This document shows, one piece after another, positions 1 through 64,000 of a stretch of DNA of 64,000 bases. The stretch comes from Terriglobus roseus (GTDB lineage: Bacteria; Acidobacteriota; Terriglobia; Terriglobales; Acidobacteriaceae). The translations under genes and the position numbers were made by a program. The notes beneath the pieces were generated by a model, which did no database searches, was not told the origin of the DNA, and saw only the letters and a list, made by a program, of their open reading frames with translations. Every line of letters starts with the position of its first letter. The stretch's first letter is position 1. Location of the stretch: the NCBI RefSeq assembly GCF_900102185.1, contig NZ_LT629690.1:3286001-3350000 (forward strand). Reading direction: 5' to 3'.

Positions 1-468
1 GATCAATCGGGTTGGCTTCGGCAACGTACTTCCAGAAGTTAACGACTGTTGCGCATAAGCGGCAGCAGTCCATCCACCCAGTGATTCGCCAAGCAAATCA
101 AAATGCGTAATGCCCTGGGTACGCAGAAACTCCGCAAGAAACTCCACATACGTCTGCACGCGATATGCAATCAGCGGCTTCGCGCTTTGTCCTGCGCCAA
201 TTTGATCCATCGCAATCACGCGATAGTGTTTCGCCAACAACGGAAGCGACGGGCCGAAGTCCACATCAGCCTGTGAACCATAACCATGCAACAGGACCAG
301 CACCGGCTCACCAGCCTTAGCAGTACCCATGTCGTAATAGGCAATCTCTTGTCCGAAGACACGCGTGTGTTTTTGTGCGGGAAGCGGATGGCCGAAGATA
401 TCGGCGTTCTGTGCAAGGGCTGCGGAAGATGCGAGGAGGCAGGCTGCGAGGCAGAGTAGTGTCTTCAT
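1..468 (-). CDS. Alpha/beta hydrolase, secreted (3' end cut by window edge)
   Basis: The first 156 codons of an alpha/beta-hydrolase run off the left edge. The protein starts with a signal peptide (MKTLLCLAACLLASSAALAQ). It then shows the oxyanion-hole region LLHGYG (about residue 70) and the nucleophile elbow G-E-S-L-G near residue 133, whose Ser is the catalytic nucleophile. It is therefore probably a periplasmic or secreted esterase or epoxide-hydrolase-like enzyme with unknown substrate. The ATG at 468 is chosen because the signal peptide begins there. The catalytic acid and His would lie beyond the edge, so activity cannot be judged. Confidence 0.85.
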   Translation of the reverse strand, partial: MKTLLCLAACLLASSAALAQNADIFGHPLPAQKHTRVFGQEIAYYDMGTAKAGEPVLVLLHGYGSQADVDFGPSLPLLAKHYRVIAMDQIGAGQSAKPLIAYRVQTYVEFLAEFLRTQGITHFDLLGESLGGWTAAAYAQQSLTSGSTLPKPTRLI

Positions 469-527
469 TATGTTTAGTGGCCGCCTTCATCCGAAGGTCG
501 TCCCTCTTGCATTGAGATTACACCCTA

Positions 528-1046
528 TTAACGTTGCAACGGTGTAAACAGAAACTGCCCAATCAGCTTCGGAGCCAACAAAAGATCGCGTGCAAACGAA
601 CGCTGTTCACCAATCACAAACGCTCCGCGGCGCATTGCAAACCAGTTAAATCCTGATGCAAACGACGCGAAGATAAACGAAGCAATCAGCCCCGTACGCA
701 CATGCTGCGTTCCCATGGCGCGATGCACCAATGCCTGCGCTGTCAATAGTATCGATGGAATCCCCAGCCACACCACGAACGCCGTATTCCTTACTGGCTC
801 TGCGTGGCGGAGTCGCTGTAGCGCTGCACCCGCCACACCTGCTGCGAACGTTCCGTAAATAAACTCCGTCATCACAGCTCTTGCTGCAGCATGGTGCGTG
901 CCGTGAAGATTTGCGAAAAGGAAAAATAAACTACGCAGAATTGCAGAGAAGGATGCGGCCTTCCAGTTCCATCCGCGCAGTAGCCGCAGCGGATGGCGCA
1001 ACATCTCTGTCAATACACGATGAAGCGGAACGGGATCGTTCGACAT
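528..1046 (-). CDS. Hypothetical membrane protein
   Basis: I do not recognise this 172-residue protein. It has three likely membrane-spanning stretches at roughly residues 60-75, 88-107 and 120-140, separated by short basic loops, and an N-terminal half containing an HGTHH motif. It is divergent from the glycosyltransferase gene that follows; the first plausible start of that gene lies 33 bases from this ATG, so the two probably share a promoter region. Reading-frame length and codon use match the neighbours, which supports a real gene. Confidence 0.65.
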   Translation of the reverse strand: MSNDPVPLHRVLTEMLRHPLRLLRGWNWKAASFSAILRSLFFLFANLHGTHHAAARAVMTEFIYGTFAAGVAGAALQRLRHAEPVRNTAFVVWLGIPSILLTAQALVHRAMGTQHVRTGLIASFIFASFASGFNWFAMRRGAFVIGEQRSFARDLLLAPKLIGQFLFTPLQR

Positions 1047-1079
1047 AAATGTGCAAACAGTCTCTCATGCAGAAGTGCT

Positions 1080-2297
1080 ATGGTGTCGTGCATGGGGACT
1101 GCGCCGCGCGTTGCGTTCTTTCCGGATTCGTTCCACGAGGTAAACGGTGTCGCGCATACCGCGCGCAACTTTACCGCGTATGCAAAACGCCATAGCCTTC
1201 CCATGCTGTGCATCCGAGCTGGCGCTCCCGGTGTTCGCGGCAAAGTAAATCTGAATACAAACGGCTCCGTTACTGAAGTTGATCTGCCGCGTAGCGCTTT
1301 CAGCATTGCGATGGAAAAGGATCTTAGCTTCGATCCAACATTCAGTCGTTATGCCGTCACCATCAGCAGAGAGTTGGATCGTTTTAACCCTGATCTAATT
1401 CACATCACGGGCCCCAGTGAACTCGGCATCTTCGGCGCGTACTTCGCATGGCGCAGAAACATTCCATTGGCAGCAAGCTGGCATACCAATGTTCACGAAT
1501 ATGCAGGCCGCCGGAGCGCCCCGCTAGCCAAGTTACTAACGGACGCACCGCAATGGATCGAATCGGGCGCGCTCCACGCAACATCACGCTTCTATCGGCT
1601 GGCAAAGGTGCTTTACGCGCCCAACGAAGAACTGTGTACATTACTGGAAAGCAAGACGCAGCGCACATGCCACGTGATGCGGCGTGGTGTAGACACGGAA
1701 CTCTTTTCCCCCACGCGAAGAACACGCCACCTCGATAGCGATGAACTGATCTTTGGTTACGTAGGTAGGCTTTCCATCGAGAAGAATGTCGCCCTTCTTC
1801 CCCTTCTTCAACAGGCACTCGACGCCGCAGGAATCAATGCACGCTTCTGCATCATCGGGCACGGCGGTGAAGAAGCGGCTCTCCGGCAAGCGTTGCCAAA
1901 CGCAGATTTCGTTGGCGTATTACGCGGCGAAGCACTCGCAACGGCTTACGCCAACATGGATCTATTCGCCTTCCCATCTGAGACCGATACCTTCGGCAAC
2001 GTGGTACTGGAAGCACTGGCCAGCGGCGTTCCGGCTGCTGTCACAGATGGTGGTGGTCCAAAGTTCATTGTGACCAACGAAAGCACCGGCATCGTTCGCC
2101 CAACATCTGAGTGGATCGAAGGGATCGTAGAGCTCACGAAAGATCGCGAACGTCTTCGCGCTATGGGAGAAGCCGCTCGCGCCTATGCTACAGGTTGTTC
2201 GTGGGATGCCATCTTCGATGCCGTCGTCGCAGAATATCCGCGAACTGCCCCGGCAATACAACCAATGAAACTTAGTGCAGAATCTCCGCAACGATAG
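1080..2297 (+). CDS. Glycosyltransferase family 4 (GT-B fold)
   Basis: A GT-B, GT4-type retaining glycosyltransferase of about 405 residues. The N-terminal domain opens with RVAFFPDSFHEVNGVA, which resembles MgtA/PimB-like alpha-mannosyltransferases. The C-terminal nucleotide-sugar domain has GYVGRLSIEKN and the E-x7-E region FPSETDTFGNVVLEALASG. It probably adds a hexose to a lipid or polysaccharide acceptor at the inner membrane. The frame is open further upstream, to 993, but that would overlap the divergent gene; ATG 1080 (or 1092) starts just before the conserved domain. Its last 26 bases overlap the end of the convergent gene at 2272. Confidence 0.88.
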   Translation: MVSCMGTAPRVAFFPDSFHEVNGVAHTARNFTAYAKRHSLPMLCIRAGAPGVRGKVNLNTNGSVTEVDLPRSAFSIAMEKDLSFDPTFSRYAVTISRELDRFNPDLIHITGPSELGIFGAYFAWRRNIPLAASWHTNVHEYAGRRSAPLAKLLTDAPQWIESGALHATSRFYRLAKVLYAPNEELCTLLESKTQRTCHVMRRGVDTELFSPTRRTRHLDSDELIFGYVGRLSIEKNVALLPLLQQALDAAGINARFCIIGHGGEEAALRQALPNADFVGVLRGEALATAYANMDLFAFPSETDTFGNVVLEALASGVPAAVTDGGGPKFIVTNESTGIVRPTSEWIEGIVELTKDRERLRAMGEAARAYATGCSWDAIFDAVVAEYPRTAPAIQPMKLSAESPQR

Positions 2298-3393
2298 CGG
2301 AACCCGGCGGCAGTGATCCGATCTCAACGTTGATGGCACCCATGCCACGATCGGATCGCATCAGCGGGCGCAGATACACATTGCGAAACCCATTCGATGC
2401 CAAAGCCGACGTTAGTAGCAAGTTTGCCGGCGTCGTGCCATCGTTCGCTGCAAGTAGCAACGATCCACGACCTCCCTTTGATCGCAGAATCCAAACTCGA
2501 AGTGAAGGCTGTGCCGTTGTCAGGACAACAACACTTCCGTCACGCACCACCGCGTGCGTATTTCGAAACGCAAGCACCTGCTGCACCGATTTCCGCGCCA
2601 TATCCGACGTGAGTAAACGACTATCCAGTATCGGCGATCCCGACGCCAGCAGCAGCGGGAACAGACTTCTCACATAAGGAACAGCCGCCGGAAAATTCGC
2701 AGCAGCAGCAGCATCTGCTTTTTCATCGCCAACCGGCATAGCGGGAATCTCAACAGCATTCACTTCGCCCGGATGACGTATGCCACTCTCAGTGTCCTGC
2801 GGCGAAAGAATGTGCAACGTAATGGGATCACCAGACGCTGCACCACGCCTGCGTGCAGCAGAGGTCACAGCCTGCGCTTCCTGTCCCGCGGTTCGTGCGA
2901 GCAGAATGCGATGCCCCGGGTAATGATCCAGCGATGCGCGCAATTGCCTAGCTGCATCCATATCGCCGGCACCAAGTGTCCCCAGATCGATTCCAGCCAC
3001 GCCACGGCTCATCCAGAAACGAACCTCGCCAGCATTGCTGGCCGCACGCTGCAGCGGGATGTGCAGCAGCAGATGCATCCGCCGCGCAGACATCTCACGC
3101 AGCAACGCATCCAGCTCCTCTTCCGTGCCAAATCGTTCCGCAAAGGGCTGTTTTGCCGTCGGCTCCAGATCTGGCAACAGGATGCTGTCCGCACCAACAT
3201 CACTCATGCTGTCCAGCATCTTCGCCGCATCGGCAAACGTCACATCCTTCGCGCAACGGATCATCGACGCGTGCAGCCACCACACCTCAGGCGTAATCCC
3301 ATTGCCGCGCCATCCCGCATGCGCCAATTGCTGCGCACGCGCACCCGTAGCCACCAGCAACGATCCCACGACGAATTCGCGACGACTCACCAT
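2272..3393 (-). CDS. Secreted degenerate GH13-like protein (catalytic residues lost)
   Basis: A 373-residue protein with a Tat-like signal (SRREFVVGS followed by a hydrophobic run ending ARAQ). By eye it aligns along its length with GH13 alpha-glucosidases such as the one at 27466-29139. The helix/strand before beta-4 (EVRFWMSRGVAGIDLG) matches RFWLDKGVDGFRMD, but the nucleophile Asp is Gly (residue 138). The conserved D-x-x-x-N-H at beta-3 is replaced by HIPLQR. The end (GSPIL, QQVLAFRNTHAVV, then a beta-rich domain) matches the GH13 barrel end and domain C. It is probably a carbohydrate-binding or structural pseudoenzyme, which is inference. It overlaps the convergent gene by 26 bases. Confidence 0.7.
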   Translation of the reverse strand: MVSRREFVVGSLLVATGARAQQLAHAGWRGNGITPEVWWLHASMIRCAKDVTFADAAKMLDSMSDVGADSILLPDLEPTAKQPFAERFGTEEELDALLREMSARRMHLLLHIPLQRAASNAGEVRFWMSRGVAGIDLGTLGAGDMDAARQLRASLDHYPGHRILLARTAGQEAQAVTSAARRRGAASGDPITLHILSPQDTESGIRHPGEVNAVEIPAMPVGDEKADAAAAANFPAAVPYVRSLFPLLLASGSPILDSRLLTSDMARKSVQQVLAFRNTHAVVRDGSVVVLTTAQPSLRVWILRSKGGRGSLLLAANDGTTPANLLLTSALASNGFRNVYLRPLMRSDRGMGAINVEIGSLPPGSAIVAEILH

Positions 3394-3458
3394 CGCCTTC
3401 CATAGTAAGGCGAATCCACGGAAATCATCATACCCGCGCCATTTGCGACAATAGACAT

Positions 3459-5411
3459 ATGTTGCATCTCGCCGACGGAGCCAAGCGCTTTGACCACAAG
3501 CTGTTATTTGAAGGGGCCAACTGGCTCATCACACCGGACGAACGTACCGGTCTCGTCGGTGGTAACGGCACCGGAAAATCGACGTTGCTGAAAATCCTCG
3601 CAGGCATCGAGCATCTGGATCACGGCCAGCTCAATCGCAGCAAAGGTCTCACCATCGGCTACCTTCCGCAGGACGGCCTCGCGCTACGCGGACGCACGGT
3701 GTTCGACGAATGCCTCAGCGTCTTCAAGGCCGCGCAGGACATGGAACACGAGATGGGTGAACTCAGTGACAAGCTCGCGCACTTCGACCCCGCCAGCGCG
3801 GAATATGAAATTGCCGCCGACCGCTTCTCCGTAGTCAGCGAAACATTGCAGGCGCTTGACCTCTACAACCTGGACGCGCAAGTGGGCGCAGTTCTCGGCG
3901 GACTCGGCTTTCAAAAAGAAGACTGGCGTCGCGACTGCGGCGAATTTTCCGGCGGATGGCAGATGCGCATCGCGCTCGCCAAACTGCTGCTGGAAAAACC
4001 ATCGCTCCTACTGATGGACGAACCCACAAACCATCTCGATCTGGAAAGCCGCAACTGGCTTGAAGAGTATTTGAAGTCATACCCAAGGGCCTTCATCCTC
4101 ATCTCGCACGACCGTTATTTCCTCGACGTCACCGTGAACAAAATCACGGAAGTGTGGAACAAGCGCGTGTGGTTCTACACCGGCGGCTACGAAAAATACG
4201 TGAAGCAGAAGACAGAACGGCGCGAACAACTCGCGCGCGACTATGCTTCACAGCGAGAACGCATCGAGCAACTCGAAGCCTTCATCGGCCGCTTCCGTTA
4301 CCAGGCCACGAAAGCCAAGCAGGTGCAGAGCCGCATCAAGGAACTAGAAAAGATCGAGCGCATCGAAGTTCCCGAAGACGAAGAGACCATCCACTTCACC
4401 TTCCCGCAACCGCCCGCATCGGGTCGAATTGTGTGCGAGGTCAGCGGTCTCTCCAAGCGCTACGAGCCAAAGCAGATTCTCAGCAACGTGAATTTCACCA
4501 TCGAACGCGGTGATCGCATTGCACTTGTAGGCCCGAACGGCGCGGGTAAATCCACGCTCATCCGCATGTTGAGCAAACTGGAAGAACCCACTGCCGGCGA
4601 TGTCCGCTACGGCCATAATGTCCTCGCTGACTACTTCGCCCAGGATCAGTACAAGGTGCTTGATCCGCAGGCAAAGATGCTCGAAGACATTAGCGCTGCT
4701 GCGCCAAAGATTCCTACAGTGGAACTGCGCAGCCTGCTCGGCGCATTTCTCTTTACCGGCGACGATGTTTTCAAACAACTCGGCGTACTCAGCGGTGGCG
4801 AACGCAATCGTTACGCACTGGCGCGCATGCTCGTCTCGCCTGCAAACTTCATTCTGTTGGACGAACCCACAAACCATCTCGACCTGCGCGCGAAGGACGT
4901 GTTGCTCGAAGCCATCCGCAACTTCACAGGCACAGTGCTGTTCGTCTCACACGACCGTTACTTCATCGACGGCCTCGCCACACGCGTCTTCGAGTGCGAA
5001 CACGGTGGCGTTCAGGTGTATCCCGGCAACTACGAAGACTATCTTTGGCGCAAGAATGGCGGTCCGGAACAGATGCAAGCCGCTGCCGTCGAAATGCAGA
5101 AGGCACACATCCCCGTCATCGAAACACCGCCACCACCGCCTCCTCCTGCAACACCCGCTTCGAACGTCAAAAAGCTAAATCCAATCAAGCTGAAACAGAT
5201 GCAGGATCGCGTGCGGTTCGCAGAAGAAGAGATGCCGCGACTGGAAGACCGCATGACGGCTATCGAAACCGCGATGGGCAACTTCGTGTCCGCAGAAGAG
5301 TCGCAGCGTCAAACTGCCGAACTTGCAGAGATCCGCAAGCAACATGAAGAACTCATGCTGGAGTGGGAAGACCTCTCTACGCAACTGGAAGAACAAGGCG
5401 CAGCCGTCTAG
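3459..5411 (+). CDS. ABC-F family ATPase (Uup/EttA-like)
   Basis: A 650-residue protein with two ABC ATPase domains and no membrane domain, so ABC-F. Walker A motifs are at about 34-42 (GGNGTGKST) and 358-366 (GPNGAGKST). Signatures are FSGGWQ (about 162) and LSGGERNR (about 444), and each half has the LLDEPTNHLDL type Walker B/D-loop. The inter-domain linker (about 235-300) is charged and helical. After a proline run near 558 comes a C-terminal coiled coil (about 575-650) as in Uup/YdiF proteins. The family acts on ribosomes or in resolving DNA/ribosome stress; the exact subfamily is not settled. Its TAG stop shares bases with the TAG stop of the opposite gene. Confidence 0.93.
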   Translation: MLHLADGAKRFDHKLLFEGANWLITPDERTGLVGGNGTGKSTLLKILAGIEHLDHGQLNRSKGLTIGYLPQDGLALRGRTVFDECLSVFKAAQDMEHEMGELSDKLAHFDPASAEYEIAADRFSVVSETLQALDLYNLDAQVGAVLGGLGFQKEDWRRDCGEFSGGWQMRIALAKLLLEKPSLLLMDEPTNHLDLESRNWLEEYLKSYPRAFILISHDRYFLDVTVNKITEVWNKRVWFYTGGYEKYVKQKTERREQLARDYASQRERIEQLEAFIGRFRYQATKAKQVQSRIKELEKIERIEVPEDEETIHFTFPQPPASGRIVCEVSGLSKRYEPKQILSNVNFTIERGDRIALVGPNGAGKSTLIRMLSKLEEPTAGDVRYGHNVLADYFAQDQYKVLDPQAKMLEDISAAAPKIPTVELRSLLGAFLFTGDDVFKQLGVLSGGERNRYALARMLVSPANFILLDEPTNHLDLRAKDVLLEAIRNFTGTVLFVSHDRYFIDGLATRVFECEHGGVQVYPGNYEDYLWRKNGGPEQMQAAAVEMQKAHIPVIETPPPPPPPATPASNVKKLNPIKLKQMQDRVRFAEEEMPRLEDRMTAIETAMGNFVSAEESQRQTAELAEIRKQHEELMLEWEDLSTQLEEQGAAV

Positions 5412-7213
5412 CGCCGCGACAGCGAAATCTCGATGCCTGCAAGAATGCCTCGCCCCGGCATGCGGATGCTTTGAATCTCCGCATAGCCGGTGTTGTACAA
5501 GTTCGTTCCTTGCACATACGGACGCACCATGCCGCGATCGCGTGATACTGCAAAATCCACAGTGCTGTAAGGCGTTTGCCCCACACGCTGCGTCACTGTG
5601 AATGCTGGCCGCAACGCGACCTGCGAACTCGCATGAAGCCACGCCTCCACGCGCGCGCGATTCGTGGGGAACTGAAACACAAGCTGCGACTGCTGCCCTT
5701 GCAAGACATCCTGCGAACCAAAGATGGCAGTCCAGTTCACCTTCAGTTGTTGGTCGCCCTGCAACCGCATTTGCACAGATGTTTCAATGCCCGTTAGACG
5801 CACCTCGGCAAGATTCTTGGCCTGCCACTTATCCGCAACAGAGCGGCGCACATAATCAATCGCGTTTTGCTGACGCGCGTAGAAACCGGTCACCGATGCA
5901 GCAACGCGTGTCGACGGATACCAATCCACACCACCATCAAAATTCCACGCCGTCTCCGGCTTCAGCGAAGGATTACTGATCGTCGTTGGATCGTTGTAAT
6001 AAAGATTGGTGTAAGTCGGCAGACGGAAACCATAGCCCGCACTGCCGCGCAGCTTCCATACGTTATGCAGCAAAAAGCTCGCAGCAAACGAAGGCGCAGA
6101 CACCACACGCCCGCCGCTCAAAATCTCTTCACGCAATCCGATGGAAAAATTCGCGGCTCCACGATGCAGATCCGCATCGGCATACAGTGACGTACGATTG
6201 CGCCCATGCTGCCCCAGGCTATTGCTTCGAATGCTGTCAGTGTTCTCTTCCGTGCCCACAAACAGTTTTCCCGCACGCCCTAATGTGACGGTCTGCCGCA
6301 ACGCCCCCTGCCAACTGGCGTCGACATGATTGTTCGCGTAATACGCCGGATTCGTTCGAGTCAAAATGTAATTATCCGCATGCCTCCGATACGCAACGGC
6401 AGCGGTAGTCTTCTCACGGAAAGCCTGCGTGAATCCAACAAACCAACCCTTGGTTCGTTCCCACGAGTTGTAGTTTCCATAGAACTGGTTCGCGCCAAAC
6501 GAGCGATCACTTCCAGCCAGCAGCAGATCCGATTCGCCCAGCGATGACGTCGTGCGGCCTTCTGCACTCGCGCTTTCACTTCGGTAGTCGCGGCCCGGGA
6601 TGAAGCCGGTTGAGAAATCGCGCTCCCCTGCAACAACAAGACTTCTCATCTGATTCGCAAGAGCACCCGTCACTGCCTGCTCATTTCCGCCAAAGCTTCC
6701 GCCACCCGCGCGCAGTCGCAGCGAACTCTCCCGCGGTTTCCACGTACTCACATGCACGACACCTGCAAGCGCATCCGCACCGTATAACGTGGACCCCGAA
6801 CCATGCAGCACGGCGAGCCCGCCAACTGCCTGCTGCGGCACTGGCACATCCAGGTTGAAGTGCGAGGCCTGCGCATCATTGATGCGAAACCCATTCAGCA
6901 GCACCAGCGTTTGTTCAAACGTGCCGCCACGAATGCTCACGTCAGACTGAACGCCCATGGCGCCGCGCTGCTGAATGTCCACCGACGAATCAGAACGAAG
7001 TCCATCCGCAATTTCCTGCAACGAAAGCGACATCGGCTGCGTATCAATTACCTGAACGGAGCGCGCGGTCTGTCCCAGTGCAACGGGCTCAGCCTCACCC
7101 ACAACGGTAACGGTCTGCTGAATATCCTGCGGCTGCTTTTGTTGACCAAAGCAAGAGCCGAACAACGCAAGAACAGGAAGCACATCAAAAGAGCGGCGTA
7201 AACGGACAATCAT
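5408..7213 (-). CDS. TonB-dependent outer-membrane receptor (BtuB-like)
   Basis: About 601 residues. A signal sequence (VLPVLALFGSCFGQ) is followed by a TonB-box-like stretch (QQTVTVVGEAEP), the plug domain (DVSIRGGTFEQTLVLLNG, LHGSGSTLYGADALAGVV) and a 22-strand-type barrel, ending GILAGIEISLSRR. The plug and short barrel resemble BtuB/FepA-type receptors for cobalamin or siderophores; the substrate is unknown. ATG 7213 is chosen because the signal peptide begins there; the frame upstream is open but has no secretion signal. It is divergent from the CPBP gene 49 bases away. Its end shares a CTAG with the ABC-F stop. Confidence 0.9.
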   Translation of the reverse strand: MIVRLRRSFDVLPVLALFGSCFGQQKQPQDIQQTVTVVGEAEPVALGQTARSVQVIDTQPMSLSLQEIADGLRSDSSVDIQQRGAMGVQSDVSIRGGTFEQTLVLLNGFRINDAQASHFNLDVPVPQQAVGGLAVLHGSGSTLYGADALAGVVHVSTWKPRESSLRLRAGGGSFGGNEQAVTGALANQMRSLVVAGERDFSTGFIPGRDYRSESASAEGRTTSSLGESDLLLAGSDRSFGANQFYGNYNSWERTKGWFVGFTQAFREKTTAAVAYRRHADNYILTRTNPAYYANNHVDASWQGALRQTVTLGRAGKLFVGTEENTDSIRSNSLGQHGRNRTSLYADADLHRGAANFSIGLREEILSGGRVVSAPSFAASFLLHNVWKLRGSAGYGFRLPTYTNLYYNDPTTISNPSLKPETAWNFDGGVDWYPSTRVAASVTGFYARQQNAIDYVRRSVADKWQAKNLAEVRLTGIETSVQMRLQGDQQLKVNWTAIFGSQDVLQGQQSQLVFQFPTNRARVEAWLHASSQVALRPAFTVTQRVGQTPYSTVDFAVSRDRGMVRPYVQGTNLYNTGYAEIQSIRMPGRGILAGIEISLSRR

Positions 7214-7262
7214 TCCATGCTGAGTGTAGCTGGGGTAAGGTGAAGAACACAGGGGACTATCT

Positions 7263-8264
7263 ATGCAGGACGAAGAAACGAGCAACCCACCGCAGCACAT
7301 TCTACGGCGCATCTTCTTTGCGGAAGACGGCCTGCGCGCGATCTGGTCCATCGTGTTGTTCCTTGGCCTCACCTTTGCGCTCGTAAGGGGCGTTCTCGAG
7401 CTGTTCCGCAGTTTCCTCCATCAACAGCAGCTTGTATTGAAAAACACGGGAGAACTTCCCGCCGGCTTTTCACTGTTGATCGACGGTGTCGTTTTCGCAG
7501 TAGCAGCACTTGTTGCCTTCTTGATCTCGCGCCTTGAGAAGCGTGACTTTGGAAAGTACGGCATCGATGCACTGCGGCCACATCGCATCCGGCAGTTTGC
7601 TGCAGGGATTGCAGTTGGCATAGGCACCATGTGCCTACTGATGCTGGCCTTGAAAGTGGCAGGTGTCGTGGTCTTCAACGGCATGCTTCTGCATGGAGCA
7701 GAGATTGTGAAATGGGGCGCCCTATGGGCTCTGGCATTTCTTGTCGTGGGGCTCACTGAGGAATATCTCATGCGCGGCTTCCTGCAATTTCAACTGGCGC
7801 GTGGCGTTGCAGCCATCGCTTCGCGCATGGGCCACCGCGAAGCCCTCTGCAAACGTATCGGCTTCTGGGTCGCAGCCGGATTCTTCTCGCTACTGTTCGG
7901 CCTCCTGCACGGCAACAATCCCGGTGAATCGCCCATCGGCCTGCTGAGCGCCGGCCTCATCGGTCTTGTCCTGGCATACAGCCTGTGGCGCACAGGATCG
8001 CTGTGGTGGGCAGTCGGTTACCATGCCGCCTGGGACTGGACGCAATCGTTCGTATGGGGAGTCGCGGACAGCGGCGGCGTCTCTCAGCATCGCCTGTTGC
8101 TCACCCATTCCCAGGGTCCGTTGCTGCTCAGCGGTGGCCTTACGGGGCCAGAGGGCAGCATTCTCGTGCTGGCAATCATCCTTCTCGTCACGGCTATCGT
8201 GGCCCTCACATTGAAGCCTGAACCGGGTTCTCCCGCGGCGGAATCGAACGTGCCGTCCGTCTGA
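7263..8264 (+). CDS. CPBP family intramembrane metalloprotease
   Basis: A multi-pass membrane protein of 333 residues with the CAAX-protease/bacteriocin-processing (CPBP, Abi) signature. EE-x3-R (TEEYLMRGF, about 163-170) is followed by FGLLHGNN (His about 212) and YHAAWDW (His about 254), the predicted metal and catalytic residues. There are about eight hydrophobic helices. Family members cleave peptides within membranes, and their roles vary (prenyl-protein processing, bacteriocin immunity, signalling). It starts 49 bases from a divergent receptor gene; the next gene, ppc, begins 37 bases after its stop, so co-transcription is possible. Confidence 0.88.
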   Translation: MQDEETSNPPQHILRRIFFAEDGLRAIWSIVLFLGLTFALVRGVLELFRSFLHQQQLVLKNTGELPAGFSLLIDGVVFAVAALVAFLISRLEKRDFGKYGIDALRPHRIRQFAAGIAVGIGTMCLLMLALKVAGVVVFNGMLLHGAEIVKWGALWALAFLVVGLTEEYLMRGFLQFQLARGVAAIASRMGHREALCKRIGFWVAAGFFSLLFGLLHGNNPGESPIGLLSAGLIGLVLAYSLWRTGSLWWAVGYHAAWDWTQSFVWGVADSGGVSQHRLLLTHSQGPLLLSGGLTGPEGSILVLAIILLVTAIVALTLKPEPGSPAAESNVPSV

Positions 8265-8301
8265 CTTGCTGCAAAGGCAATCTCACTGGTCTACTAGGCA
8301 C

Positions 8302-11100
8302 ATGGCCGGGTTGTGGCAGGCAAGAAATTGGAGTGAGCGGCTTGCCGAGTTGCAGGCCGCTGAGACGGAGTTGAAAGAAGCTCCGCTGCGTCGTGACGTG
8401 CGTTCGCTGGGCACACTGCTGGGCGAAGTATTGCGCGAACAGGTGGGTGACGACCTGTTTGAACAGGTGGAGACGCTGCGTCGTCTGGCCACCGAGCGCC
8501 GCGAGGCAGAGTTCCAGGGCGACACCGCCAAAGCGAAATCCGCTCTGCAACAGGCACTGTTGCTGGTGCATCAGCTTCCCGTCGATCGTGCCTATCAGCT
8601 TGCCCGCGCCTTTGGTTTTTACTTCGAACTGATCAACCTTGCAGAAACCAACCATCGCAAGCGTCGCCGTCTGGCCGGTGGATTGAATCCCAATGCCGAA
8701 CCGCAGCGCGGAAGCCTGCAGGGCACGCTGCGCCGTATGCGCAAAGCAGGCTACACGGCAGACGAAGCGCTCGCATTCCTGCAAGCGGTCTGCATCACTC
8801 CTGTCTTCACAGCGCACCCAACGGAAGTCGCGCGTCGCTCCGTCATCTCCAAGCGCCGCCGCATCGCCACATTGCTGGAAGAACTCGATCAGATTCCGCA
8901 GACCGCTGAAGCCATTGCACAGCGCGAAGATTCACTCATGGCAGAGATCACCGGCCTGTGGCAGACAGACGATGTCCGTCTCCAACGCCCTGCCGTGACC
9001 GACGAAGTGCGCATGGGGCTGGATTACTTCCACGACAGCATCTTTGAAACACTGCCCCTGCTTTACGGCGAAGTCGCAAACGCGCTGCGCCACGAATATG
9101 GCCTCGATCTGGCGCTGACGGAACTACCAACGCTGGTCAATTTCGGCTCATGGATCGGTGGGGATCGCGATGGCAATCCCTTCGTCACACCCGAAGTGAC
9201 GCAGGAAGCACTCGCCATGTCGCGCGAGGTCGTCTGGGAGCACTATCGTAAGCGCCTCATCGCGGCGGCACAGCGGATCTCTTCCTCAACACAGCAGGCC
9301 GCAGCAAATCCGGCGCTGGAAGCAGCAGCAAACGAATATCTTTCGCAGATGCCCGGTGTTGCAGCCGAGCTTCGCGAACGTTTCCTGTGCGAACATCTTC
9401 GCCTCATGTTGACGTGCATGATGCTGCGCATGGGCGACACCACCACGATCGTGCGCGACGAGCACGAAGCGCTTCCGCCCTATCGCAACACAGAAGAATT
9501 CCTGCGCGACCTTCAACTCATCCGTGATTCGCTCACGGACAACCGCGGCCTGCGCATTGCGGAAGAGATCATCGATCCTCTGATCGTTGAATCCCGCACT
9601 TATGGTCTTCACTTGCAAACGCTCGACATCCGCCAGCACGCTAAGGTGCATTCCGCGGCAGTGAAGGAACTCAGCGCATGGTGCGAAGATGGCTCGCTTC
9701 CGCCTGCGCCATCGCCCATGACTGCGGAGGTCATTGACACCTTCCGCACCGTCGCCACCGTCAAGCGCGACGATGATCCCATGAGCATCCGTCAATACAT
9801 CATCAGCGGAGCCACCTCTGCCGACGACGTGTTGAAGACACTATGGCTCGCACGCCTCGGCGGTGTGACCGCAGAAAAATCAGAGCACGATCCCGGCCTG
9901 CTCATCGCGCCGCTTTTCGAGAGCATCGAAGATCTGGAAAACGCGCCAGCCATCTGCCGTCAGTTGTGGACCAGCGAAGCCTATGCGCCATTGCTGGAAA
10001 GCTGGGGACGCAAGCAGGAAGTCATGCTGGGCTACTCCGACTCCAACAAGGACGGCGGCATGATCGCCTCCACTTGGAGCATCTGGAAAGCACATCGCGC
10101 CCTTTACGAAGTAGCACGCGATTGCAATGTAGACCTGCGCCTCTTCCATGGCCGCGGTGGCACCGTAGGACGCGGTGGCGGCCCCACGCATCGCGCCATC
10201 TACGCGCAACCCTTGAACAGCTTCAATGGCGAACTGCGCATCACCGAGCAGGGCGAAGTACTCAACTTCAAGTACAGCGACGTAGTGCTCGCTGAACGCA
10301 GCCTGGAACTGATGATCGCCGCATCGCTCGACGCTTTGGCTCGCCCTGACAGCAAGGCCTGCGGCGGATGCAGTGCGCACCTTACCGGTGTCGCATTGCC
10401 TGAGTGGGAACAGGCGATGGATTCTTTGTCCGCCTGGTCGTTCGAACAATACCGTCAGGACATCCTCGACAACCCGGACACGTTCGATTACTTCCAGCAG
10501 GCAACACCCGTTGCCGAGTTAGAACACGCACGCATTGGATCGCGTCCCGCCAAGCGCACAGGCAAACGCTCTCTTGCAGATCTTCGCGCCATCCCCTGGG
10601 TCTTCGGATGGATGCAATCACGCCACACAGTTCCCGCATGGTACGGAGTAGGTTTCGCACTGGAACGCTTCACACGCGAACACAGCGATGGACTGGAACA
10701 GTTGCAGCGCATGATGAAGGAGTTTCCTCTCTTCCTCGACATGATGCGCAACGTGGAATCAGCCCTCGCCAAGAGCGATTTCGGCATCGCCGAACTCTAC
10801 GCATCACTGGTCAAAGACCAGGAGCTTCGCGATCGTGTCTTTCCCATGTTGAAAGAAGAGTTCGATCGCACGCGTGCGATGCTTCTGTTAATTACTCAGC
10901 AGGCCGACCTTCTATCAGGCAACCCCGTACTCGCTCGTTCCATCCGTCTACGCAATCCCTACGTGGATCCCATGAGCTGGATCCAGGTAGAGCTTCTACG
11001 CCGCAAACAGGCTGGCACAGACCAGCCGGAAGATGCATTGAATCGCGCCATTACCGGAACCATTAACGGTATCTCCGCAGGCTTGCGTAACACTGGCTGA
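8302..11100 (+). CDS. ppc: Phosphoenolpyruvate carboxylase
   Basis: About 932 residues, full length for the bacterial enzyme, which carboxylates PEP to oxaloacetate to refill the TCA cycle. Motifs: VFTAHPTEV (catalytic His, about 171), GGDRDGNP (about 287), GYSDSNKDGG (about 576), the glycine-rich loop FHGRGGTVGRGGGP (about 615) and the typical C-terminus GLRNTG. ATG 8302 is preferred, with AGG a few bases upstream, over a TTG at 8266 that lies directly against the previous stop. It is cytosolic. Nothing in the flanks suggests special regulation. Confidence 0.97.
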   Translation: MAGLWQARNWSERLAELQAAETELKEAPLRRDVRSLGTLLGEVLREQVGDDLFEQVETLRRLATERREAEFQGDTAKAKSALQQALLLVHQLPVDRAYQLARAFGFYFELINLAETNHRKRRRLAGGLNPNAEPQRGSLQGTLRRMRKAGYTADEALAFLQAVCITPVFTAHPTEVARRSVISKRRRIATLLEELDQIPQTAEAIAQREDSLMAEITGLWQTDDVRLQRPAVTDEVRMGLDYFHDSIFETLPLLYGEVANALRHEYGLDLALTELPTLVNFGSWIGGDRDGNPFVTPEVTQEALAMSREVVWEHYRKRLIAAAQRISSSTQQAAANPALEAAANEYLSQMPGVAAELRERFLCEHLRLMLTCMMLRMGDTTTIVRDEHEALPPYRNTEEFLRDLQLIRDSLTDNRGLRIAEEIIDPLIVESRTYGLHLQTLDIRQHAKVHSAAVKELSAWCEDGSLPPAPSPMTAEVIDTFRTVATVKRDDDPMSIRQYIISGATSADDVLKTLWLARLGGVTAEKSEHDPGLLIAPLFESIEDLENAPAICRQLWTSEAYAPLLESWGRKQEVMLGYSDSNKDGGMIASTWSIWKAHRALYEVARDCNVDLRLFHGRGGTVGRGGGPTHRAIYAQPLNSFNGELRITEQGEVLNFKYSDVVLAERSLELMIAASLDALARPDSKACGGCSAHLTGVALPEWEQAMDSLSAWSFEQYRQDILDNPDTFDYFQQATPVAELEHARIGSRPAKRTGKRSLADLRAIPWVFGWMQSRHTVPAWYGVGFALERFTREHSDGLEQLQRMMKEFPLFLDMMRNVESALAKSDFGIAELYASLVKDQELRDRVFPMLKEEFDRTRAMLLLITQQADLLSGNPVLARSIRLRNPYVDPMSWIQVELLRRKQAGTDQPEDALNRAITGTINGISAGLRNTG

Positions 11101-11221
11101 TATTTCCCCTCTGGGGAGATTCGCCGGGAATGCACAGTAATTAATACGGTGAAGTAGTTCCACAAATTATTGATTCAACCAGCTGTGAGTGAACGACTGT
11201 CTCACGGCTCAGGAGGCCCCT

Positions 11222-12115
11222 GTGAATCTTGTCCAGCGCTTCGGCCTGGTGTTCTGCTCTTCACTTCTTGTTCCCGTTTTGAATATCGCGGCGCAAGGAT
11301 ATCCTGCACATTCTTTCATTCCCGCTATCTCTAACGTTTCCGGCAACCCTTTCTCCGCAAATACACAAAATCAGCAGAGCGGTGGCACCCTTTCCGTTAC
11401 GCCCTACAGTGAATCAAAGGTAAAAGACACCTACATCCCCTCTTCGGAGCTATGGAAGCATCCGGGCCTCGGGCTCGCTGTAGGCATCAATGGCATTGGC
11501 CTGGAAATCGCTGAGCCAGTGGCGCAGCACTTCAACGTCCGCGCAGGTGGCGGATACTTCCGCTTTGATGAATCCTTCACCAGCGACGGCGCTCAGGTAG
11601 AGGCCGGCATGAAACTCGGTGGCGGCCACATCGGCCTGGACTACTTCCCGTGGAGTCATCACGGCTTTCACATCAGCCCGCAGATGTACTTCGGCGTGCA
11701 GACATCGGCAGATGTAACCGTAATCGTGCCTCCCGGCCAGACCATCAGCCTCAGCGGTGGCGATTACGCCTCAAGCGCCGCTGATCCACTCCACGGTTCA
11801 GCTACTGTGACGGTGCGAAACGTAGCACCGGGCCTAACCATTGGCTACGGCAATCTGGCCCCACGACGACTTGGTTCTCACTGGTCCTTCCCAGTGGAAC
11901 TCGGCTTCTACTACATCGGTCAACCAGACCTGATCATCAACTTTTCCGGCACCGCCTGCGACACAACACAACCTCCCTCGATTGGCTGTCAGAAAGTGGA
12001 TAAAGACATCGACTTCCAAAAAGATCTGGCCCGTTTTACCTCGCGCCAGAACCACAACCTAAGCTACGCATCGTTCTTCCCGGTTCTCTCTTTCGGGTTC
12101 GGATATCGTTTCTAA
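11222..12115 (+). CDS. Secreted outer-membrane beta-barrel-like protein
   Basis: About 297 residues starting at GTG 11222, chosen because AGGAGG lies five bases upstream; an earlier GTG (11189) has no such site. There is a signal peptide (RFGLVFCSSLLVPVLNIAAQ), then a Ser/Asn/Gln-rich linker, then alternating strands with many aromatic residues, ending in SFGFGYRF. A C-terminal Phe is typical of outer-membrane barrels recognised by BamA. The specific function is not recognised. It is followed by a clear hairpin terminator. Confidence 0.72.
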   Translation: MNLVQRFGLVFCSSLLVPVLNIAAQGYPAHSFIPAISNVSGNPFSANTQNQQSGGTLSVTPYSESKVKDTYIPSSELWKHPGLGLAVGINGIGLEIAEPVAQHFNVRAGGGYFRFDESFTSDGAQVEAGMKLGGGHIGLDYFPWSHHGFHISPQMYFGVQTSADVTVIVPPGQTISLSGGDYASSAADPLHGSATVTVRNVAPGLTIGYGNLAPRRLGSHWSFPVELGFYYIGQPDLIINFSGTACDTTQPPSIGCQKVDKDIDFQKDLARFTSRQNHNLSYASFFPVLSFGFGYRF

Positions 12116-12135
12116 CAAAACTCTGTGGATGAACT

Positions 12136-12164
12136 AAAGGGCTGCCATGCGCAGCCCTTTTATT
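12136..12164 (+). terminator. Rho-independent terminator after the barrel gene
   Basis: A perfect 10-bp stem (AAAGGGCTGC / GCAGCCCTTT) with a five-base loop is followed by TTATT. It ends 9 bases before the GluQ-RS start, so that gene needs its own promoter or read-through. Confidence 0.8.
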
Positions 12165-12172
12165 CTGGATGC

Positions 12173-13021
12173 ATGATCGGAACGCCCTATCGTGGCAGAC
12201 TCGCGCCTTCGCCCACAGGGCTCCTCCATCTCGGCCACGCACGCACATTCCTTATTGCTGCGGAACGTGCCGGCGGCGGAACGCTGATCCTGCGCAACGA
12301 CGACCTCGACACGCAACGTTCCCGTCCAGAATTCGCTCAAGCCATGTTGGAAGATCTCGCATGGCTCGGCATCCGCTGGACAGAAGGCCCACAGCCAGAC
12401 GGAACGGAGCCGGGCAACTTCGGCCCGTACGCGCAAAGCCTGCGCGGCTCCCTCTACACGGCAGCCTTCCAGCAACTTAGCGAAGCCGGTTTCCTGTATC
12501 CCTGCATCTGTTCCCGCAAAGACCTCCTCTCGGCCCCGCACGCACCGCACGCGGAAGACGAAGACGAGCCGCTCTACCCCGGCACCTGCCGCGAAAGAAA
12601 CCCTGAGTCAGACGAACCATCCGCATGGCGATTCCGCGTCACCGACGGCGAAGAAGTCAGCTTCTACGACGCCCTGCTCGGCCCTCAAACCTTCATCGCC
12701 GGGCGCGACTTCGGAGACTTCGTCGTCATGCGTCGCGACGGCGTTCCCAGCTATCAACTCGCCTGCGTCGCCGACGACGCAGTCATGCAGATCACCGAAG
12801 TCGTCCGCGGCCGCGACCTTCTCCGCTCCACCGCGCGGCAAATCCTGCTCCTCCGCGCCCTCGGCCATTCCATCCCCGCCTACGCTCACGTGGAACTCAT
12901 GCGCAATGAACGCGGTGAACGTCTGGCCAAGCGCGACGCCGCACGCAGTCTACGCTACCTGCGCGAATCCGGCCTGACGCCCCAGGAAGTCCGCAAAATG
13001 GCTATAGAAGAGATCGAATAA
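12173..13021 (+). CDS. gluQ: Glutamyl-Q tRNA(Asp) synthetase
   Basis: About 282 residues: the class I catalytic core of a glutamyl-tRNA synthetase without the anticodon-binding domain. This is the hallmark of GluQ-RS, which puts Glu on queuosine of tRNA-Asp. Motifs: APSPTGLLHLGHA (the HIGH motif), a zinc-binding-like region C-x-C...Y-x-x-x-C (YPCICSR and YPGTC), and the KMSKS-equivalent LAKRDAARS near the C-terminus. ATG 12173 is chosen because the catalytic domain starts immediately; the frame upstream runs through a terminator. Confidence 0.92.
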   Translation: MIGTPYRGRLAPSPTGLLHLGHARTFLIAAERAGGGTLILRNDDLDTQRSRPEFAQAMLEDLAWLGIRWTEGPQPDGTEPGNFGPYAQSLRGSLYTAAFQQLSEAGFLYPCICSRKDLLSAPHAPHAEDEDEPLYPGTCRERNPESDEPSAWRFRVTDGEEVSFYDALLGPQTFIAGRDFGDFVVMRRDGVPSYQLACVADDAVMQITEVVRGRDLLRSTARQILLLRALGHSIPAYAHVELMRNERGERLAKRDAARSLRYLRESGLTPQEVRKMAIEEIE

Positions 13022-13028
13022 ACAGCAG

Positions 13029-13054
13029 AAAGGGCTACCCGAAGGTAGCCCTTT
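13029..13054. terminator. Hairpin between GluQ-RS gene and tRNA-Pro
   Basis: An 11-bp perfect stem (AAAGGGCTACC / GGTAGCCCTTT) closes on a CGAA tetraloop. It lies between the stop of the plus-strand synthetase and the 3' end of the minus-strand tRNA, so it could terminate both. Confidence 0.7.
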
Positions 13055-13064
13055 CACAAAAAGA

Positions 13065-13141
13065 TGGTCGGGGAGAGAGGATTCGAACCTCCGACCCCCT
13101 GGTCCCGAACCAGGTGCTCTACCAGGCTGAGCCACTCCCCG
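13065..13141 (-). tRNA. tRNA-Pro (CGG anticodon)
   Basis: A full cloverleaf on the minus strand: 7-bp acceptor stem CGGGGAG/CTCCCCG, D-arm with GGCTCAGCCTGGTAGAGC, anticodon stem CCTGG/CCAGG with loop TTCGGGA (anticodon CGG), and a T-arm with GGTTCGAATCC. Discriminator A is followed by an encoded CCA at 13065-13067. It decodes CCG proline codons. Confidence 0.95.
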
Positions 13142-13357
13142 ATGCAAGGTGGATCGGTTGGCACAAGGAGCCGAGGGGCCTGATCGCCTCAGCAGCCAAC
13201 TTGCCTAGTGTAACAGAGTTTCGCCGCCTAAACCGGCTGCAGGGCAAAAGGCGCCGACATGCTGTCGCTCCCCTTCCAATTGCGTTGGAATGACCACGTT
13301 ACTGCTTCTTCATACATCTTTTCGGTCTACGTTTACCGTGCCGGATATCATCGATGC

Positions 13358-13756
13358 ATGACAAAGACAGCCATCTCTTCGACCGACGCTCCTGCAGCCA
13401 TTGGCCCATACTCCCAGGCGATTCGCTCGGGCGATTTCCTCTTCGCCTCCGGACAGGTTGGATTCGACCCCGTAACCGGTTTGGTCGTCGAAGGCGGCAC
13501 GCCCGCGCAGACGGAACGCGTACTCGCGAACATTGAAGCCCTGCTCACCGCTGCCGGACTTGGCTTTGCCGATGTCGTCAAAACCACCGTCTTTCTGAAG
13601 AACATGGAAGACTTCGCCATCATGAACGCAGCCTACGCCAAGCGGTTCGCTCCAGAGGGCGCCACGCCGCCTGCGCGCTCCACCATTGAAGTGGCTCGCC
13701 TGCCCAAGGACGCACTGGTCGAGATCGAAATCGTCGCACGATTCCCAACAAACTAG
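13358..13756 (+). CDS. ridA: RidA family enamine/imine deaminase
   Basis: 132 residues of the YjgF/YER057c/UK114 family. RidA hydrolyses reactive 2-aminoacrylate-type enamines released by PLP enzymes. Visible are the N-terminal PAAIGPYSQAIRSGDFLFASGQ, the substrate Arg in PPARSTIEVARLP and the C-terminal ALVEIEIVAR, all typical of active RidA trimers. ATG 13358 begins the conserved region; the frame open upstream has no conserved sequence. msrB follows 73 bases downstream. Confidence 0.93.
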   Translation: MTKTAISSTDAPAAIGPYSQAIRSGDFLFASGQVGFDPVTGLVVEGGTPAQTERVLANIEALLTAAGLGFADVVKTTVFLKNMEDFAIMNAAYAKRFAPEGATPPARSTIEVARLPKDALVEIEIVARFPTN

Positions 13757-13829
13757 CGCCTCTGTCCGGGGGAGCCGCCATGGTTCGTGAGCACCCCCAA
13801 CAGCGTCTAATACAACGGGAGAAGACCTC

Positions 13830-14267
13830 ATGACAGAAAATCTGAAAGCTGATGCCACCGTTTCTCGCGGACCTCGCGTACAGAAGACGGAGGCAGAGTG
13901 GCGGCAGCTCCTGACCCCGGAACAGTTTCACGTTCTGCGCGAGAAGGGCACAGAACGCGCCTTCACCGGCGCGCTCGTTGACAATCACAAGGACGGCATC
14001 TACCACTGCGGTGCCTGCGATGCTCCACTCTTCAAGAGCGACACTAAGTTCGACAGCGGCTCCGGCTGGCCCAGCTTCTTTGAGCCGGTTTCGCCGACCG
14101 CCATTGAAGCGATTGAAGACAACAGCCACGGCATGCGTCGCGTGGAAGTCGTCTGCGCCAACTGCGGTTCTCACCTGGGACACGTCTTCCCAGACGGCCC
14201 CAACCCCACGGGCCTGCGTTACTGCATTAACTCTGCATCGCTGAACTTCGACGAAAACGCGAAGTAA
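13830..14267 (+). CDS. msrB: Peptide-methionine (R)-S-oxide reductase
   Basis: 145 residues. MsrB reduces methionine-R-sulfoxide in proteins. The zinc site is formed by CGAC (about 60-63) and CANC (about 109-112). The catalytic Cys is in RYCINSASL near residue 131, and GSGWPSF and GHVFPDGP complete the active site. A GGGAGAAG ribosome site lies upstream of the ATG. It is cytosolic since no signal peptide is present. A strong hairpin follows the gene. Confidence 0.96.
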
Positions 14268-14290
14268 CTCGTCGCTGCTCACAAAGAAGA

Positions 14291-14313
14291 AGGCCGGCTT
14301 GAGCCGGCCTTTT
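14291..14313 (+). terminator. Terminator after msrB
   Basis: An 8-bp GC-rich stem (AGGCCGGC / GCCGGCCT) with loop TTGA is followed by TTT. It lies between convergent genes and may serve both. Confidence 0.8.
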
Positions 14314-14323
14314 CCCTTTGCCA

Positions 14324-14698
14324 TCAGGGGCAATGACGTTTCATCAGCCGCTTGCTCAGAGCCACCGTCTTGTCATCATCGGCGGGTTCCTGATCCTCGT
14401 CGGTCACACGCCCCGTCCGCAGATGCACGGTATACGTCCCAACTTCCTCTACGCTCTGCCCTGGCTGTCTCGCCGTCACGCGCACTCTCACCGTGTCGCC
14501 AACGGCTTCCACCACCGCAGGCGTCAGCGTTGCGTGCAGGTTGTCATGAAACGCGCGAGCGTTCGGCGTGAACATCGCAAGCTGTTTTGCATCGGCCGTC
14601 GTCAGAACCGCCGGGCAGCCAAACGAGAACGCGGACATCGGCAACAGAAATGCGACTGCCCCAGAACACCGCATAGCACGATTGAAAAACACAGCCAT
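14324..14698 (-). CDS. Small secreted protein of unknown function
   Basis: 124 residues with an N-terminal hydrophobic segment (SGAVAFLLPMSAFSFG) consistent with a signal peptide. The rest looks like a small beta-rich domain (DTVRVRVTARQPGQSVEEVGTYTV). I do not recognise the family. Its ATG overlaps the TGA of the upstream DinB gene (TGATG), so the two are probably translationally coupled. Confidence 0.65.
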   Translation of the reverse strand: MAVFFNRAMRCSGAVAFLLPMSAFSFGCPAVLTTADAKQLAMFTPNARAFHDNLHATLTPAVVEAVGDTVRVRVTARQPGQSVEEVGTYTVHLRTGRVTDEDQEPADDDKTVALSKRLMKRHCP

Positions 14699-15171
14699 CA
14701 GCGCCCAAATAGCTCCTTCAACCTGACAATGTGGTTGCGGTCATGGCCCGCAATCATCTCCAGCAACTCCGACAGCGGAAACGTCCCGCGCTCCGGATGC
14801 GTCAACAGGTTCCCAAACTCTTCGGATGCAACCGTGTTCAACACGGCCAGATTCCACTCACGCAGCGTAAGAAACGTCCGCAGGCTAAGCTCCGCCGAAT
14901 ACGCCGCATAACGCTCCGCCCACACATCCTGATCAAACGGAGCGACGGCAGCACCAGGCTTTTCCAGCGTGTGGCGAATACGCCAAGCCCAAACCAATTC
15001 GCAGTCCGCCAGATGCGCCAGGATCTCGCGCACACTCCATTTGCCGGGCGCGGTCGGCGCATCCATCTGTCCCGTCGTCATGCCGCTAAGCAGCGATTGC
15101 AACTCCGCAGGCGTGGACTTCATGATCTCCGCCGCGTCGCGGCCTTCAAGGTAACTCGCATAGGGGTTCAT
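14698..15171 (-). CDS. DinB family protein
   Basis: 157 residues with the DinB-like four-helix fold. There are three metal-binding His-type positions: LAHLADCE (about residue 58), and AGHDRNHIVRLKEL near the C-terminus, with W-S-V-R-E-I-L before the first. The family includes thiol-dependent S-transferases (bacillithiol/mycothiol) and proteins of unknown activity. ATG 15171 starts the domain; the open frame upstream is antisense to the next gene and not conserved. It forms an operon with the small secreted protein. Confidence 0.88.
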   Translation of the reverse strand: MNPYASYLEGRDAAEIMKSTPAELQSLLSGMTTGQMDAPTAPGKWSVREILAHLADCELVWAWRIRHTLEKPGAAVAPFDQDVWAERYAAYSAELSLRTFLTLREWNLAVLNTVASEEFGNLLTHPERGTFPLSELLEMIAGHDRNHIVRLKELFGR

Positions 15172-15204
15172 GCGAACACTGTATCGCGCGTTAAGGTAAT
15201 TGAG

Positions 15205-16488
15205 GTGACCGAACTGCAATCCGAAGCCCAAGCCAATAACCGCCGCGCCCTCTGGCAGATCTTCACTGCCGCCTTCGTCGTGCGCGTGCTGTACATCCTG
15301 CTGGCGCACACCTTCAAAGTGCGCCCCAGCGACGACCACTTCGAATTTGGCTGGGAGATGGGACGCATCGGCCGCTCCCTAGCCACCGGCCACGGCTACA
15401 GCGATCCCTTCACGGGGCACACCGGTCCCACTGCATGGGTTCCACCCGGTTACACACTGCTGGTCGGCGGTGTCTTCCGTATTTTCGGTGTTTACTCGAA
15501 GCTCTCAGCCTTCGTTCTACTCACCTTCAATTCCCTGCTCTCTGCGTTAACTGCCGTCTTCTGTTACGAGATCGGCCTACGCTGCTTCAATCGCCGTGTC
15601 GCACTGTGGAGCGGCTGGCTCTGGGCACTCTATCCCGCAGCCATGCAATACGCCGTCCGCTGGATCTGGGAGATGACGGCCACCACCTGCATCTTCACCG
15701 CGCTACTCGTCCTCATGCTGCGCATGCGCGGCATCGGCGACGACCAACGATCTGAACCGACATGGCAACAGTGGGCCGCCTTCGGCCTGCTCTGGGGCGT
15801 ACTCGCCATGGTCAACCCGTCGCCCCTGATCATGCTGCCGGTGACAGCGCTCTACATTCTCTTTGCTCCGCAATGGCAAACCAAACGCCTTGCCCACGCA
15901 GCGTTGGCGGGCGTTCTATTTCTGGCCGTGATCGCCCCATGGACCGCACGCAACTACGCCGTGTTCCACCGCTTCATTCCCCTGCGTGACAACTTCGGAG
16001 CGGAAAACTACCAGGGCAACTCCGACTGGTCGACCGGCTTCCCCTGGGGCCGCACCGTACCTCTGGAAAATCATCAGATCCTCGCCGAATACGCACGCAT
16101 GGGCGAACCCGCATGGGCCGCCGATCGCGCAGCGAAGGCCAACACATGGATCAAGGCGCACCCGGCCCGCTTCGTAAAACTGAGCATGAAACGCGCATGG
16201 ATGTACTGGATGGGCGTACCCAAAAGCGTGGAAGAAGCAGGCGTCCTCGAATACTTCCGCCTGATGAGCTTCCAGTTCCTCTCGCTCTGCGGAATCCTCG
16301 GTGCAGCGCTCGCAGTATGGCGCAAGAAACCCGCGGCATGGGTCTTCCTATCCGCGTTCCTGCTGCTCCCTCTGCCCTACTACCTGGTCACGGTACAGGC
16401 CCGCTTCCGCCACACGCTGGAACCACTCATCTGCATCCTCGGCGTCTACCTCTTCCAAAGCGCAGGACGACGCAAAACCACAACATAG
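15205..16488 (+). CDS. GT39-like membrane glycosyltransferase
   Basis: About 427 residues with roughly ten membrane helices and the layout of GT39/ArnT-PMT polyprenyl-phosphate-sugar transferases. An acidic first extracytoplasmic loop (SDDHFEFGWEMGRIGRSLATGHGYSDPF) is followed by a long hydrophobic core and the periplasmic stretch RNYAVFHRFIPLRDN. It probably transfers a sugar from a lipid carrier in the periplasm. The start is uncertain: GTG 15205 has AAGG about ten bases upstream and gives a normal N-terminus. The frame is open for hundreds of bases further, but that part is antisense to the DinB gene. Confidence 0.8.
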   Translation: MTELQSEAQANNRRALWQIFTAAFVVRVLYILLAHTFKVRPSDDHFEFGWEMGRIGRSLATGHGYSDPFTGHTGPTAWVPPGYTLLVGGVFRIFGVYSKLSAFVLLTFNSLLSALTAVFCYEIGLRCFNRRVALWSGWLWALYPAAMQYAVRWIWEMTATTCIFTALLVLMLRMRGIGDDQRSEPTWQQWAAFGLLWGVLAMVNPSPLIMLPVTALYILFAPQWQTKRLAHAALAGVLFLAVIAPWTARNYAVFHRFIPLRDNFGAENYQGNSDWSTGFPWGRTVPLENHQILAEYARMGEPAWAADRAAKANTWIKAHPARFVKLSMKRAWMYWMGVPKSVEEAGVLEYFRLMSFQFLSLCGILGAALAVWRKKPAAWVFLSAFLLLPLPYYLVTVQARFRHTLEPLICILGVYLFQSAGRRKTTT

Positions 16489-16504
16489 ATTGCCCGAAAA
16501 CAAA

Positions 16505-16531
16505 TGCCCACATCTCAAAGAGATGTGGGCA
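16505..16531. repeat. Intergenic palindrome, copy 1 (terminator-like)
   Basis: Perfect 11-bp arms GCCCACATCTC / GAGATGTGGGC (12 bp counting the flanking T/A pair) enclose AAA. It lies between two convergent genes. The same arms and the right flank ACAC-GCGTA recur at 36832-36862, so this is probably a dispersed repeat that also terminates transcription in both directions. Confidence 0.7.
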
Positions 16532-16561
16532 CACGCGTAGCGTCGAGAACGGTACGAAGTA

Positions 16562-17029
16562 CTACTTCGCCAGTTCTTCCTTCACAATCGAGCTCACCAG
16601 CTTGTTATCCACGTGCAAGCCATCGGCCATGATGCGCTGCTGCACCACGCGCATGGCAGGCCCCATATCCTTCGGCCCCGGCTTTGCGCCGTCATTGGCC
16701 ATGGTGTGTAGCGCACCCTGCACCACTGCGCGAATCTCTTCTTCGCTGGCGGTCTTGGGCATGTACGCCTCAAGCATCTTGATCTCGTCCTGCTCTTTTT
16801 GAGCCAACTCCGGACGATTGCCCTTGGCAAACTGCTCCGCAGCATCCTTGCGCTGCTTCACCATGGTCTGCAACACGGCCAGTTCTTCGGATTCCGTCAG
16901 CGCCTCGCGCTTGTCGATCTCCTTGCTTTTCAACGCGGACTTCACCATGCGCAGCGTCTCGGTGCGAAAGCTGTCCCGTGCTTTCATCGCTTCAATGATG
17001 TCTTTGCCGATCTTTTCTCCGATAGCCAT
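16562..17029 (-). CDS. GatB/YqeY domain protein
   Basis: 155 residues, the full length of the stand-alone YqeY family. It starts MAIGEKIGKDIIEAMKARD and carries the helical GatB C-terminal-like domain (KEQDEIKMLEAYMPK, GPKDMGPAMRVVQQ). The domain binds tRNA in GatB, but stand-alone proteins have no firm function. In many genomes they sit near dnaG/rpoD; here the neighbours are a GT39 enzyme and an aminotransferase. Confidence 0.92.
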   Translation of the reverse strand: MAIGEKIGKDIIEAMKARDSFRTETLRMVKSALKSKEIDKREALTESEELAVLQTMVKQRKDAAEQFAKGNRPELAQKEQDEIKMLEAYMPKTASEEEIRAVVQGALHTMANDGAKPGPKDMGPAMRVVQQRIMADGLHVDNKLVSSIVKEELAK

Positions 17030-17127
17030 CGTTCCAAACCTTCTTTCAGCTTGAGTTTACCGCCGATAGTGACAAGAAATCGCGTCCGCTCCGGCTCCCC
17101 GTCCCGTCGAGTCGATAAACTAGAAGC

Positions 17128-18303
17128 ATGATCCGCAAAACACGCCTGTTCACGCCCGGTCCGACGCCCCTGCTTCCAGCTGCACAGTTTGCCATGGCAG
17201 CTGCGGACATTCACCACCGCACGCCCGAGTTCCGCGCCCTGTATTCGCGCGTCCTCGCTCAGTTGAAGGACTTCGTCGGCACCAAGAACGACGTCATCAT
17301 CCTGTCCTCGTCCGGCACCGGCGCAATGGAAGCGTCCGTCTCGAACCTGACCTCGCCCGGCGACCGCGTTCTGGTCCTCACCGCAGGTAAGTTCGGCGAG
17401 CGCTGGACGGCTCTTGCCAAGGCCTTCGGCTGCTCCGTCGATGTCATCAGCAAGCCCTACGGCCAGACCTTTGACCTGAACGAAGTCAAGGAAGCTCTCA
17501 AGCTGGAGACTCGCGCCGTGTTCATGCAGGCCAGCGAAACCAGCACCGGCACAAGCCACGACGTAGAAGGTGTTGCCAAGCTCCTGAAGGAAGTCAACAG
17601 TGAAGCGCTGCTCATCGTCGATGCCATCACCGGCCTCGGCACCACGCCGCTGGACATGGATGCATGGGGCGTTGACGTGCTCGTTGGTGGATCGCAGAAG
17701 GCAGTCATGATTCCCCCGGGACTCAGCTACCTCGCCGTCAGCGAACGCGCATGGGAGCGCATGGAAGGCACCTACAATCCGCGCTACTACTTCGACCTCC
17801 GCAAGGAGCGCAAGAACGCGAAGAACGGCGAAAGCGCATACACCCCTGCCGTTGCGCTCATCGCTGCTCTCGGAGCTGCTCTGGACTACATCGCAGCTCA
17901 GGCCGATGGCGATCTCGCTGCAGGCCGCGCCAAGCTCGTTGACAACGCGCAGGTCATCGCCAAGATGACACGCGAAGCCTGCGTTGCTCTCGGCTTCAAG
18001 CTCTTCTCCACCTCGCCGTCGCCTGCCGCCACTGCGGTACTCGCGCCGGAAGGCGTGGATTCGGGTGTGATCGTGAAGGCACTGAAGACGCGCTTCGGAG
18101 CCATCATCACCAACGGCCAGGGCGAAATGAAGGGCCAGCTCTTCCGCATCGCTCACCTCGGCTTCTTCGACTTCCTGGACACCATGGCTCTGCTTGCAGC
18201 ATTGGAGCAGGTTGCAGTCACCGACCTGAAGCTGCCCAACGTTCAGTTCGGCACCGCGCTCATCCCGGCGCAGAAGGTCTTCGCTGAAGCTGCCGCAAAG
18301 TAA
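17128..18303 (+). CDS. Class V PLP aminotransferase (alanine-glyoxylate/serine-pyruvate type)
   Basis: 391 residues of the fold-type I class V family. The N-terminal FTPGPTPLLP and HRTPEFRALY, the SSSGTGAMEAS phosphate-binding loop, DAITGLGTTP (Asp that pairs with the PLP ring) and GGSQKAVMIPPG (Schiff-base Lys near residue 191) are all present. The subgroup contains alanine-glyoxylate, serine-pyruvate and serine-glyoxylate transaminases; the exact substrate cannot be told. It is cytosolic and apparently monocistronic, ending in a strong terminator. Confidence 0.92.
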   Translation: MIRKTRLFTPGPTPLLPAAQFAMAAADIHHRTPEFRALYSRVLAQLKDFVGTKNDVIILSSSGTGAMEASVSNLTSPGDRVLVLTAGKFGERWTALAKAFGCSVDVISKPYGQTFDLNEVKEALKLETRAVFMQASETSTGTSHDVEGVAKLLKEVNSEALLIVDAITGLGTTPLDMDAWGVDVLVGGSQKAVMIPPGLSYLAVSERAWERMEGTYNPRYYFDLRKERKNAKNGESAYTPAVALIAALGAALDYIAAQADGDLAAGRAKLVDNAQVIAKMTREACVALGFKLFSTSPSPAATAVLAPEGVDSGVIVKALKTRFGAIITNGQGEMKGQLFRIAHLGFFDFLDTMALLAALEQVAVTDLKLPNVQFGTALIPAQKVFAEAAAK

Positions 18304-18321
18304 TCGCAACCCAAACCAACA

Positions 18322-18351
18322 ACGAAGGCCCTGCATGAGCAGGGCCTTCGT
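18322..18351 (+). terminator. Terminator after the aminotransferase
   Basis: A 13-bp perfect stem (ACGAAGGCCCTGC / GCAGGGCCTTCGT) with loop ATGA. It sits between convergent genes. Confidence 0.8.
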
Positions 18352-18377
18352 CGTTTAGAACGAATCAACTCGAGACA

Positions 18378-19310
18378 TCACACCGCAAGCGCCGCAAAGG
18401 TAGCTGCATCCGCGACACCTGTTGCGGGCAAACCATGCGCCGTCTGGTAGGCCTGCAGAACCGTTGCAGTACCGCGTCCGAACACGCCATCTGCCTTGAT
18501 CCCCGGCTGCGATGCCGATAGTCCAAGTTGCAGCAATCGCACATCCAGTCCCGTCAGCAGCGGGGCCTGCACCGACACGTTACGGCTTCCCGGAACAGGT
18601 CCGTCATAGCAGCCCTTGGGCATGGCATTCAAAGTCAACAGAGAGATTTCACTACCGCGCACCACCAGCGGCAATTCCAGCCCCCATTCGCCCAACTCAA
18701 TCAGCCGCGAAAACGCATCCATGCGATACACCGTGGCGTTCAAGTCTTTCCTCGAACTTGTTGCCAACCAATTCCGCCGCGTTGCCACATATGCGGTAAC
18801 CCAAGCCTGTTCACCAATCGTCGCAAATGCTCCCGCACTCGCCGTGGTCGTGTCGCGCATCTTCGCCCACGATCCGTGGATTGTGCTGTCGTAAACCACC
18901 CCAACACCCAGCGGCGTGGTGATGCCAACGGCATCGGCTGAGCGCGTCGCCGCCGCCCAGTACACAGCATCGAAAAAGGCGTCCTGCGTCTCGCGCATGA
19001 TGTGGTCGTCCGCAGTGGCACGCAGAACATTCTGCAGATATTGCTCGTTATCCAGTGTCAGATCGATAGCATCAAACCGCGGCAGAAACGGCGCCAACTT
19101 CGATGCAAACTTTGCCCCGGGATTATCGCAATACTGATGTAGAAGTTTGCCCAGGTTGCCGGATGCAAGCGTCGTCTGTGAGCGGCCAAAGGTCAGGTGC
19201 CCTGTATCGCCTGGAATCACCACGACACTGCCATAGTCCCCAGTGACTGTGCCCGTCTCAAAGATATTCACGATCCCCTGGATCGTCTGCTTCTGCGTGG
19301 GTGTATTCAT
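18378..19310 (-). CDS. GH46-like hydrolase with C-terminal peptidoglycan-binding domain
   Basis: 310 residues. The N-terminal 230 resemble GH46 chitosanases: Glu18 in NIFETG and Asp35 in IPGDTGHLTFG have about the spacing of the catalytic Glu/Asp pair. The C-terminal 60 residues (LDVRLLQLGLSASQPGIKADG, then GRGTATVLQAYQ) are a PG_binding_1 domain. No signal peptide is visible, so export would need a non-Sec route, lysis or a contact-dependent system. Chitosan or cell-wall glycan is the likely substrate. It is a single gene between two terminator-flanked units. Confidence 0.75.
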   Translation of the reverse strand: MNTPTQKQTIQGIVNIFETGTVTGDYGSVVVIPGDTGHLTFGRSQTTLASGNLGKLLHQYCDNPGAKFASKLAPFLPRFDAIDLTLDNEQYLQNVLRATADDHIMRETQDAFFDAVYWAAATRSADAVGITTPLGVGVVYDSTIHGSWAKMRDTTTASAGAFATIGEQAWVTAYVATRRNWLATSSRKDLNATVYRMDAFSRLIELGEWGLELPLVVRGSEISLLTLNAMPKGCYDGPVPGSRNVSVQAPLLTGLDVRLLQLGLSASQPGIKADGVFGRGTATVLQAYQTAHGLPATGVADAATFAALAV

Positions 19311-19420
19311 CGTTCTCTCCAGCGATACATGGGCAAAATAGCCCGCTGCTCTCGCGATAGAGAGCGCAGCGTCCTAACCGTAGAGGACACCGAATCTTGC
19401 GGCAAGCAATTTCTTTTCGA

Positions 19421-20230
19421 TCAGTGCTTTTCCTGTAAGGCCTCAGCAGAATCCGCATTCACATCAAACAGGCGGCAGCCTTCCGTGATCTGGTGAAAGC
19501 GATAACTCGGGTGCATGAACAACCCAATACGCGCATCGCCTGACCCCCACACTTCCTGCACCAGCCAGACACCGTCATTACGCGGAGCCGTAATAATGTG
19601 CAGCAGAAAACCCTTATGAATATTGGCTAAAAGCCCACCCGCCAATTTCACATCGCGCACGCCATGCACATTCGTATCCTGCACATGGCCTGTCGCTTCA
19701 TCCACCGCAACAGTACCTTCCATCGCCTGCACGGCCTTTTCAATCATGCCGCTGGCCTTCGCTTGAGGATTACCCACACCATCAAACAGAATCGTTGGAC
19801 GGCCATTGATCATCACGCGGCGCTCGTTAGTTAGCTTAATTAACTTAACGATCTGTGCCTGCGAGATGCCCATCTCATTAGGCTTCCCAGCCTCAGCATC
19901 CTGAATCTGTTTCTTAACCTTGTCGATCTCTTTTTTGGCATCATGCTCACTCAGCGGCTTGCCGTTGTGCGTTACCGTCTGCGTAATCTGCCGTTGCTTC
20001 ACGAAGAAGATCTCGCGCTCATCCGCGTCCACCTTCTTCTGGTTTCCCTTAGGGTCCAGTTCAATCGTCTCTGTGCGGATGCGGCACAGGTAGCGCTCGC
20101 GTTGCGCCTCGGTAGCCTTGTTCACTTCCAACGCCCGCGCACGCAGGCTCTCAATGTCGGGCAACGGCTTGTTCGTCTGGGAGGAAGCGGTTGTAGCCGC
20201 AAGCAGGACGAGGGGGAGGACTTTGCGCAT
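19421..20230 (-). CDS. Secreted protein of unknown function
   Basis: About 269 residues with signal peptide MRKVLPLVLLAATTASSQ. The mature part has a basic, lysine-rich helical stretch (KKEIDKVKKQIQDAE) and then a beta-rich half (GTVAVDEATGHVQDTNVHG, VWLVQEVWGSGDARIG) that resembles outer-membrane lipoprotein-sorting folds; that resemblance is weak. Two ATG codons lie upstream in frame (20242, 20239); 20230 is preferred because the signal peptide begins there. The 110 bases before the GH46-like gene hold no other gene. Confidence 0.75.
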   Translation of the reverse strand: MRKVLPLVLLAATTASSQTNKPLPDIESLRARALEVNKATEAQRERYLCRIRTETIELDPKGNQKKVDADEREIFFVKQRQITQTVTHNGKPLSEHDAKKEIDKVKKQIQDAEAGKPNEMGISQAQIVKLIKLTNERRVMINGRPTILFDGVGNPQAKASGMIEKAVQAMEGTVAVDEATGHVQDTNVHGVRDVKLAGGLLANIHKGFLLHIITAPRNDGVWLVQEVWGSGDARIGLFMHPSYRFHQITEGCRLFDVNADSAEALQEKH

Positions 20231-20391
20231 GGAAATCATCATCGCATCCGTAAGACGCTACGAAACGAAAATGGAACCGCGAAATCAATCCGCGCGTACC
20301 CTGTCACTGGAAGGACAACTTTCCGCGGGCGTAAGCGTCCATTGGAATGGTTGCGGTGATCGGCGCTCAGTGCCCCACCGGAAAGGCAGCA

Positions 20392-21336
20392 ATGACACAG
20401 CAGGAAGAGCAGCTTCTCAACGGCCTCATCGAACGTGTGAATTCCACCCAGCTTCAAACCAAGGACACCGACGCGGAACGCCTCCTCCAGACGCGTTTCG
20501 GCCAGAATCCCGACGCGCTCTACATCCTCTGCCAGACAGTCCTGGTGCAGCAGTTCGCCATGGAAAAATCGCAGACCGACCTGCAGGCCGCCCGCGAAGA
20601 AATCGATCGTCTTAAGCAGTCAGGCGGTGGTGAAAAGCACGGCAGCTTCCTCGGCAGCCTCTTTGGCCTCAACAAGGAAGAAGAGCCCCAGCAGGCGCCA
20701 CAGCCGCCCGCGCAGTACAACAACCCAACCAGCGTTAGCGCAGGCAACGCCAGCTACGCGCCCGTCCGCAACGCTCCACCGGCCTACACACAGCCCACCG
20801 GCTACTATCCTCCCCAAGGCGTGCCGCAGGGTTACCCACCTCAGCAAGGCTATCCCCCACCACCACCTCCGCAGGCATACCCCGGCTACCCGCCGCAGGG
20901 TGGCTACTACGGTGGCGGTTACCCCGCGCCACCCATGGGCGGAGGCATGTTTGGCGGCGGTGGCGGCTTCCTCCAGGGAGCCATGCAGACCGCGGCAGGC
21001 GTCGTAGCAGGCGAGATGGCCTTCCGCGCGCTGGAAGACGTCTTCTCCAGCGGCCATGAACGCGGCTTCTCCGGCGGCGAAACGGTAAACAACTACTACG
21101 ACAACTCCGGCGACCGCGACACCGGCGGCGGCTTCGGCGACCGCCTAGCCCAGGCCGACGGCTACGACGGCAACATCTCCTCTGACATCGAAGACCGTCG
21201 CGGCGACTCCCATGGCTTCTTCGACGGTGGCGACAACAGCGGCTCCGACGCCTTCGCCGACAGCAGCAGCAACTTCGACGACTCCAGCAGCTACGACGAC
21301 GGCGGTGGCGACTTCGGCGGAAGCGACGACAACTAG
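20392..21336 (+). CDS. DUF2076 domain protein with long low-complexity tail
   Basis: About 314 residues. The first 80 are the DUF2076 helical domain (MTQQEEQLLNGLIERV, TRFGQNPDALYILCQTVLVQ). Then comes a Gln/Pro/Tyr/Gly-rich region (about 100-200) with GYPPQ-type repeats, a short hydrophobic Gly/Ala stretch (GAMQTAAGVVAGEMAF), and an Asp/Ser/Gly-rich acidic tail. DUF2076 proteins are described as periplasmic or of unknown role. ATG 20392 follows GGAAAGG and begins the conserved domain. The tail is likely intrinsically disordered. Confidence 0.88.
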   Translation: MTQQEEQLLNGLIERVNSTQLQTKDTDAERLLQTRFGQNPDALYILCQTVLVQQFAMEKSQTDLQAAREEIDRLKQSGGGEKHGSFLGSLFGLNKEEEPQQAPQPPAQYNNPTSVSAGNASYAPVRNAPPAYTQPTGYYPPQGVPQGYPPQQGYPPPPPPQAYPGYPPQGGYYGGGYPAPPMGGGMFGGGGGFLQGAMQTAAGVVAGEMAFRALEDVFSSGHERGFSGGETVNNYYDNSGDRDTGGGFGDRLAQADGYDGNISSDIEDRRGDSHGFFDGGDNSGSDAFADSSSNFDDSSSYDDGGGDFGGSDDN

Positions 21337-21345
21337 TAAAGGATC

Positions 21346-21375
21346 AGGGCTGCATCCCGACCGGAATGCAGCCCT
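21346..21375. terminator. Hairpin between convergent genes
   Basis: A 10-bp perfect stem (AGGGCTGCAT / ATGCAGCCCT) with a ten-base loop. It begins 10 bases after the DUF2076 stop and ends 10 bases before the convergent stop. Confidence 0.7.
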
Positions 21376-21384
21376 CCTAACTCT

Positions 21385-22137
21385 CTACTGCCGCTTCTTC
21401 TCCACAACGCTGTATCCCTCCGGTGGCCTGAACCACTTCGCCTCCGGCTCACTCGTCGTAATCTCAGTCGTCACAAATCTCTGCTCGCCTAAAGACGGCA
21501 ACTGCACAATCGACACTAGGTTGAATCCAAGCTGCGCAGAATATTTCATCTCGCGGTAATACGACATCGTCTGCGAGTTTCCCATTGCGCCCGCCTGCAC
21601 CGTGATCGTGTCGCGATACGCATGAACCGGCACGCCTTTAACCGCATCTGCGCCCAGATCCTCATGTTCCCGATACGCCCTGCCGCCTGAAACCGGCCCG
21701 GACTTTGTCATGGAAGGCGGTTCCTTCAGCGGCGGCGCCTCCTCATGTGGCCCCGACGTACACACATGCGTCCGAGCGTTGCACTCGTAATAGATGTTCG
21801 CAACGGGATCATCAATCTGGATATAGCTCATTTGAGAACGAGCGTTCGTACCCTTCGGCACCAACAGCCATCGCTCCATATAAATGCGGCCTTCGCTGTC
21901 GCGCTTAATGGGGCGCGAGTTCACGGCAGTCATCGTCCCACCGCTCAGCAGCGGACGCGTCCATTCCGTGGCAAGCTGCAGGCTAAACGGCGCGCCCTTC
22001 ACGTTGGGCACATAGATGCTTTCCAGCACCTCCTGCCCACGCCCAAAGTAGCTAACGCCGCCATCCTCTTGCTGTGCACACGCAGGCACACACAGCACCA
22101 GAAAACTCACCGCGTAAACCCCGCCAAGCCATCTCAT
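21385..22137 (-). CDS. Secreted protein of unknown function
   Basis: About 250 residues. The signal peptide (WLGGVYAVSFLVLCVPACAQ) starts at ATG 22137. The mature protein is mostly beta-rich, with two Cys in ECNARTHVC. It ends with a Pro/Lys-rich tail. I do not recognise a named family; composition and motifs (GGGTM-type, WFRPPEGYSVVEKKR) recall secreted acidobacterial proteins with no assigned role. It starts 26 bases downstream of the DprE1-like gene, so the two are probably one operon. Confidence 0.72.
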   Translation of the reverse strand: MRWLGGVYAVSFLVLCVPACAQQEDGGVSYFGRGQEVLESIYVPNVKGAPFSLQLATEWTRPLLSGGTMTAVNSRPIKRDSEGRIYMERWLLVPKGTNARSQMSYIQIDDPVANIYYECNARTHVCTSGPHEEAPPLKEPPSMTKSGPVSGGRAYREHEDLGADAVKGVPVHAYRDTITVQAGAMGNSQTMSYYREMKYSAQLGFNLVSIVQLPSLGEQRFVTTEITTSEPEAKWFRPPEGYSVVEKKRQ

Positions 22138-22162
22138 GGCCAGCCAGTGTACACGCGCGGCG

Positions 22163-23578
22163 TTACTGTGTAACCCGCTCCCAGAAGCTGCTGGAAAGCA
22201 GCGGATCCTTGTACCGCGCAAACTGTTCCCATTGCGGATAGCTCTTCTGGAACTGCCCCGCCGTCATGCGCGCATCCTTCGCGGGATACAGTTTGCCGCC
22301 ATAATCCAGCGTCATGCTAGCCAGCCGATCAAACAGCGGGAAGCTCTTCCCCGGCTTGATCGGGAAGTCCAGCGCCAGCGTAATTCCCGCCTGCGGAAAG
22401 CTCATCATGCCCGGCGACTTCACATCGCCAAACGCCTTCAGCACCGCCAGGAAGCTCGCCAGTCCTGACTTCGACACTTCATTCAAAATCGCAATCGTAC
22501 CTTCGCGCGCGCTCGCCCACGGAATGGCGTACTGGAACTGCAGCAGCCCGCTCTTGCCGTACATGCGGTTCCAATGCAGCACCTTATCCAAGGGATAGAA
22601 GAACGGCTCATAATCCTGCAGCGCACGCACACGCGGCTTGAGCTGCTTATGGAAGAACACCGTGTTGAACGCCGACACCGTGTACTGGTTCAGCGCCTGC
22701 CCAGGCAGATCAATCGGAAACACCAGCTTCGGCTCTGGCGACGGCGTCAGCTTATCCGGAATCTTCGAGTGGTCGCCGATCATGAACACGCCACGCGCAA
22801 AGTTCTTGCCCGTGCCCGTGCAGTCCACCCAGCTCACGGTGTACTCAATGTGCTTGTACTGCTCCGTCAGCGCCAGGAACTCATCCACGCCGTGGAACTG
22901 AATTCCCTCGTAATCAATCAGCCGCGAAACAATCGGCTTCAGCTTGACCTGCACCCACGTCAACACACCCGTTAGTCCTAGCCCACCAATGGTGGCCTCA
23001 TACCAATCCGGGTTATCCGTGGGCGAGCAGTGCATCCGCGTGCCATCGCTGCGCACCAGTTCAAACTGCGTCACATGGCAGCCAAACGTGCCGTTCACGT
23101 GATGGTTCTTGCCGTGAATATCATTGGCAATCGCGCCGCCCAGCGTCACATATTTCGTTCCCGGCGACACAGGCAGAAAGTATCCGCGAGGCACCGCAAA
23201 GTCCAGCAACTGCGCCAGCGTCAAACCCGCTTCGGCGGTCAGGATGCCGTTCTCCTGATCCCAATCCAACAGGCGATTCATGCCGGTCGCATTCAGCAGG
23301 AAGCCGTCCTTCAGCAGGCAGCTATCGCCATAGCTGCGGCCCATCCCCACGGCCAAAGCGCCAGAGGGCATGCCGTCATACTTCTTCACAATGGCGGGAT
23401 AGTCCGTCTGCCATGTCAGTGGCACAACGGTCGCGTTGTAATTTGGATAGCGCCCCCACGAACTGAAGGGCGTCTTGCCTTCAAACTGGTCATCCGAATG
23501 CGATTCGGGACGCACCGGCGGCAATTCCGCCGACACAGTACGATGCTGCAATTCCGGAGATTCTGCGGGGGTATCCAT
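22163..23578 (-). CDS. FAD-binding oxidoreductase, DprE1-like
   Basis: 471 residues of the FAD_binding_4 (VAO) superfamily. The FAD-binding motifs GMGRSYGDS (about 80) and PGTKYVTLGGAIANDIHGKNHH (about 145) are nearly those of mycobacterial DprE1, which oxidises decaprenylphosphoryl-ribose on the way to arabinose donors. The C-terminal domain (YGGKLYPAKDARMT) matches as well. No DprE2-like reductase is adjacent, so the exact sugar-lipid substrate is open. It has no signal peptide. It is divergent from the TIGR03435 gene, 87 bases apart. Confidence 0.88.
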   Translation of the reverse strand: MDTPAESPELQHRTVSAELPPVRPESHSDDQFEGKTPFSSWGRYPNYNATVVPLTWQTDYPAIVKKYDGMPSGALAVGMGRSYGDSCLLKDGFLLNATGMNRLLDWDQENGILTAEAGLTLAQLLDFAVPRGYFLPVSPGTKYVTLGGAIANDIHGKNHHVNGTFGCHVTQFELVRSDGTRMHCSPTDNPDWYEATIGGLGLTGVLTWVQVKLKPIVSRLIDYEGIQFHGVDEFLALTEQYKHIEYTVSWVDCTGTGKNFARGVFMIGDHSKIPDKLTPSPEPKLVFPIDLPGQALNQYTVSAFNTVFFHKQLKPRVRALQDYEPFFYPLDKVLHWNRMYGKSGLLQFQYAIPWASAREGTIAILNEVSKSGLASFLAVLKAFGDVKSPGMMSFPQAGITLALDFPIKPGKSFPLFDRLASMTLDYGGKLYPAKDARMTAGQFQKSYPQWEQFARYKDPLLSSSFWERVTQ

Positions 23579-23665
23579 TACTTCCAGTCTACCGGAGCAC
23601 CGTCAAATCCCGCCGAACAACCCGTGAAACCTCTGCATAAACCTGCCCCACTGCTACCATGCGGC

Positions 23666-24580
23666 ATGCTGGCAAGCGTGCAACGTACGGCTCTGGCTCT
23701 CCTTCTCCTCGGGGCTTGCCGCCTGCCCGCTCAGAGCACCACGCCGGATTGGCAAACCGCAGCAGGGACACATCTCTCCTTCGAAGTCGCCACAATCAAA
23801 CCCAATACATCGGACGAACCCGCTCACGGCAACTTCACACTTGGCCCAGGCGACGCTTACACAAACACAGGTGGCCGCTTCCTCACAAAGAACATCAGCC
23901 TGCTCGATTACATCCGCTTCGCCTGGAAACTCACCGACGGCCAGGTCGCACTCCTCGAAGCCAGTGCACCCAAATGGGTTTCAACAGCAGGCTTCGACAT
24001 TGAAGCCAAGTCCGATCTACCGAACCCGACAAAAGATCAGATGCGCCTCATGGTGCAGTCCTTGCTCGCCGATCGCTTCGCTCTGCACACACACACAGAA
24101 ACGCACGAACTTCCCGCACTCGCCATGGTCCTAATCACCCCCGGCAAGCCAGGCCCCGAACTCCATCCACATTCCCCAACGGACAACACCTGCTCCGGCG
24201 CAGCACCATCGCCAAACCAACCATCCATCGCCTCGACTCCCAACTTCTGCGGCAGTCTAAGAAGCAACGGCGTAGCATCATCACCCAGCCACGTTCGCAT
24301 CACGGGCCAGAAAGTCCCGCTCACATTGCTCGCCGCACAGCTAGGTCAGATGGGAGGCTTCGGCCGCCCCATCCTCGACCAGACAGGTCTAACCGGAACC
24401 GTCGACCTGACGCTCGAATGGGGACCAGATTCCGACACCGAACCAATGGACAGCAACAGCCGCCAAACCTACATGCAGCGAGCATTGCGAGATCAACTCG
24501 GCATCAAGCTCGATCCCAGAACCGCCCCAGTCACAGTCCTTCTCATCGACCACATCAATCCACAGCCATCAGCCAACTAA
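23666..24580 (+). CDS. TIGR03435 family secreted protein
   Basis: 304 residues with signal peptide (TALALLLLGACRLPAQ). Family marks are FEVATIKPN near the mature N-terminus, LLADRFALHTHTE in the middle, GFGRPILDQTGLTGTVDLTLEW near the C-terminus and a final VTVLLIDHINP. TIGR03435 proteins are numerous in soil Acidobacteria and have no known function. The ATG at 23666 precedes the signal peptide; the long open frame before it is antisense to the DprE1-like gene. Its TAA overlaps the convergent fucosidase stop. Confidence 0.88.
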   Translation: MLASVQRTALALLLLGACRLPAQSTTPDWQTAAGTHLSFEVATIKPNTSDEPAHGNFTLGPGDAYTNTGGRFLTKNISLLDYIRFAWKLTDGQVALLEASAPKWVSTAGFDIEAKSDLPNPTKDQMRLMVQSLLADRFALHTHTETHELPALAMVLITPGKPGPELHPHSPTDNTCSGAAPSPNQPSIASTPNFCGSLRSNGVASSPSHVRITGQKVPLTLLAAQLGQMGGFGRPILDQTGLTGTVDLTLEWGPDSDTEPMDSNSRQTYMQRALRDQLGIKLDPRTAPVTVLLIDHINPQPSAN

Positions 24581-26250
24581 CGAGCACAGGCCACAGGCAC
24601 AACGTCCACAGTGTTCACAGTCAATGGCAGCGGAGTCCCCTTCACAAACGGTTGCGCAGGAGTGATCTCAAACGACTCATTCTTCCCAACCGCAATTTTC
24701 TCCGTAACACCACCGCGCAGCATCACTTCGCGAGCCTCACCCTCTGCAACCAGCGCAACCTTGCCCTCACCGCTCACATGAAACGTCATCGTCGAGCATC
24801 CCTGCGGGACCAGCCAGCGCAACTTATAAAGCGTCTTCTTCGCCTCATAACCTTCGCCGTTGTAATTCCAGAACATCTCCGCATTCTTCTGGTTCAGTGT
24901 GTACGGCGCATCGCCCTTCGCGACCAAAACCTTATCCAGCAGCAACGCGCCCTCATACTTCACCGCAATCACCGGAAGATATCCCTGCGGCAACGCATCG
25001 ACCGACACAACCGCATCACCACCCGCACGCTCTACCTTCAGCGCTGTGCCTGACGACAACACCTTCGCAGAAGCAAACCGTGTGCGTCCCGCCAGCGGCA
25101 ACCGCAGCTTCCCATCCTTCGGCAACGACTTCACAAACAAATAAACCGTTCCCGGCTTCACCGTCGCATAACCAAAATCAAGTTGCGAAAACGGCGAAGC
25201 CTGCGTGCCATAGATTGCATCTTCATGCGGCTTCAACCACGCGCCCACACCGCGCAACACATCCGCTTCATAAGGCACAACACTGCCATCACCTTCCGGC
25301 CCAATGTTCAGGATGTAATTGCCACCGCGACTCACCACCTGCACCAGCTTCAGAATGTTCTCGTTGATCTTGCCCTGAACATCCTTCCGCACCTGCCACG
25401 AACGATAGCCCCACGTCGCGTTGAACATCGAAGCAGGCGTCTGCCACGGCTCATCCAATCCATACTGCGGCACTTCGTTATCGCCCATCACGGCGAAGTC
25501 GCCCTCGTAATTCCACACTCGACCACTCACCATCGTCTGCGGCTGCAACTTATGCACAGTGGTTGCAAACAGATCGCTCTGCGCGAGCGTTGGCTTGCCC
25601 ATGTCAAACCAGATCTCGCGAATCGGTCCGTACTGCGTCATCAACTCACGCAACTGCGCCACGTTGAACTTCGCATGCGCATCGCTCAGCGGATTGCTGT
25701 TCGTAGGAATGTACGTATCCATCCCCGGCTCATGCCAGTCAATCGACGAGTAGTACACACCAAACCCAATACCGCCACGCTTGCACGCCTCCGCAAGCTC
25801 TTTCACAATGTCGCGGTGATACGGCGTGGCATCCACCACGTTGTACTTCGTCTGCGCCGTATGAAACATGTTGAAGCCATCGTGATGCTTCGAGGTAATC
25901 ACGATGAACTTCATCCCCGCATCCTTCGCCAGCTTCACAATGGCATCCGGGTCCCACTTTGTAGGATTAAACGTCTTCGCAGTCGCGGCATACTCATCCA
26001 GCGGGATCGGCGCATTCGCCATAATCTGTTCGCTGTAGCCGTTGTCGATCTGCTTGCCCTTCCACATACCGCCAAGCTGCGAGTACAGCCCGAAGTGAAT
26101 GAACATTCCAAACTTCTGTCCCTGCCACTGCTGCACCGTCTGCGCAGAAGGCCGCGGCAACGAACGAGGCTGAGGCCTGTCCTGCACAGCATGTTGCGCA
26201 ATAGCAGAAGAGGAAACGGCGGCAGCAAGAATCAGAGGAAGAAACTTCAT
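24577..26250 (-). CDS. Alpha-L-fucosidase, GH29
   Basis: About 557 residues with a signal peptide (MKFLPLILAAAVSSSAIAQ). The GH29 barrel is clear: WQGQKFGMFIHFGLYS, VITSKHHDGFNMF, GFGVYYSSIDWH and PIREIWFDMG, whose Asp is the expected nucleophile. It is followed by SGRVWN and NYILNIGPEGDG. The C-terminal part is beta-rich with an NPCBM-like segment (LRWLVPQGCSTMTFHV). It removes alpha-L-fucose from glycans in the periplasm or outside. It is the last gene of an operon, 19 bases after the serine hydrolase, and shares four bases with the convergent TIGR03435 gene. Confidence 0.94.
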   Translation of the reverse strand: MKFLPLILAAAVSSSAIAQHAVQDRPQPRSLPRPSAQTVQQWQGQKFGMFIHFGLYSQLGGMWKGKQIDNGYSEQIMANAPIPLDEYAATAKTFNPTKWDPDAIVKLAKDAGMKFIVITSKHHDGFNMFHTAQTKYNVVDATPYHRDIVKELAEACKRGGIGFGVYYSSIDWHEPGMDTYIPTNSNPLSDAHAKFNVAQLRELMTQYGPIREIWFDMGKPTLAQSDLFATTVHKLQPQTMVSGRVWNYEGDFAVMGDNEVPQYGLDEPWQTPASMFNATWGYRSWQVRKDVQGKINENILKLVQVVSRGGNYILNIGPEGDGSVVPYEADVLRGVGAWLKPHEDAIYGTQASPFSQLDFGYATVKPGTVYLFVKSLPKDGKLRLPLAGRTRFASAKVLSSGTALKVERAGGDAVVSVDALPQGYLPVIAVKYEGALLLDKVLVAKGDAPYTLNQKNAEMFWNYNGEGYEAKKTLYKLRWLVPQGCSTMTFHVSGEGKVALVAEGEAREVMLRGGVTEKIAVGKNESFEITPAQPFVKGTPLPLTVNTVDVVPVACAR

Positions 26251-26269
26251 CCCCGCATCATAGCTGTTG

Positions 26270-27469
26270 TCACTGCACCTTGCGCGCCGCTTCAATCGCA
26301 GAAGTCGTATACATCTCCCACTCCCACGGCGTCACCGTATCTCCAAAGATCGTCTCCAGCAGCGGCTGAAATGCGAACTCACCATTATCTGAATTCGTCA
26401 ACAGAATCATGCAGTCTTTGCGGCGCGTGAAGCACACCATGTAGTTCTGCGCGCCATCACCATGGCCTTCCTTAAAGAACGCAGGACCAAACTTAGTCTT
26501 CGTCAACAAACCCCATCCGAGCCCATACGCCAGCCCCACCTGCCTCGCTTCCATGCCTTCCGGCTCATCCTTCGCCAATGCAAATTGATGCAGCGTGTGT
26601 ATCTGCACCTGCGGGGTCCACATCTTCTTCTGCGTCGCGGCATCAAAAATCTTCCCCGCAAACAGCGCCTCAACAAAACGACCAAGATCAGCAGCACTCG
26701 TCGTCATGTTCCCACTTGCGCGCGCCGGGAACCGCTTGGTCTGCGAACGAAATTTCTCGTCCTTATCAAAACGATCCGCAACATCCTCTGCAAATCGAGC
26801 CTGATAGATCTCTGACGTCCGCGTCATCTGCAACGGACCAAAAATCGCATCCTGCATGAGGATGTCCAGTGACTTTCCCTGCTGCTGTTCAATCGCAAAC
26901 TGCACCAGGTTCAAACACTCACCCGAATACGAGTAGTGATCGCCTGGCTCAAAGTGAAAGCGAAGCTTCTTATCCGGCTCCTGCATCCACGCAATGTTCA
27001 CCAGCCCCCCCGTATGCGACAAACACATACGCGGCGTCAGCTTCGCCCATCGCGGGTCTTTCAAAATCTCTGAAGCAGAATCTTTATAAGCGTCGTACTC
27101 AGTCCACGGCTTCGGAAGTTGCTGCGGCATCGGCTTATCCGGATCAAACTTGCCCTGTTGCACCAACTGCATCACGTACGTCGCAAACACTGCCTTCGTA
27201 ATCGAAGCAGCCCACGTCGTTGTGTTGGTGGTCATCGGCAGATCAGGATTCTTACGCCGCGAACCGTAGGCATAGCTCCATGCAACCTTGCCATCGTTCA
27301 CCACAACAATCTGTGCGCCCGTCACATGGTTCGCCGCCAACGTCTTTGCAGCAAACTGCTCCGCCTCGGCAACAGAGACATGGCTACCATCCAGCTTGCG
27401 TATGTTCTGCGCGGATGCAACCACAGCAGTAGAAAGAACAGCCAACGAAAGAACGGCACGAGCGATCAT
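26270..27469 (-). CDS. Serine hydrolase, beta-lactamase (class C/EstB) family
   Basis: About 399 residues with signal peptide (ARAVLSLAVLSTAVVASAQ). The S-x-x-K motif is AASITKAV (Ser89, Lys92). HYSYSGE is in the place of the YxN motif, and GHGDG is the KTG-like third motif. This family includes beta-lactamase-related esterases and D-Ala-peptidases; the substrate is not evident. Its start overlaps the GH13 stop by four bases (ATGA), so translation is coupled. Clustering with two glycosidases hints at a role in carbohydrate ester removal, which is inference. Confidence 0.9.
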   Translation of the reverse strand: MIARAVLSLAVLSTAVVASAQNIRKLDGSHVSVAEAEQFAAKTLAANHVTGAQIVVVNDGKVAWSYAYGSRRKNPDLPMTTNTTTWAASITKAVFATYVMQLVQQGKFDPDKPMPQQLPKPWTEYDAYKDSASEILKDPRWAKLTPRMCLSHTGGLVNIAWMQEPDKKLRFHFEPGDHYSYSGECLNLVQFAIEQQQGKSLDILMQDAIFGPLQMTRTSEIYQARFAEDVADRFDKDEKFRSQTKRFPARASGNMTTSAADLGRFVEALFAGKIFDAATQKKMWTPQVQIHTLHQFALAKDEPEGMEARQVGLAYGLGWGLLTKTKFGPAFFKEGHGDGAQNYMVCFTRRKDCMILLTNSDNGEFAFQPLLETIFGDTVTPWEWEMYTTSAIEAARKVQ

Positions 27470-29139
27470 GCCAACACAATACGCGACTCCCACGCTCCAA
27501 GTTCCGAAGAAATTGAAGCAGTGTTCGCCAGCACAATCTGCCCCTTTGAAAACTCATCCGGCAATGCAAAGGTTTCGCGCGAGAAGTTCAACGCAACCAG
27601 AAACCGTTCCTCACCAAGCGTGCGCGCATACAGAAACAAGGAAGGATGCTCCGGTGCCAAGTCCTCATAGTCGCCATAGACAAACGCAAGCGTCTGCTTG
27701 CGCAACCGCAGCAGTTGCTGCATGTAGTGATAAATCGAATCCTGATCACGCCGCGCATCCGCCGCATTAATCGTCGTATAGTTCGGATTCACCGCCAGCC
27801 AAGGCTTTGCGTCCGGTGAAGTAAATCCCGCGTGCGGTGAATCATCCCACTGCATGGGAGTACGTGCATGATCACGACTCACCCTAGCCAGATTGTCTAG
27901 ATAATGCTCCGCAGTTTCCTTACCCGTCAGTACGTCGAACTTCCACGCATTCTTCGCTTCAATATCGTCATACTCCTCAATCGATCGAAACCGATAATTC
28001 GTCATCCCCAACTCATCACCCTGATACAGATACGCAGTCCCCTTCAACGTCAGTAGCATCGTTGCCAATACCTTCGCACTGGCTACACGGTATGCATCAC
28101 TGTCATCGCCAAACGCGTTTACCAAGCGTGGATTGTCATGGTTCGCAAGAAAGATCGTGTTCCACGAGTGCACACCCAGCGCCTCATACTGCCTCGCATA
28201 GATAGCCTTCAGTTCAGTCAGTTTCCACTGCCGCCAATTACGACCATCGCGATTCAACCGCACCGCATCGAAGTTGAAAATCATATTCAACTCATGCCGA
28301 CGCTCATCCACCAATGTCGGCGTCTCTTCAATCGTGATGCCATGCGCCTCACCCACCGTCATGCAGTCATACTTTGACAGCACCTCACGGTTCATCTCCT
28401 GCAGATATTCCTGCAGATGCGGTCCGTTCGCATTGATATGCACCTGGCTCTCATTCGGCAATACATCTGGAAACGTGGCGTCTTTACTGATGAACGGAAT
28501 CACATCCATGCGAAATCCATCCACACCTTTGTCCAACCAGAAACGCATCGTGCTGTAAATCTCTTCACGCACCGCAGGGTTGTCCCAATTCAAATCCGGC
28601 TGCTTCTCTGCAAACAAGTGCAGGTAGTACTCGCCAGTCCCCTTGTCCTTGGTCCACGCAGAACCGGAGAATGCCGATCCGAAGTTATTCGGCGGAAGCT
28701 CCGCTCCATTTGCTGCAATCTTTCCCGGTCGCCAGAGGTAGTAATCGCGATACGGATTGTCGCGACTCTTGCGGCTCTCAATAAACCACACATGCTCATC
28801 CGAAGTGTGGTTCGCAACCAGGTCGACGATCAACCGCATGCCACGCTGCTTAATCCCCGCCAACAGTGCATCAAAATCCTGCATGGTGCCAAACTCGCGC
28901 ATCACTTTTCGATAGTCGCGAATGTCGTAACCATTGTCTGCATTCGGTGAATCGTAGTGTGGTGACAGCCAGATAACATCCACACCAAGATCGCGAAGAT
29001 AATCCAGTCGCGACGTAATGCCCGGCAGATCTCCAATGCCATCCCCATTGGAGTCCTGAAAGCTGCGCGGATAGATCTGGTAGACAACCGATTCTTTCCA
29101 CCAATGTTTCGTCTGACCGTAAATCAACTCGTCATGCAT
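27466..29139 (-). CDS. Alpha-glucosidase / oligo-1,6-glucosidase, GH13
   Basis: About 557 residues, cytosolic (no signal peptide). Conserved GH13 regions: DLVANHTS, GFRMDVIPF (nucleophile Asp212), TVGEAHG (acid/base Glu264) and LANHDNPR (Asp335). YQIYPRSFQDSNGDGIGDL at the start and the loop DVIPF suit the oligo-1,6-glucosidase/alpha-glucosidase subfamily. It hydrolyses alpha-glucosides released from maltose- or isomaltose-type oligosaccharides. It is the first gene of a three-gene operon; a hairpin separates it from the M1 peptidase gene upstream. Confidence 0.94.
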   Translation of the reverse strand: MHDELIYGQTKHWWKESVVYQIYPRSFQDSNGDGIGDLPGITSRLDYLRDLGVDVIWLSPHYDSPNADNGYDIRDYRKVMREFGTMQDFDALLAGIKQRGMRLIVDLVANHTSDEHVWFIESRKSRDNPYRDYYLWRPGKIAANGAELPPNNFGSAFSGSAWTKDKGTGEYYLHLFAEKQPDLNWDNPAVREEIYSTMRFWLDKGVDGFRMDVIPFISKDATFPDVLPNESQVHINANGPHLQEYLQEMNREVLSKYDCMTVGEAHGITIEETPTLVDERRHELNMIFNFDAVRLNRDGRNWRQWKLTELKAIYARQYEALGVHSWNTIFLANHDNPRLVNAFGDDSDAYRVASAKVLATMLLTLKGTAYLYQGDELGMTNYRFRSIEEYDDIEAKNAWKFDVLTGKETAEHYLDNLARVSRDHARTPMQWDDSPHAGFTSPDAKPWLAVNPNYTTINAADARRDQDSIYHYMQQLLRLRKQTLAFVYGDYEDLAPEHPSLFLYARTLGEERFLVALNFSRETFALPDEFSKGQIVLANTASISSELGAWESRIVLA

Positions 29140-29161
29140 ATCATTTCTGATGACAAATGCA

Positions 29162-29191
29162 AACGCCGCGATCACTCAGGATCGCGGCGTT
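29162..29191 (-). terminator. Hairpin between M1 peptidase and GH13 genes
   Basis: A 12-bp perfect stem (AACGCCGCGATC / GATCGCGGCGTT) with loop ACTCAG is followed on the minus strand by a short T run. It probably ends the M1 transcript before the glycosidase operon. Confidence 0.65.
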
Positions 29192-29209
29192 TTCGCACTG
29201 TAGTTTTCG

Positions 29210-30838
29210 TTACTGCTTCACAACATCGATGTAGTACAAGTCCTCCGCCACCTTGAAGCTGTCACGCTTGCCCTGCATCGTCTGCCAATTGGCCGTCGGA
29301 TGCAGCAACGTCCAGTGCTGTGGATCGCCCACCCTCACTGGCATATTAAAACCGGCTTCCTCCGCAACCCAGCGATACTGCACCGTGCCTGCCGTGTCAT
29401 CAAACTTCAGGTCCAGCTTCGGCAACGCAGCATGACGAAGATACTCATTGAAGAGCGGGGTCAGATCGCGGCCCGTGTACTGATTCCAGAACGAGACAAC
29501 ATCTTCGGTAAGAATCGTCTTGTACTTAAAGTGCTCATAGTAAGCATGAATACCCGCATACCACTTCACATCATCATCCAACACTGAGCGAAGAGTATTC
29601 AGGAACAACGCGCCCTTGAAGTACTGGTCCTCATCACGCGGTTCACGATCCGTGCCGCGCGGCCCCAGTATCGGCCGCTCGTTCTTCACCTTCTTCTTGT
29701 AACCATTCACGTACTTGATGGCATCATCCTTACCCCAGCGACCTTCCACATAGATATCTTCGGAGTAAGTGCACCAACCCTCATGAATCCACATATCGGC
29801 GGGATCAGCCGCTGTAATGGCATTGCCAAACCACTCATGACCGCTCTCATGAATGATGATGAAGTCGAACCGCGGACTGATGCCCACGCCCGTCCAATCG
29901 CCACCGTGATAGCTGTTCTGAAATCCATTGCCGTATGCAACCGCGCTCTGATGTTCCATCCCCGCATACGGAACCTGAACCAGCTTGTAACCATCACGTA
30001 CAAACGCATACTCGCCAATCTTCTTATTGAAGATCTCCAGCATCGGTCGCGCCTGCACAAACTGCGCTTTCGCCTTTTCTAAATCTTCAGGCTTGGCATA
30101 AAAATCAATCGTTAGCTTTCCTAACGGCTTATCATTCCAGTGAACATACGTGCCAATGTTCAACGTCACATCGTAGTTATTAATTGGATAGGTCACGCGC
30201 CAGTTCCACTGCGTGTACCCATCATGCAGATCACGATGCCCTAACAGTCGACCATTGGAAACATCCATCAACCCGTCGGGCGCGCTCACATGCAGATCAA
30301 CACCCTGCTGCGGCTCGTCCTTCCACTGGTCTTTGTTCGGCCACCATACGCGCGCGCCATTGCCTTCGCATGCGGTAAACACCCATGGCTTGCCTGCTGA
30401 GTCTTTCTCGTAACTCATGCCGCCAAAACGTCCGGCCTTGCGCGGATGGCCGCTGTAAAACACATCCAGCGTTTGCACCGATCCCTTACGCATCACCCGC
30501 GGTACATCCACAAAGAAGGACTCTTCTTCGCGTGTCACCTTCATCGGTTTCCCGCGATACAGCACTTTGTCGATTGTTAGTTCCTGCGCCAAATCCAACT
30601 GAATACGTTGCCCATCCTCCAGCATGCGAAACCGCACCTGGTTATCTCCGGCAATGCTCTGGTCCTCAGGGTTTACGCGTACGGTCAGCGTGTAGTGCAG
30701 CAGGTCGTTGTTAGCGCGATACGGCCCATACTCACCCAGCAACTGCGTCTTCTTTGCCGTAGCAACATCTTGTTGCGCGAAGCTGCGACAGCAGGCCATC
30801 AAAAATAAAACAAAAAACAGTGACACCCGATACTTCAT
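29210..30838 (-). CDS. M1 family metallopeptidase, secreted
   Basis: About 542 residues with signal peptide (VSLFFVLFLMACCRSFAQ). The zinc site is HESGH (about 327-331) and the third ligand Glu is in HEGWCTYSED, 18-19 residues on. The GxMEN equivalent is YAGMEHQS. The N-terminal domain is the M1 beta-saddle. It is shorter than aminopeptidase N and lacks the ERAP1-like C-terminal domain. It probably trims peptides in the periplasm. ATG 30838 is used; a TTG two codons earlier is also open. Confidence 0.9.
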   Translation of the reverse strand: MKYRVSLFFVLFLMACCRSFAQQDVATAKKTQLLGEYGPYRANNDLLHYTLTVRVNPEDQSIAGDNQVRFRMLEDGQRIQLDLAQELTIDKVLYRGKPMKVTREEESFFVDVPRVMRKGSVQTLDVFYSGHPRKAGRFGGMSYEKDSAGKPWVFTACEGNGARVWWPNKDQWKDEPQQGVDLHVSAPDGLMDVSNGRLLGHRDLHDGYTQWNWRVTYPINNYDVTLNIGTYVHWNDKPLGKLTIDFYAKPEDLEKAKAQFVQARPMLEIFNKKIGEYAFVRDGYKLVQVPYAGMEHQSAVAYGNGFQNSYHGGDWTGVGISPRFDFIIIHESGHEWFGNAITAADPADMWIHEGWCTYSEDIYVEGRWGKDDAIKYVNGYKKKVKNERPILGPRGTDREPRDEDQYFKGALFLNTLRSVLDDDVKWYAGIHAYYEHFKYKTILTEDVVSFWNQYTGRDLTPLFNEYLRHAALPKLDLKFDDTAGTVQYRWVAEEAGFNMPVRVGDPQHWTLLHPTANWQTMQGKRDSFKVAEDLYYIDVVKQ

Positions 30839-30901
30839 GGCCAAAGTATCGCCTGAAACGAACCTTGTCCGAAACCCGACTTATCGGTTTCCAACAAACG
30901 A

Positions 30902-30931
30902 AAGACCCGGTCCCATATGGGACCGGGTCTT
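30902..30931 (-). terminator. Terminator after rplT
   Basis: A perfect 30-base palindrome (AAGACCCGGTCCCAT and its complement), the strongest hairpin in the region. It is located 28 bases past the rplT stop on the minus strand and 63 bases before the M1 start. Confidence 0.75.
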
Positions 30932-30959
30932 CATCACTTTCCCGTTATGGGAGAGAAGC

Positions 30960-31334
30960 TTACGCTGCTGCCTTGGCCTTCTCGTTTGCAGCCTTGGCCT
31001 GTACAGCCAGAGCAGCAAAACCTGCGGCGTCGTTCGTTGCGATGTCGCTCAGAACCTTGCGGTCCAGCTCAACGCCAGCCTTCTTCAGGCCGCTGATGAA
31101 CGTCGAGTAGCTCATGCCATTCAGGCGAGCACCCGCACCGATACGGACGATCCACAGCGAACGGAACTGACGCTTCTTCTGCTTACGGCCGATGTAGGCA
31201 AACTTCAGGCCGCGCTCAACGGCTTCCTGGGCTGCCTGGTACAGTTTCGATTTCGTGAGGAAATAGCCAGACGCGCGCTTAAGAATCTTTTTGCGGCGGT
31301 CATTGCGCTTTGTGCCACGTTTTACGCGGGGCAT
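30960..31334 (-). CDS. rplT: 50S ribosomal protein L20
   Basis: 124 residues starting [20 protein letters not shown], with [21 protein letters not shown] in the middle and a C-terminal alanine/lysine extension. It binds 23S rRNA early in 50S assembly and in several bacteria represses its own operon. It lies downstream of rpmI on the same strand, but after an unusually long spacer of 232 bases. Confidence 0.97.
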
Positions 31335-31566
31335 AGTGTGTCTCCTTTTGCGTACTTCGTTGGTCAGCGGCTGGAGGTAAGGTCACCCTCATCGGGCTAC
31401 GGCCTCTTCACACGCTTGCTGCTTTCCTGCCTCGTAATCGCGCTTCAAAATTGCTTTCGAAGAACGAGGGCCCGGTAACGCATTCGGACCGTTGTTTCAG
31501 AACCACCTGAAACGGCTGGGCGGAAAATCTCTGTCATTCACCTGCATCTGCCCCGAAGGGCAAACC
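31335..31566 (-). other. Long rpmI-rplT spacer, no gene seen
   Basis: 232 bases between rpmI and rplT, where most bacteria have less than 100. No open frame with coding character is visible. It could hold a second promoter, a processed leader or an L20-binding structure; no specific known motif can be recognised by eye. Confidence 0.4.
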
Positions 31567-31764
31567 TCAGGCGTAGGGGATCATCCGGGAGACCTTGGCG
31601 TGATCGCCGTCGGAGACATAGGCCTGAGCGGTCAACTTACGCTTCACCTTGGTCGTCTTCGAGGTCAGGATGTGGCGCTTCTTCGTCTGGCCGCGCTTGA
31701 TCTTGCCGGTGCCAGTCTTGGAAAAACGCTTCTTCGCCCCTGTGTGGGTCTTCAGCTTGGGCAT
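31567..31764 (-). CDS. rpmI: 50S ribosomal protein L35
   Basis: 65 residues, normal for L35: [20 protein letters not shown] with the basic [13 protein letters not shown] core. ATG 31764 is preceded by AGGAAA. infC, usually the preceding gene, is not present here; the upstream neighbour is a cupin gene on the same strand. Confidence 0.95.
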
Positions 31765-31863
31765 TTGAGTTTCCTGTCTGAGAGCTGAACGCATGACACT
31801 GCGCCCGCTTGTGTGCCGTCCGATATTCTGGACAACCCTTTGATTGTACCCCAATTTTTACAA

Positions 31864-32259
31864 TCAGCGGCGGTATTGTTCGTCCGAGACATGTTCCATC
31901 CAATCCACCACCTTGCCATCCAGCCGCTCTTGGATCGCAATATGAGTCATCCCGTTCGTCGGTGTCGCGCCATGCCAGTGCTTCTCCCCTGGCGCAAACC
32001 AGACCACATCATCCGGCCGAATCTCCTCCACCGGCCCGCCTTCACGCTGTGCCCAACCAAGCCCCGCGGTCACAATCAGCGTCTGCCCCAGCGGATGCGT
32101 ATGCCAGGCCGTCCGCGCACCCGGCTCAAACGTCACGCTAGCGCCCGCAACCAGTGCAGGATCAGGCGCTTGGAACAGCGGATCAATCCGCACCGCTCCG
32201 GTAAAGTATTCCGCCGGACCAACACCCGACGCCTTCGAACCCGCCCGTTGAATCTCCAT
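31864..32259 (-). CDS. Cupin domain protein
   Basis: 131 residues forming a single cupin barrel. Motif 1 is [19 protein letters not shown] (metal-binding His pair) and motif 2 is [20 protein letters not shown]. It resembles manganese-dependent cupins related to hydroxynitrile lyase/carboxymuconolactone-decarboxylase-associated proteins. The substrate is unknown. ATG 32259 starts the conserved part. It is divergent from gyrB with 133 bases between. Confidence 0.88.
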
Positions 32260-32317
32260 GGCCCACAGTCTACCGTTCAAGCCCTAAACCAGTCCGGAAT
32301 GGTAGAATAAAAGGTGA

Positions 32318-35053
<2,736 letters not shown>

Positions 35054-35110
35054 GTGCTTCGCACGGTTCTCGACGTCGCTCTCGCGACGTGAAAAACAAT
35101 CAAGCCAAAC

Positions 35111-35142
35111 AAAGGGATGCGCCTCACAGCGCATCCCTTTTA
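35111..35142 (+). terminator. Terminator after gyrB
   Basis: A stem AAAGGGATGCG / CGCATCCCTTT with a short loop is followed by TTA and a T-rich run, 57 bases past the gyrB stop. Confidence 0.8.
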
Positions 35143-35234
35143 CTTTTCGGTGACAATTCCACCGTCGCGGTGGTGCTATGTTGATCGCCGCGGAACCAGA
35201 AGCAGATTCCGAATGTCTGTGCCGGGGGTTCAAA

Positions 35235-35990
35235 ATGATGCGTTCGTTAACAATGCTGATTGCGATGCTCGTGCCGGTGTGTTCCTCAGGACAAGTAAAT
35301 CAACCCTCCCCCATCAGATCCACCCCGCAGCCGATGGTCCAGCCATTGAGCGCGGTATTAATGAATGACGTGGACGCCCGCCGTGCCAAGGTGGGAGATG
35401 CGATCAAGGCTCGCGTCTACTCCGGCTTCGTCGCGCCTAACAGCACTCGCGTGCCTCCTGGATCAGTCGTCTCCGGCCACGTCACGGAAGTATCGAAGCT
35501 GGTCAAGGGTTCCACCGACTCGCGCCTAGCCGTCGTGTTTGACCAGGCTCAACTCGCCAGCGGTCAGACAGTGGCTGTGCATCTGGGTATCGCAGGACTG
35601 GCAGCAGCTCCTCCCACTCCCAGCCTTATGGATGCAGCAAATGACCCGACCCCGACCGCGGATTCACGATTTCCCACGACTCCCACAATAGGCAACGTAG
35701 ATCCAAGCGCCCAGGCCAACACCCAAGCCATCCCTCGTGGCACAGGGACAAACCATAACACGCGCCAACCTCGCGGCCAGATCGCCTACAGTGACATTGC
35801 GAAAGGCTCTCCACAAACAACTTCTGGAAACCAGGGGCCTGCCATCGCAAGCGTTGGGTCCACCGTTCCCGGCATCTCGCTTCAACCAAACCCCACGACC
35901 CACTCGATACTCGTATCGAACTCAACCAACGTCGCATTAAGGAACGGCATGCCGCTGGCTCTCCTGCCAATCGCAGACCAACAGCAATAA
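35235..35990 (+). CDS. Secreted protein, tandem paralogue A (unknown function)
   Basis: 251 residues with a signal peptide (RSLTMLIAMLVPVCSSGQ). The core (about 45-140) is shared with the next gene: DARRAKVGDAIKARVYSGFVA, PPGSVVSGHVTEVSKLVKGS, and SRLAVVFDQAQLASGQTV. The second half is a Thr/Pro/Asn/Gln-rich linker. The C-terminus again matches its neighbour (PGISLQPNPTTHSILVSNS). The core pattern, a short beta-domain where an intrinsic property is set by a constant, is common in acidobacterial secreted proteins, but I cannot name it. The start follows GGGGG. Confidence 0.75.
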   Translation: MMRSLTMLIAMLVPVCSSGQVNQPSPIRSTPQPMVQPLSAVLMNDVDARRAKVGDAIKARVYSGFVAPNSTRVPPGSVVSGHVTEVSKLVKGSTDSRLAVVFDQAQLASGQTVAVHLGIAGLAAAPPTPSLMDAANDPTPTADSRFPTTPTIGNVDPSAQANTQAIPRGTGTNHNTRQPRGQIAYSDIAKGSPQTTSGNQGPAIASVGSTVPGISLQPNPTTHSILVSNSTNVALRNGMPLALLPIADQQQ

Positions 35991-36117
35991 ACGTAGCCCG
36001 GCGCTCGTAGCGCCTGTCATGAAATGGCCGAAGGCCCTCTATCCCTTCAAAACTTCAATCCAACAATCTCGCATAAGATGTTGGCCGTGCGGCAAAGCGC
36101 ACGAAAGAGGGATTGGG

Positions 36118-36822
36118 ATGAAACGGTCCATTGCATTACTCGTCATGGCATTTGCTCCATTGCTCGCGACAGCACAGGCAACAGCACCTCTTAACGCAGT
36201 TTTGATGACCAACGTTGACGCGCGCAAAGCCAGGGTTGGCGACACCATCAAAATCCGCAGCTACTCCGGCTTCGTTGCAACCGGTGGCCAACGTGTACCT
36301 CCCGGCTCAACTCTCCTCGGGCACGTGACAGAAGTCTCGAAGTTGGTGAAAGGCTCCGCGGACTCGCGACTCGCCATCCTCTTTGATCAGGCACAGCTCG
36401 CCAGTGGCCAGACCGTACCAATCCACATGGGCATCGCAGGTCTCGCTGCCCCACCGCCAGTTGCAGGCATGCAGGATCTCTCCAGCATGAGTGCTGAAAG
36501 CGAATCTCCATTCCCCGGTCCCCGCTCCACTGGAACCCCAGTTGATCCCAGCGGGACACGCAGCACAGGCCCCACCACGGGTGGCACAGATGGCACCCGC
36601 GTCACGCGCACCACGGTCGGTCAGATCAATTCCCCCAATCACCCCAACGAAACCATGCCCAGCGATCACGTCGGCGGAACAGCTACTGTAGGATCGTCGA
36701 TTCCCGGAATCACCCTCCAGCCCAGCCCCGCCACGCGATCCACTCTCGTCTCCAACTCCAGCAACATCACCCTGCGCATCGAAACCCCACTCGTCCTGCT
36801 TCCCGTCGCAGCCAATCAATAA
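36118..36822 (+). CDS. Secreted protein, tandem paralogue B (unknown function)
   Basis: 234 residues with signal peptide (RSIALLVMAFAPLLATAQ). By eye it shares about 70 % of residues in the core with paralogue A 127 bases upstream: DARKARVGDTIKIRSYSGFVA, GHVTEVSKLVKGSADSRLA, FDQAQLASGQTVPIHMG. Linkers differ strongly (Gly/Thr/Ser/Pro-rich here). ATG 36118 has AAAGAGGGA upstream. The conserved core with drifting linkers suggests selection on the core and an old duplication. Confidence 0.78.
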   Translation: MKRSIALLVMAFAPLLATAQATAPLNAVLMTNVDARKARVGDTIKIRSYSGFVATGGQRVPPGSTLLGHVTEVSKLVKGSADSRLAILFDQAQLASGQTVPIHMGIAGLAAPPPVAGMQDLSSMSAESESPFPGPRSTGTPVDPSGTRSTGPTTGGTDGTRVTRTTVGQINSPNHPNETMPSDHVGGTATVGSSIPGITLQPSPATRSTLVSNSSNITLRIETPLVLLPVAANQ

Positions 36823-36831
36823 AGAACGAGC

Positions 36832-36862
36832 GCCCACATCTCGGCCATATAGAGATGTGGGC
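36832..36862. repeat. Intergenic palindrome, copy 2
   Basis: The same 11-bp arms as at 16505 (GCCCACATCTC / GAGATGTGGGC) but with a nine-base loop, and the same right flank ACA-GCGTA. It lies between convergent genes, as does copy 1. Confidence 0.7.
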
Positions 36863-36939
36863 ACATCGCGTAAAGCGCAATCCAACGAACGGAGTCCTTC
36901 TTCTTTCAGCAGAGCAAGCCTTTAGTCCTGACGTGACTC

Positions 36940-37317
36940 CTACACCTCCGCCATTGTCAACGGATAGTTCGCCTCCATCGCTGGCAAAATCTGCACCACC
37001 TCAAAGTAGTGGTCCCAGAACAGCGTCTCGCGTAGATGGTCTGCAATCCACGCCCACGCATTCAGGTCCTCGGTCTCCCACACCAGAATGTCCGTGGCCT
37101 GCGCGCTGAACGCCTCGCATTCAAAGTAGCGATACGTCACCTGCGGACGACGACGCAGAATCGGCCACACCACATCACGAAAAAATGCCTGCCGTTCATG
37201 ATTCGGCAGATCCAGCCAGTGCCGCGTGGTCTTCACCTGCATAAAGATCTGAAACGTTCCCGCCATACCTTCGTGCTCCGGCAATACAGCATCAAGTGCA
37301 AGGGATTCGATTGTCAT
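36940..37317 (-). CDS. Darcynin family protein
   Basis: 125 residues resembling the darcynin family. FQIFMQVKTTRHWLDLPNHERQAFF, RRRPQVTYRYFECEAFSAQATDILVWETED and LRETLFWDHYFEVVQILPAMEANY fit the family's ferredoxin-like alpha/beta domain. Function is not established. It is divergent from the TetR gene 36 bases away. Upstream GGAAGGAG suits the ATG at 37317; an in-frame ATG at 37266 is an alternative. A TetR-type inverted repeat lies in the gap, so the regulator likely controls this gene. Confidence 0.8.
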   Translation of the reverse strand: MTIESLALDAVLPEHEGMAGTFQIFMQVKTTRHWLDLPNHERQAFFRDVVWPILRRRPQVTYRYFECEAFSAQATDILVWETEDLNAWAWIADHLRETLFWDHYFEVVQILPAMEANYPLTMAEV

Positions 37318-37344
37318 TTGCGTATTTCTCCTTCCCTTCTAGAA

Positions 37345-37362
37345 TGTGAGTAAATGCTCACA
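37345..37362. promoter_or_regulatory. Candidate TetR operator
   Basis: The inverted repeat TGTGAG-TAAATG-CTCACA (6-bp perfect arms) lies between the divergent darcynin and TetR starts and overlaps the TetR start codon at 37354. TGAGT-N-ACTCA-like palindromes are a common TetR operator form. Predicted: the adjacent regulator binds it and represses itself and the darcynin gene. Confidence 0.5.
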
Positions 37363-38016
37363 AAGAAAACTCGCGTTCCGGCAAAGAAGAAAGCCACACG
37401 CAAAGCCGCTGCAAACCCGCGTAAACAGCCGTCACAAGAGCGTTCGCGTGAAACCGTCGCCGTCATACTCGAAGCGGCTGCTCGCATTCTTGAATCTCGC
37501 GGGCTTGAGGGCTACAACACCAACGCCGTCGCGGAAAAAGCTGGCGTCAGCATCGGCTCGCTCTACCAGTACTTCCCCGGTAAAGACGCGCTCACCATCG
37601 CGCTCATCCGTTCTTTCGAAGACGAGCTTCTACAAAGCGTCAAAGCCGCTATCGCCGCCTCGCAACACGACAGACTGACACAAGCGCTGCAACGCATCGT
37701 TCGCGCACTCTACGCCACACACATCCACCGCGCCGCACTCAACGTGGTCTTAGAAGCCGAAGAACAACGCCTGCAACAACACATCCCGGAAAACAAAGAG
37801 ACCCTAACCTCCCTCGTCACTGCATTGCTCAAGCGGCATCGCCAACACCTACGCTTGCCCATGAAAGAAGCGGTACAAGACACCATCACCATCTCGCGAG
37901 CCATGGTTGACGCTGCACTCCGCGAGGGCCTCAGCGCCGCAACAGCAGAGCGCAGAACCGTCCGCGCACTCACCGCATACCTGTTCTGGCAGGATCAACC
38001 CAACGAATCCCACTAA
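37354..38016 (+). CDS. TetR/AcrR family transcriptional regulator
   Basis: 220 residues. A basic N-terminus (KKTRVPAKKKATRKAAANPRK) precedes the helix-turn-helix (about residues 28-75): ETVAVILEAAARILESRGLEGYN, NAVAEKAGVSIGSLYQYFPGKDALTIALI. The C-terminal ligand domain is variable (TetR_C-like), so the ligand is unknown. Its start overlaps an 18-base inverted repeat, suggesting autoregulation. The sulfatase starts 31 bases after the stop and the darcynin gene is divergent, so both may be under its control. Confidence 0.9.
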   Translation: MLTKKTRVPAKKKATRKAAANPRKQPSQERSRETVAVILEAAARILESRGLEGYNTNAVAEKAGVSIGSLYQYFPGKDALTIALIRSFEDELLQSVKAAIAASQHDRLTQALQRIVRALYATHIHRAALNVVLEAEEQRLQQHIPENKETLTSLVTALLKRHRQHLRLPMKEAVQDTITISRAMVDAALREGLSAATAERRTVRALTAYLFWQDQPNESH

Positions 38017-38047
38017 GATGGCTCTTGAATTGGTTTAGGAGAACAGG

Positions 38048-39646
38048 GTGCAGCGCAGAGACTTCCTCAAACTAAGCGCAATGGCGGCAGCAGGCAGCCA
38101 CATGCAGATGCAAGCGCAAAGCCAGGCACAACGCCCCAACATCATCCTCTTCATCGCTGACCAGCGCACTTTCGGCCTCAGCAAAGCCACCGGCTATCCG
38201 CTCGACACCAACCCCACACTCGATCGCCTTCAGCAACAGGGCATCGGCTTTGAACGCAACTACTGCACCATGCCGCTCTGCGTGCCCAGCCGCATCTCCA
38301 TGCTTACCGGCCGATGGGGCAACGCACATCGCGTTCGCAACAACCTCATGACCTCTGAGGCCTACTTCGACAAAGACATCTATCAGGTCGCGCATGATCA
38401 GGGTTACACCACCGCACTCTGCGGCAAGAACCATACCTACCTCCGCAAAGACCACGTCGACTTCTGGCGCGAGTACACCCACACCGGCGGCCCGCACACC
38501 AACAACGCACAACACGCCGCCTTCGACCAATACCTCCAGGACACGCACTACAACGTCATGGACAAACCCACGCCGTTCCCGGTCGAAGCACAACTTCCCT
38601 ACCGCATCGTCTCTGACGCAATCGAGTTCATCGACAACGCAGGCCAGCAACCATTCTTCGTGCAAGTCAGCGTCCCCGAACCGCACAACCCGGAACAAGT
38701 ACCCGCGCCGTACTGGAACATGTTCCCGCCAGAGTCCATCCCCGAGCGTTGCGCAGGCCCCGACAAACTGAAAGACACCAGCTTCCGCATGCAGTGGGAG
38801 TACCGCATGCAACAGGACGCCTCCCCACAAACCGAACCGCTCTGGCGTCGCTATCTATCCAACTACATGGGCATGCTGCGCCTCATCGACGACCAGATCC
38901 AGCGCCTGCTCAACCACATCGACACACGCGGCCTTCGCGACAACACACTCTTTCTCTTCACCTCAGACCACGGCGACGCGCTCATGAACTTCGGCCTCGG
39001 TCACAAAGGCGCGGACCTGCGCGAAACAGTCACGCACACGCCACTCATCTTCAGCGGCCACGGCGTCCGCCACAGCGACAAGGTGCAGCAGTCCTTCACC
39101 TCCATGGCCGACATCATGCCCACACTCTGCGAAGTCATGGGCGCAGACATCCCGCACGGCGTGCAAGGCCGCAGCCTGTGGCCTCTGCTCCAGGGCGAGC
39201 CGTATCCCGCAGACGAATTCCGCAGCATCTACTCCAGCGTCGGCCTCGGCGGTCTGTATTACACCCAGGAAGACAACGTGCCCTACAACATCGCCGAAGA
39301 CCCCAAGGGCGCAGCCTTCGACGAACTCAACAAAGTCACCCTCAGCGGCAACCAGAAGATGGTGCGTATGGGCGACTGGAAGCTCGTCTTCGACATGATG
39401 GGCTACGGCCAGCTCTACAACCTGAAAAACGACCCCTGCGAGCTGCACAACCTCTTCAACCAACCCGCTCACGCCAAAGAACAGGCCTCCCTCATGGCCG
39501 AACTCATGATGTGGGTCATGCGCACGGAAGACAGCCTTCCCACCGGCCCGCAGAACCGGAAATACCAGACAAAGTGGTCCACAAAGCACAACTGGTACGC
39601 CCCATATCGCAAATCCGGGCCACCTCCCGCCGCCTACCAGCCCTGA
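38048..39646 (+). CDS. Sulfatase, type I (formylglycine), Tat-exported
   Basis: 532 residues starting at GTG 38048, with AGGAG upstream. The Tat signal is MQRRDFLKLSAMAAAG. The catalytic C-x-P-S-R is CVPSRISMLTGR (Cys78, converted to formylglycine). LFIADQR gives a metal-binding Asp, and the second metal site is FTSDHGD. It hydrolyses sulfate esters, probably on polysaccharides, in the periplasm. No anaerobic sulfatase-maturating enzyme is seen nearby. It follows the TetR regulator, so may be co-regulated. Confidence 0.93.
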   Translation: MQRRDFLKLSAMAAAGSHMQMQAQSQAQRPNIILFIADQRTFGLSKATGYPLDTNPTLDRLQQQGIGFERNYCTMPLCVPSRISMLTGRWGNAHRVRNNLMTSEAYFDKDIYQVAHDQGYTTALCGKNHTYLRKDHVDFWREYTHTGGPHTNNAQHAAFDQYLQDTHYNVMDKPTPFPVEAQLPYRIVSDAIEFIDNAGQQPFFVQVSVPEPHNPEQVPAPYWNMFPPESIPERCAGPDKLKDTSFRMQWEYRMQQDASPQTEPLWRRYLSNYMGMLRLIDDQIQRLLNHIDTRGLRDNTLFLFTSDHGDALMNFGLGHKGADLRETVTHTPLIFSGHGVRHSDKVQQSFTSMADIMPTLCEVMGADIPHGVQGRSLWPLLQGEPYPADEFRSIYSSVGLGGLYYTQEDNVPYNIAEDPKGAAFDELNKVTLSGNQKMVRMGDWKLVFDMMGYGQLYNLKNDPCELHNLFNQPAHAKEQASLMAELMMWVMRTEDSLPTGPQNRKYQTKWSTKHNWYAPYRKSGPPPAAYQP

Positions 39647-39752
39647 CCGCTCCGGACTTCCCCCGTGGCGCGTGATGCGGTATCATTATGTGGTTGGCCG
39701 TGCCTGCTGTTGAGTGGTGCATGTGCTCCTTCAGGGCGATAGCTCTGGATGC

Positions 39753-39828
39753 AGGGGAGTAAGCTCAACGGTTAAACTGTCGGTCTCCAAAACCGAACTT
39801 CTCGGTTCGAATCCGAGCTCCCCTGCCA
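39753..39828 (+). tRNA. tRNA-Trp (CCA anticodon)
   Basis: The acceptor stem AGGGGAG / CTCCCCT, D-arm AAGCTCAACGGTTAAA, anticodon stem TCGGT/ACCGA with loop CTCCAAA (anticodon CCA) and T-arm CTCGGTTCGAATCCGAG form a normal cloverleaf. Discriminator G is followed by an encoded CCA. It sits just before secE, as in many bacteria. Confidence 0.95.
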
Positions 39829-39932
39829 GTTTTCCCGCAGCAAATTCTGTACACTGCCGAAGGTTTGTTGCGGCGTGTCCGGAAGCAGCAAAGGTAAGTG
39901 CAGTAAGCAGTTACGAGAGTTGAGGCAACAAA

Positions 39933-40187
39933 ATGGCCAAGGCAGCAGTGGTGGAAGAGAACACAGCACTCCAGAAGGTGAAGGAACCCGGCAAGAAGCT
40001 TGGTGACTTCCTGGGCGACGTGCGCAGCGAAATGCGCAAGGTATCAACCCCGTCGACCGCGGAAACCCGCACCACGACCGCCGTCGTGATCGTCACGGTC
40101 TTCGCCTTTGCTGCATACTTCTGGATTGTCGATTTCGGCATCAACCATTCGTTGAACGCGCTGATCACGAAGCTGACGCAGCACTAA
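39933..40187 (+). CDS. secE: Preprotein translocase subunit SecE
   Basis: 84 residues. A soluble N-terminal helix (DFLGDVRSEMRKVSTPST), the amphipathic signature, precedes one membrane helix (VVIVTVFAFAAYFWIVDFGI). SecE clamps SecY in the translocon. It is the first gene of secE-nusG-rplK behind tRNA-Trp. Confidence 0.95.
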   Translation: MAKAAVVEENTALQKVKEPGKKLGDFLGDVRSEMRKVSTPSTAETRTTTAVVIVTVFAFAAYFWIVDFGINHSLNALITKLTQH

Positions 40188-40235
40188 GTTTGATCGCGCT
40201 TCTGGCGCGCACCTGAGTTTTTGAAGAAGGACACG

Positions 40236-40871
40236 ATGGCTGAAGAGTTCGCACCCGTGGAAGAGACAATCGAAGAGACCCCGGCGGCGGAAGTTGCCGA
40301 GGGCACCGAGCAGGCTGAGGCTCCCGCGCAGGAAAGCAATCTGAAGTGGTACATCATCCACGCCTACTCTGGCTTTGAACGCAAGGTCAAAGAGTCGCTG
40401 GAGAGCCGCGTGCACGCCTTCGGCCTCAGCCACAAGATCGGCCGCATCGAAATCCCGACCGAGCCGGTCACCGAGATTCGCAACAACAAGAAGTACACCA
40501 TTGACCGCGTCTTCCTGCCCGGTTACGTCTTCGTCGAAATGGACCTCGACAACGACCTCTGGCACCTGGTGAAGAACACACCGCGCGTCACTGGATTCCT
40601 CCAGACCGGCGACACCCCCACCCCGCTCAGCGAAGCTGAAGTCAACAGCATGTTGAACCGTGCTGACGTGGTGAAGGACAAGCCCAAGCTGAAGGTCAAG
40701 TTCGAGAAGGGCGAGCAGGTCCGCATCACCGAAGGCCCGTTCGCAAACTTCAACGGCGCGGTGGACGACGTAAACGAAGACAAGCAGACCCTGAAGGTCA
40801 TGGTCAGCATCTTCGGACGTCCTACTCCGACCGAAGTCGAGTTTTCGCAGGTGGAGAAGACCATCGAGTAG
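40236..40871 (+). CDS. nusG: Transcription antitermination protein NusG
   Basis: 211 residues. An acidic N-terminal extension (EEFAPVEETIEETPAAEV) precedes the NGN domain (LKWYIIHAYSGFERKVKESLE, FLPGYVFVEMDLD) and the C-terminal KOW domain (GEQVRITEGPFANFNGAVDDV). It binds RNA polymerase and couples it with Rho or the ribosome. ATG 40236 follows GAAGAAGGA; the gene is 48 bases after secE. Confidence 0.97.
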   Translation: MAEEFAPVEETIEETPAAEVAEGTEQAEAPAQESNLKWYIIHAYSGFERKVKESLESRVHAFGLSHKIGRIEIPTEPVTEIRNNKKYTIDRVFLPGYVFVEMDLDNDLWHLVKNTPRVTGFLQTGDTPTPLSEAEVNSMLNRADVVKDKPKLKVKFEKGEQVRITEGPFANFNGAVDDVNEDKQTLKVMVSIFGRPTPTEVEFSQVEKTIE

Positions 40872-40993
40872 CGGAAACTACCCGTTGCTTCTCCTGCACA
40901 AATGAACCCTGTCGCGTACCGGTGGCTTCTACCCTGCTCGCGACCCAGCCGTAAGCAATAGCGCTTGCGATTGAATCGAAAAGGAAAAGAACA

Positions 40994-41428
40994 ATGGCAC
41001 CGAAGAAAATTACTGGATACGTCAAGCTCCAGGTGATGGCTGGCAAGGCCACCCCGGCTCCCCCGATCGGCCCCGCGCTCGGTCAGGCGCAGGTCAACAT
41101 CATGGAATTCTGCAAGCAGTTCAACGACCGCACCAAGGATCCGTCGATGGCGGGCCTCACCATCCCGGTCGTGATCAGCGTTTACGCAGACCGTACCTTC
41201 TCCTTCATCACCAAGACCCCCCCGGCTCCGGTGCTTCTGAAGAAGGCCGCCAAGATCGAAAAGGGTTCGGGTACGCCGAACAAGGCAAAGGTTGGCACCG
41301 TGACCGAAGCTCAGGTTCGCGAGATCGCCACCCAGAAGATGCCCGACCTGAACGCTGCAACCGTTGAAGCTGCCATCAAGATGATCAAGGGCACCGCCCG
41401 TTCCATGGGCCTCGACGTAGTCGTGTAA
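40994..41428 (+). CDS. rplK: 50S ribosomal protein L11
   Basis: 144 residues: [34 protein letters not shown] and the C-terminal rRNA-binding part ([12 protein letters not shown]). It forms the L11 stalk base with helix 43/44 of 23S rRNA. A terminator follows within 25 bases, and rplA, which usually comes next, is absent. Confidence 0.97.
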
Positions 41429-41450
41429 CCCAGAGTCATTCAGTACGAAC

Positions 41451-41477
41451 AAAGAGGACGCTCCAAGCGTCCTCTTT
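41451..41477 (+). terminator. Terminator after rplK
   Basis: An 11-bp stem (AAGAGGACGCT / AGCGTCCTCTT) is followed by a T run. It ends the tRNA-Trp/secE/nusG/rplK transcript. Confidence 0.85.
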
Positions 41478-41497
41478 TTCTTGCTCAAAACACGACT

Positions 41498-42361
41498 TCA
41501 GTTATCGCTGGGCCGCTCCACATGTTCCACCACAACCACCGGAACAGCTTCTTTCGCGTTCACCAATTGCAATCCAAGCTGCTCGCGCAAAGCACTGAAC
41601 AAGTCCGGCGCTTCCCCACCGCCCTCTGCCTTCGCTGAAGATAGGGCTTCTGGATTCCAGTGCAAATCGAAATCGTAAGTCCCGGCCAACCCGGTCCGAT
41701 CCACGACAATTCGATTTCCAGTCTCCGGCCGCCCCGCAAGCCAATTCGTGAAGGAATCAATAGGAATCGCCGAACTCCTGTAGCGCCCTGGCGTCACAGA
41801 GACGCGCGGCATCTTGATACCGGATGGCATCATCGCGCCAGGAGGTGGAGGCGGCGGCAATCGTCCCCCCTCAGGCTTCAATCCCGCAACCTCTTTGATT
41901 TTCGGCCCGCCCTTTGCTACCACCAGCGCATACACCGGCAATTCGCGGCTCTGCTGGCTTGTCTTCAGCGCAAACCGCTCCTCCAGCAACCCTCGCAACA
42001 TCAGCTTGTATTCGTGCAGACGTTCGCCAAGCGGAACCTTGGAAAAGATCTCGGCCTGCGCAGGAGTCAGCTTCGCCTCCACATCAAACCGCTCGGTTTC
42101 AGCCCACGCAGGCGCACCAACCAACTGCGCATCCATGCGAATCTCATATGCCGTCTTGATCAACTGTCGCAGCGTCTGTCCCCGCGCAGAAAACCGAACC
42201 GGACTCCACAGAAACGTGCTTGGAATTTCTGAAGCGGCACTCGGCTTGATCGTCGCCACTTCGTAGACCTGTGTCTTTCCTGCTTCCTGCGCTTGAGCCT
42301 GCTGGCCAAGTGCAAACAGAAACAAAGCAAAACCAAATCCCGCTTTGACGATCGTCTTCAT
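41498..42361 (-). CDS. TIGR03435 family secreted protein
   Basis: 287 residues with signal peptide (AGFGFALFLFALGQQAQA). The core motifs are YEVATIKPS near the start, GLLEERFALKTSQQSRELPVYALV in the middle and NRIVVDRTGLAGTYDFDLHW near the end. It is a divergent relative of the protein at 23666, with a proline-rich insert (PPPPPPG). Function is unknown. The gene begins 7 bases downstream of the M20 amidohydrolase stop, so they form an operon. Confidence 0.9.
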   Translation of the reverse strand: MKTIVKAGFGFALFLFALGQQAQAQEAGKTQVYEVATIKPSAASEIPSTFLWSPVRFSARGQTLRQLIKTAYEIRMDAQLVGAPAWAETERFDVEAKLTPAQAEIFSKVPLGERLHEYKLMLRGLLEERFALKTSQQSRELPVYALVVAKGGPKIKEVAGLKPEGGRLPPPPPPGAMMPSGIKMPRVSVTPGRYRSSAIPIDSFTNWLAGRPETGNRIVVDRTGLAGTYDFDLHWNPEALSSAKAEGGGEAPDLFSALREQLGLQLVNAKEAVPVVVVEHVERPSDN

Positions 42362-42368
42362 CAGCCAC

Positions 42369-43700
42369 CTACTGCAGCAAGGAAACCGCCACCGCCGTCA
42401 TCGTCACCACACCCGTTTCAATCGCCGGCTTGTAGTCCGGCGCATACAGTGGCGAGTGGATATCCGGCAACGCAACACCCTTCTTCTGAGCCTCCGCTAC
42501 CTTCGCCGGATCACCAGCACCCAAACGGAAGAACGTCATCGGAATCTTGTATCCATCGGTTAGGAAGCCCACATCTTCGCTGCCCATGACTGCCTGCTGC
42601 GGCAACACCTTATCGGCGCCCAGCGTAGCAATCGCCACCTTCCGCACACGCTCCGTCAACGCTGCGTCATTCACCGTGGGCGCAGTCGATTCAGGATGCG
42701 TAATCGTCGGCATCTTGTCTGCAGGCAATCCATACGCAACAGCCACAGCATTCGCTGCATTCGTAATGCCGTCCAGCAGTTTCTTCAACGTCGCTTCGTC
42801 ATAGCTGCGCACAGTCAGGCCAAGCGTTGCTTCTGCTGGAATGATGTTGTTCTTCGTTCCTGCATGAAACGTGCCCACCGTGATCACACCCGGCGACTGC
42901 GGTGAAATCTGTCGACTCACCACGCCCTGCAACAGCGTCACAAACTCCGCACCCATGAAGATGGGATCCTTCGAGTTCTGCGGCTGCGATCCATGCGCGC
43001 CCACACCATGAAACACCACCGTGATCGAATCCGAACTCGCCATCATCGGCCCGGAACTAATACCGACTGTTCCCGCGGCGATGTTGCCGAAGTCATGCAT
43101 CCCCAGCACATAATCCGGTCGGGGAAAACGAGTGTAAAGACCATCGGCCATCATCGCCTTCGCGCCCTGAATCACCTCTTCCGCAGGCTGCCCCAGCATC
43201 AGCACCGTGCCATGCCAGGCATCCTTGTGCTTCGCCAGCTCCGTTGCAATGCCAATGAAGGCAGACATGTGAATGTCATGCCCACACGCCTGCATCACAC
43301 CCACTTCTTCACCCTGCGCATTCTTCGCGCGCACCTTGCTGGCATACGCCACGCCCGTCTCTTCCGTCACAGGCAAAGCATCCATATCCGTACGGATCAG
43401 CACCGTCGGTCCGTTGCCATTCTTCAATACGCCAACAACGCCAAACGCGGGCTTCCCGTCCTCATACTTTCCAATGTGATCGGTCACCTGGTAGCCCAGC
43501 GAGCGCAACTGCGACGCCACAAACGCAGACGTCTTCTCCTCCTGCCGCGACAGTTCAGGAGCCTGATGCAGCATCAGGTACGTCTTCTCCAGCGCAGGCA
43601 TCTGCGCAGCCGCATCGCTCTGCAGCGTAGCCGTAGGAATCTGTGCAACACAGGAGGTCGCCAACAGTGCAGCGGAAAGGGCAAACGCAAATGTCTTCAT
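42369..43700 (-). CDS. Secreted M20 family amidohydrolase
   Basis: 443 residues with a signal peptide (FALSAALLATSCVAQ; a Cys right before the cut leaves a lipoprotein possible). The di-metal site includes ACGHDIHMS (metal ligands C and H), IRTDMDALPV (bridging Asp), GQPAEEVIQG (catalytic/ligand Glu) and the dimerisation lid GVGAHGSQPQ. It matches amidohydrolases of the IAA-amino-acid hydrolase/carboxypeptidase type. It probably releases acyl or amino acid groups from small peptides in the periplasm. It is first in an operon with the TIGR03435 gene. Confidence 0.93.
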   Translation of the reverse strand: MKTFAFALSAALLATSCVAQIPTATLQSDAAAQMPALEKTYLMLHQAPELSRQEEKTSAFVASQLRSLGYQVTDHIGKYEDGKPAFGVVGVLKNGNGPTVLIRTDMDALPVTEETGVAYASKVRAKNAQGEEVGVMQACGHDIHMSAFIGIATELAKHKDAWHGTVLMLGQPAEEVIQGAKAMMADGLYTRFPRPDYVLGMHDFGNIAAGTVGISSGPMMASSDSITVVFHGVGAHGSQPQNSKDPIFMGAEFVTLLQGVVSRQISPQSPGVITVGTFHAGTKNNIIPAEATLGLTVRSYDEATLKKLLDGITNAANAVAVAYGLPADKMPTITHPESTAPTVNDAALTERVRKVAIATLGADKVLPQQAVMGSEDVGFLTDGYKIPMTFFRLGAGDPAKVAEAQKKGVALPDIHSPLYAPDYKPAIETGVVTMTAVAVSLLQ

Positions 43701-43748
43701 GGCGCGAGTATAAAGCGCACCACGAAGACATTTTCCGAAAAGAAGAAA

Positions 43749-43949
43749 CTACGTGGCAGAAGGCAGCGAGCGCTGCGACGCCGGCAACAGTGCCAGCCGG
43801 AGTTCCTCAGCCAGCGCACCCAGCGGATTGCTCACAGTCTTCTTAACGATGGTCAGCAGCGATTCACCGCGCTTCTGCATGAGATATGCCGCGGTCACGC
43901 CCGCAGCCAGTGTCGCCAGAAATACAAAACGCTTCATGTTCATAACCAT
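43749..43949 (-). CDS. Small membrane-associated protein
   Basis: 66 residues with one hydrophobic helix (FVFLATLAAGVTAAYLM) and a basic/amphipathic tail (RGESLLTIVKKTVSNPLGALAEELRLALL). It resembles small acidobacterial proteins with no assigned role. Three ATG codons compete (43949, 43943, 43937). It lies 48 bases after the M20 start on the same strand. Confidence 0.55.
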   Translation of the reverse strand: MVMNMKRFVFLATLAAGVTAAYLMQKRGESLLTIVKKTVSNPLGALAEELRLALLPASQRSLPSAT

Positions 43950-44041
43950 CTATCTCCCTGCTTCTCTTGTGTGGACGCGACAGCATCACGCCGGGTTGGT
44001 TCCCACGCAAAGCGTAGACCCATAATCGCATCCTACATTCC

Positions 44042-45181
44042 ATGGAAGCCACGCAGCCGGTCTCTCGCAGACCCTCCCTCCTGCCCTGGACACCGCTCAT
44101 CGTCGCTGCATTCGCCAGCTACGGCCCCGTAGGCTGGAACTACGGCTTCGCACTGTACTTCCTCAACTACAACCACGGTTTCGTCAAACGCGGATTCGTC
44201 GGCGAACTCTTCTCTCCCTTCGCCTACCTCACGCGTGGCCAACTTCTGCTGGCGGAATACCTCTTCCTCGCCGCGGCCTACCTGCTTTGCTATGTCGTCT
44301 TCCGCCCCACACTCTTTCGCAATCGTGAAACCTCCATGCTCGCCGCGCTGTTGTTAAGCGCACCCGCAGCACTGCCACACATCGGCTATCTCTTCGCGCA
44401 ACCCGATGTCACCATGTTCCTTCTCCTACTGCTCAGCCTGTGGATGCTGTTGCGCATGCCTCCGCTCACAGCCGCATGCGCAACAGTTCCGCTCTGCATC
44501 ATCGGCCTCTGTGCACATGAAGCTTTCTCGCTCATGTTCTATCCGCTCGTCGTCGCCATCCTGTTAGAGCAATGCCGCACCCGCCGACTGCCGTGGATCG
44601 CGCTCATCGCTCATGTGGCCATCATCGGCGCAGCCTTTCTCGCCATCCTTCACTTCGGCAAATTGAAAGTCTCACCCGACACCATCCTTCAGGAAGCCCT
44701 TGCACGAACCAACGTCGGTGTTCAACGTCAGGTCTATGACGTGATGGCCTCCAGCTTCGCAGAACAACGTGCGCTCGTCCGCCGCCTCTACACATCTGGC
44801 ATATGGTGGTTACTTGCGCTCACGCTCAGCATCGCCGCGCCATACTTCTTTCTGCTCGGCAAACTTCTTCGCCGCTCCATGCGCGCAGCAGCCATGCCTT
44901 CATGGCAACAGGCATTCACATCCCTGCTCTTTCTTTCACCACTTGTGCTCTGCTACCTGGGGCACGACTTTACGCGATGGATCGGCGCAGCCTTCATCAG
45001 CGCCAGTCTCTTCATCTTGGTTCTTGCACAAACGAACACAATGGTCAGCAACACATTGTCACAATGGACAAGCAGCGAAAACACTACCGCATGGTTGGCT
45101 TACCTGATCGCCGCGGGCCCCATGGGCGCCACCGGCATACGCTCCGCGGAGATTTTCCTCAGAGCTTTTCAAGGCAACTGA
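44042..45181 (+). CDS. Multi-pass membrane protein of unknown function
   Basis: 379 residues with about nine to ten membrane helices. A conserved-looking stretch FLNYNHGFVKRGFVGELFSPF near the N-terminus resembles the luminal loop of lipid-linked glycosyltransferase-like (GT-C) proteins, but no catalytic acid motif is certain. The long loop about 235-270 is charged. It overlaps the convergent DoxX gene by 13 bases. Confidence 0.7.
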   Translation: MEATQPVSRRPSLLPWTPLIVAAFASYGPVGWNYGFALYFLNYNHGFVKRGFVGELFSPFAYLTRGQLLLAEYLFLAAAYLLCYVVFRPTLFRNRETSMLAALLLSAPAALPHIGYLFAQPDVTMFLLLLLSLWMLLRMPPLTAACATVPLCIIGLCAHEAFSLMFYPLVVAILLEQCRTRRLPWIALIAHVAIIGAAFLAILHFGKLKVSPDTILQEALARTNVGVQRQVYDVMASSFAEQRALVRRLYTSGIWWLLALTLSIAAPYFFLLGKLLRRSMRAAAMPSWQQAFTSLLFLSPLVLCYLGHDFTRWIGAAFISASLFILVLAQTNTMVSNTLSQWTSSENTTAWLAYLIAAGPMGATGIRSAEIFLRAFQGN

Positions 45182-45555
45182 CGTTCTGAAGGACGCACCG
45201 CGTACACACCCGCCCACGCAATCAACAACAACTGCAATGGCAACCGGGCATAAATCAACCAAACAGGGATCGTCGCAAAACGATCTGCATGCATCGCCAT
45301 GTAGATGTGCACGTCAAAGTAAACGACAAGCATCGCCACGATGCCCCACGCCGCAAAACGCCGGCTCCACGGCACCAGCAAACCAATACCGCCCAACACC
45401 TCTGCCACGCCACTGATCTGAACCAGCCCAACAGGATGCGCATAGTGCGGCGGCATGATTGCCACATACATCGCCGTATGCCAGAAGTGGTTCATGCCCG
45501 CGGCCACATATAGCAACGCCTGCGTCACCAACCCAATGCGATAAAGCAAACGCAT
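45169..45555 (-). CDS. DoxX family membrane protein
   Basis: 128 residues with four membrane helices. RIGLVTQALLYVAAGMNHF and GVAEVLGGIGLLVPW are typical of DoxX-like proteins, which have been linked to quinone-coupled redox but are mostly uncharacterised. Its last 13 bases overlap the end of the opposite membrane protein gene. Confidence 0.82.
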   Translation of the reverse strand: MRLLYRIGLVTQALLYVAAGMNHFWHTAMYVAIMPPHYAHPVGLVQISGVAEVLGGIGLLVPWSRRFAAWGIVAMLVVYFDVHIYMAMHADRFATIPVWLIYARLPLQLLLIAWAGVYAVRPSERQLP

Positions 45556-45571
45556 ACCATTTCCTCAAAAC

Positions 45572-45596
45572 GAAAAAGCCTCGCCGAAGCGAGGCA
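45572..45596 (-). terminator. Terminator after the PA2169-like gene
   Basis: A 7-bp GC-rich stem (GCCTCGC / GCGAGGC) with loop CGAA is followed on the minus strand by five T's. It separates this gene from the DoxX gene. Confidence 0.8.
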
Positions 45597-45618
45597 CTTT
45601 TCGCGCAGAGAGTCCCGT

Positions 45619-46071
45619 TTACTTACGGGAATCCCGGGCAGCCTTTACATAGTCGTGGCTGGTCTGCACGTGAGCAGCCTGTGTGCTCAGCAACTGGTGG
45701 ACCGGCAGCGGCAGGTCATGCTTCAGCGCATCGGCATATGCCTTCTTCGCCGCATCCTCACCCTGTTCCGCAGTCTCCAGCAGGGTGTGATCGCCACCAC
45801 CCATCTTCGCCTTCAGATCACCCCACGTGCGATGAATGGCTCCGGACACGCTGCCCGTCTCCTTGAATGCATCCGACACGCCAGACTTGATCAACACATC
45901 TTCCAGCTCGCCCTTGAACGAGGCGCGCTTCAGACTCTCAGCCAGGAAGTAGCGCTTCAGAGTCTCGTCGTGCAGGTTCTCGCCAATTTCCTTGAAGCCT
46001 TCCTGCCCATCGATAAGTCGTTCGATGACGTCCTTCAGGACCGATTCCGTTTCCTTCAGCAGCTCTGCCAT
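45619..46071 (-). CDS. PA2169 family four-helix-bundle protein
   Basis: 150 residues, mostly helical: KETESVLKDVIERLIDGQEGFKEIGENL, ESLKRASFKGELEDVLI, and HQLLSTQAAHVQTSHDYVKAAR. This fits the PA2169/DUF2383 family, ferritin-like helical bundles of unknown role often tied to stress. ATG 46071 begins the bundle; the open frame upstream looks non-coding. Confidence 0.88.
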   Translation of the reverse strand: MAELLKETESVLKDVIERLIDGQEGFKEIGENLHDETLKRYFLAESLKRASFKGELEDVLIKSGVSDAFKETGSVSGAIHRTWGDLKAKMGGGDHTLLETAEQGEDAAKKAYADALKHDLPLPVHQLLSTQAAHVQTSHDYVKAARDSRK

Positions 46072-46483
46072 TGCGTTCGTTTCCTTGCGGGCTGGTTGCC
46101 CTGTGTTTCGTTTTAGGTTGATCCCCGCATGTTGCGAGAGAAACAAAATCCTTGCCATGGCCGTGGGCGGTGTCCCCCGGTTGCATTGCGATTCTCCTTG
46201 GCCGGAGGCGAGGGGAGGAAATCGCGAAAACCCCCGCCACCGCCCTGCCATGGTCTTTGTGTCAAGGACCCGCGGCTCATGCAGCGGGTTCAGTGTGTAG
46301 ACCGGATATTTCCCGGCTTGTTCTGAACCTTAGGAGCCATCTGCCGCCGCGCGGGTTGCCCACGCGGGTTCCTCCCCCAGATTGCGCACCCTTTCCGCTG
46401 CCGACCAGTAGAGAATCGGGCATGATACCCTCCGTGTCCGCACCTCCGCGTACAAGGAAAGGTTCACAGGAGATTTGCTGCCT
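46072..46483. other. 412-base gap upstream of ftsK, no gene seen
   Basis: No open frame with coding character is present on either strand. Two short GC-rich repeats (GCGCGGGTT and CACGCGGGTT) lie near 46352-46370. It should hold the promoter of ftsK and that of the PA2169-like gene, but neither can be placed with confidence. Confidence 0.4.
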
Positions 46484-49198
46484 ATGAAGCCGCTCCGCCT
46501 GGAGATGACCCCCACCCGCAGCCGTCGGCTGAACGAAGTCCTCGGCCTGCTGCTGCTGGCAACTGCCGTATTGCTGGTACTTTCGCTGGTCAGCTATACC
46601 CCCGACGACCCCTCCCTCAATACCGTCGGCGGATTCAGCGGAACCACCGCGCTGCGCCCCGTCCACAACTGGGTCGGACGCATCGGTGCGCTCCTGAGCG
46701 ACCTCCTCCTGCAGATCCTCGGTATCGCCGCCTTCGTCTTCCCCATCATGCTCGGTCGCCTGGGCATCTGCTGGATGCGCTCGCAGGCGCAAGGCTCCCC
46801 CGCCGCCAAGACCATCGGCCTCGTACTCTGGATCCTCGCCGCCCCCACCGCCTTCGCGCTCCTGCCCATGCACCTCCTGTGGCGCAGCGCTCTACCTATT
46901 GAAGGCGCCCTCGGCCGTGTCCTCTCCGGCTTCATCGTCGGCCTGCTCAACTACCCAGGCGCCTGCGTGGTCGTGGGCCTGCTCGTTCTTCTCAGCCTCT
47001 ATCTCTCCACCACCTTCACCTTCAACACCGCACAGGACTGGGCAGGCCAGCGCCTCGGCATCTTCGGACGCGTCCGCGAGCGCTATCTCGCATGGCGCGG
47101 CGACCGTGGCGACCTGAAAGCCGCACGAGCCGCCAACAAGCTGGAAACCCGCCGCGAACGCGAAATTGCCCGTCAGGATGCCATCAACGCCAAGGCCACT
47201 GCCGCAGCCCAACGCGCTGCCAACGGCGGCTCGCTCATCACCAGCCTCTTCGCCAAGTGGAGCCTATGGCGCAAGGGCATCCGCCCCGACTCCGAAGTCG
47301 TCGACGACATGCCTGCCTCCCGCTCCATGTGGTCCAAGATGCCGCGCACCAACGTCGACGCAGCCCCCGACCCCGAATTCGCGCCGCTGCCTCACCACCT
47401 GCAGCAGGAAGCCGACGAAGCACTCCAGGCCGAAGTCACCGGCATCGACGCTCCGCTCAACGGCAGCATGCTCGAAGCCGCACCCGCACAGGAAAACTTC
47501 GCCGACTGGCACCAATCCGCACCCACCGCTCAGGACGATCAGGCCTTCGCCTGGCTGAACAGCCGCGGCCAGGAACAGCAGCGCCCACGCACCGCCGAAG
47601 TCGTTCCGTTCCCCGCCCCCACAGCCGCGCGCATGGACCCCCCGGCACCGCCCGCTCCGCCGGAAGACAAAATCTCCTTCGGCAAGCGCGCCGACGAGTC
47701 CATCAAGACCGTCACGCTCACCGCCAAATCCGTCCACGGCTACAAGCTGCCGCCGTCGTCGCTGCTGCACCACGACAACAAGCACGCCGCCGTCCGCGAA
47801 GAAGCCCTGCGCGAAGAAGCCCGTGTCCTCGTTGAAAAGTGCGGCGAGTTTGGCGTCGACGGCCAGGTCACCCAGATCAACCCCGGCCCCGTCGTCACCA
47901 CCTTCGAGTTCCGTCCCGACGCCGGCGTCAAATACTCCCGCGTCACCGGCCTCGCCGACGACCTCTGCCTCGCCATGGCCGCCGAGTCCGTTCTCATCGA
48001 ACGCATGCCCGGCAAATCCACCGTCGGCATCCAGGTCCCCAACAGCGATCGCGAAACCATCTGGCTCCGCGACGTCGTCGAATCCGAAGGCTTCGCCAAC
48101 TCCCGCTCCAAGGTCGAAATGGCCATGGGCAAGGACATTAACGGCCGCATCGTCACCGCCAATCTCGCGGCCATGCCCCACGTCCTCATCGCAGGCTCAA
48201 CCGGCTCCGGTAAATCGGTCGCCATCAACGCCATGATCATGAGCGTCCTCTTCAAGGCCACACCCGAAGAAGTCCGCATGATCCTCGTCGATCCCAAGCG
48301 CGTCGAACTCGGCATGTACGAGGGCATCCCGCACCTCTTCACGCCCATCATCACCGAGCCCAAACTCGCCGCCAACGCACTCCGCAACGCCGTCCGCGAA
48401 ATGGAGCGCCGCCTCAAGCTCCTCGCATCGCGCCACGTCCGCAATCTCGACCAGTACAACAAACTCTTCGACAGCGGACAGCTCTTCAACGAAGACGGCG
48501 AAGAGCAGCAGCCCCTGCCCTACATCATGATCATCATCGACGAGCTCGCCGACCTCATGATGCTCGACAAGGCCAACGTCGAAGAGTCCATCACCCGCCT
48601 CGCACAGATGGCCCGCGCCGTCGGCATCCATCTCGTACTCGCCACGCAACGCCCCAGCGTCGACGTCATCACCGGCCTCATCAAGGCCAACGTCCCCACG
48701 CGTATGTCCTTCCGCTTGGCGACGAAAGTCGACAGCCGCACCATCATCGACAGCAACGGCGCAGAATCGCTCCTCGGCCGCGGCGACATGCTCTTCCTGC
48801 CACCCGGCACATCACGTCTCCAACGCGTCCACGCACCCTTCGTTACTGAGAAGGAAATCTCCGACGTAGTCGAATTCTGGAAGCAGCAGGGCGAAGCCGA
48901 ATACGCAGAAGGCTTCCTCGAAGGCCCCAAGGACGACAAGGGCAACAGCCTCTTCGACGGCGAAGGCAACAACGACCAGGACGAACTCTTCGACGACGCA
49001 GTCCGCCTCGTCTTCGAATTCGGCAAGGCCAGCACCTCGCTACTGCAACGCCGCCTACGCATAGGCTACGGCCGAGCCGCCGCCCTCATCGACATGATGG
49101 AACGCGACGGACTGGTAGGCCCTGCCGACGGCAGCAAGCCCCGCGAAATCCTAAAATCCCCAGACTTCTACCGCGAAGTAGACGAAGCCCTCCGCTAA
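46484..49198 (+). CDS. ftsK: DNA translocase FtsK
   Basis: About 904 residues. The N-terminal membrane domain (about 20-185) has four helices, followed by a long Pro/Ala-rich linker (about 190-430). The motor carries Walker A GSTGSGKSVAIN (about 569) and Walker B IIIDELADLMM, with RPSVDVITG. The last about 65 residues form the winged-helix gamma domain that reads KOPS/dif-adjacent sites (LFEFGKASTSLLQRRLRIGYGRAA). It pumps chromosome ends through the septum. ATG 46484 is used; an in-frame TTG at 46475 sits too close to the Shine-Dalgarno. A degraded copy of its 3' end lies at 51155-51257. Confidence 0.96.
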   Translation: MKPLRLEMTPTRSRRLNEVLGLLLLATAVLLVLSLVSYTPDDPSLNTVGGFSGTTALRPVHNWVGRIGALLSDLLLQILGIAAFVFPIMLGRLGICWMRSQAQGSPAAKTIGLVLWILAAPTAFALLPMHLLWRSALPIEGALGRVLSGFIVGLLNYPGACVVVGLLVLLSLYLSTTFTFNTAQDWAGQRLGIFGRVRERYLAWRGDRGDLKAARAANKLETRREREIARQDAINAKATAAAQRAANGGSLITSLFAKWSLWRKGIRPDSEVVDDMPASRSMWSKMPRTNVDAAPDPEFAPLPHHLQQEADEALQAEVTGIDAPLNGSMLEAAPAQENFADWHQSAPTAQDDQAFAWLNSRGQEQQRPRTAEVVPFPAPTAARMDPPAPPAPPEDKISFGKRADESIKTVTLTAKSVHGYKLPPSSLLHHDNKHAAVREEALREEARVLVEKCGEFGVDGQVTQINPGPVVTTFEFRPDAGVKYSRVTGLADDLCLAMAAESVLIERMPGKSTVGIQVPNSDRETIWLRDVVESEGFANSRSKVEMAMGKDINGRIVTANLAAMPHVLIAGSTGSGKSVAINAMIMSVLFKATPEEVRMILVDPKRVELGMYEGIPHLFTPIITEPKLAANALRNAVREMERRLKLLASRHVRNLDQYNKLFDSGQLFNEDGEEQQPLPYIMIIIDELADLMMLDKANVEESITRLAQMARAVGIHLVLATQRPSVDVITGLIKANVPTRMSFRLATKVDSRTIIDSNGAESLLGRGDMLFLPPGTSRLQRVHAPFVTEKEISDVVEFWKQQGEAEYAEGFLEGPKDDKGNSLFDGEGNNDQDELFDDAVRLVFEFGKASTSLLQRRLRIGYGRAAALIDMMERDGLVGPADGSKPREILKSPDFYREVDEALR

Positions 49199-49300
49199 CG
49201 CAACAAGCATCTGCAAAACAAACTGCCCTGCGCCATCAAAGCGCAGGACAGTTTGCCGTTTCTGATCTCAACTTCCCACAAGCCCGACTTATCGTCAAAA
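49136..49300 (+). repeat. Direct repeat, left copy (ftsK end plus terminator)
   Basis: This segment, from the last 21 codons of ftsK through the terminator to past its end, matches 51196-51345 in the same orientation. By eye about three quarters of positions agree in the ftsK part, with small indels. The left copy keeps the intact ftsK frame; past the terminator it keeps ACAAGCCCGACTT, which matches the tail of the acr3 gene in the right copy. Confidence 0.8.
49220..49254 (+). terminator. Terminator after ftsK
   Basis: A 14-bp stem with one mismatch (AAACTGCCCTGCGC / GCGCAGGACAGTTT) and a seven-base loop. A decayed form of it, still recognisable as AGCGCAGGGCAG, lies in the second repeat copy near 51296-51309. 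Confidence 0.8.
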
Positions 49301-49317
49301 CCGATACAACAGCGACC

Positions 49318-51036
49318 TCATTCAGGTAACTGCTTTCCACTAACCTGAGGACCACGATCAATATGTTCTGCGTTGAGCGTTTGCATTTGCTTGATGAGCC
49401 TACTGATCACCACGATCGATTTCGAAGCTGCCTGCACCTGCCGCTCCAGCCCTTCCAATCGTTCCTGAATTTCGCCACCACGTTCGATCGGTATCCACGG
49501 GGGAATAGACAAATTTCCATTCCTAAAGTTACTGAGCCTGCACCTGAGCTCATTCTCAATTGCCTTGATGCCAGTCGGCTGCGAAACGGTCTGGAATTTA
49601 TACGTGCCTGCAGCACTCAATCCCTGAGGATTGGTTACTGTGACCTTGATTGTCACGCTGGTCCCCACAGGCGGAAGTGCTGCAATCGTCAGGGTCTCTG
49701 TGTTTGTGGCGGCGGGTGTAGCTCCGGTTACTGACCAAGCAAACTTCAACCCGCGCTGGTCAGGAAATACATTCAGATTTGTAATAACAAATGTCTGCCC
49801 TGTGTTGGCGATCAGCATGGGAGAGCACAAGCTCCCGGATGGGTCCACTTCGATGTCGAGCGGTCCGAATGTAGTTGCGCCAAGCTCCAGAACGGTAACG
49901 TCACGAGTCAGAGTTCTACCTGCATAACTGACCGTCAACGTCACCTTCTTTGTCATGAAGTTAGCCGCCTGCGGCAAAACCACCAGAGGCGCAGATCCGC
50001 TAGTCATTCCCGTGCCAATCGTCAGCACAAATCCCGGAATAATCGTCGCGTCACTGCTCGTGATAACGAGCGGGAGCGGAAAGATCGCCGGATGATCCAC
50101 CGCAATAACAACTGGCACCGGTGAAGTCGCAAGCCACGTCGCCACAGAGGGAGCAGAAAAAAACGCCAGATCCGGCACCGGAAAAACAGTATCCAAAGGC
50201 GGGAAATAGGGTGAGGAATCGCCGCTCGTGCCGGGCGTCGTGGGGTAATGACCATTCACCAGCGCGCTGAACTTTGGCCATGCATTTGTCCAACTATCGT
50301 GTGAAAGATTCTCGTAAACATTGGAAAGATGGCCAGCGCCTGCGTTGACAATGTCCTCGATCGAATAACCGAGCTGGTCGTGCAGATACATCAGAAACAA
50401 CGTGGCACCGGCCACACCGGGATGCATCGGATTGACATCTTCGTCGTTTTCTTCAAGAAAGTTATTTCTGGCGCTGTTCAGCCAGAAATTGGTGCAGGTT
50501 AATACCCCCATAGTCAAAGAGGGCAGGGCTGAGATGCCGGGATATTCCCTGAGCATGAATTGTTCGCCGAGAAATCGCGACAAGGCATCGCCCTTGTTGC
50601 CTGCATTCGTCAGGGCGAACCAGGGAGTCGTTGATCCGTACGTTCCGAACGCACGCATATACATCTCACTTACCGATGAGATCAGCAGATATCTTGCGAA
50701 CATGATGGGAGTGCCCGACATCATGGCGAGTTCGCCAAATGTGATCGTCAACTGCAAGGGAACCAAAAATCCCCCCATCCAGTCGCTGCCAATATCACCG
50801 ATCGGGTTCCCCATCGCGTCCAGAGCCACGGCATTAATCGAGACATGAATGGGCGGAGACATATCAAGCTGGCGACCTGAGAACCACGCTGCCAACAAGG
50901 ATAGGTCCGCATCGCTTGTCTTCATCATCTCCGTGGCGAGATCCACACCCCGAGCTGAACTTAGCGAATCGTCATATTCAAAAATAAAGTATTGGGTCTG
51001 GCCACTATTAGGCAGTCCAGCGGTGGTGTAAGGCAT
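49318..51036 (-). CDS. Unknown protein between duplicated flanks (possible metallopeptidase-like fold)
   Basis: 572 residues from ATG 51036, with AGAGG upstream. No signal peptide is visible. The N-terminal 260 residues have SGRQLDMSPPIHVSINAVALD, RYLLISSVSEMYMRAF, GDALSRFLGEQFM and GATLFLMYLHDQLGYSIEDIV. The last resembles the helix that follows active-site helices in some metallopeptidase-like proteins, but no HExxH is present. Residues about 300-500 look like Ig/PKD-type beta domains (GLKFAWSVTGATPAATNT, TVTNPQGLSAAGTYKF). The end (GEIQERLEGLERQVQAAS) is a coiled coil. Base composition is more AT-rich than the neighbours. I do not recognise the family. Confidence 0.78.
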   Translation of the reverse strand: MPYTTAGLPNSGQTQYFIFEYDDSLSSARGVDLATEMMKTSDADLSLLAAWFSGRQLDMSPPIHVSINAVALDAMGNPIGDIGSDWMGGFLVPLQLTITFGELAMMSGTPIMFARYLLISSVSEMYMRAFGTYGSTTPWFALTNAGNKGDALSRFLGEQFMLREYPGISALPSLTMGVLTCTNFWLNSARNNFLEENDEDVNPMHPGVAGATLFLMYLHDQLGYSIEDIVNAGAGHLSNVYENLSHDSWTNAWPKFSALVNGHYPTTPGTSGDSSPYFPPLDTVFPVPDLAFFSAPSVATWLATSPVPVVIAVDHPAIFPLPLVITSSDATIIPGFVLTIGTGMTSGSAPLVVLPQAANFMTKKVTLTVSYAGRTLTRDVTVLELGATTFGPLDIEVDPSGSLCSPMLIANTGQTFVITNLNVFPDQRGLKFAWSVTGATPAATNTETLTIAALPPVGTSVTIKVTVTNPQGLSAAGTYKFQTVSQPTGIKAIENELRCRLSNFRNGNLSIPPWIPIERGGEIQERLEGLERQVQAASKSIVVISRLIKQMQTLNAEHIDRGPQVSGKQLPE

Positions 51037-51154
51037 GGGACACCTCTCGCAACGTAGCGATCGAATCCTATTGCACGTTTTATTCAAAGAGCAACGAAAT
51101 ATTTAGATGTTTAGTTTGGATAACTACATTCCGAAAGGACTAGGGACAACGGAT

Positions 51155-51257
51155 TCGAATGCGACAAGGATGGACTAATTAAGCAAACCATAACAAACCA
51201 CGCGAAACCCCGAAATCCCATGACTTTTACCGACGAAGTAAACAAGGGCCCCGCTAA
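51155..51257 (+). pseudogene. Degraded ftsK 3'-end fragment
   Basis: In one frame it reads KPRETPKSHDFYR then goes out of frame before a TAA; intact ftsK ends KPREILKSPDFYR...R then TAA. One base is inserted and one lost. Ten of thirteen residues match. Upstream similarity to the gamma-domain end (GAATGCGACAAGGATGGACT against GGAACGCGACGGACTGG) is weaker. It is a relic, not an expressed gene. Confidence 0.7.
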
Positions 51258-51345
51258 CTCAATAACCGCTGTAAAACTAACTGGACCTCGCCATCCAAGC
51301 GCAGGGCAGCTCTTTATGCAGGTAAACACTTACAAGCCGACTTCC
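51196..51345 (+). repeat. Direct repeat, right copy (decayed ftsK tail plus acr3 end)
   Basis: Matches 49136-49300 in the same orientation. It holds the decayed ftsK tail, a decayed terminator and then the 3' end of acr3 (the acr3 stop is at 51330). The two copies are about 2.06 kb apart and enclose the unknown 572-residue gene. Confidence 0.8.
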
Positions 51346-52298
51346 GCCTTATGAACCGGAGTAGAGTACAGCCGCCCCCTCAGCCAGAAGGCCACCTTCA
51401 CCAACCCAATCAGCGTGGGCACCTCGATGAGCGGCCCAACCACCCCGACAAATGCCTCGCCTGAGTTCAAACCAAAGACAGCCACAGCAACGGCAATAGC
51501 CAACTCAAAGTTGTTGCCTGCCGCAGTGAACGACAACGTGGCAGATTGCGCGTAGTCCGCTCCAAGCTGCTTGCCCATTAAGAAGCTGACGAGGAACATG
51601 ATGAGGAAGTAGATCACCAGCGGAACGGCAATTCTCACCACATCCAGCGGAAGCCGCACAATCAAATCGCCCTTAAGCGAAAACATCACAAGAATGGTGA
51701 ACAGCAGCGCCACAAGCGTAAGCGGACTGATGCGCGGCACAAAGCGAGTCCGATACCACTCCTCACCTTTCGCTCGAATCAGCACAAAACGTGTCAGAAA
51801 CCCCGCAACAAACGGCACGCCAAGATACAGTCCAACACTCTTCGCAATATCGACAATGCCAATCGAAACAACGCTTCCAGTCAGCCCAAACCACTTCGGC
51901 AAAACCGTCAGGAACATCCACGCATACACGCTATAAAACAGCACCTGAAAGACGCTGTTAATGGCCACAAGCCCAGCGACATAGTCTGTGTCACCCTCTG
52001 CCAGTTCATTCCACACAAGCACCATCGCAATACAGCGAGCAATGCCAATCAGAATCAAGCCACGCATGTAGGCCGGCTCGCCACGCAGGAAAACAATGGC
52101 AAGCAGGAACATCAGCACCGGCCCAATCAGCCAGTTCTGCACCAGCGAAAGACCAAGAACGCGCTTGTTACGAAACACCTCGCCAAGCTTTTCGTTGCAA
52201 GCAGAGTCCAGTTCCACCTGAGTTCCGGGGAACGTCGGAGTAACGACACGAGTTCCTGTCAAGCCCCCATACCACCCAACCCCAACAAAGCAAAACAA
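51330..52298 (-). CDS. acr3: ACR3 family arsenite efflux permease, 5'-truncated
   Basis: 322 residues. From [20 protein letters not shown] onward it follows the Acr3 family closely: [24 protein letters not shown] (with the conserved Cys), [20 protein letters not shown] and EVPTLIGLV. The normal first 75-80 residues, with the first one or two membrane helices, are missing and replaced by an unrelated-looking stretch ([20 protein letters not shown] then [16 protein letters not shown]). It is probably a broken gene or a fusion and may not work. No arsR or arsC is adjacent. Its end lies in the right repeat copy. Confidence 0.75.
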
Positions 52299-52342
52299 AT
52301 AGAGTTGACAGGTTATTTCTCCAAAATCACTAAAATAGAACT

Positions 52343-52651
52343 ATGCACATCATCCTCTGGGAATTCGTCGTACCTGCGAACGCTCAAGAGAATTTCAAGC
52401 AGGCATACGGCCCAGAGGGAGATTGGGCGCGCCTCTTCCGCCGCGCGGAGGGCTACCTTGGAACGGAACTACTTCACTCACAAGACAAACCCGACATCTT
52501 CCTGACCGTCGACCGATGGCAAACCGCCACCCACTTCGAGCGTTTTCAAGACGACTTCGCTCACCAGTACCGCGAACTCGATCAAAAACTCGAAGGAATC
52601 AGCACCTCCGAAAGGAAAATCGGGGTGTTTTCAACCATCGATCCCATCTAA
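52343..52651 (+). CDS. Antibiotic biosynthesis monooxygenase (ABM) family protein
   Basis: 102 residues, one ferredoxin-like ABM domain: MHIILWEFVVPANAQENFKQ, RAEGYLGTELLHSQ, DIFLTVDRWQTATHFERFQDDF. Family members oxidise or bind small aromatics and many are uncharacterised. No clear Shine-Dalgarno lies upstream of the ATG. It is followed by a 24-base repeat array. Confidence 0.82.
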   Translation: MHIILWEFVVPANAQENFKQAYGPEGDWARLFRRAEGYLGTELLHSQDKPDIFLTVDRWQTATHFERFQDDFAHQYRELDQKLEGISTSERKIGVFSTIDPI

Positions 52652-52742
52652 CTCGTTTAGAAAGACGATTTTGCCCCTAACCCCAATGGGTAGACGATTT
52701 TACAGCCACTCCCGCCGTAACCCCAATAGAAAGACGATTTTA
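52649..52742 (+). repeat. Three-copy direct repeat of about 24 bp
   Basis: Three copies begin at 52649, 52678 and 52718. The second and third share TAACCCCAAT-NNNN-AGACGATTTTA; the first reads TAACTCGTTTAGAAAGACGATTTT. All end in AGACGATTTT. Spacing is 29 and 40 bases, so this is not CRISPR-like. The first copy starts at the ABM stop codon. A G-rich run and the palindrome GGGGTACCCC follow (52751-52780). Confidence 0.8.
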
Positions 52743-52833
52743 GAAAAATAGGGGGGAGGGGGGTACCCCACCCCGGCGTGTCGTAGGAAGACACTTCTGA
52801 AACGTCTCAGAGAACTGCTAGGATGTTCGCGCC

Positions 52834-53322
52834 ATGCGATTCGCTTCCACCGCGCTGCTGATCCTCCTTGCCGCTCCTCTTCTCCACGCGCAGGGTCGCG
52901 GCGGTGACGACGACCACAAACCCGTCAACGACACCGCGACGATCCACTACACCTGCGCGGTCGACGGCGTGCAGATCGTCTCGGACAGTGATTCCGGCCA
53001 GCACTACACGGACACATCGCCCAAGGTGAAGTACATCCTGCCCATTGAAGGCGCACGCGCACGCGGCGAATGGAACGAGGTGGAGCGCCTCGCGCAGATG
53101 TCCATGGTCGCCGCGCCCAAGTGCTATCGACCCTACTTCAGCCACGCGCAATACCTCATGCACCAGTGCAAGCTGCCGGAGGCAAAGGTAGCCCTGGAAG
53201 ACTTCCTCCAGAAGGCCGAACACGCGCCAGGATATGAGCAGTACGTGACCGTAGCGAAGAGCGCCATGGAGACGATCGACAGCGGCCGCGACCCAACTGG
53301 CTGCACTGCTCCGCCGAAGTAG
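52834..53322 (+). CDS. Small secreted protein with TPR-like helices
   Basis: 162 residues with signal peptide (ASTALLILLAAPLLHAQ). After a disordered GRGGDDDHKP stretch, the protein is mainly helical (GARARGEWNEVERLAQMSMVAAPK, PYFSHAQYLMHQCKLPEAKVALEDFLQKA), with four Cys in the mature part. This fits a short tetratricopeptide-like repeat. Function is unknown. It is convergent with the next gene, only 3 bases apart. Confidence 0.72.
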   Translation: MRFASTALLILLAAPLLHAQGRGGDDDHKPVNDTATIHYTCAVDGVQIVSDSDSGQHYTDTSPKVKYILPIEGARARGEWNEVERLAQMSMVAAPKCYRPYFSHAQYLMHQCKLPEAKVALEDFLQKAEHAPGYEQYVTVAKSAMETIDSGRDPTGCTAPPK

Positions 53323-53325
53323 GCC

Positions 53326-54318
53326 TTACTTCCGCCGCAGCTCTACGATGGCAAACGCCATCACTGCCAACGACCCAAGCAGGATCACCAGCATCACCGC
53401 AGTGCGCACTCCAGCGCTCACCCGCAACACGGGTGCAGACGCCTGCTGCTCGCGGTAAGCGGGATTGGGCGACATCGGTCCCATTGCAGCCAGCAACGGC
53501 TGCGCGCTGGGCTGGAAGCGGAGCGCATAGTCGTAGCGCGGTGGAAGCGCTGTCGCATCACCCAGCAGCATATGCACCGCTGACATGGACCGCGGCTGGT
53601 AGCAGATCTCCCGCCGACGCATCTCCAGCACAATGGCCTGCGGTGCACCGCCATGATCCACCACACGCACCAGTATGTCCGCAGGCTCCTGCAGGTTGGC
53701 CCCAATGGTGAACGGCACAACCGGCTTCTCCGCCGTCAGCACGGCACGCAACTCCTCCGCCTGCCTCAGGTTCATCCGGGCCGACGCGCGTAGGTCCACC
53801 GTCGCCTCTGCCTTGGGCGCTGGGACAATCCGCACCCGCTCTACCGGCACATGCGCGGAGAGCAGCGTCTCGTTGTAGTACGTGTCGGGCACATCGCCCA
53901 TCAGCGTTCCGGCCACAGCGGCCGCAGGCTGCGGCAATAGCCGGATGGTCTGCACTGGCTCATACAGGGCGCGGTCATCCGCAGGTGGCGCAGCAGCATC
54001 GCCCACGCGGGTGTCGAAGCTCACGTCCATGGCGTAGGGCAGTTCCTGCCCATCCTGCACCAGCCGCACATCCCGCAACCCCGGCGCGGCATGGGCATAC
54101 AGGTCGGCATCCACCACCACGCACTGCTCCGCCATGGGAGTAGCCGCAGGAGGCAACAGCACCCGCTGCCACCGCGAGGCGGCCCCATCCACCGGGCTTG
54201 ACACCGACACACCGTGAACAGCCTCGTCCTGCGCCGTCACCCCCACCGCCCCCGTCACAGCAACGAAAGCAAAAGCAATGAAAGCAAAGGAACCGACAAT
54301 GGCAACGGGCAACTTCAT
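53326..54318 (-). CDS. Secreted, C-terminally membrane-anchored protein (DUF3999-like)
   Basis: About 330 residues. A hydrophobic N-terminus (PVAIVGSFAFIAFAFVAVTGAVGV) is a signal or anchor. A large beta-rich domain follows (RLVQDGQELPYAMDVS, SAHVPVERVRIVPA), then a C-terminal membrane helix (TAVMLVILLGSLAVMAFAIVELRRK). The pattern recalls DUF3999 proteins of unknown role. ATG 54318 is preferred; the frame upstream runs antisense to the response regulator. Confidence 0.6.
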   Translation of the reverse strand: MKLPVAIVGSFAFIAFAFVAVTGAVGVTAQDEAVHGVSVSSPVDGAASRWQRVLLPPAATPMAEQCVVVDADLYAHAAPGLRDVRLVQDGQELPYAMDVSFDTRVGDAAAPPADDRALYEPVQTIRLLPQPAAAVAGTLMGDVPDTYYNETLLSAHVPVERVRIVPAPKAEATVDLRASARMNLRQAEELRAVLTAEKPVVPFTIGANLQEPADILVRVVDHGGAPQAIVLEMRRREICYQPRSMSAVHMLLGDATALPPRYDYALRFQPSAQPLLAAMGPMSPNPAYREQQASAPVLRVSAGVRTAVMLVILLGSLAVMAFAIVELRRK

Positions 54319-54361
54319 CACACTCAATTCAGCCGATTGTAGAACCCTGTAGAGTGCTTGC

Positions 54362-55051
54362 ATGGAACGCCTTCTCCTGATTGACGATGACGAGACCACA
54401 CGGGAAGTGCTGACGCTGCTACTCACCGCCGAAGGATGGGTTGTAACCGAAGCCTCCAGCGGCGAGGAAGCCCTCGCAAAGGCTCCGTCAATCGCACCCG
54501 AAGTCATCCTGAGCGACCTCCAGATGCCCGGTCTCAGCGGAGAGGAGCTGGCCTCCCATCTACGCTCCGCCTGCCCCAATAAGCCCGTCCTGCTGGCAAT
54601 GACCGCCACGCCAAAGGGTCACATCTCGGGCTACGACGGCCTCCTGACCAAGCCCTTCGCCCCCTCCGAAGTCCGCCGCATCTCCAGGCCCCCAACGACC
54701 CAGGAACAGGACCAGACCATCGACCCGGCCACCTTCCAGCGCATACGGAGGGCCATGGCCACACCCCAACTCCGTGCCCTCTACGACTTCGCCCTCACCG
54801 ACGCCGAGCAGCGGGTACACCGCATGGAGGCCGCCGCCACCGCCGACGACCCCACCACCCTCTGCAACGAAGCCCACGCCATGAAGGGCTCCTGCGGCAT
54901 GATCGGTGCCACCCGGCTGCGCACATTGGCATCCACGCTAGAAGACGCCGGATTGGCGAGTTCGATGCCACCCCCCGTCTTTCCGGAATTTATTCGGGAA
55001 ATCAATCACGTACGCCGTATGCTGGAGGAGCTTCTTTTGCGCGACCTTTAG
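54362..55051 (+). CDS. Response regulator with receiver and HPt domains
   Basis: 229 residues. The receiver (1-105) has the acidic pocket DDD (8-10), phospho-Asp52 (SDLQMPG), a Thr switch (AMTATP) and Lys in LTKPF. The HPt domain (about 130-229) has the phospho-His in NEAHAMKGSCGM (His172). Such a Rec-HPt protein can pass phosphate from a hybrid kinase to another regulator. No kinase is next to it; the NarL-type regulator 42 bases downstream is a natural partner, which is inference. Confidence 0.9.
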   Translation: MERLLLIDDDETTREVLTLLLTAEGWVVTEASSGEEALAKAPSIAPEVILSDLQMPGLSGEELASHLRSACPNKPVLLAMTATPKGHISGYDGLLTKPFAPSEVRRISRPPTTQEQDQTIDPATFQRIRRAMATPQLRALYDFALTDAEQRVHRMEAAATADDPTTLCNEAHAMKGSCGMIGATRLRTLASTLEDAGLASSMPPPVFPEFIREINHVRRMLEELLLRDL

Positions 55052-55093
55052 CGCCATTAGAGAAAGCACGGCGATAACCGTTGGAGATAGGCT

Positions 55094-55813
55094 TTGCAGA
55101 AGAACGCATCCGGCGTGAATGGTAGTTCGCAGACGAGTTCTCGTTCCGGCAATTCCAGCATCCGGCTGGTAGTTGCGGACGATCATCCCGTAGTCCGGTT
55201 CGGCGTGAAGAACATGCTGACGATGGACCCAGGGTTCGAAGTAGTCGCCGAAGCTGAAGACGGCGAAGACGCCATTACCCAGACACTTGAACACGAACCA
55301 GACATCCTGCTGCTGGATCTGCAGATGCCCAAGCTACCGGGCCTGGAAGCCATGCGGGCGATCATGTCGAAGTCGCCGCGAGTGAAGATCATTCTGCTTA
55401 CCAGCACAATCTCCACACAACAGGTGATTGAAGCACTGCAGATTGGCGCACGCGGCATTGTCCTGAAGGATTCCGTGGCGGGCGATCTGAGCGAAGCCAT
55501 CCGTGCAGTCGCCAGCGGTGACTACTGGATTGGCGGCGAACGCGTCGTAAATCTGTTGCAGGCGCTGCACGGCCTGATGGTGCAGGCATCCGCCGTACCA
55601 GAGAAGAAGACCTTTGGCTTGACGCCACGTGAACTGGAAGTGGTGCAGTGCATCGTGGAAGGTTGCTCCAATAAGGACATTGCGAAGCAATTCACTATCA
55701 GTGAAGAGACTGTGAAGCGCCACCTCTCGAACACGTTCGATAAGACTGGCGTATCCACACGCCTAGAACTGGCGCTATTCGCCATCTCGCACAAGCTGGT
55801 GGAACCGGTTTAG
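55094..55813 (+). CDS. NarL/FixJ family response regulator
   Basis: 239 residues. A flexible Ser-rich N-terminus precedes a receiver with DD (29-30), phospho-Asp75 (LLLLDLQMP) and KDSV (Lys). A C-terminal LuxR-type HTH (about 175-235) reads GLTPRELEVVQCIVEGCSNKDIAKQ and SEETVKRHLSNTFDKTGVSTR. The start is TTG 55094, with GGAG about seven bases upstream. It is in an apparent operon with the Rec-HPt protein and possibly ftsY. Confidence 0.9.
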   Translation: MQKNASGVNGSSQTSSRSGNSSIRLVVADDHPVVRFGVKNMLTMDPGFEVVAEAEDGEDAITQTLEHEPDILLLDLQMPKLPGLEAMRAIMSKSPRVKIILLTSTISTQQVIEALQIGARGIVLKDSVAGDLSEAIRAVASGDYWIGGERVVNLLQALHGLMVQASAVPEKKTFGLTPRELEVVQCIVEGCSNKDIAKQFTISEETVKRHLSNTFDKTGVSTRLELALFAISHKLVEPV

Positions 55814-55845
55814 CTCCGCCGTTCAACAGTCGTAGACTGGTAGGG

Positions 55846-57132
55846 ATGCCGATTTCGCTTTTCAACTCGGACGATAAGCCGAGAAAGCCAAGTTTCTTTG
55901 AACGCGTTCGCTCCGCGGTAACCGGCGAGAGCACTGAATCTGCCACGCCTGCTCAGGAAGTCCCTCCCGTTCTGGAGGAAACGGCAGCTCCGCAGAATGC
56001 GTTTGAGCTGCCCGCAAGCGAGTTCGCAGAGACTCTACCAGCCGAAGCGTTGGTGGATCCCGTTCCCGTGATTCCCAACGAAGCCGTTGAATACACATCG
56101 GCACCGAAGGCGACGACGCCTGTTCCCGCTCGCGTGGCAGATACTCAGCGCAACGAGTTTGGTCTGAAGCCCATGACGTCCACGTTTTCGTTCGGCGGCT
56201 ATGCCAGCGAAGCCGAGGAAGACGCCAGCTTCATGGGCAAGATGCGCGATGCGGTGGAACGCACGCGTTCACAGTTGGGAGCAGGGCTGGACAACGTTCT
56301 AGCACTGGGACGCACCGTTGATGAAGAAACGCTGGATGAGCTGGAAGCCGTTCTGCTGACTGCGGACATTGGCAGCAGCACTACCAGCGAGATCATGCGC
56401 AATCTGCGTCAGCGAGCGCTACGTGAGAAGGCAACTACGGACGAGTTGAAGCAGATGCTGAAGGAAGAACTTCGCGCCATCCTCGACTCCGTGGAACAGC
56501 CAACGAATCATCCAACACAAGCTCCCGAAGTGATCATGATGGTGGGCGTAAACGGCACGGGCAAGACCACTACCAGCGGCAAGCTGGCTGCGCTGTATGG
56601 CACACATGGACGCAAGGCGCTCCTATGCGCTGCAGATACTTTCCGTGCTGCGGCGATTGAGCAACTTGAAGTGTGGGCTCAGCGTTCCGGCGTGGACATC
56701 ATCAAGACAAAGCAGGGCGGTGATCCCTCTGCCGCACTCTACGATTCGCTAACTGCAGGCAAGGCACGCGGGGCAGACATCGTGATCGTCGATACAGCAG
56801 GACGTCTACACAACAAGGCCGGCCTGATGGCTGAGCTGGACAAGATGCGGCGCACTGCACAAAAGCTCGTCCCAGGCGCACCACATCAGGTCTTTCTTGT
56901 GCTCGATGCAACAACCGGACAGAACGGTATGCAGCAGGCGCGCCTCTTCACGGAGAGCGCTGGTGTCACTGGCATCGTTCTCACCAAGTTGGATGGCACA
57001 GCAAAGGGCGGCATCGTTATCGCTATTGCTCGTGAACTCAAACTGCCTGTGGTCTTTGCTGGCGTGGGCGAAAAGATGGAAGACATTCTTCCTTTCAACA
57101 GCGACGCATTCCTTGATTCTCTGCTGGGTTAA
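55846..57132 (+). CDS. ftsY: Signal recognition particle receptor FtsY
   Basis: 428 residues. An acidic, Ala/Pro/Glu-rich N-terminal domain (about 1-125) is followed by the NG domain: [15 protein letters not shown] (G1, about 238), [25 protein letters not shown] (G3) and [11 protein letters not shown] (G4). It docks ribosome-SRP complexes at the membrane and hydrolyses GTP with Ffh. The RBS is GGTAGGG. The following gene starts 3 bases after its stop. Confidence 0.96.
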
Positions 57133-57135
57133 CGT

Positions 57136-57543
57136 ATGAACGCCTTTACCATTAGCCTTCAGGTGCATCACGTATCGCGCGATCTGCACTTCCTGACAGA
57201 ATCACTCGCCACACAACCGGTCTTCTGCATGACAGCAGGCCCACAAGTCGGCGGTTCCGTCCGCAAGACGAGCGTATGGCATGCTCCGTTATTCCAGGGC
57301 GCAAACCAGCAGCACTTCGATCTAGCACTGGAGGGTCTTCTTCACTTTGTTAAGGAGCACGAAGCAACACTGGCGGAATTTGCGGGTGAAGACGGATTGC
57401 TGGAGATGATTTTCACGTTCAAGGTGGACGCGTCCTCTGCGAAAGCCGGAGACCTGGCTCATTCGGTAAATTTGCTTCCATTTCTGCTATACGAGCTATC
57501 CTCGCGGCAGATTGGCGTGAAGGTGCAGACAGCCTACGCATAA
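57136..57543 (+). CDS. DUF4279-like hypothetical protein
   Basis: 135 residues. The layout (VHHVSRDLHFLTESLATQP, KTSVWHAPLFQGANQQHFDLALEGLLHFVKEH, SVNLLPFLLYELSSRQIGVKVQTAY) recalls the DUF4279 alpha/beta family. This is a tentative fit. It starts 3 bases after ftsY and 36 bases before ribD, so it is likely in the same operon. Confidence 0.65.
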   Translation: MNAFTISLQVHHVSRDLHFLTESLATQPVFCMTAGPQVGGSVRKTSVWHAPLFQGANQQHFDLALEGLLHFVKEHEATLAEFAGEDGLLEMIFTFKVDASSAKAGDLAHSVNLLPFLLYELSSRQIGVKVQTAYA

Positions 57544-57579
57544 GCGTCGTTCGGCCGTGCGATAGCATCACATGCACGG

Positions 57580-58800
57580 ATGCCTTTTTCTGCTACAGAT
57601 AAAGCCCACATGGAGCGCGCGCTGGAATTGGCGCGTGCAACGCTGGGACTCGCCTCACCGAATCCACAGGTGGGCTGTGTTATTGCACATGGCAATGAGA
57701 TCGTGGGCGAAGGCGCACACCGTTACGACCTGCGTGATCATGCAGAAATTGTTGCCATGAAGCAGGCCGGTGAGCGTGTGCGTGGTGCAACGGCATATGT
57801 GACATTGGAGCCATGCTCGCACCATGGACGCACAGGGCCGTGCTCAAACGCACTGCTGGATGCAGGCATTGCGCGTGTGGTGGCAGCAACGCTTGACCCG
57901 AATCCGCTGGTTGCGGGCAAAGGCATGGCCATCCTGGAAAACGGCGGTGTCATTGCTGAACACGGCCTGATGGAGCGGGAAGCACGCCGCATGAATGATG
58001 CATTTGCACGGCACATCCTAACTGGCATGCCTCTGGTCACGCTGAAGTCTGCTTTGAGTGTGGATGGCATGTTAGCCCCGTTGCCCGTGCAACGCACCGC
58101 GAATGCTCCGTTCTGGTTGACCGGCACGGCCGCACGCGAAGAGGTACACCGCTTCCGTCACGCGAGCGACGCGATTCTTACCGGAATTGGCACCGTGCTG
58201 GCAGATGATCCTATGATGACGGACCGCAGCAATCTGCAACGCCGTCGGCGCTTGTTGCGCGTGGTACTGGACACACATTGCCGCTTGCCGCTGTCGTCGC
58301 GCCTTGCAGAAAGTGTGAACGACGACCTGATTGTCTTCTGCGCGAAGAGTGCGCCAAACGATCGTCAACGAGCATTGCGACAACGCGGAGTCACCGTGGA
58401 AACCATTCCCACGTTGACACCAGCTCAGCGCGGCACACAAGGACGTAGGTTGGAGTTAGATTTACGCGCTGTGCTGAAGCGACTGGGTGATCTGGACATT
58501 CTCAGTGTGCTGCTGGAGAGCGGCTCTGGACTGAACGGCGCATTTCTCAATGCAGGACTAGTCGATAAAGCGGTGCTCTTCTTCTCTGAAACGGAACTAG
58601 GCAGCAATGCGATTCCGTTTGCTTCACATGGTCCAACAGCATTCGGCCTGATTGAACAACTTTCCGATATCGACCGTTGTGATTTTGTAAGCGACCTGAG
58701 TAACGGCGCAAGACAGGTGGACGCATGTGTACGTGGCACACTCCACGATCCGTGGGCGGAGACATTTACGCTGACACCCACTCCCGCAGCTAGTCGCTAA
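57580..58800 (+). CDS. ribD: Bifunctional riboflavin deaminase/reductase RibD
   Basis: 406 residues. The N-terminal deaminase domain has HAEIVAMK and PCSHHGRTGPC (zinc site; catalytic Glu). ASPNPQVGCVIA and GATAYVTLEP are also present. The C-terminal reductase domain (about 150-406) has TLKSALSVDGM, DAILTGIGTVLADDP and LLESGSGLNGAF. It makes the third and fourth steps of riboflavin synthesis. It is followed by ribE after 9 bases. Confidence 0.94.
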   Translation: MPFSATDKAHMERALELARATLGLASPNPQVGCVIAHGNEIVGEGAHRYDLRDHAEIVAMKQAGERVRGATAYVTLEPCSHHGRTGPCSNALLDAGIARVVAATLDPNPLVAGKGMAILENGGVIAEHGLMEREARRMNDAFARHILTGMPLVTLKSALSVDGMLAPLPVQRTANAPFWLTGTAAREEVHRFRHASDAILTGIGTVLADDPMMTDRSNLQRRRRLLRVVLDTHCRLPLSSRLAESVNDDLIVFCAKSAPNDRQRALRQRGVTVETIPTLTPAQRGTQGRRLELDLRAVLKRLGDLDILSVLLESGSGLNGAFLNAGLVDKAVLFFSETELGSNAIPFASHGPTAFGLIEQLSDIDRCDFVSDLSNGARQVDACVRGTLHDPWAETFTLTPTPAASR

Positions 58801-58809
58801 AATAGAGCT

Positions 58810-59475
58810 ATGTTTACTGGGCTGATCGCAGAGACGGGCACCGTAGTTTCGCTGGAGAAAAAAGTTGGCGTCACACGCATTCATGTTGCCGCCCCCACGC
58901 TGGCGAAGCAGCTTGGCACGGGCGATTCGATCGCAGTATCCGGTGTATGCCTTACTGCGCTGAATATCACGCCTGAGAGCTTCGAGGCGGACCTGCTGGA
59001 AGAGACCATCCGGCGCACGTCGCTGACACATCTTTCTCCCGGAACTCGCGTCAACCTGGAGCTGCCTACACCTGCCGGAACTCCGCTGGGTGGCCATGTC
59101 GTTCAGGGACATGTGGATGGCGTCGGTTATCTGTTATCGCTAACGGCCGTGACGTCCGACGCGGACTACACCGATTGGACACTGAAGATCGCCGCACCTG
59201 CTGCGCTATCGCCCTACATCGTTGAAAAGGGATCGATTGCCATTAACGGCATCTCGCTCACTGTGGCAAAGGTAGAGCCCGCAGCAGATGGCGCAAAGGA
59301 AGTGACAGTCGCTCTCATTCCGCATACTTACGCGGTGACGAACATCCACACGCTGCAGCCGGGCGATCCTGTGAATCTGGAAGTGGATGTTCTGGCGAAA
59401 TATGCCGAACAACGGGCGAAGAAAAACGAAACCGAGTCGATTACCGAACTGTCACTGATCGCGGCGGGATTCTAA
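58810..59475 (+). CDS. ribE: Riboflavin synthase alpha chain
   Basis: 221 residues with two lumazine-binding repeats: MFTGLIAETGTV, GDSIAVSGVCLTA and, in the second half, KGSIAINGISLTVAK and VALIPHTYAVTN. The trimer dismutates two 6,7-dimethyl-8-ribityllumazine molecules into riboflavin. The gene directly follows ribD. ribA/B and ribH are not in the window. Confidence 0.96.
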   Translation: MFTGLIAETGTVVSLEKKVGVTRIHVAAPTLAKQLGTGDSIAVSGVCLTALNITPESFEADLLEETIRRTSLTHLSPGTRVNLELPTPAGTPLGGHVVQGHVDGVGYLLSLTAVTSDADYTDWTLKIAAPAALSPYIVEKGSIAINGISLTVAKVEPAADGAKEVTVALIPHTYAVTNIHTLQPGDPVNLEVDVLAKYAEQRAKKNETESITELSLIAAGF

Positions 59476-59524
59476 GGTAGATTTCTGCATTCGGGAGGAC
59501 AATTGCCCGCGTAACCAGTTCTTG

Positions 59525-61015
59525 ATGACGCTACGACTCCCCGCTCTTGTCTCGTCCGCACTGTTTTTCTTTGCCGCTCCAGTCTCTGAAGCACAGATTC
59601 CTTCACCTGATATTTCTAAGCCCACGCCGCTGACAGTGAGCGTGTGGGATCGTCAGCGCGTGAATGTAACGCAGTGGTTTTCCGCCACACCCAATGCAGA
59701 ACAATATGCCCACGTCGATAGCCTTTTGCGCATCGCATTGCAGCAGCGCATCAAGCGCATTGACTGGACAGCCGAACTTTCGCAAAACAGCGAACTATGG
59801 CTGCCAAACGATGCTGTTTCGCCCGTGCCTGCACAGGGACATCTTGGCCTTGGCGGTACCTATTATGCGCACAATGGCAACAATCGTTTCCCCGCTGTTG
59901 CTTCATTCAAGCAGGGATGGATACGCTATCACTTTGCGCATGATTCCAACACCATTCGCCTGGGCCGTTTCGAATTCACTGATGGAACAGAAATTAAACC
60001 TACCGATAAGTCGCTTCAGTGGTTGCAGGCGAACCGCATCGCACAGCGCCTGATCGGCTCCTTTGGTTTCTCCAACGGCCAGCGTTCGCTGGACGGTGTG
60101 GAGGTAAAGGTAAACAAGGGTTCATGGGATGTAACTGCGATGGGTGCGCGCGCCGTGCAGGGTGTGTTCAACATGAACGCGAACCCGGAACTGGATGTGG
60201 ATGCGCAGTATCTCGCATGGTCGCGTACAGCGGCGAAACAACACGTATTGGTGCGTGCGTTTGCCATCGGCTATCACGACGGGCGCACGGGCGTTACGAA
60301 AGTAGACAATCGCTCACAGACCGCACGCACTGCAGACCATAACAACATTCGAATCGGTTCTTATGGAACCAGCATGATCGCGGCTGTTCCTGTCTCAAAA
60401 AACGTGAAGCTCGACGGTCTGTTCTGGGGTGTTTTGCAAAACGGACGTTGGGGTGTGCAGGATCATCGCGCAGGTGCGGTCGCACTTGAAGGCGGTGTGC
60501 AGTTTACGCAGGTGAAATCTTCGCCGTGGATTCGTGGTGGATTTCTACGCACCACGGGCGATGAGAATCCCAACGAAAACACACACAACACTTACTTCCA
60601 GGTGTTGCCCACACCACGCAACTATGCGCGATTCCCTTTCTTCAACATGATGAATTCGAAGGAAGCGTTTGTGCAGTTGATGGATAAGCCGACACCTAAG
60701 CTGGATATCCGTACCGATCTACACTTCCTCGGCCTGACCAGTCGCAGCGATCTTTGGTATTTGGGTGGCGGCCCGCTGGATAAAACGACCTTCGGTTACA
60801 CGGGGCGTCTCGCGAACGGAAACAGTAGTCTGGCCACGTTGTATGACATCAGCGCGGATTATCAAGTAACACCACGCCTCTCACTTACTGCTTATTACGC
60901 GCACGTATGGGGCAAAGACGTGGTGCGTGCGATCTATCCCGTAAACACACATGCGCAGTTCGGCTTTATGGAAATGAACTATCGATTCAGCCTGCCGCTA
61001 CAACGCACTCATTAG
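59525..61015 (+). CDS. Alginate-export (AlgE-like) family outer-membrane protein
   Basis: About 496 residues with signal peptide (LVSSALFFFAAPVSEAQ). The mature part is a long outer-membrane barrel: IRLGRFEFTDGTEIKP, RLIGSFGFSNGQRSLDGVEV, YQVTPRLSLTAYYAHVWG and a final FGFMEMNYRFSL. These resemble the AlgE-like alginate-export family (DUF3138-like and similar). Substrate unknown; likely a sugar or oligosaccharide porin. ATG 59525 is used; a TTG one codon earlier is also open. Confidence 0.82.
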   Translation: MTLRLPALVSSALFFFAAPVSEAQIPSPDISKPTPLTVSVWDRQRVNVTQWFSATPNAEQYAHVDSLLRIALQQRIKRIDWTAELSQNSELWLPNDAVSPVPAQGHLGLGGTYYAHNGNNRFPAVASFKQGWIRYHFAHDSNTIRLGRFEFTDGTEIKPTDKSLQWLQANRIAQRLIGSFGFSNGQRSLDGVEVKVNKGSWDVTAMGARAVQGVFNMNANPELDVDAQYLAWSRTAAKQHVLVRAFAIGYHDGRTGVTKVDNRSQTARTADHNNIRIGSYGTSMIAAVPVSKNVKLDGLFWGVLQNGRWGVQDHRAGAVALEGGVQFTQVKSSPWIRGGFLRTTGDENPNENTHNTYFQVLPTPRNYARFPFFNMMNSKEAFVQLMDKPTPKLDIRTDLHFLGLTSRSDLWYLGGGPLDKTTFGYTGRLANGNSSLATLYDISADYQVTPRLSLTAYYAHVWGKDVVRAIYPVNTHAQFGFMEMNYRFSLPLQRTH

Positions 61016-61028
61016 GGGCTGGAACTAT

Positions 61029-62402
61029 CTACTTTGTTCCAGCACGAGACTTCGTCAACGAAGCGGCACGCACGGCAGCTTCGTAAAGATTGATTCGAGA
61101 ATAGAGACCGAAGGCAGAGCCATCATCCAGGAAACCACCACCTGGGCCTTCGGTCTCTGTCAGAATCTGATCCGCTTCTGCCAGCGTCAGCGACGGATAT
61201 GCTGCCGTAAGAAGATATCCTGCTTCCGGCGCGATCTTGCCCACATCTTCTACCTTTGTGGCAGTCTCCGGATAAACCACTGGTAAGCCGTATGTCTGCG
61301 TCACCGCATAAAAAGCGGAGACTGCAGATGCATCGCTGTAACGGCTGGTATCTTCCGTGGCGCATTCAGCCACAGTCTTTCCGCAAGCACTTTCCAGCAC
61401 ATGACCCAAGTCTGTGCGAGCCTGAGTAACTGCCGCACGAAAATCTGAAACCTTACTGCTCTTGAGATAGGCAGGATCGTTTGCAAGAAGATGCGCCATA
61501 TCGTGAAGTGCGAGAGTACGCCCGCCGAGTACGTCCATTGCATAGTGCGCGCCAACAATGATGCGGCTGTTCCCATACTCCGCGCCGCGCGCAATCATCT
61601 GCGGATAACGATCCGGCACTAACAGTCCGAGCACCAGCGATGCCGTATAGCCATAGGTGGTGTGACCGCTGGGATACGACGGACTATTAATCAGGTCCAT
61701 CACTGGTCCGCGCGTATAGACGGTGTTGTCCGTAACTAAATTGAAATAGTCGCGGCCTACGATACGGCGAAACTCCGGCTCCGTTTGAAACGGACGCGAA
61801 TTGCCATACGTGTCAGCATTCGGACTGCCCGCAGGCAGATGATACGCACGACCAAACGGATCAGTTACGCCGTTCGCTGCATGCATCGCATCTGCTGCAG
61901 GGCCGGTCGCTGCGGTTTTGCCATCGGTGGTGCCATTCGCGAAGAAGAACTTCGCAATAGCGGAATGCGTTCCGCTGGTGCTAAGCGCAACGTTGAGCAC
62001 CTGCGTGACACTCTCTGACGCCACGGTGAAATGTGATCGATCAATGTAATGTGCACGCGCCACATACGCAGATCCAAGCGCCGTTCCGAGAGCATCGGCA
62101 AGCTGCGCCGCATTCGCGGAAGTAATCGCCGCATCGCGCAAAGCAAGCTGGCGCTGCTCTTCCGCGGGCAACAATGTAGGTTGCGGAATGGCGCCGGTTT
62201 GAATACCACCGGTCACAGTAAGGTTCGCACTCAGCGCCGCCTGCCCGTTTGCTGTCTTGTAGAGCGTCGTTACTGGAGACAAGCCACGGAGCGCAGTGTC
62301 ATTGGGAGACTGCGCAATCGCAGAGACGCAAGCAATAGAAAGCGATGCGATCGCTACAAAGCGAAATAGACCTGTGGCAATTCGATAAGGACGATTCAGC
62401 AT
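61029..62402 (-). CDS. Secreted PAP2-family acid phosphatase
   Basis: About 457 residues with a signal peptide (FVAIASLSIACVSAIAQ). The phosphatase signature is complete: YPSGHT (about 245) and SRIIVGAHYAMDVLGG (about 277-292), with the upstream K-x6-RP equivalent less clear. It is of the vanadium haloperoxidase/PAP2 superfamily; long proteins of this form are often secreted phosphatases. ATG 62402 has GGGAG upstream. It is convergent with the porin gene 13 bases away. Confidence 0.85.
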   Translation of the reverse strand: MLNRPYRIATGLFRFVAIASLSIACVSAIAQSPNDTALRGLSPVTTLYKTANGQAALSANLTVTGGIQTGAIPQPTLLPAEEQRQLALRDAAITSANAAQLADALGTALGSAYVARAHYIDRSHFTVASESVTQVLNVALSTSGTHSAIAKFFFANGTTDGKTAATGPAADAMHAANGVTDPFGRAYHLPAGSPNADTYGNSRPFQTEPEFRRIVGRDYFNLVTDNTVYTRGPVMDLINSPSYPSGHTTYGYTASLVLGLLVPDRYPQMIARGAEYGNSRIIVGAHYAMDVLGGRTLALHDMAHLLANDPAYLKSSKVSDFRAAVTQARTDLGHVLESACGKTVAECATEDTSRYSDASAVSAFYAVTQTYGLPVVYPETATKVEDVGKIAPEAGYLLTAAYPSLTLAEADQILTETEGPGGGFLDDGSAFGLYSRINLYEAAVRAASLTKSRAGTK

Positions 62403-62440
62403 GGCAAACGGCTCCCTGGCTTCCATGGTAGCCGTAGAAC

Positions 62441-63079
62441 CTAAACCGCGGTGACGACAGGCAAATCCATCTGCTCCGCAGTCTCTTCCACATACGGCTG
62501 AAAGTGCGCTCTGCAGCGAGCTTCATACATGCCCACGGCGCCCACCACAACCAACTCCTGTGAATGACCAAGCCGTTGCGTGTGTATAGCGGGCTGTCCG
62601 CAGACCATGCAAACGGCATTCAGCTTCGTGACCTTATCGGCAAGCGCCATCAGGTTCGGCACGGGGCCAAAAGGCTCATTCGCAAAGGTAGTATCCAGCC
62701 CTGCAAGAATCACGCGCTTACCCAGATGGATCAACTCCATGGTGAGTGGCAAAATGCCTTCATCAAAGAACTGCACCTCATCCAGCCCAATCACCTCAAT
62801 GCGATCGACCAATCCTGTCGCGAACAGCTCTTCACGAAGACGGTCCGAATTCGGTGTCACTACAGAAGCTTCGTGCGTCTGTTCGGAATGCGATGCAATG
62901 GCCGTGCGGTGATAACGCAGGTCGATGTCGGGCTTAAAGCAGCCCACACGCTGTTTTGCAATGCGCGCACGCTTCAGCCGCCGGATGAGTTCTTCACTCT
63001 TCCCGGAAAACATGGGTCCAACGATCACTTCCAGCACACCCGGCGTCGCCGGGCAAGGAGAACTGGTTTCAGCCTGCAT
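62441..63079 (-). CDS. tdk: Thymidine kinase
   Basis: 212 residues, class II (TK1-like). Walker A is GPMFSGKSEE (about 20-29), the catalytic region is IGLDEVQFFD, and the zinc-binding CMVCG and CRAH motifs are in the C-terminal lasso region (YEARCRAHF). It makes dTMP from thymidine in salvage. The next gene, PAP2, starts 38 bases after its stop. Confidence 0.95.
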   Translation of the reverse strand: MQAETSSPCPATPGVLEVIVGPMFSGKSEELIRRLKRARIAKQRVGCFKPDIDLRYHRTAIASHSEQTHEASVVTPNSDRLREELFATGLVDRIEVIGLDEVQFFDEGILPLTMELIHLGKRVILAGLDTTFANEPFGPVPNLMALADKVTKLNAVCMVCGQPAIHTQRLGHSQELVVVGAVGMYEARCRAHFQPYVEETAEQMDLPVVTAV

Positions 63080-63130
63080 TGGCCTATCGTACCGGCAAGC
63101 GGCTTGTGAAAAATTGGGTGAAAATCTCTA

Positions 63131-63613
63131 CTACTTCGCCCTCACCTTCACCACGAAATAACGGAAAGTGCTGCCGGGTTTCAGAATCATCTGATGCGGC
63201 GTGCCAGGTTCAATGCGAATGGCGTCACCTGCATGAAACGGCTGGCGTTTGCCACCACTTACACTATCGCCGCGCTTCTCTCCCGGCGCGGTGTCTTTAG
63301 CATTCACCACCGTACCGCCGGTCACCACTTCCGCTTCACCCTCCAGGCCGATCAAGACATCTGCGAAGTCCTGATGCCATTCTCCCTGGCCGCTCTTCAC
63401 GCGCACGGCAAGCTGTTCCGCACCATCCGGACGCGTCAGCAAAACCTTGAACGCGATGCCGTCTTTCGAAGCACGCGCCTGTTTCAACAGATCATCGCCC
63501 GTGCTGCGAAGCGTAGCGGCGGTAACCATGTCACTGGGCGGCACGGCGGTCTGCGCGACGAGCGGGGATGCAACAACGGCAAGCGCAAACGTAGCGCCGA
63601 AAAGATACTTCAT
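63131..63613 (-). CDS. Secreted cupin domain protein
   Basis: 160 residues with signal peptide (FGATFALAVVASPLVAQ). The single cupin barrel has QGEWHQDFADVLIGLEGEAEV and HAGDAIRIEPGTPHQMILKPG. One of the usual metal His residues is still present in each motif. Function unknown. It is on the same strand as tdk, 51 bases upstream of its start. Confidence 0.82.
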   Translation of the reverse strand: MKYLFGATFALAVVASPLVAQTAVPPSDMVTAATLRSTGDDLLKQARASKDGIAFKVLLTRPDGAEQLAVRVKSGQGEWHQDFADVLIGLEGEAEVVTGGTVVNAKDTAPGEKRGDSVSGGKRQPFHAGDAIRIEPGTPHQMILKPGSTFRYFVVKVRAK

Positions 63614-63640
63614 TCCAGACTCCCTGTTTTCAACCTACGA

Positions 63641-64000
63641 CTAAGCTTCATCTGCAAGCGGCTGCCAGAGTTCCACACGATTGCCCTCAGGATCAACAAT
63701 CCATGCGAAACGTCCGTAGCTAGCGTCGTCGCGATGAGGATCAATCTCCACGCCCGCTGCCTTCAACTTGTCCAGCAGAGCATCCATATCGTCCACGCGA
63801 TAGTTGATCATCACGGCCTGATGGCTACCTTTGCCAAAGTAATCCGTGTTTTCCTTGAAGGCGCTCCAAGCAGTCATGCCGGTGCCTTTAGGGACCTCAT
63901 CGGTCCACATAAACGTGATGCCGTGATCCGTCAGCGGAAAACCGAGGTGTTTGTGATACCAGTCCGTGAGCGCCTTCGGATCGCGCGCACGTAAGAAAAC
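63641..64000 (-). CDS. VOC family (glyoxalase-like) protein, 5' end cut by window edge
   Basis: The frame is open to the right edge; 120 codons are seen. The vicinal-oxygen-chelate pattern is clear: DPKALTDWYHKHLGFPLTDHG, VMINYRVDDMDALLDKLKAAGVEIDP, and WIVDPEGNRVELWQP with a metal-binding Glu. Likely glyoxalase/fosfomycin-resistance-type fold; function unclear. An internal ATG at 63910 is not the start, as the conserved domain extends upstream of it. Confidence 0.85.
   Translation of the reverse strand, partial: VFLRARDPKALTDWYHKHLGFPLTDHGITFMWTDEVPKGTGMTAWSAFKENTDYFGKGSHQAVMINYRVDDMDALLDKLKAAGVEIDPHRDDASYGRFAWIVDPEGNRVELWQPLADEA

Follow-up and report, generated by a model that had tools for sequence, protein, structure and literature searches.

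Integration hotspots lie at tRNA genes and at the 3′ ends of genes such as icd; REP, ERIC and Correia are intergenic repeats, and integron cassettes carry attC sites. The gene slots described here resemble each of these in part. As at tRNA and icd hotspots, there is a fixed landmark, cargo that changes on one side of it and a displaced gene 3′ end; unlike at those hotspots, we found no integrase or repeated att core, and the landmark is a non-coding repeat present in about 44 copies. Like REP, ERIC and Correia, this repeat is dispersed, with intergenic copies at many loci and a hairpin in many of them; unlike them, it is about 240 bp long, occurs in 4 of 81 genomes (all Terriglobus) and marks a one-sided change in gene content. 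As with integron cassettes, single genes are gained at a repeated sequence, but the sites are dispersed rather than gathered in a cassette array, and one repeat bounds each slot and stays while the cargo changes.

A further likeness is to homology-facilitated illegitimate recombination (HFIR; PMC3240628), the products of which have one anchored and one illegitimate end, gain whole genes without a mobility gene, show microhomology of 3–10 bp and are usually accompanied by a deletion of similar size. Our slots may follow a similar pattern: the repeat holds one end constant, the far ends are heterogeneous, whole genes are gained with no mobility gene found, and one seam has a possible microhomology (CGCATA, its spacing shifted). 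As described there, HFIR is tied to neither a dispersed repeat nor a fixed side, unlike the slots here.

The DNA analysed (the window) is a 64,000-nt stretch of genome G000, a single contig of 4.85 Mb. Its slot between the core genes ftsK and Y has these features:

46475..49198, + strand: ftsK, intact, the left core gene of the slot (Pfam FtsK 4TM, alpha, SpoIIIE and gamma domains)
49135..49251, + strand: left tail copy L, comprising the 3′ end of ftsK and a terminator hairpin that is intact (alignment to R; hairpin -22.6 kcal/mol)
49276..49290, no strand assigned: candidate acr3-tail remnant, only suggestive (shuffle tests)
49318..51036, - strand: gene U, 572 aa, the slot cargo in G000 (homologues; no Pfam family above cut-off)
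51037..51104, - strand: upstream stretch of U common to its homologues (blastn matches end at 51094 and 51104; alignment)
51194..51309, + strand: right tail copy R, a second ftsK 3′ end, decayed, with a broken terminator (alignment to L; hairpin -9.5 kcal/mol)
51330..52198, - strand: acr3 remnant without its N-terminal part (Pfam SBF; matches only residues 79-368 of the G013 acr3)
52195..52198, no strand assigned: seam of a deletion of about 2 kb relative to G013 (blastn blocks stop and resume there)
52257..52344, + strand: left part of the dispersed repeat (model 1-88), with the slot's right border at its TGTCAAG end (profile match 62.8 bits)
52343..52651, + strand: 102-aa ABM-domain gene inside the repeat (Pfam ABM 27.9 bits, cut-off 23.1)
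52647..52768, + strand: right part of the repeat (model 118-239; profile match 137.5 bits)
52834..53322, + strand: Y, the right core gene of the slot (97.5% identity to G013, 68% to G011, 69% to G004)

Contents of the slot differ among relatives. In G013, of the same genus, the order is ftsK, L tail, gene X, R tail and acr3, then arsR, arsM and an arsC-like gene that scores above the Pfam LMWPc cut-off and below the NCBIfam cut-offs. Gene X is an alpha/beta hydrolase on the other strand, unrelated to gene U. The ars operon beside R is full in G013 and truncated in the window, where 52195-52198 corresponds to positions 6297 and 8288 of L040; the roughly 2-kb deletion took the acr3 start, arsR, arsM and most of arsC. 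This truncation of acr3 goes beyond what had been predicted from the window alone. G000 has a second, intact acr3 at 1.72 Mb, 96% identical to that of G013. Y follows ftsK after about 0.1 kb in G011 and G004; the whole segment is absent there, which places the enclosed gene in an acquired segment. In G001 and G018 the gene after Y adjoins ftsK. Only the window's genome shows a decayed R, the ars deletion and the ABM gene. Set beside its relatives, the locus reads as a gene slot between ftsK and Y that has been filled and that bears the scar of a local duplication.

In a comparison of 12 long ftsK loci within the genus, acr3 followed ftsK only in that of G013. The original prediction had named unlinked ftsK and acr3 in related genomes as an outcome that would count against it, and this is largely what a survey of 398 family genomes (best two candidates per genome) returned: among the matches listed, ftsK and acr3 met in a contiguous junction only in G000 and G013. 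As a separate observation, gene order after ftsK is rearranged in G007 (L041, G007:C3:160500-176000), with no ars genes or Y within 12 kb.

The direct repeat proposed at the ftsK/acr3 junction is real. Our best local alignment, of window 49135-49251 with 51194-51309, scores 98, and no dinucleotide shuffle out of 1000 scored above 30; its start-to-start spacing is 2058 in the ungapped part. Under looser scoring the alignment continues to about 49325, with identity in 142 of 181 aligned columns. The right copy was correctly described as a degraded ftsK tail. Its ftsK part is decayed and frameshifted in the window, where only 42 of 64 aligned bases match the intact R of G013, against 811 of 865 for acr3 in the same two genomes, and its terminator hairpin has -9.5 kcal/mol compared with -24.6 kcal/mol in G013. 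The L copies of the window and G013 have features in common, against the two R copies. A comparison of L with R in G013 over 126 coding bases shows six synonymous changes and one non-synonymous change; with most differences synonymous, the two seem to have parted as working ftsK ends. (The P of 0.001 for R of G013 is too small, as it also counts changes on the selected L branch.) A single old event followed by neutral decay in both genomes fits poorly with an R that is near-intact in G013 and decayed in the window. The contrast would be compatible either with two unequal histories or with unequal decay.

For the left copy, the intact ftsK end was as described, and the degraded acr3 tail, ACAAGCCCGACTT, is only suggestive. 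Unanchored, it was equalled by 54 and 67 of 2000 shuffles under strict scoring and by 136 and 383 of 2000 under loose scoring; anchored at the terminator, it was equalled in 15 to 68 of 3000 shuffles, and 18 to 22 of 3000 random window segments scored equally.

Duplication of a core-gene end was also considered as a general signature of such slots and rejected. It was absent in 12 of 13 zones at 11 slots, and the thirteenth held only 20-31-nt REP-like matches; the L040 zone in this test has the acr3 deletion seam as its start, which places the ftsK slot itself outside the retest. The extra ftsK tail is a local seam, not a trait of other slots, and the scar taken alone would be an ordinary seam of an acquired segment.

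We found no recombinase or transposase in Pfam scans of 20 neighbouring proteins plus U, ftsK, acr3, ABM and Y; several of the scanned proteins match no family, and serine and other recombinases were covered by the scans of these listed neighbours. The tyrosine-recombinase family PF00589 has nine matches in the genome, the nearest about 0.48 Mb from the slot. As direct repeat cores, the two ftsK tails are present at the slot, decayed in the window. The attachment sites that the original prediction had proposed to look for did not turn up near the slot, and neither did an integrase. Of its scar of an integrated element, the acquired segment, absent in G011 and G004, and the real tail duplication are supported; a mobile element with attachment sites is not supported.

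Gene U is indeed antisense to ftsK and AT-richer, as first noted, with a GC of 0.526 against 0.646 for ftsK and 0.576 for the window, yet acr3 is close to it at 0.539. U has a paralogue in G000 at 0.436 Mb (73% identity) and a homologue in G013 (66%), and these two share a position elsewhere, with neighbours in common. Three weak matches were found in genomes from another family of the order. No Pfam family reached its cut-off for U, and neither NCBIfam nor PHROGs gave a match; PDB gave no sequence match, and the genome_contigs database and viral contigs gave none either. Plasmids gave a single weak match (26% identity over 48%), and we rejected a phage, plasmid or viral origin for U.

Around the locus, G000 and G013 show little divergence at four-fold sites, 76/688 (0.110) for three genes, compared with 455/1188 (0.383) for eight genes at 45-63 kb with a G011 counterpart; two divergent genes (35-37 kb) and an ORF at 63194, likely false, were excluded from this comparison. 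Further dips occur in the window, with genes at 0.16-0.20 and one ORF at 0.04, and for that reason block exchange around the locus is rated as no more than suggestive. Elsewhere in the window, at 59522-61015, there is an alginate-export-like gene that is also in G011 and is missing at the same place in G013.

The repeat at the right border of the slot surfaced from a search with the second ars locus, which gave dozens of matches per genome among the best 40 candidates. Its consensus from 41 aligned copies is 240 bp, with TGTCAAGCCC at the left end, a G-rich right end, three motifs that end in GACGATTTT and, in many copies, a hairpin. Searching 81 genomes with at most two mismatches, we found 44 pattern matches in G000, 45 in G013, 27 in G007 and 3 in G005 (those three with two mismatches each), none in the other 77 genomes and none with the reversed control. 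Each of the 40 copies whose positions were examined has an open frame on either side, and every orientation occurs. The repeat had no match in phages or plasmids, and its pattern had none in viral contigs in a search for exact matches; a phage, plasmid or viral origin was rejected for the repeat as it was for U. At the gathering score Rfam matched neither the split copy of the window nor the full copy of L051; it gave only two tRNAs, both in the window. A limited literature search returned no description of this repeat or of a one-sided repeat hotspot.

The window copy is split by the ABM gene, whose TAA stop coincides with the first TAA in the right part of the repeat; the orthologous copy in G013 is uninterrupted. 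In other split copies the gaps are only 27 and 7 nt (L168 and L110). The split repeat was rejected as a general gene cassette, as twelve further loci with half-length matches had no ORF between the halves. A 25-bit repeat fragment in L051 was removed from the set.

Gene content beside the repeat changes nearly always on its left, at or near the TGTCAAG end. In an initial check of 20 G000 copies, 15 shared a flank, eight of them only one. Ten G000/G013 pairs were then compared over longer distances, eight of them picked for a one-sided flank match without regard to side: right sides were syntenic for 6 kb in nine and for about 4.2 kb in the tenth, and left sides changed within 0-250 nt of the repeat. 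A later test used every available copy. Orthologues were found for 42 of the 44 G000 copies, and synteny was broken on the left at 22 of the 42 and on the right at none; the window slot is scored as a left break because of its ars deletion. A stricter rule gave 22 left-only breaks, 1 right-only and 19 intact, with L195 and L223 switching class between the two rules (the left flank match of L223 is only 270 nt). The lone right break is L219, which maps to the same G013 copy as L213, perhaps through rearrangement; without these two, the first of the two rules gives a broken left side at 21 of 40 copies and a broken right side at none. Breaks anywhere across the 3-kb right flanks number 8 of 42. 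By chromosome strand, the variable slots divide into 10 and 12.

The third genome agreed. With 24 of the 27 G007 copies tested, comparison with G000 gave 17 left-only breaks, no right-only break, 4 intact copies and 3 unmatched or weak; comparison with G013 gave 17, none, 3 and 4. In each comparison three of the 17 left breaks, where the match resumes after 150-640 nt in both, could be diverged spacers.

On the left, the genomes mostly have whole genes that differ. Near presence/absence was seen in 12 of 22 variable slots, where the left core gene lies about 130 nt or less from the repeat in one genome and the filled version has 0.15 to 5 kb of extra DNA. GC of the zones beside the repeat is 0.551, compared with 0.589 in the right flanks (P 6e-6, 33 zones, unresolved slots being cut at 1.5 kb); a few of these 33 zones and of the 32 nearest cargo genes are therefore core (e.g. 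A2SITE, L191). Ten of the 32 genes were scanned, with matches to phosphotransferase, DUF1254/DUF1214, TetR, short-chain dehydrogenase, DUF3738, PF00144 hydrolase, DUF1508 and DUF4435, a sub-threshold match to DJ-1 and one gene without a match; no recombinase was among the ten.

Within the repeat, copies in variable slots stay orthologous in the right part and are less alike in the left 60 nt, where identities in informative columns are 0.58, 0.68 and 0.73, against 0.70, 0.80 and 0.91 in conserved slots; in columns 121-200 the values are 0.81 for variable and 0.75 for conserved slots. This pattern would fit joining within the repeat's left part. The first ten columns are 0.96-0.98 identical, even among paralogous copies. 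Short spacers beside the repeat also differ between genomes. The far ends of the slots have no common motif, and TGTCAAG occurs there twice in 80,198 bases, compared with about 5 expected per strand. The CGCATA mentioned above lies at the X/R seam in G013; as a possible microhomology it is short, with its spacing shifted by about 5 nt.

We infer a mechanism of one-sided gain that we consider a real possibility and stop short of calling probable: the ftsK-Y slot would be bordered by a repeat that stays while the left-hand DNA changes through one-sided, HFIR-like joining. One end of the incoming DNA would be joined at the repeat's left part or within it, and the other would form an illegitimate junction in the manner of HFIR. 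At the ftsK slot an ars block would have come in that either brought a second ftsK 3′ end along or displaced one, and each species holds its own gene between the two tails. Divergence of the repeat's left part, together with far ends that lack a motif or TGTCAAG, leads us to prefer such joining to classical att-site integration. Recombination at a repeat should, however, act in both directions, which leaves the polarity unexplained by this model. The deletion of similar size that usually goes with HFIR is a further point against it, the state before insertion being represented here by outgroups without the repeat. Since the model leaves the left-only change unaccounted for, site-specific docking remains a close rival. 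There the left end of the repeat would be the target or attachment site of a putative recombinase or transposase, always on that side. The choice of side resembles that of integrases at tRNA genes, the polarity is strict, the first ten columns are conserved as just described, and near-empty and filled versions of slots exist. We nonetheless find docking somewhat unlikely, given far ends without excess TGTCAAG or a common motif, scanned cargo genes without a recombinase, and short repeat-adjacent spacers that differ as well.

One might instead see the repeat as a bystander at ordinary intergenic hotspots, its contents swapped via the flanking core genes and the side set by the first insertion site. 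The low four-fold divergence around the locus is what block exchange would leave, but such dips are not unique in the window, and polarities of 22 to 0-1 and 17 to 0 relative to repeat orientation are not what this account predicts; we regard it as improbable. In an account built on the original prediction, a circle or mobile element would have entered by a Campbell-type crossover in the ftsK end and left two tails, with the cargo exchanged later. Two tails in direct order around cargo in two species would follow from it, as would differences between L and R of G013 of the kind expected of two functional ftsK ends; with no recombinase nearby and no such duplication in the other zones tested, we hold it very unlikely as an account of the slot. 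Campbell-type insertion of a circle is a possible route to the ftsK scar.

We return to the reading that we prefer, one-sided gain at a repeat that stays. Some forty slots have this repeat as their right border, which suggests that in these genomes short repeats mark both the place and the side of gene gain. Should further strains show the polarity too, a short non-coding repeat would help decide where these soil bacteria gain genes and on which side; a repeat family would then be tied to gene gain in the Acidobacteriota, and the mechanism would become testable. Slightly more doubtful is the wider proposal that a Terriglobus clade carries a dispersed, clade-specific element of 240 bp, the left end of which would serve foreign genes as a polarised docking point, reusable at about forty places, through a mechanism not described so far that needs no enzyme gene in the cargo.

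Some copies had further features. The repeat RNA of L040:8340-8595 is more stably folded than shuffles on the + strand (z -4.0) and less clearly so on the - strand (z -1.8). In several slots, L127, L133 and L152 among them, the last 120 nt to the left of the repeat often hold a shorter REP-like palindrome (CGCCGAAGGCG...GCACGAAGTGC) that directly abuts its left end. In G000, L213 and L219 match the left and right flanks of one G013 copy, L233, as if two repeats had recombined. At locus L051 (G000:C1:1716000-1732000) another copy of the repeat has a second, complete ars operon at its left end; in L143, with L253 (G013:C1:653000-659500), the core gene lies only about 52 nt from the repeat of the L051 slot.
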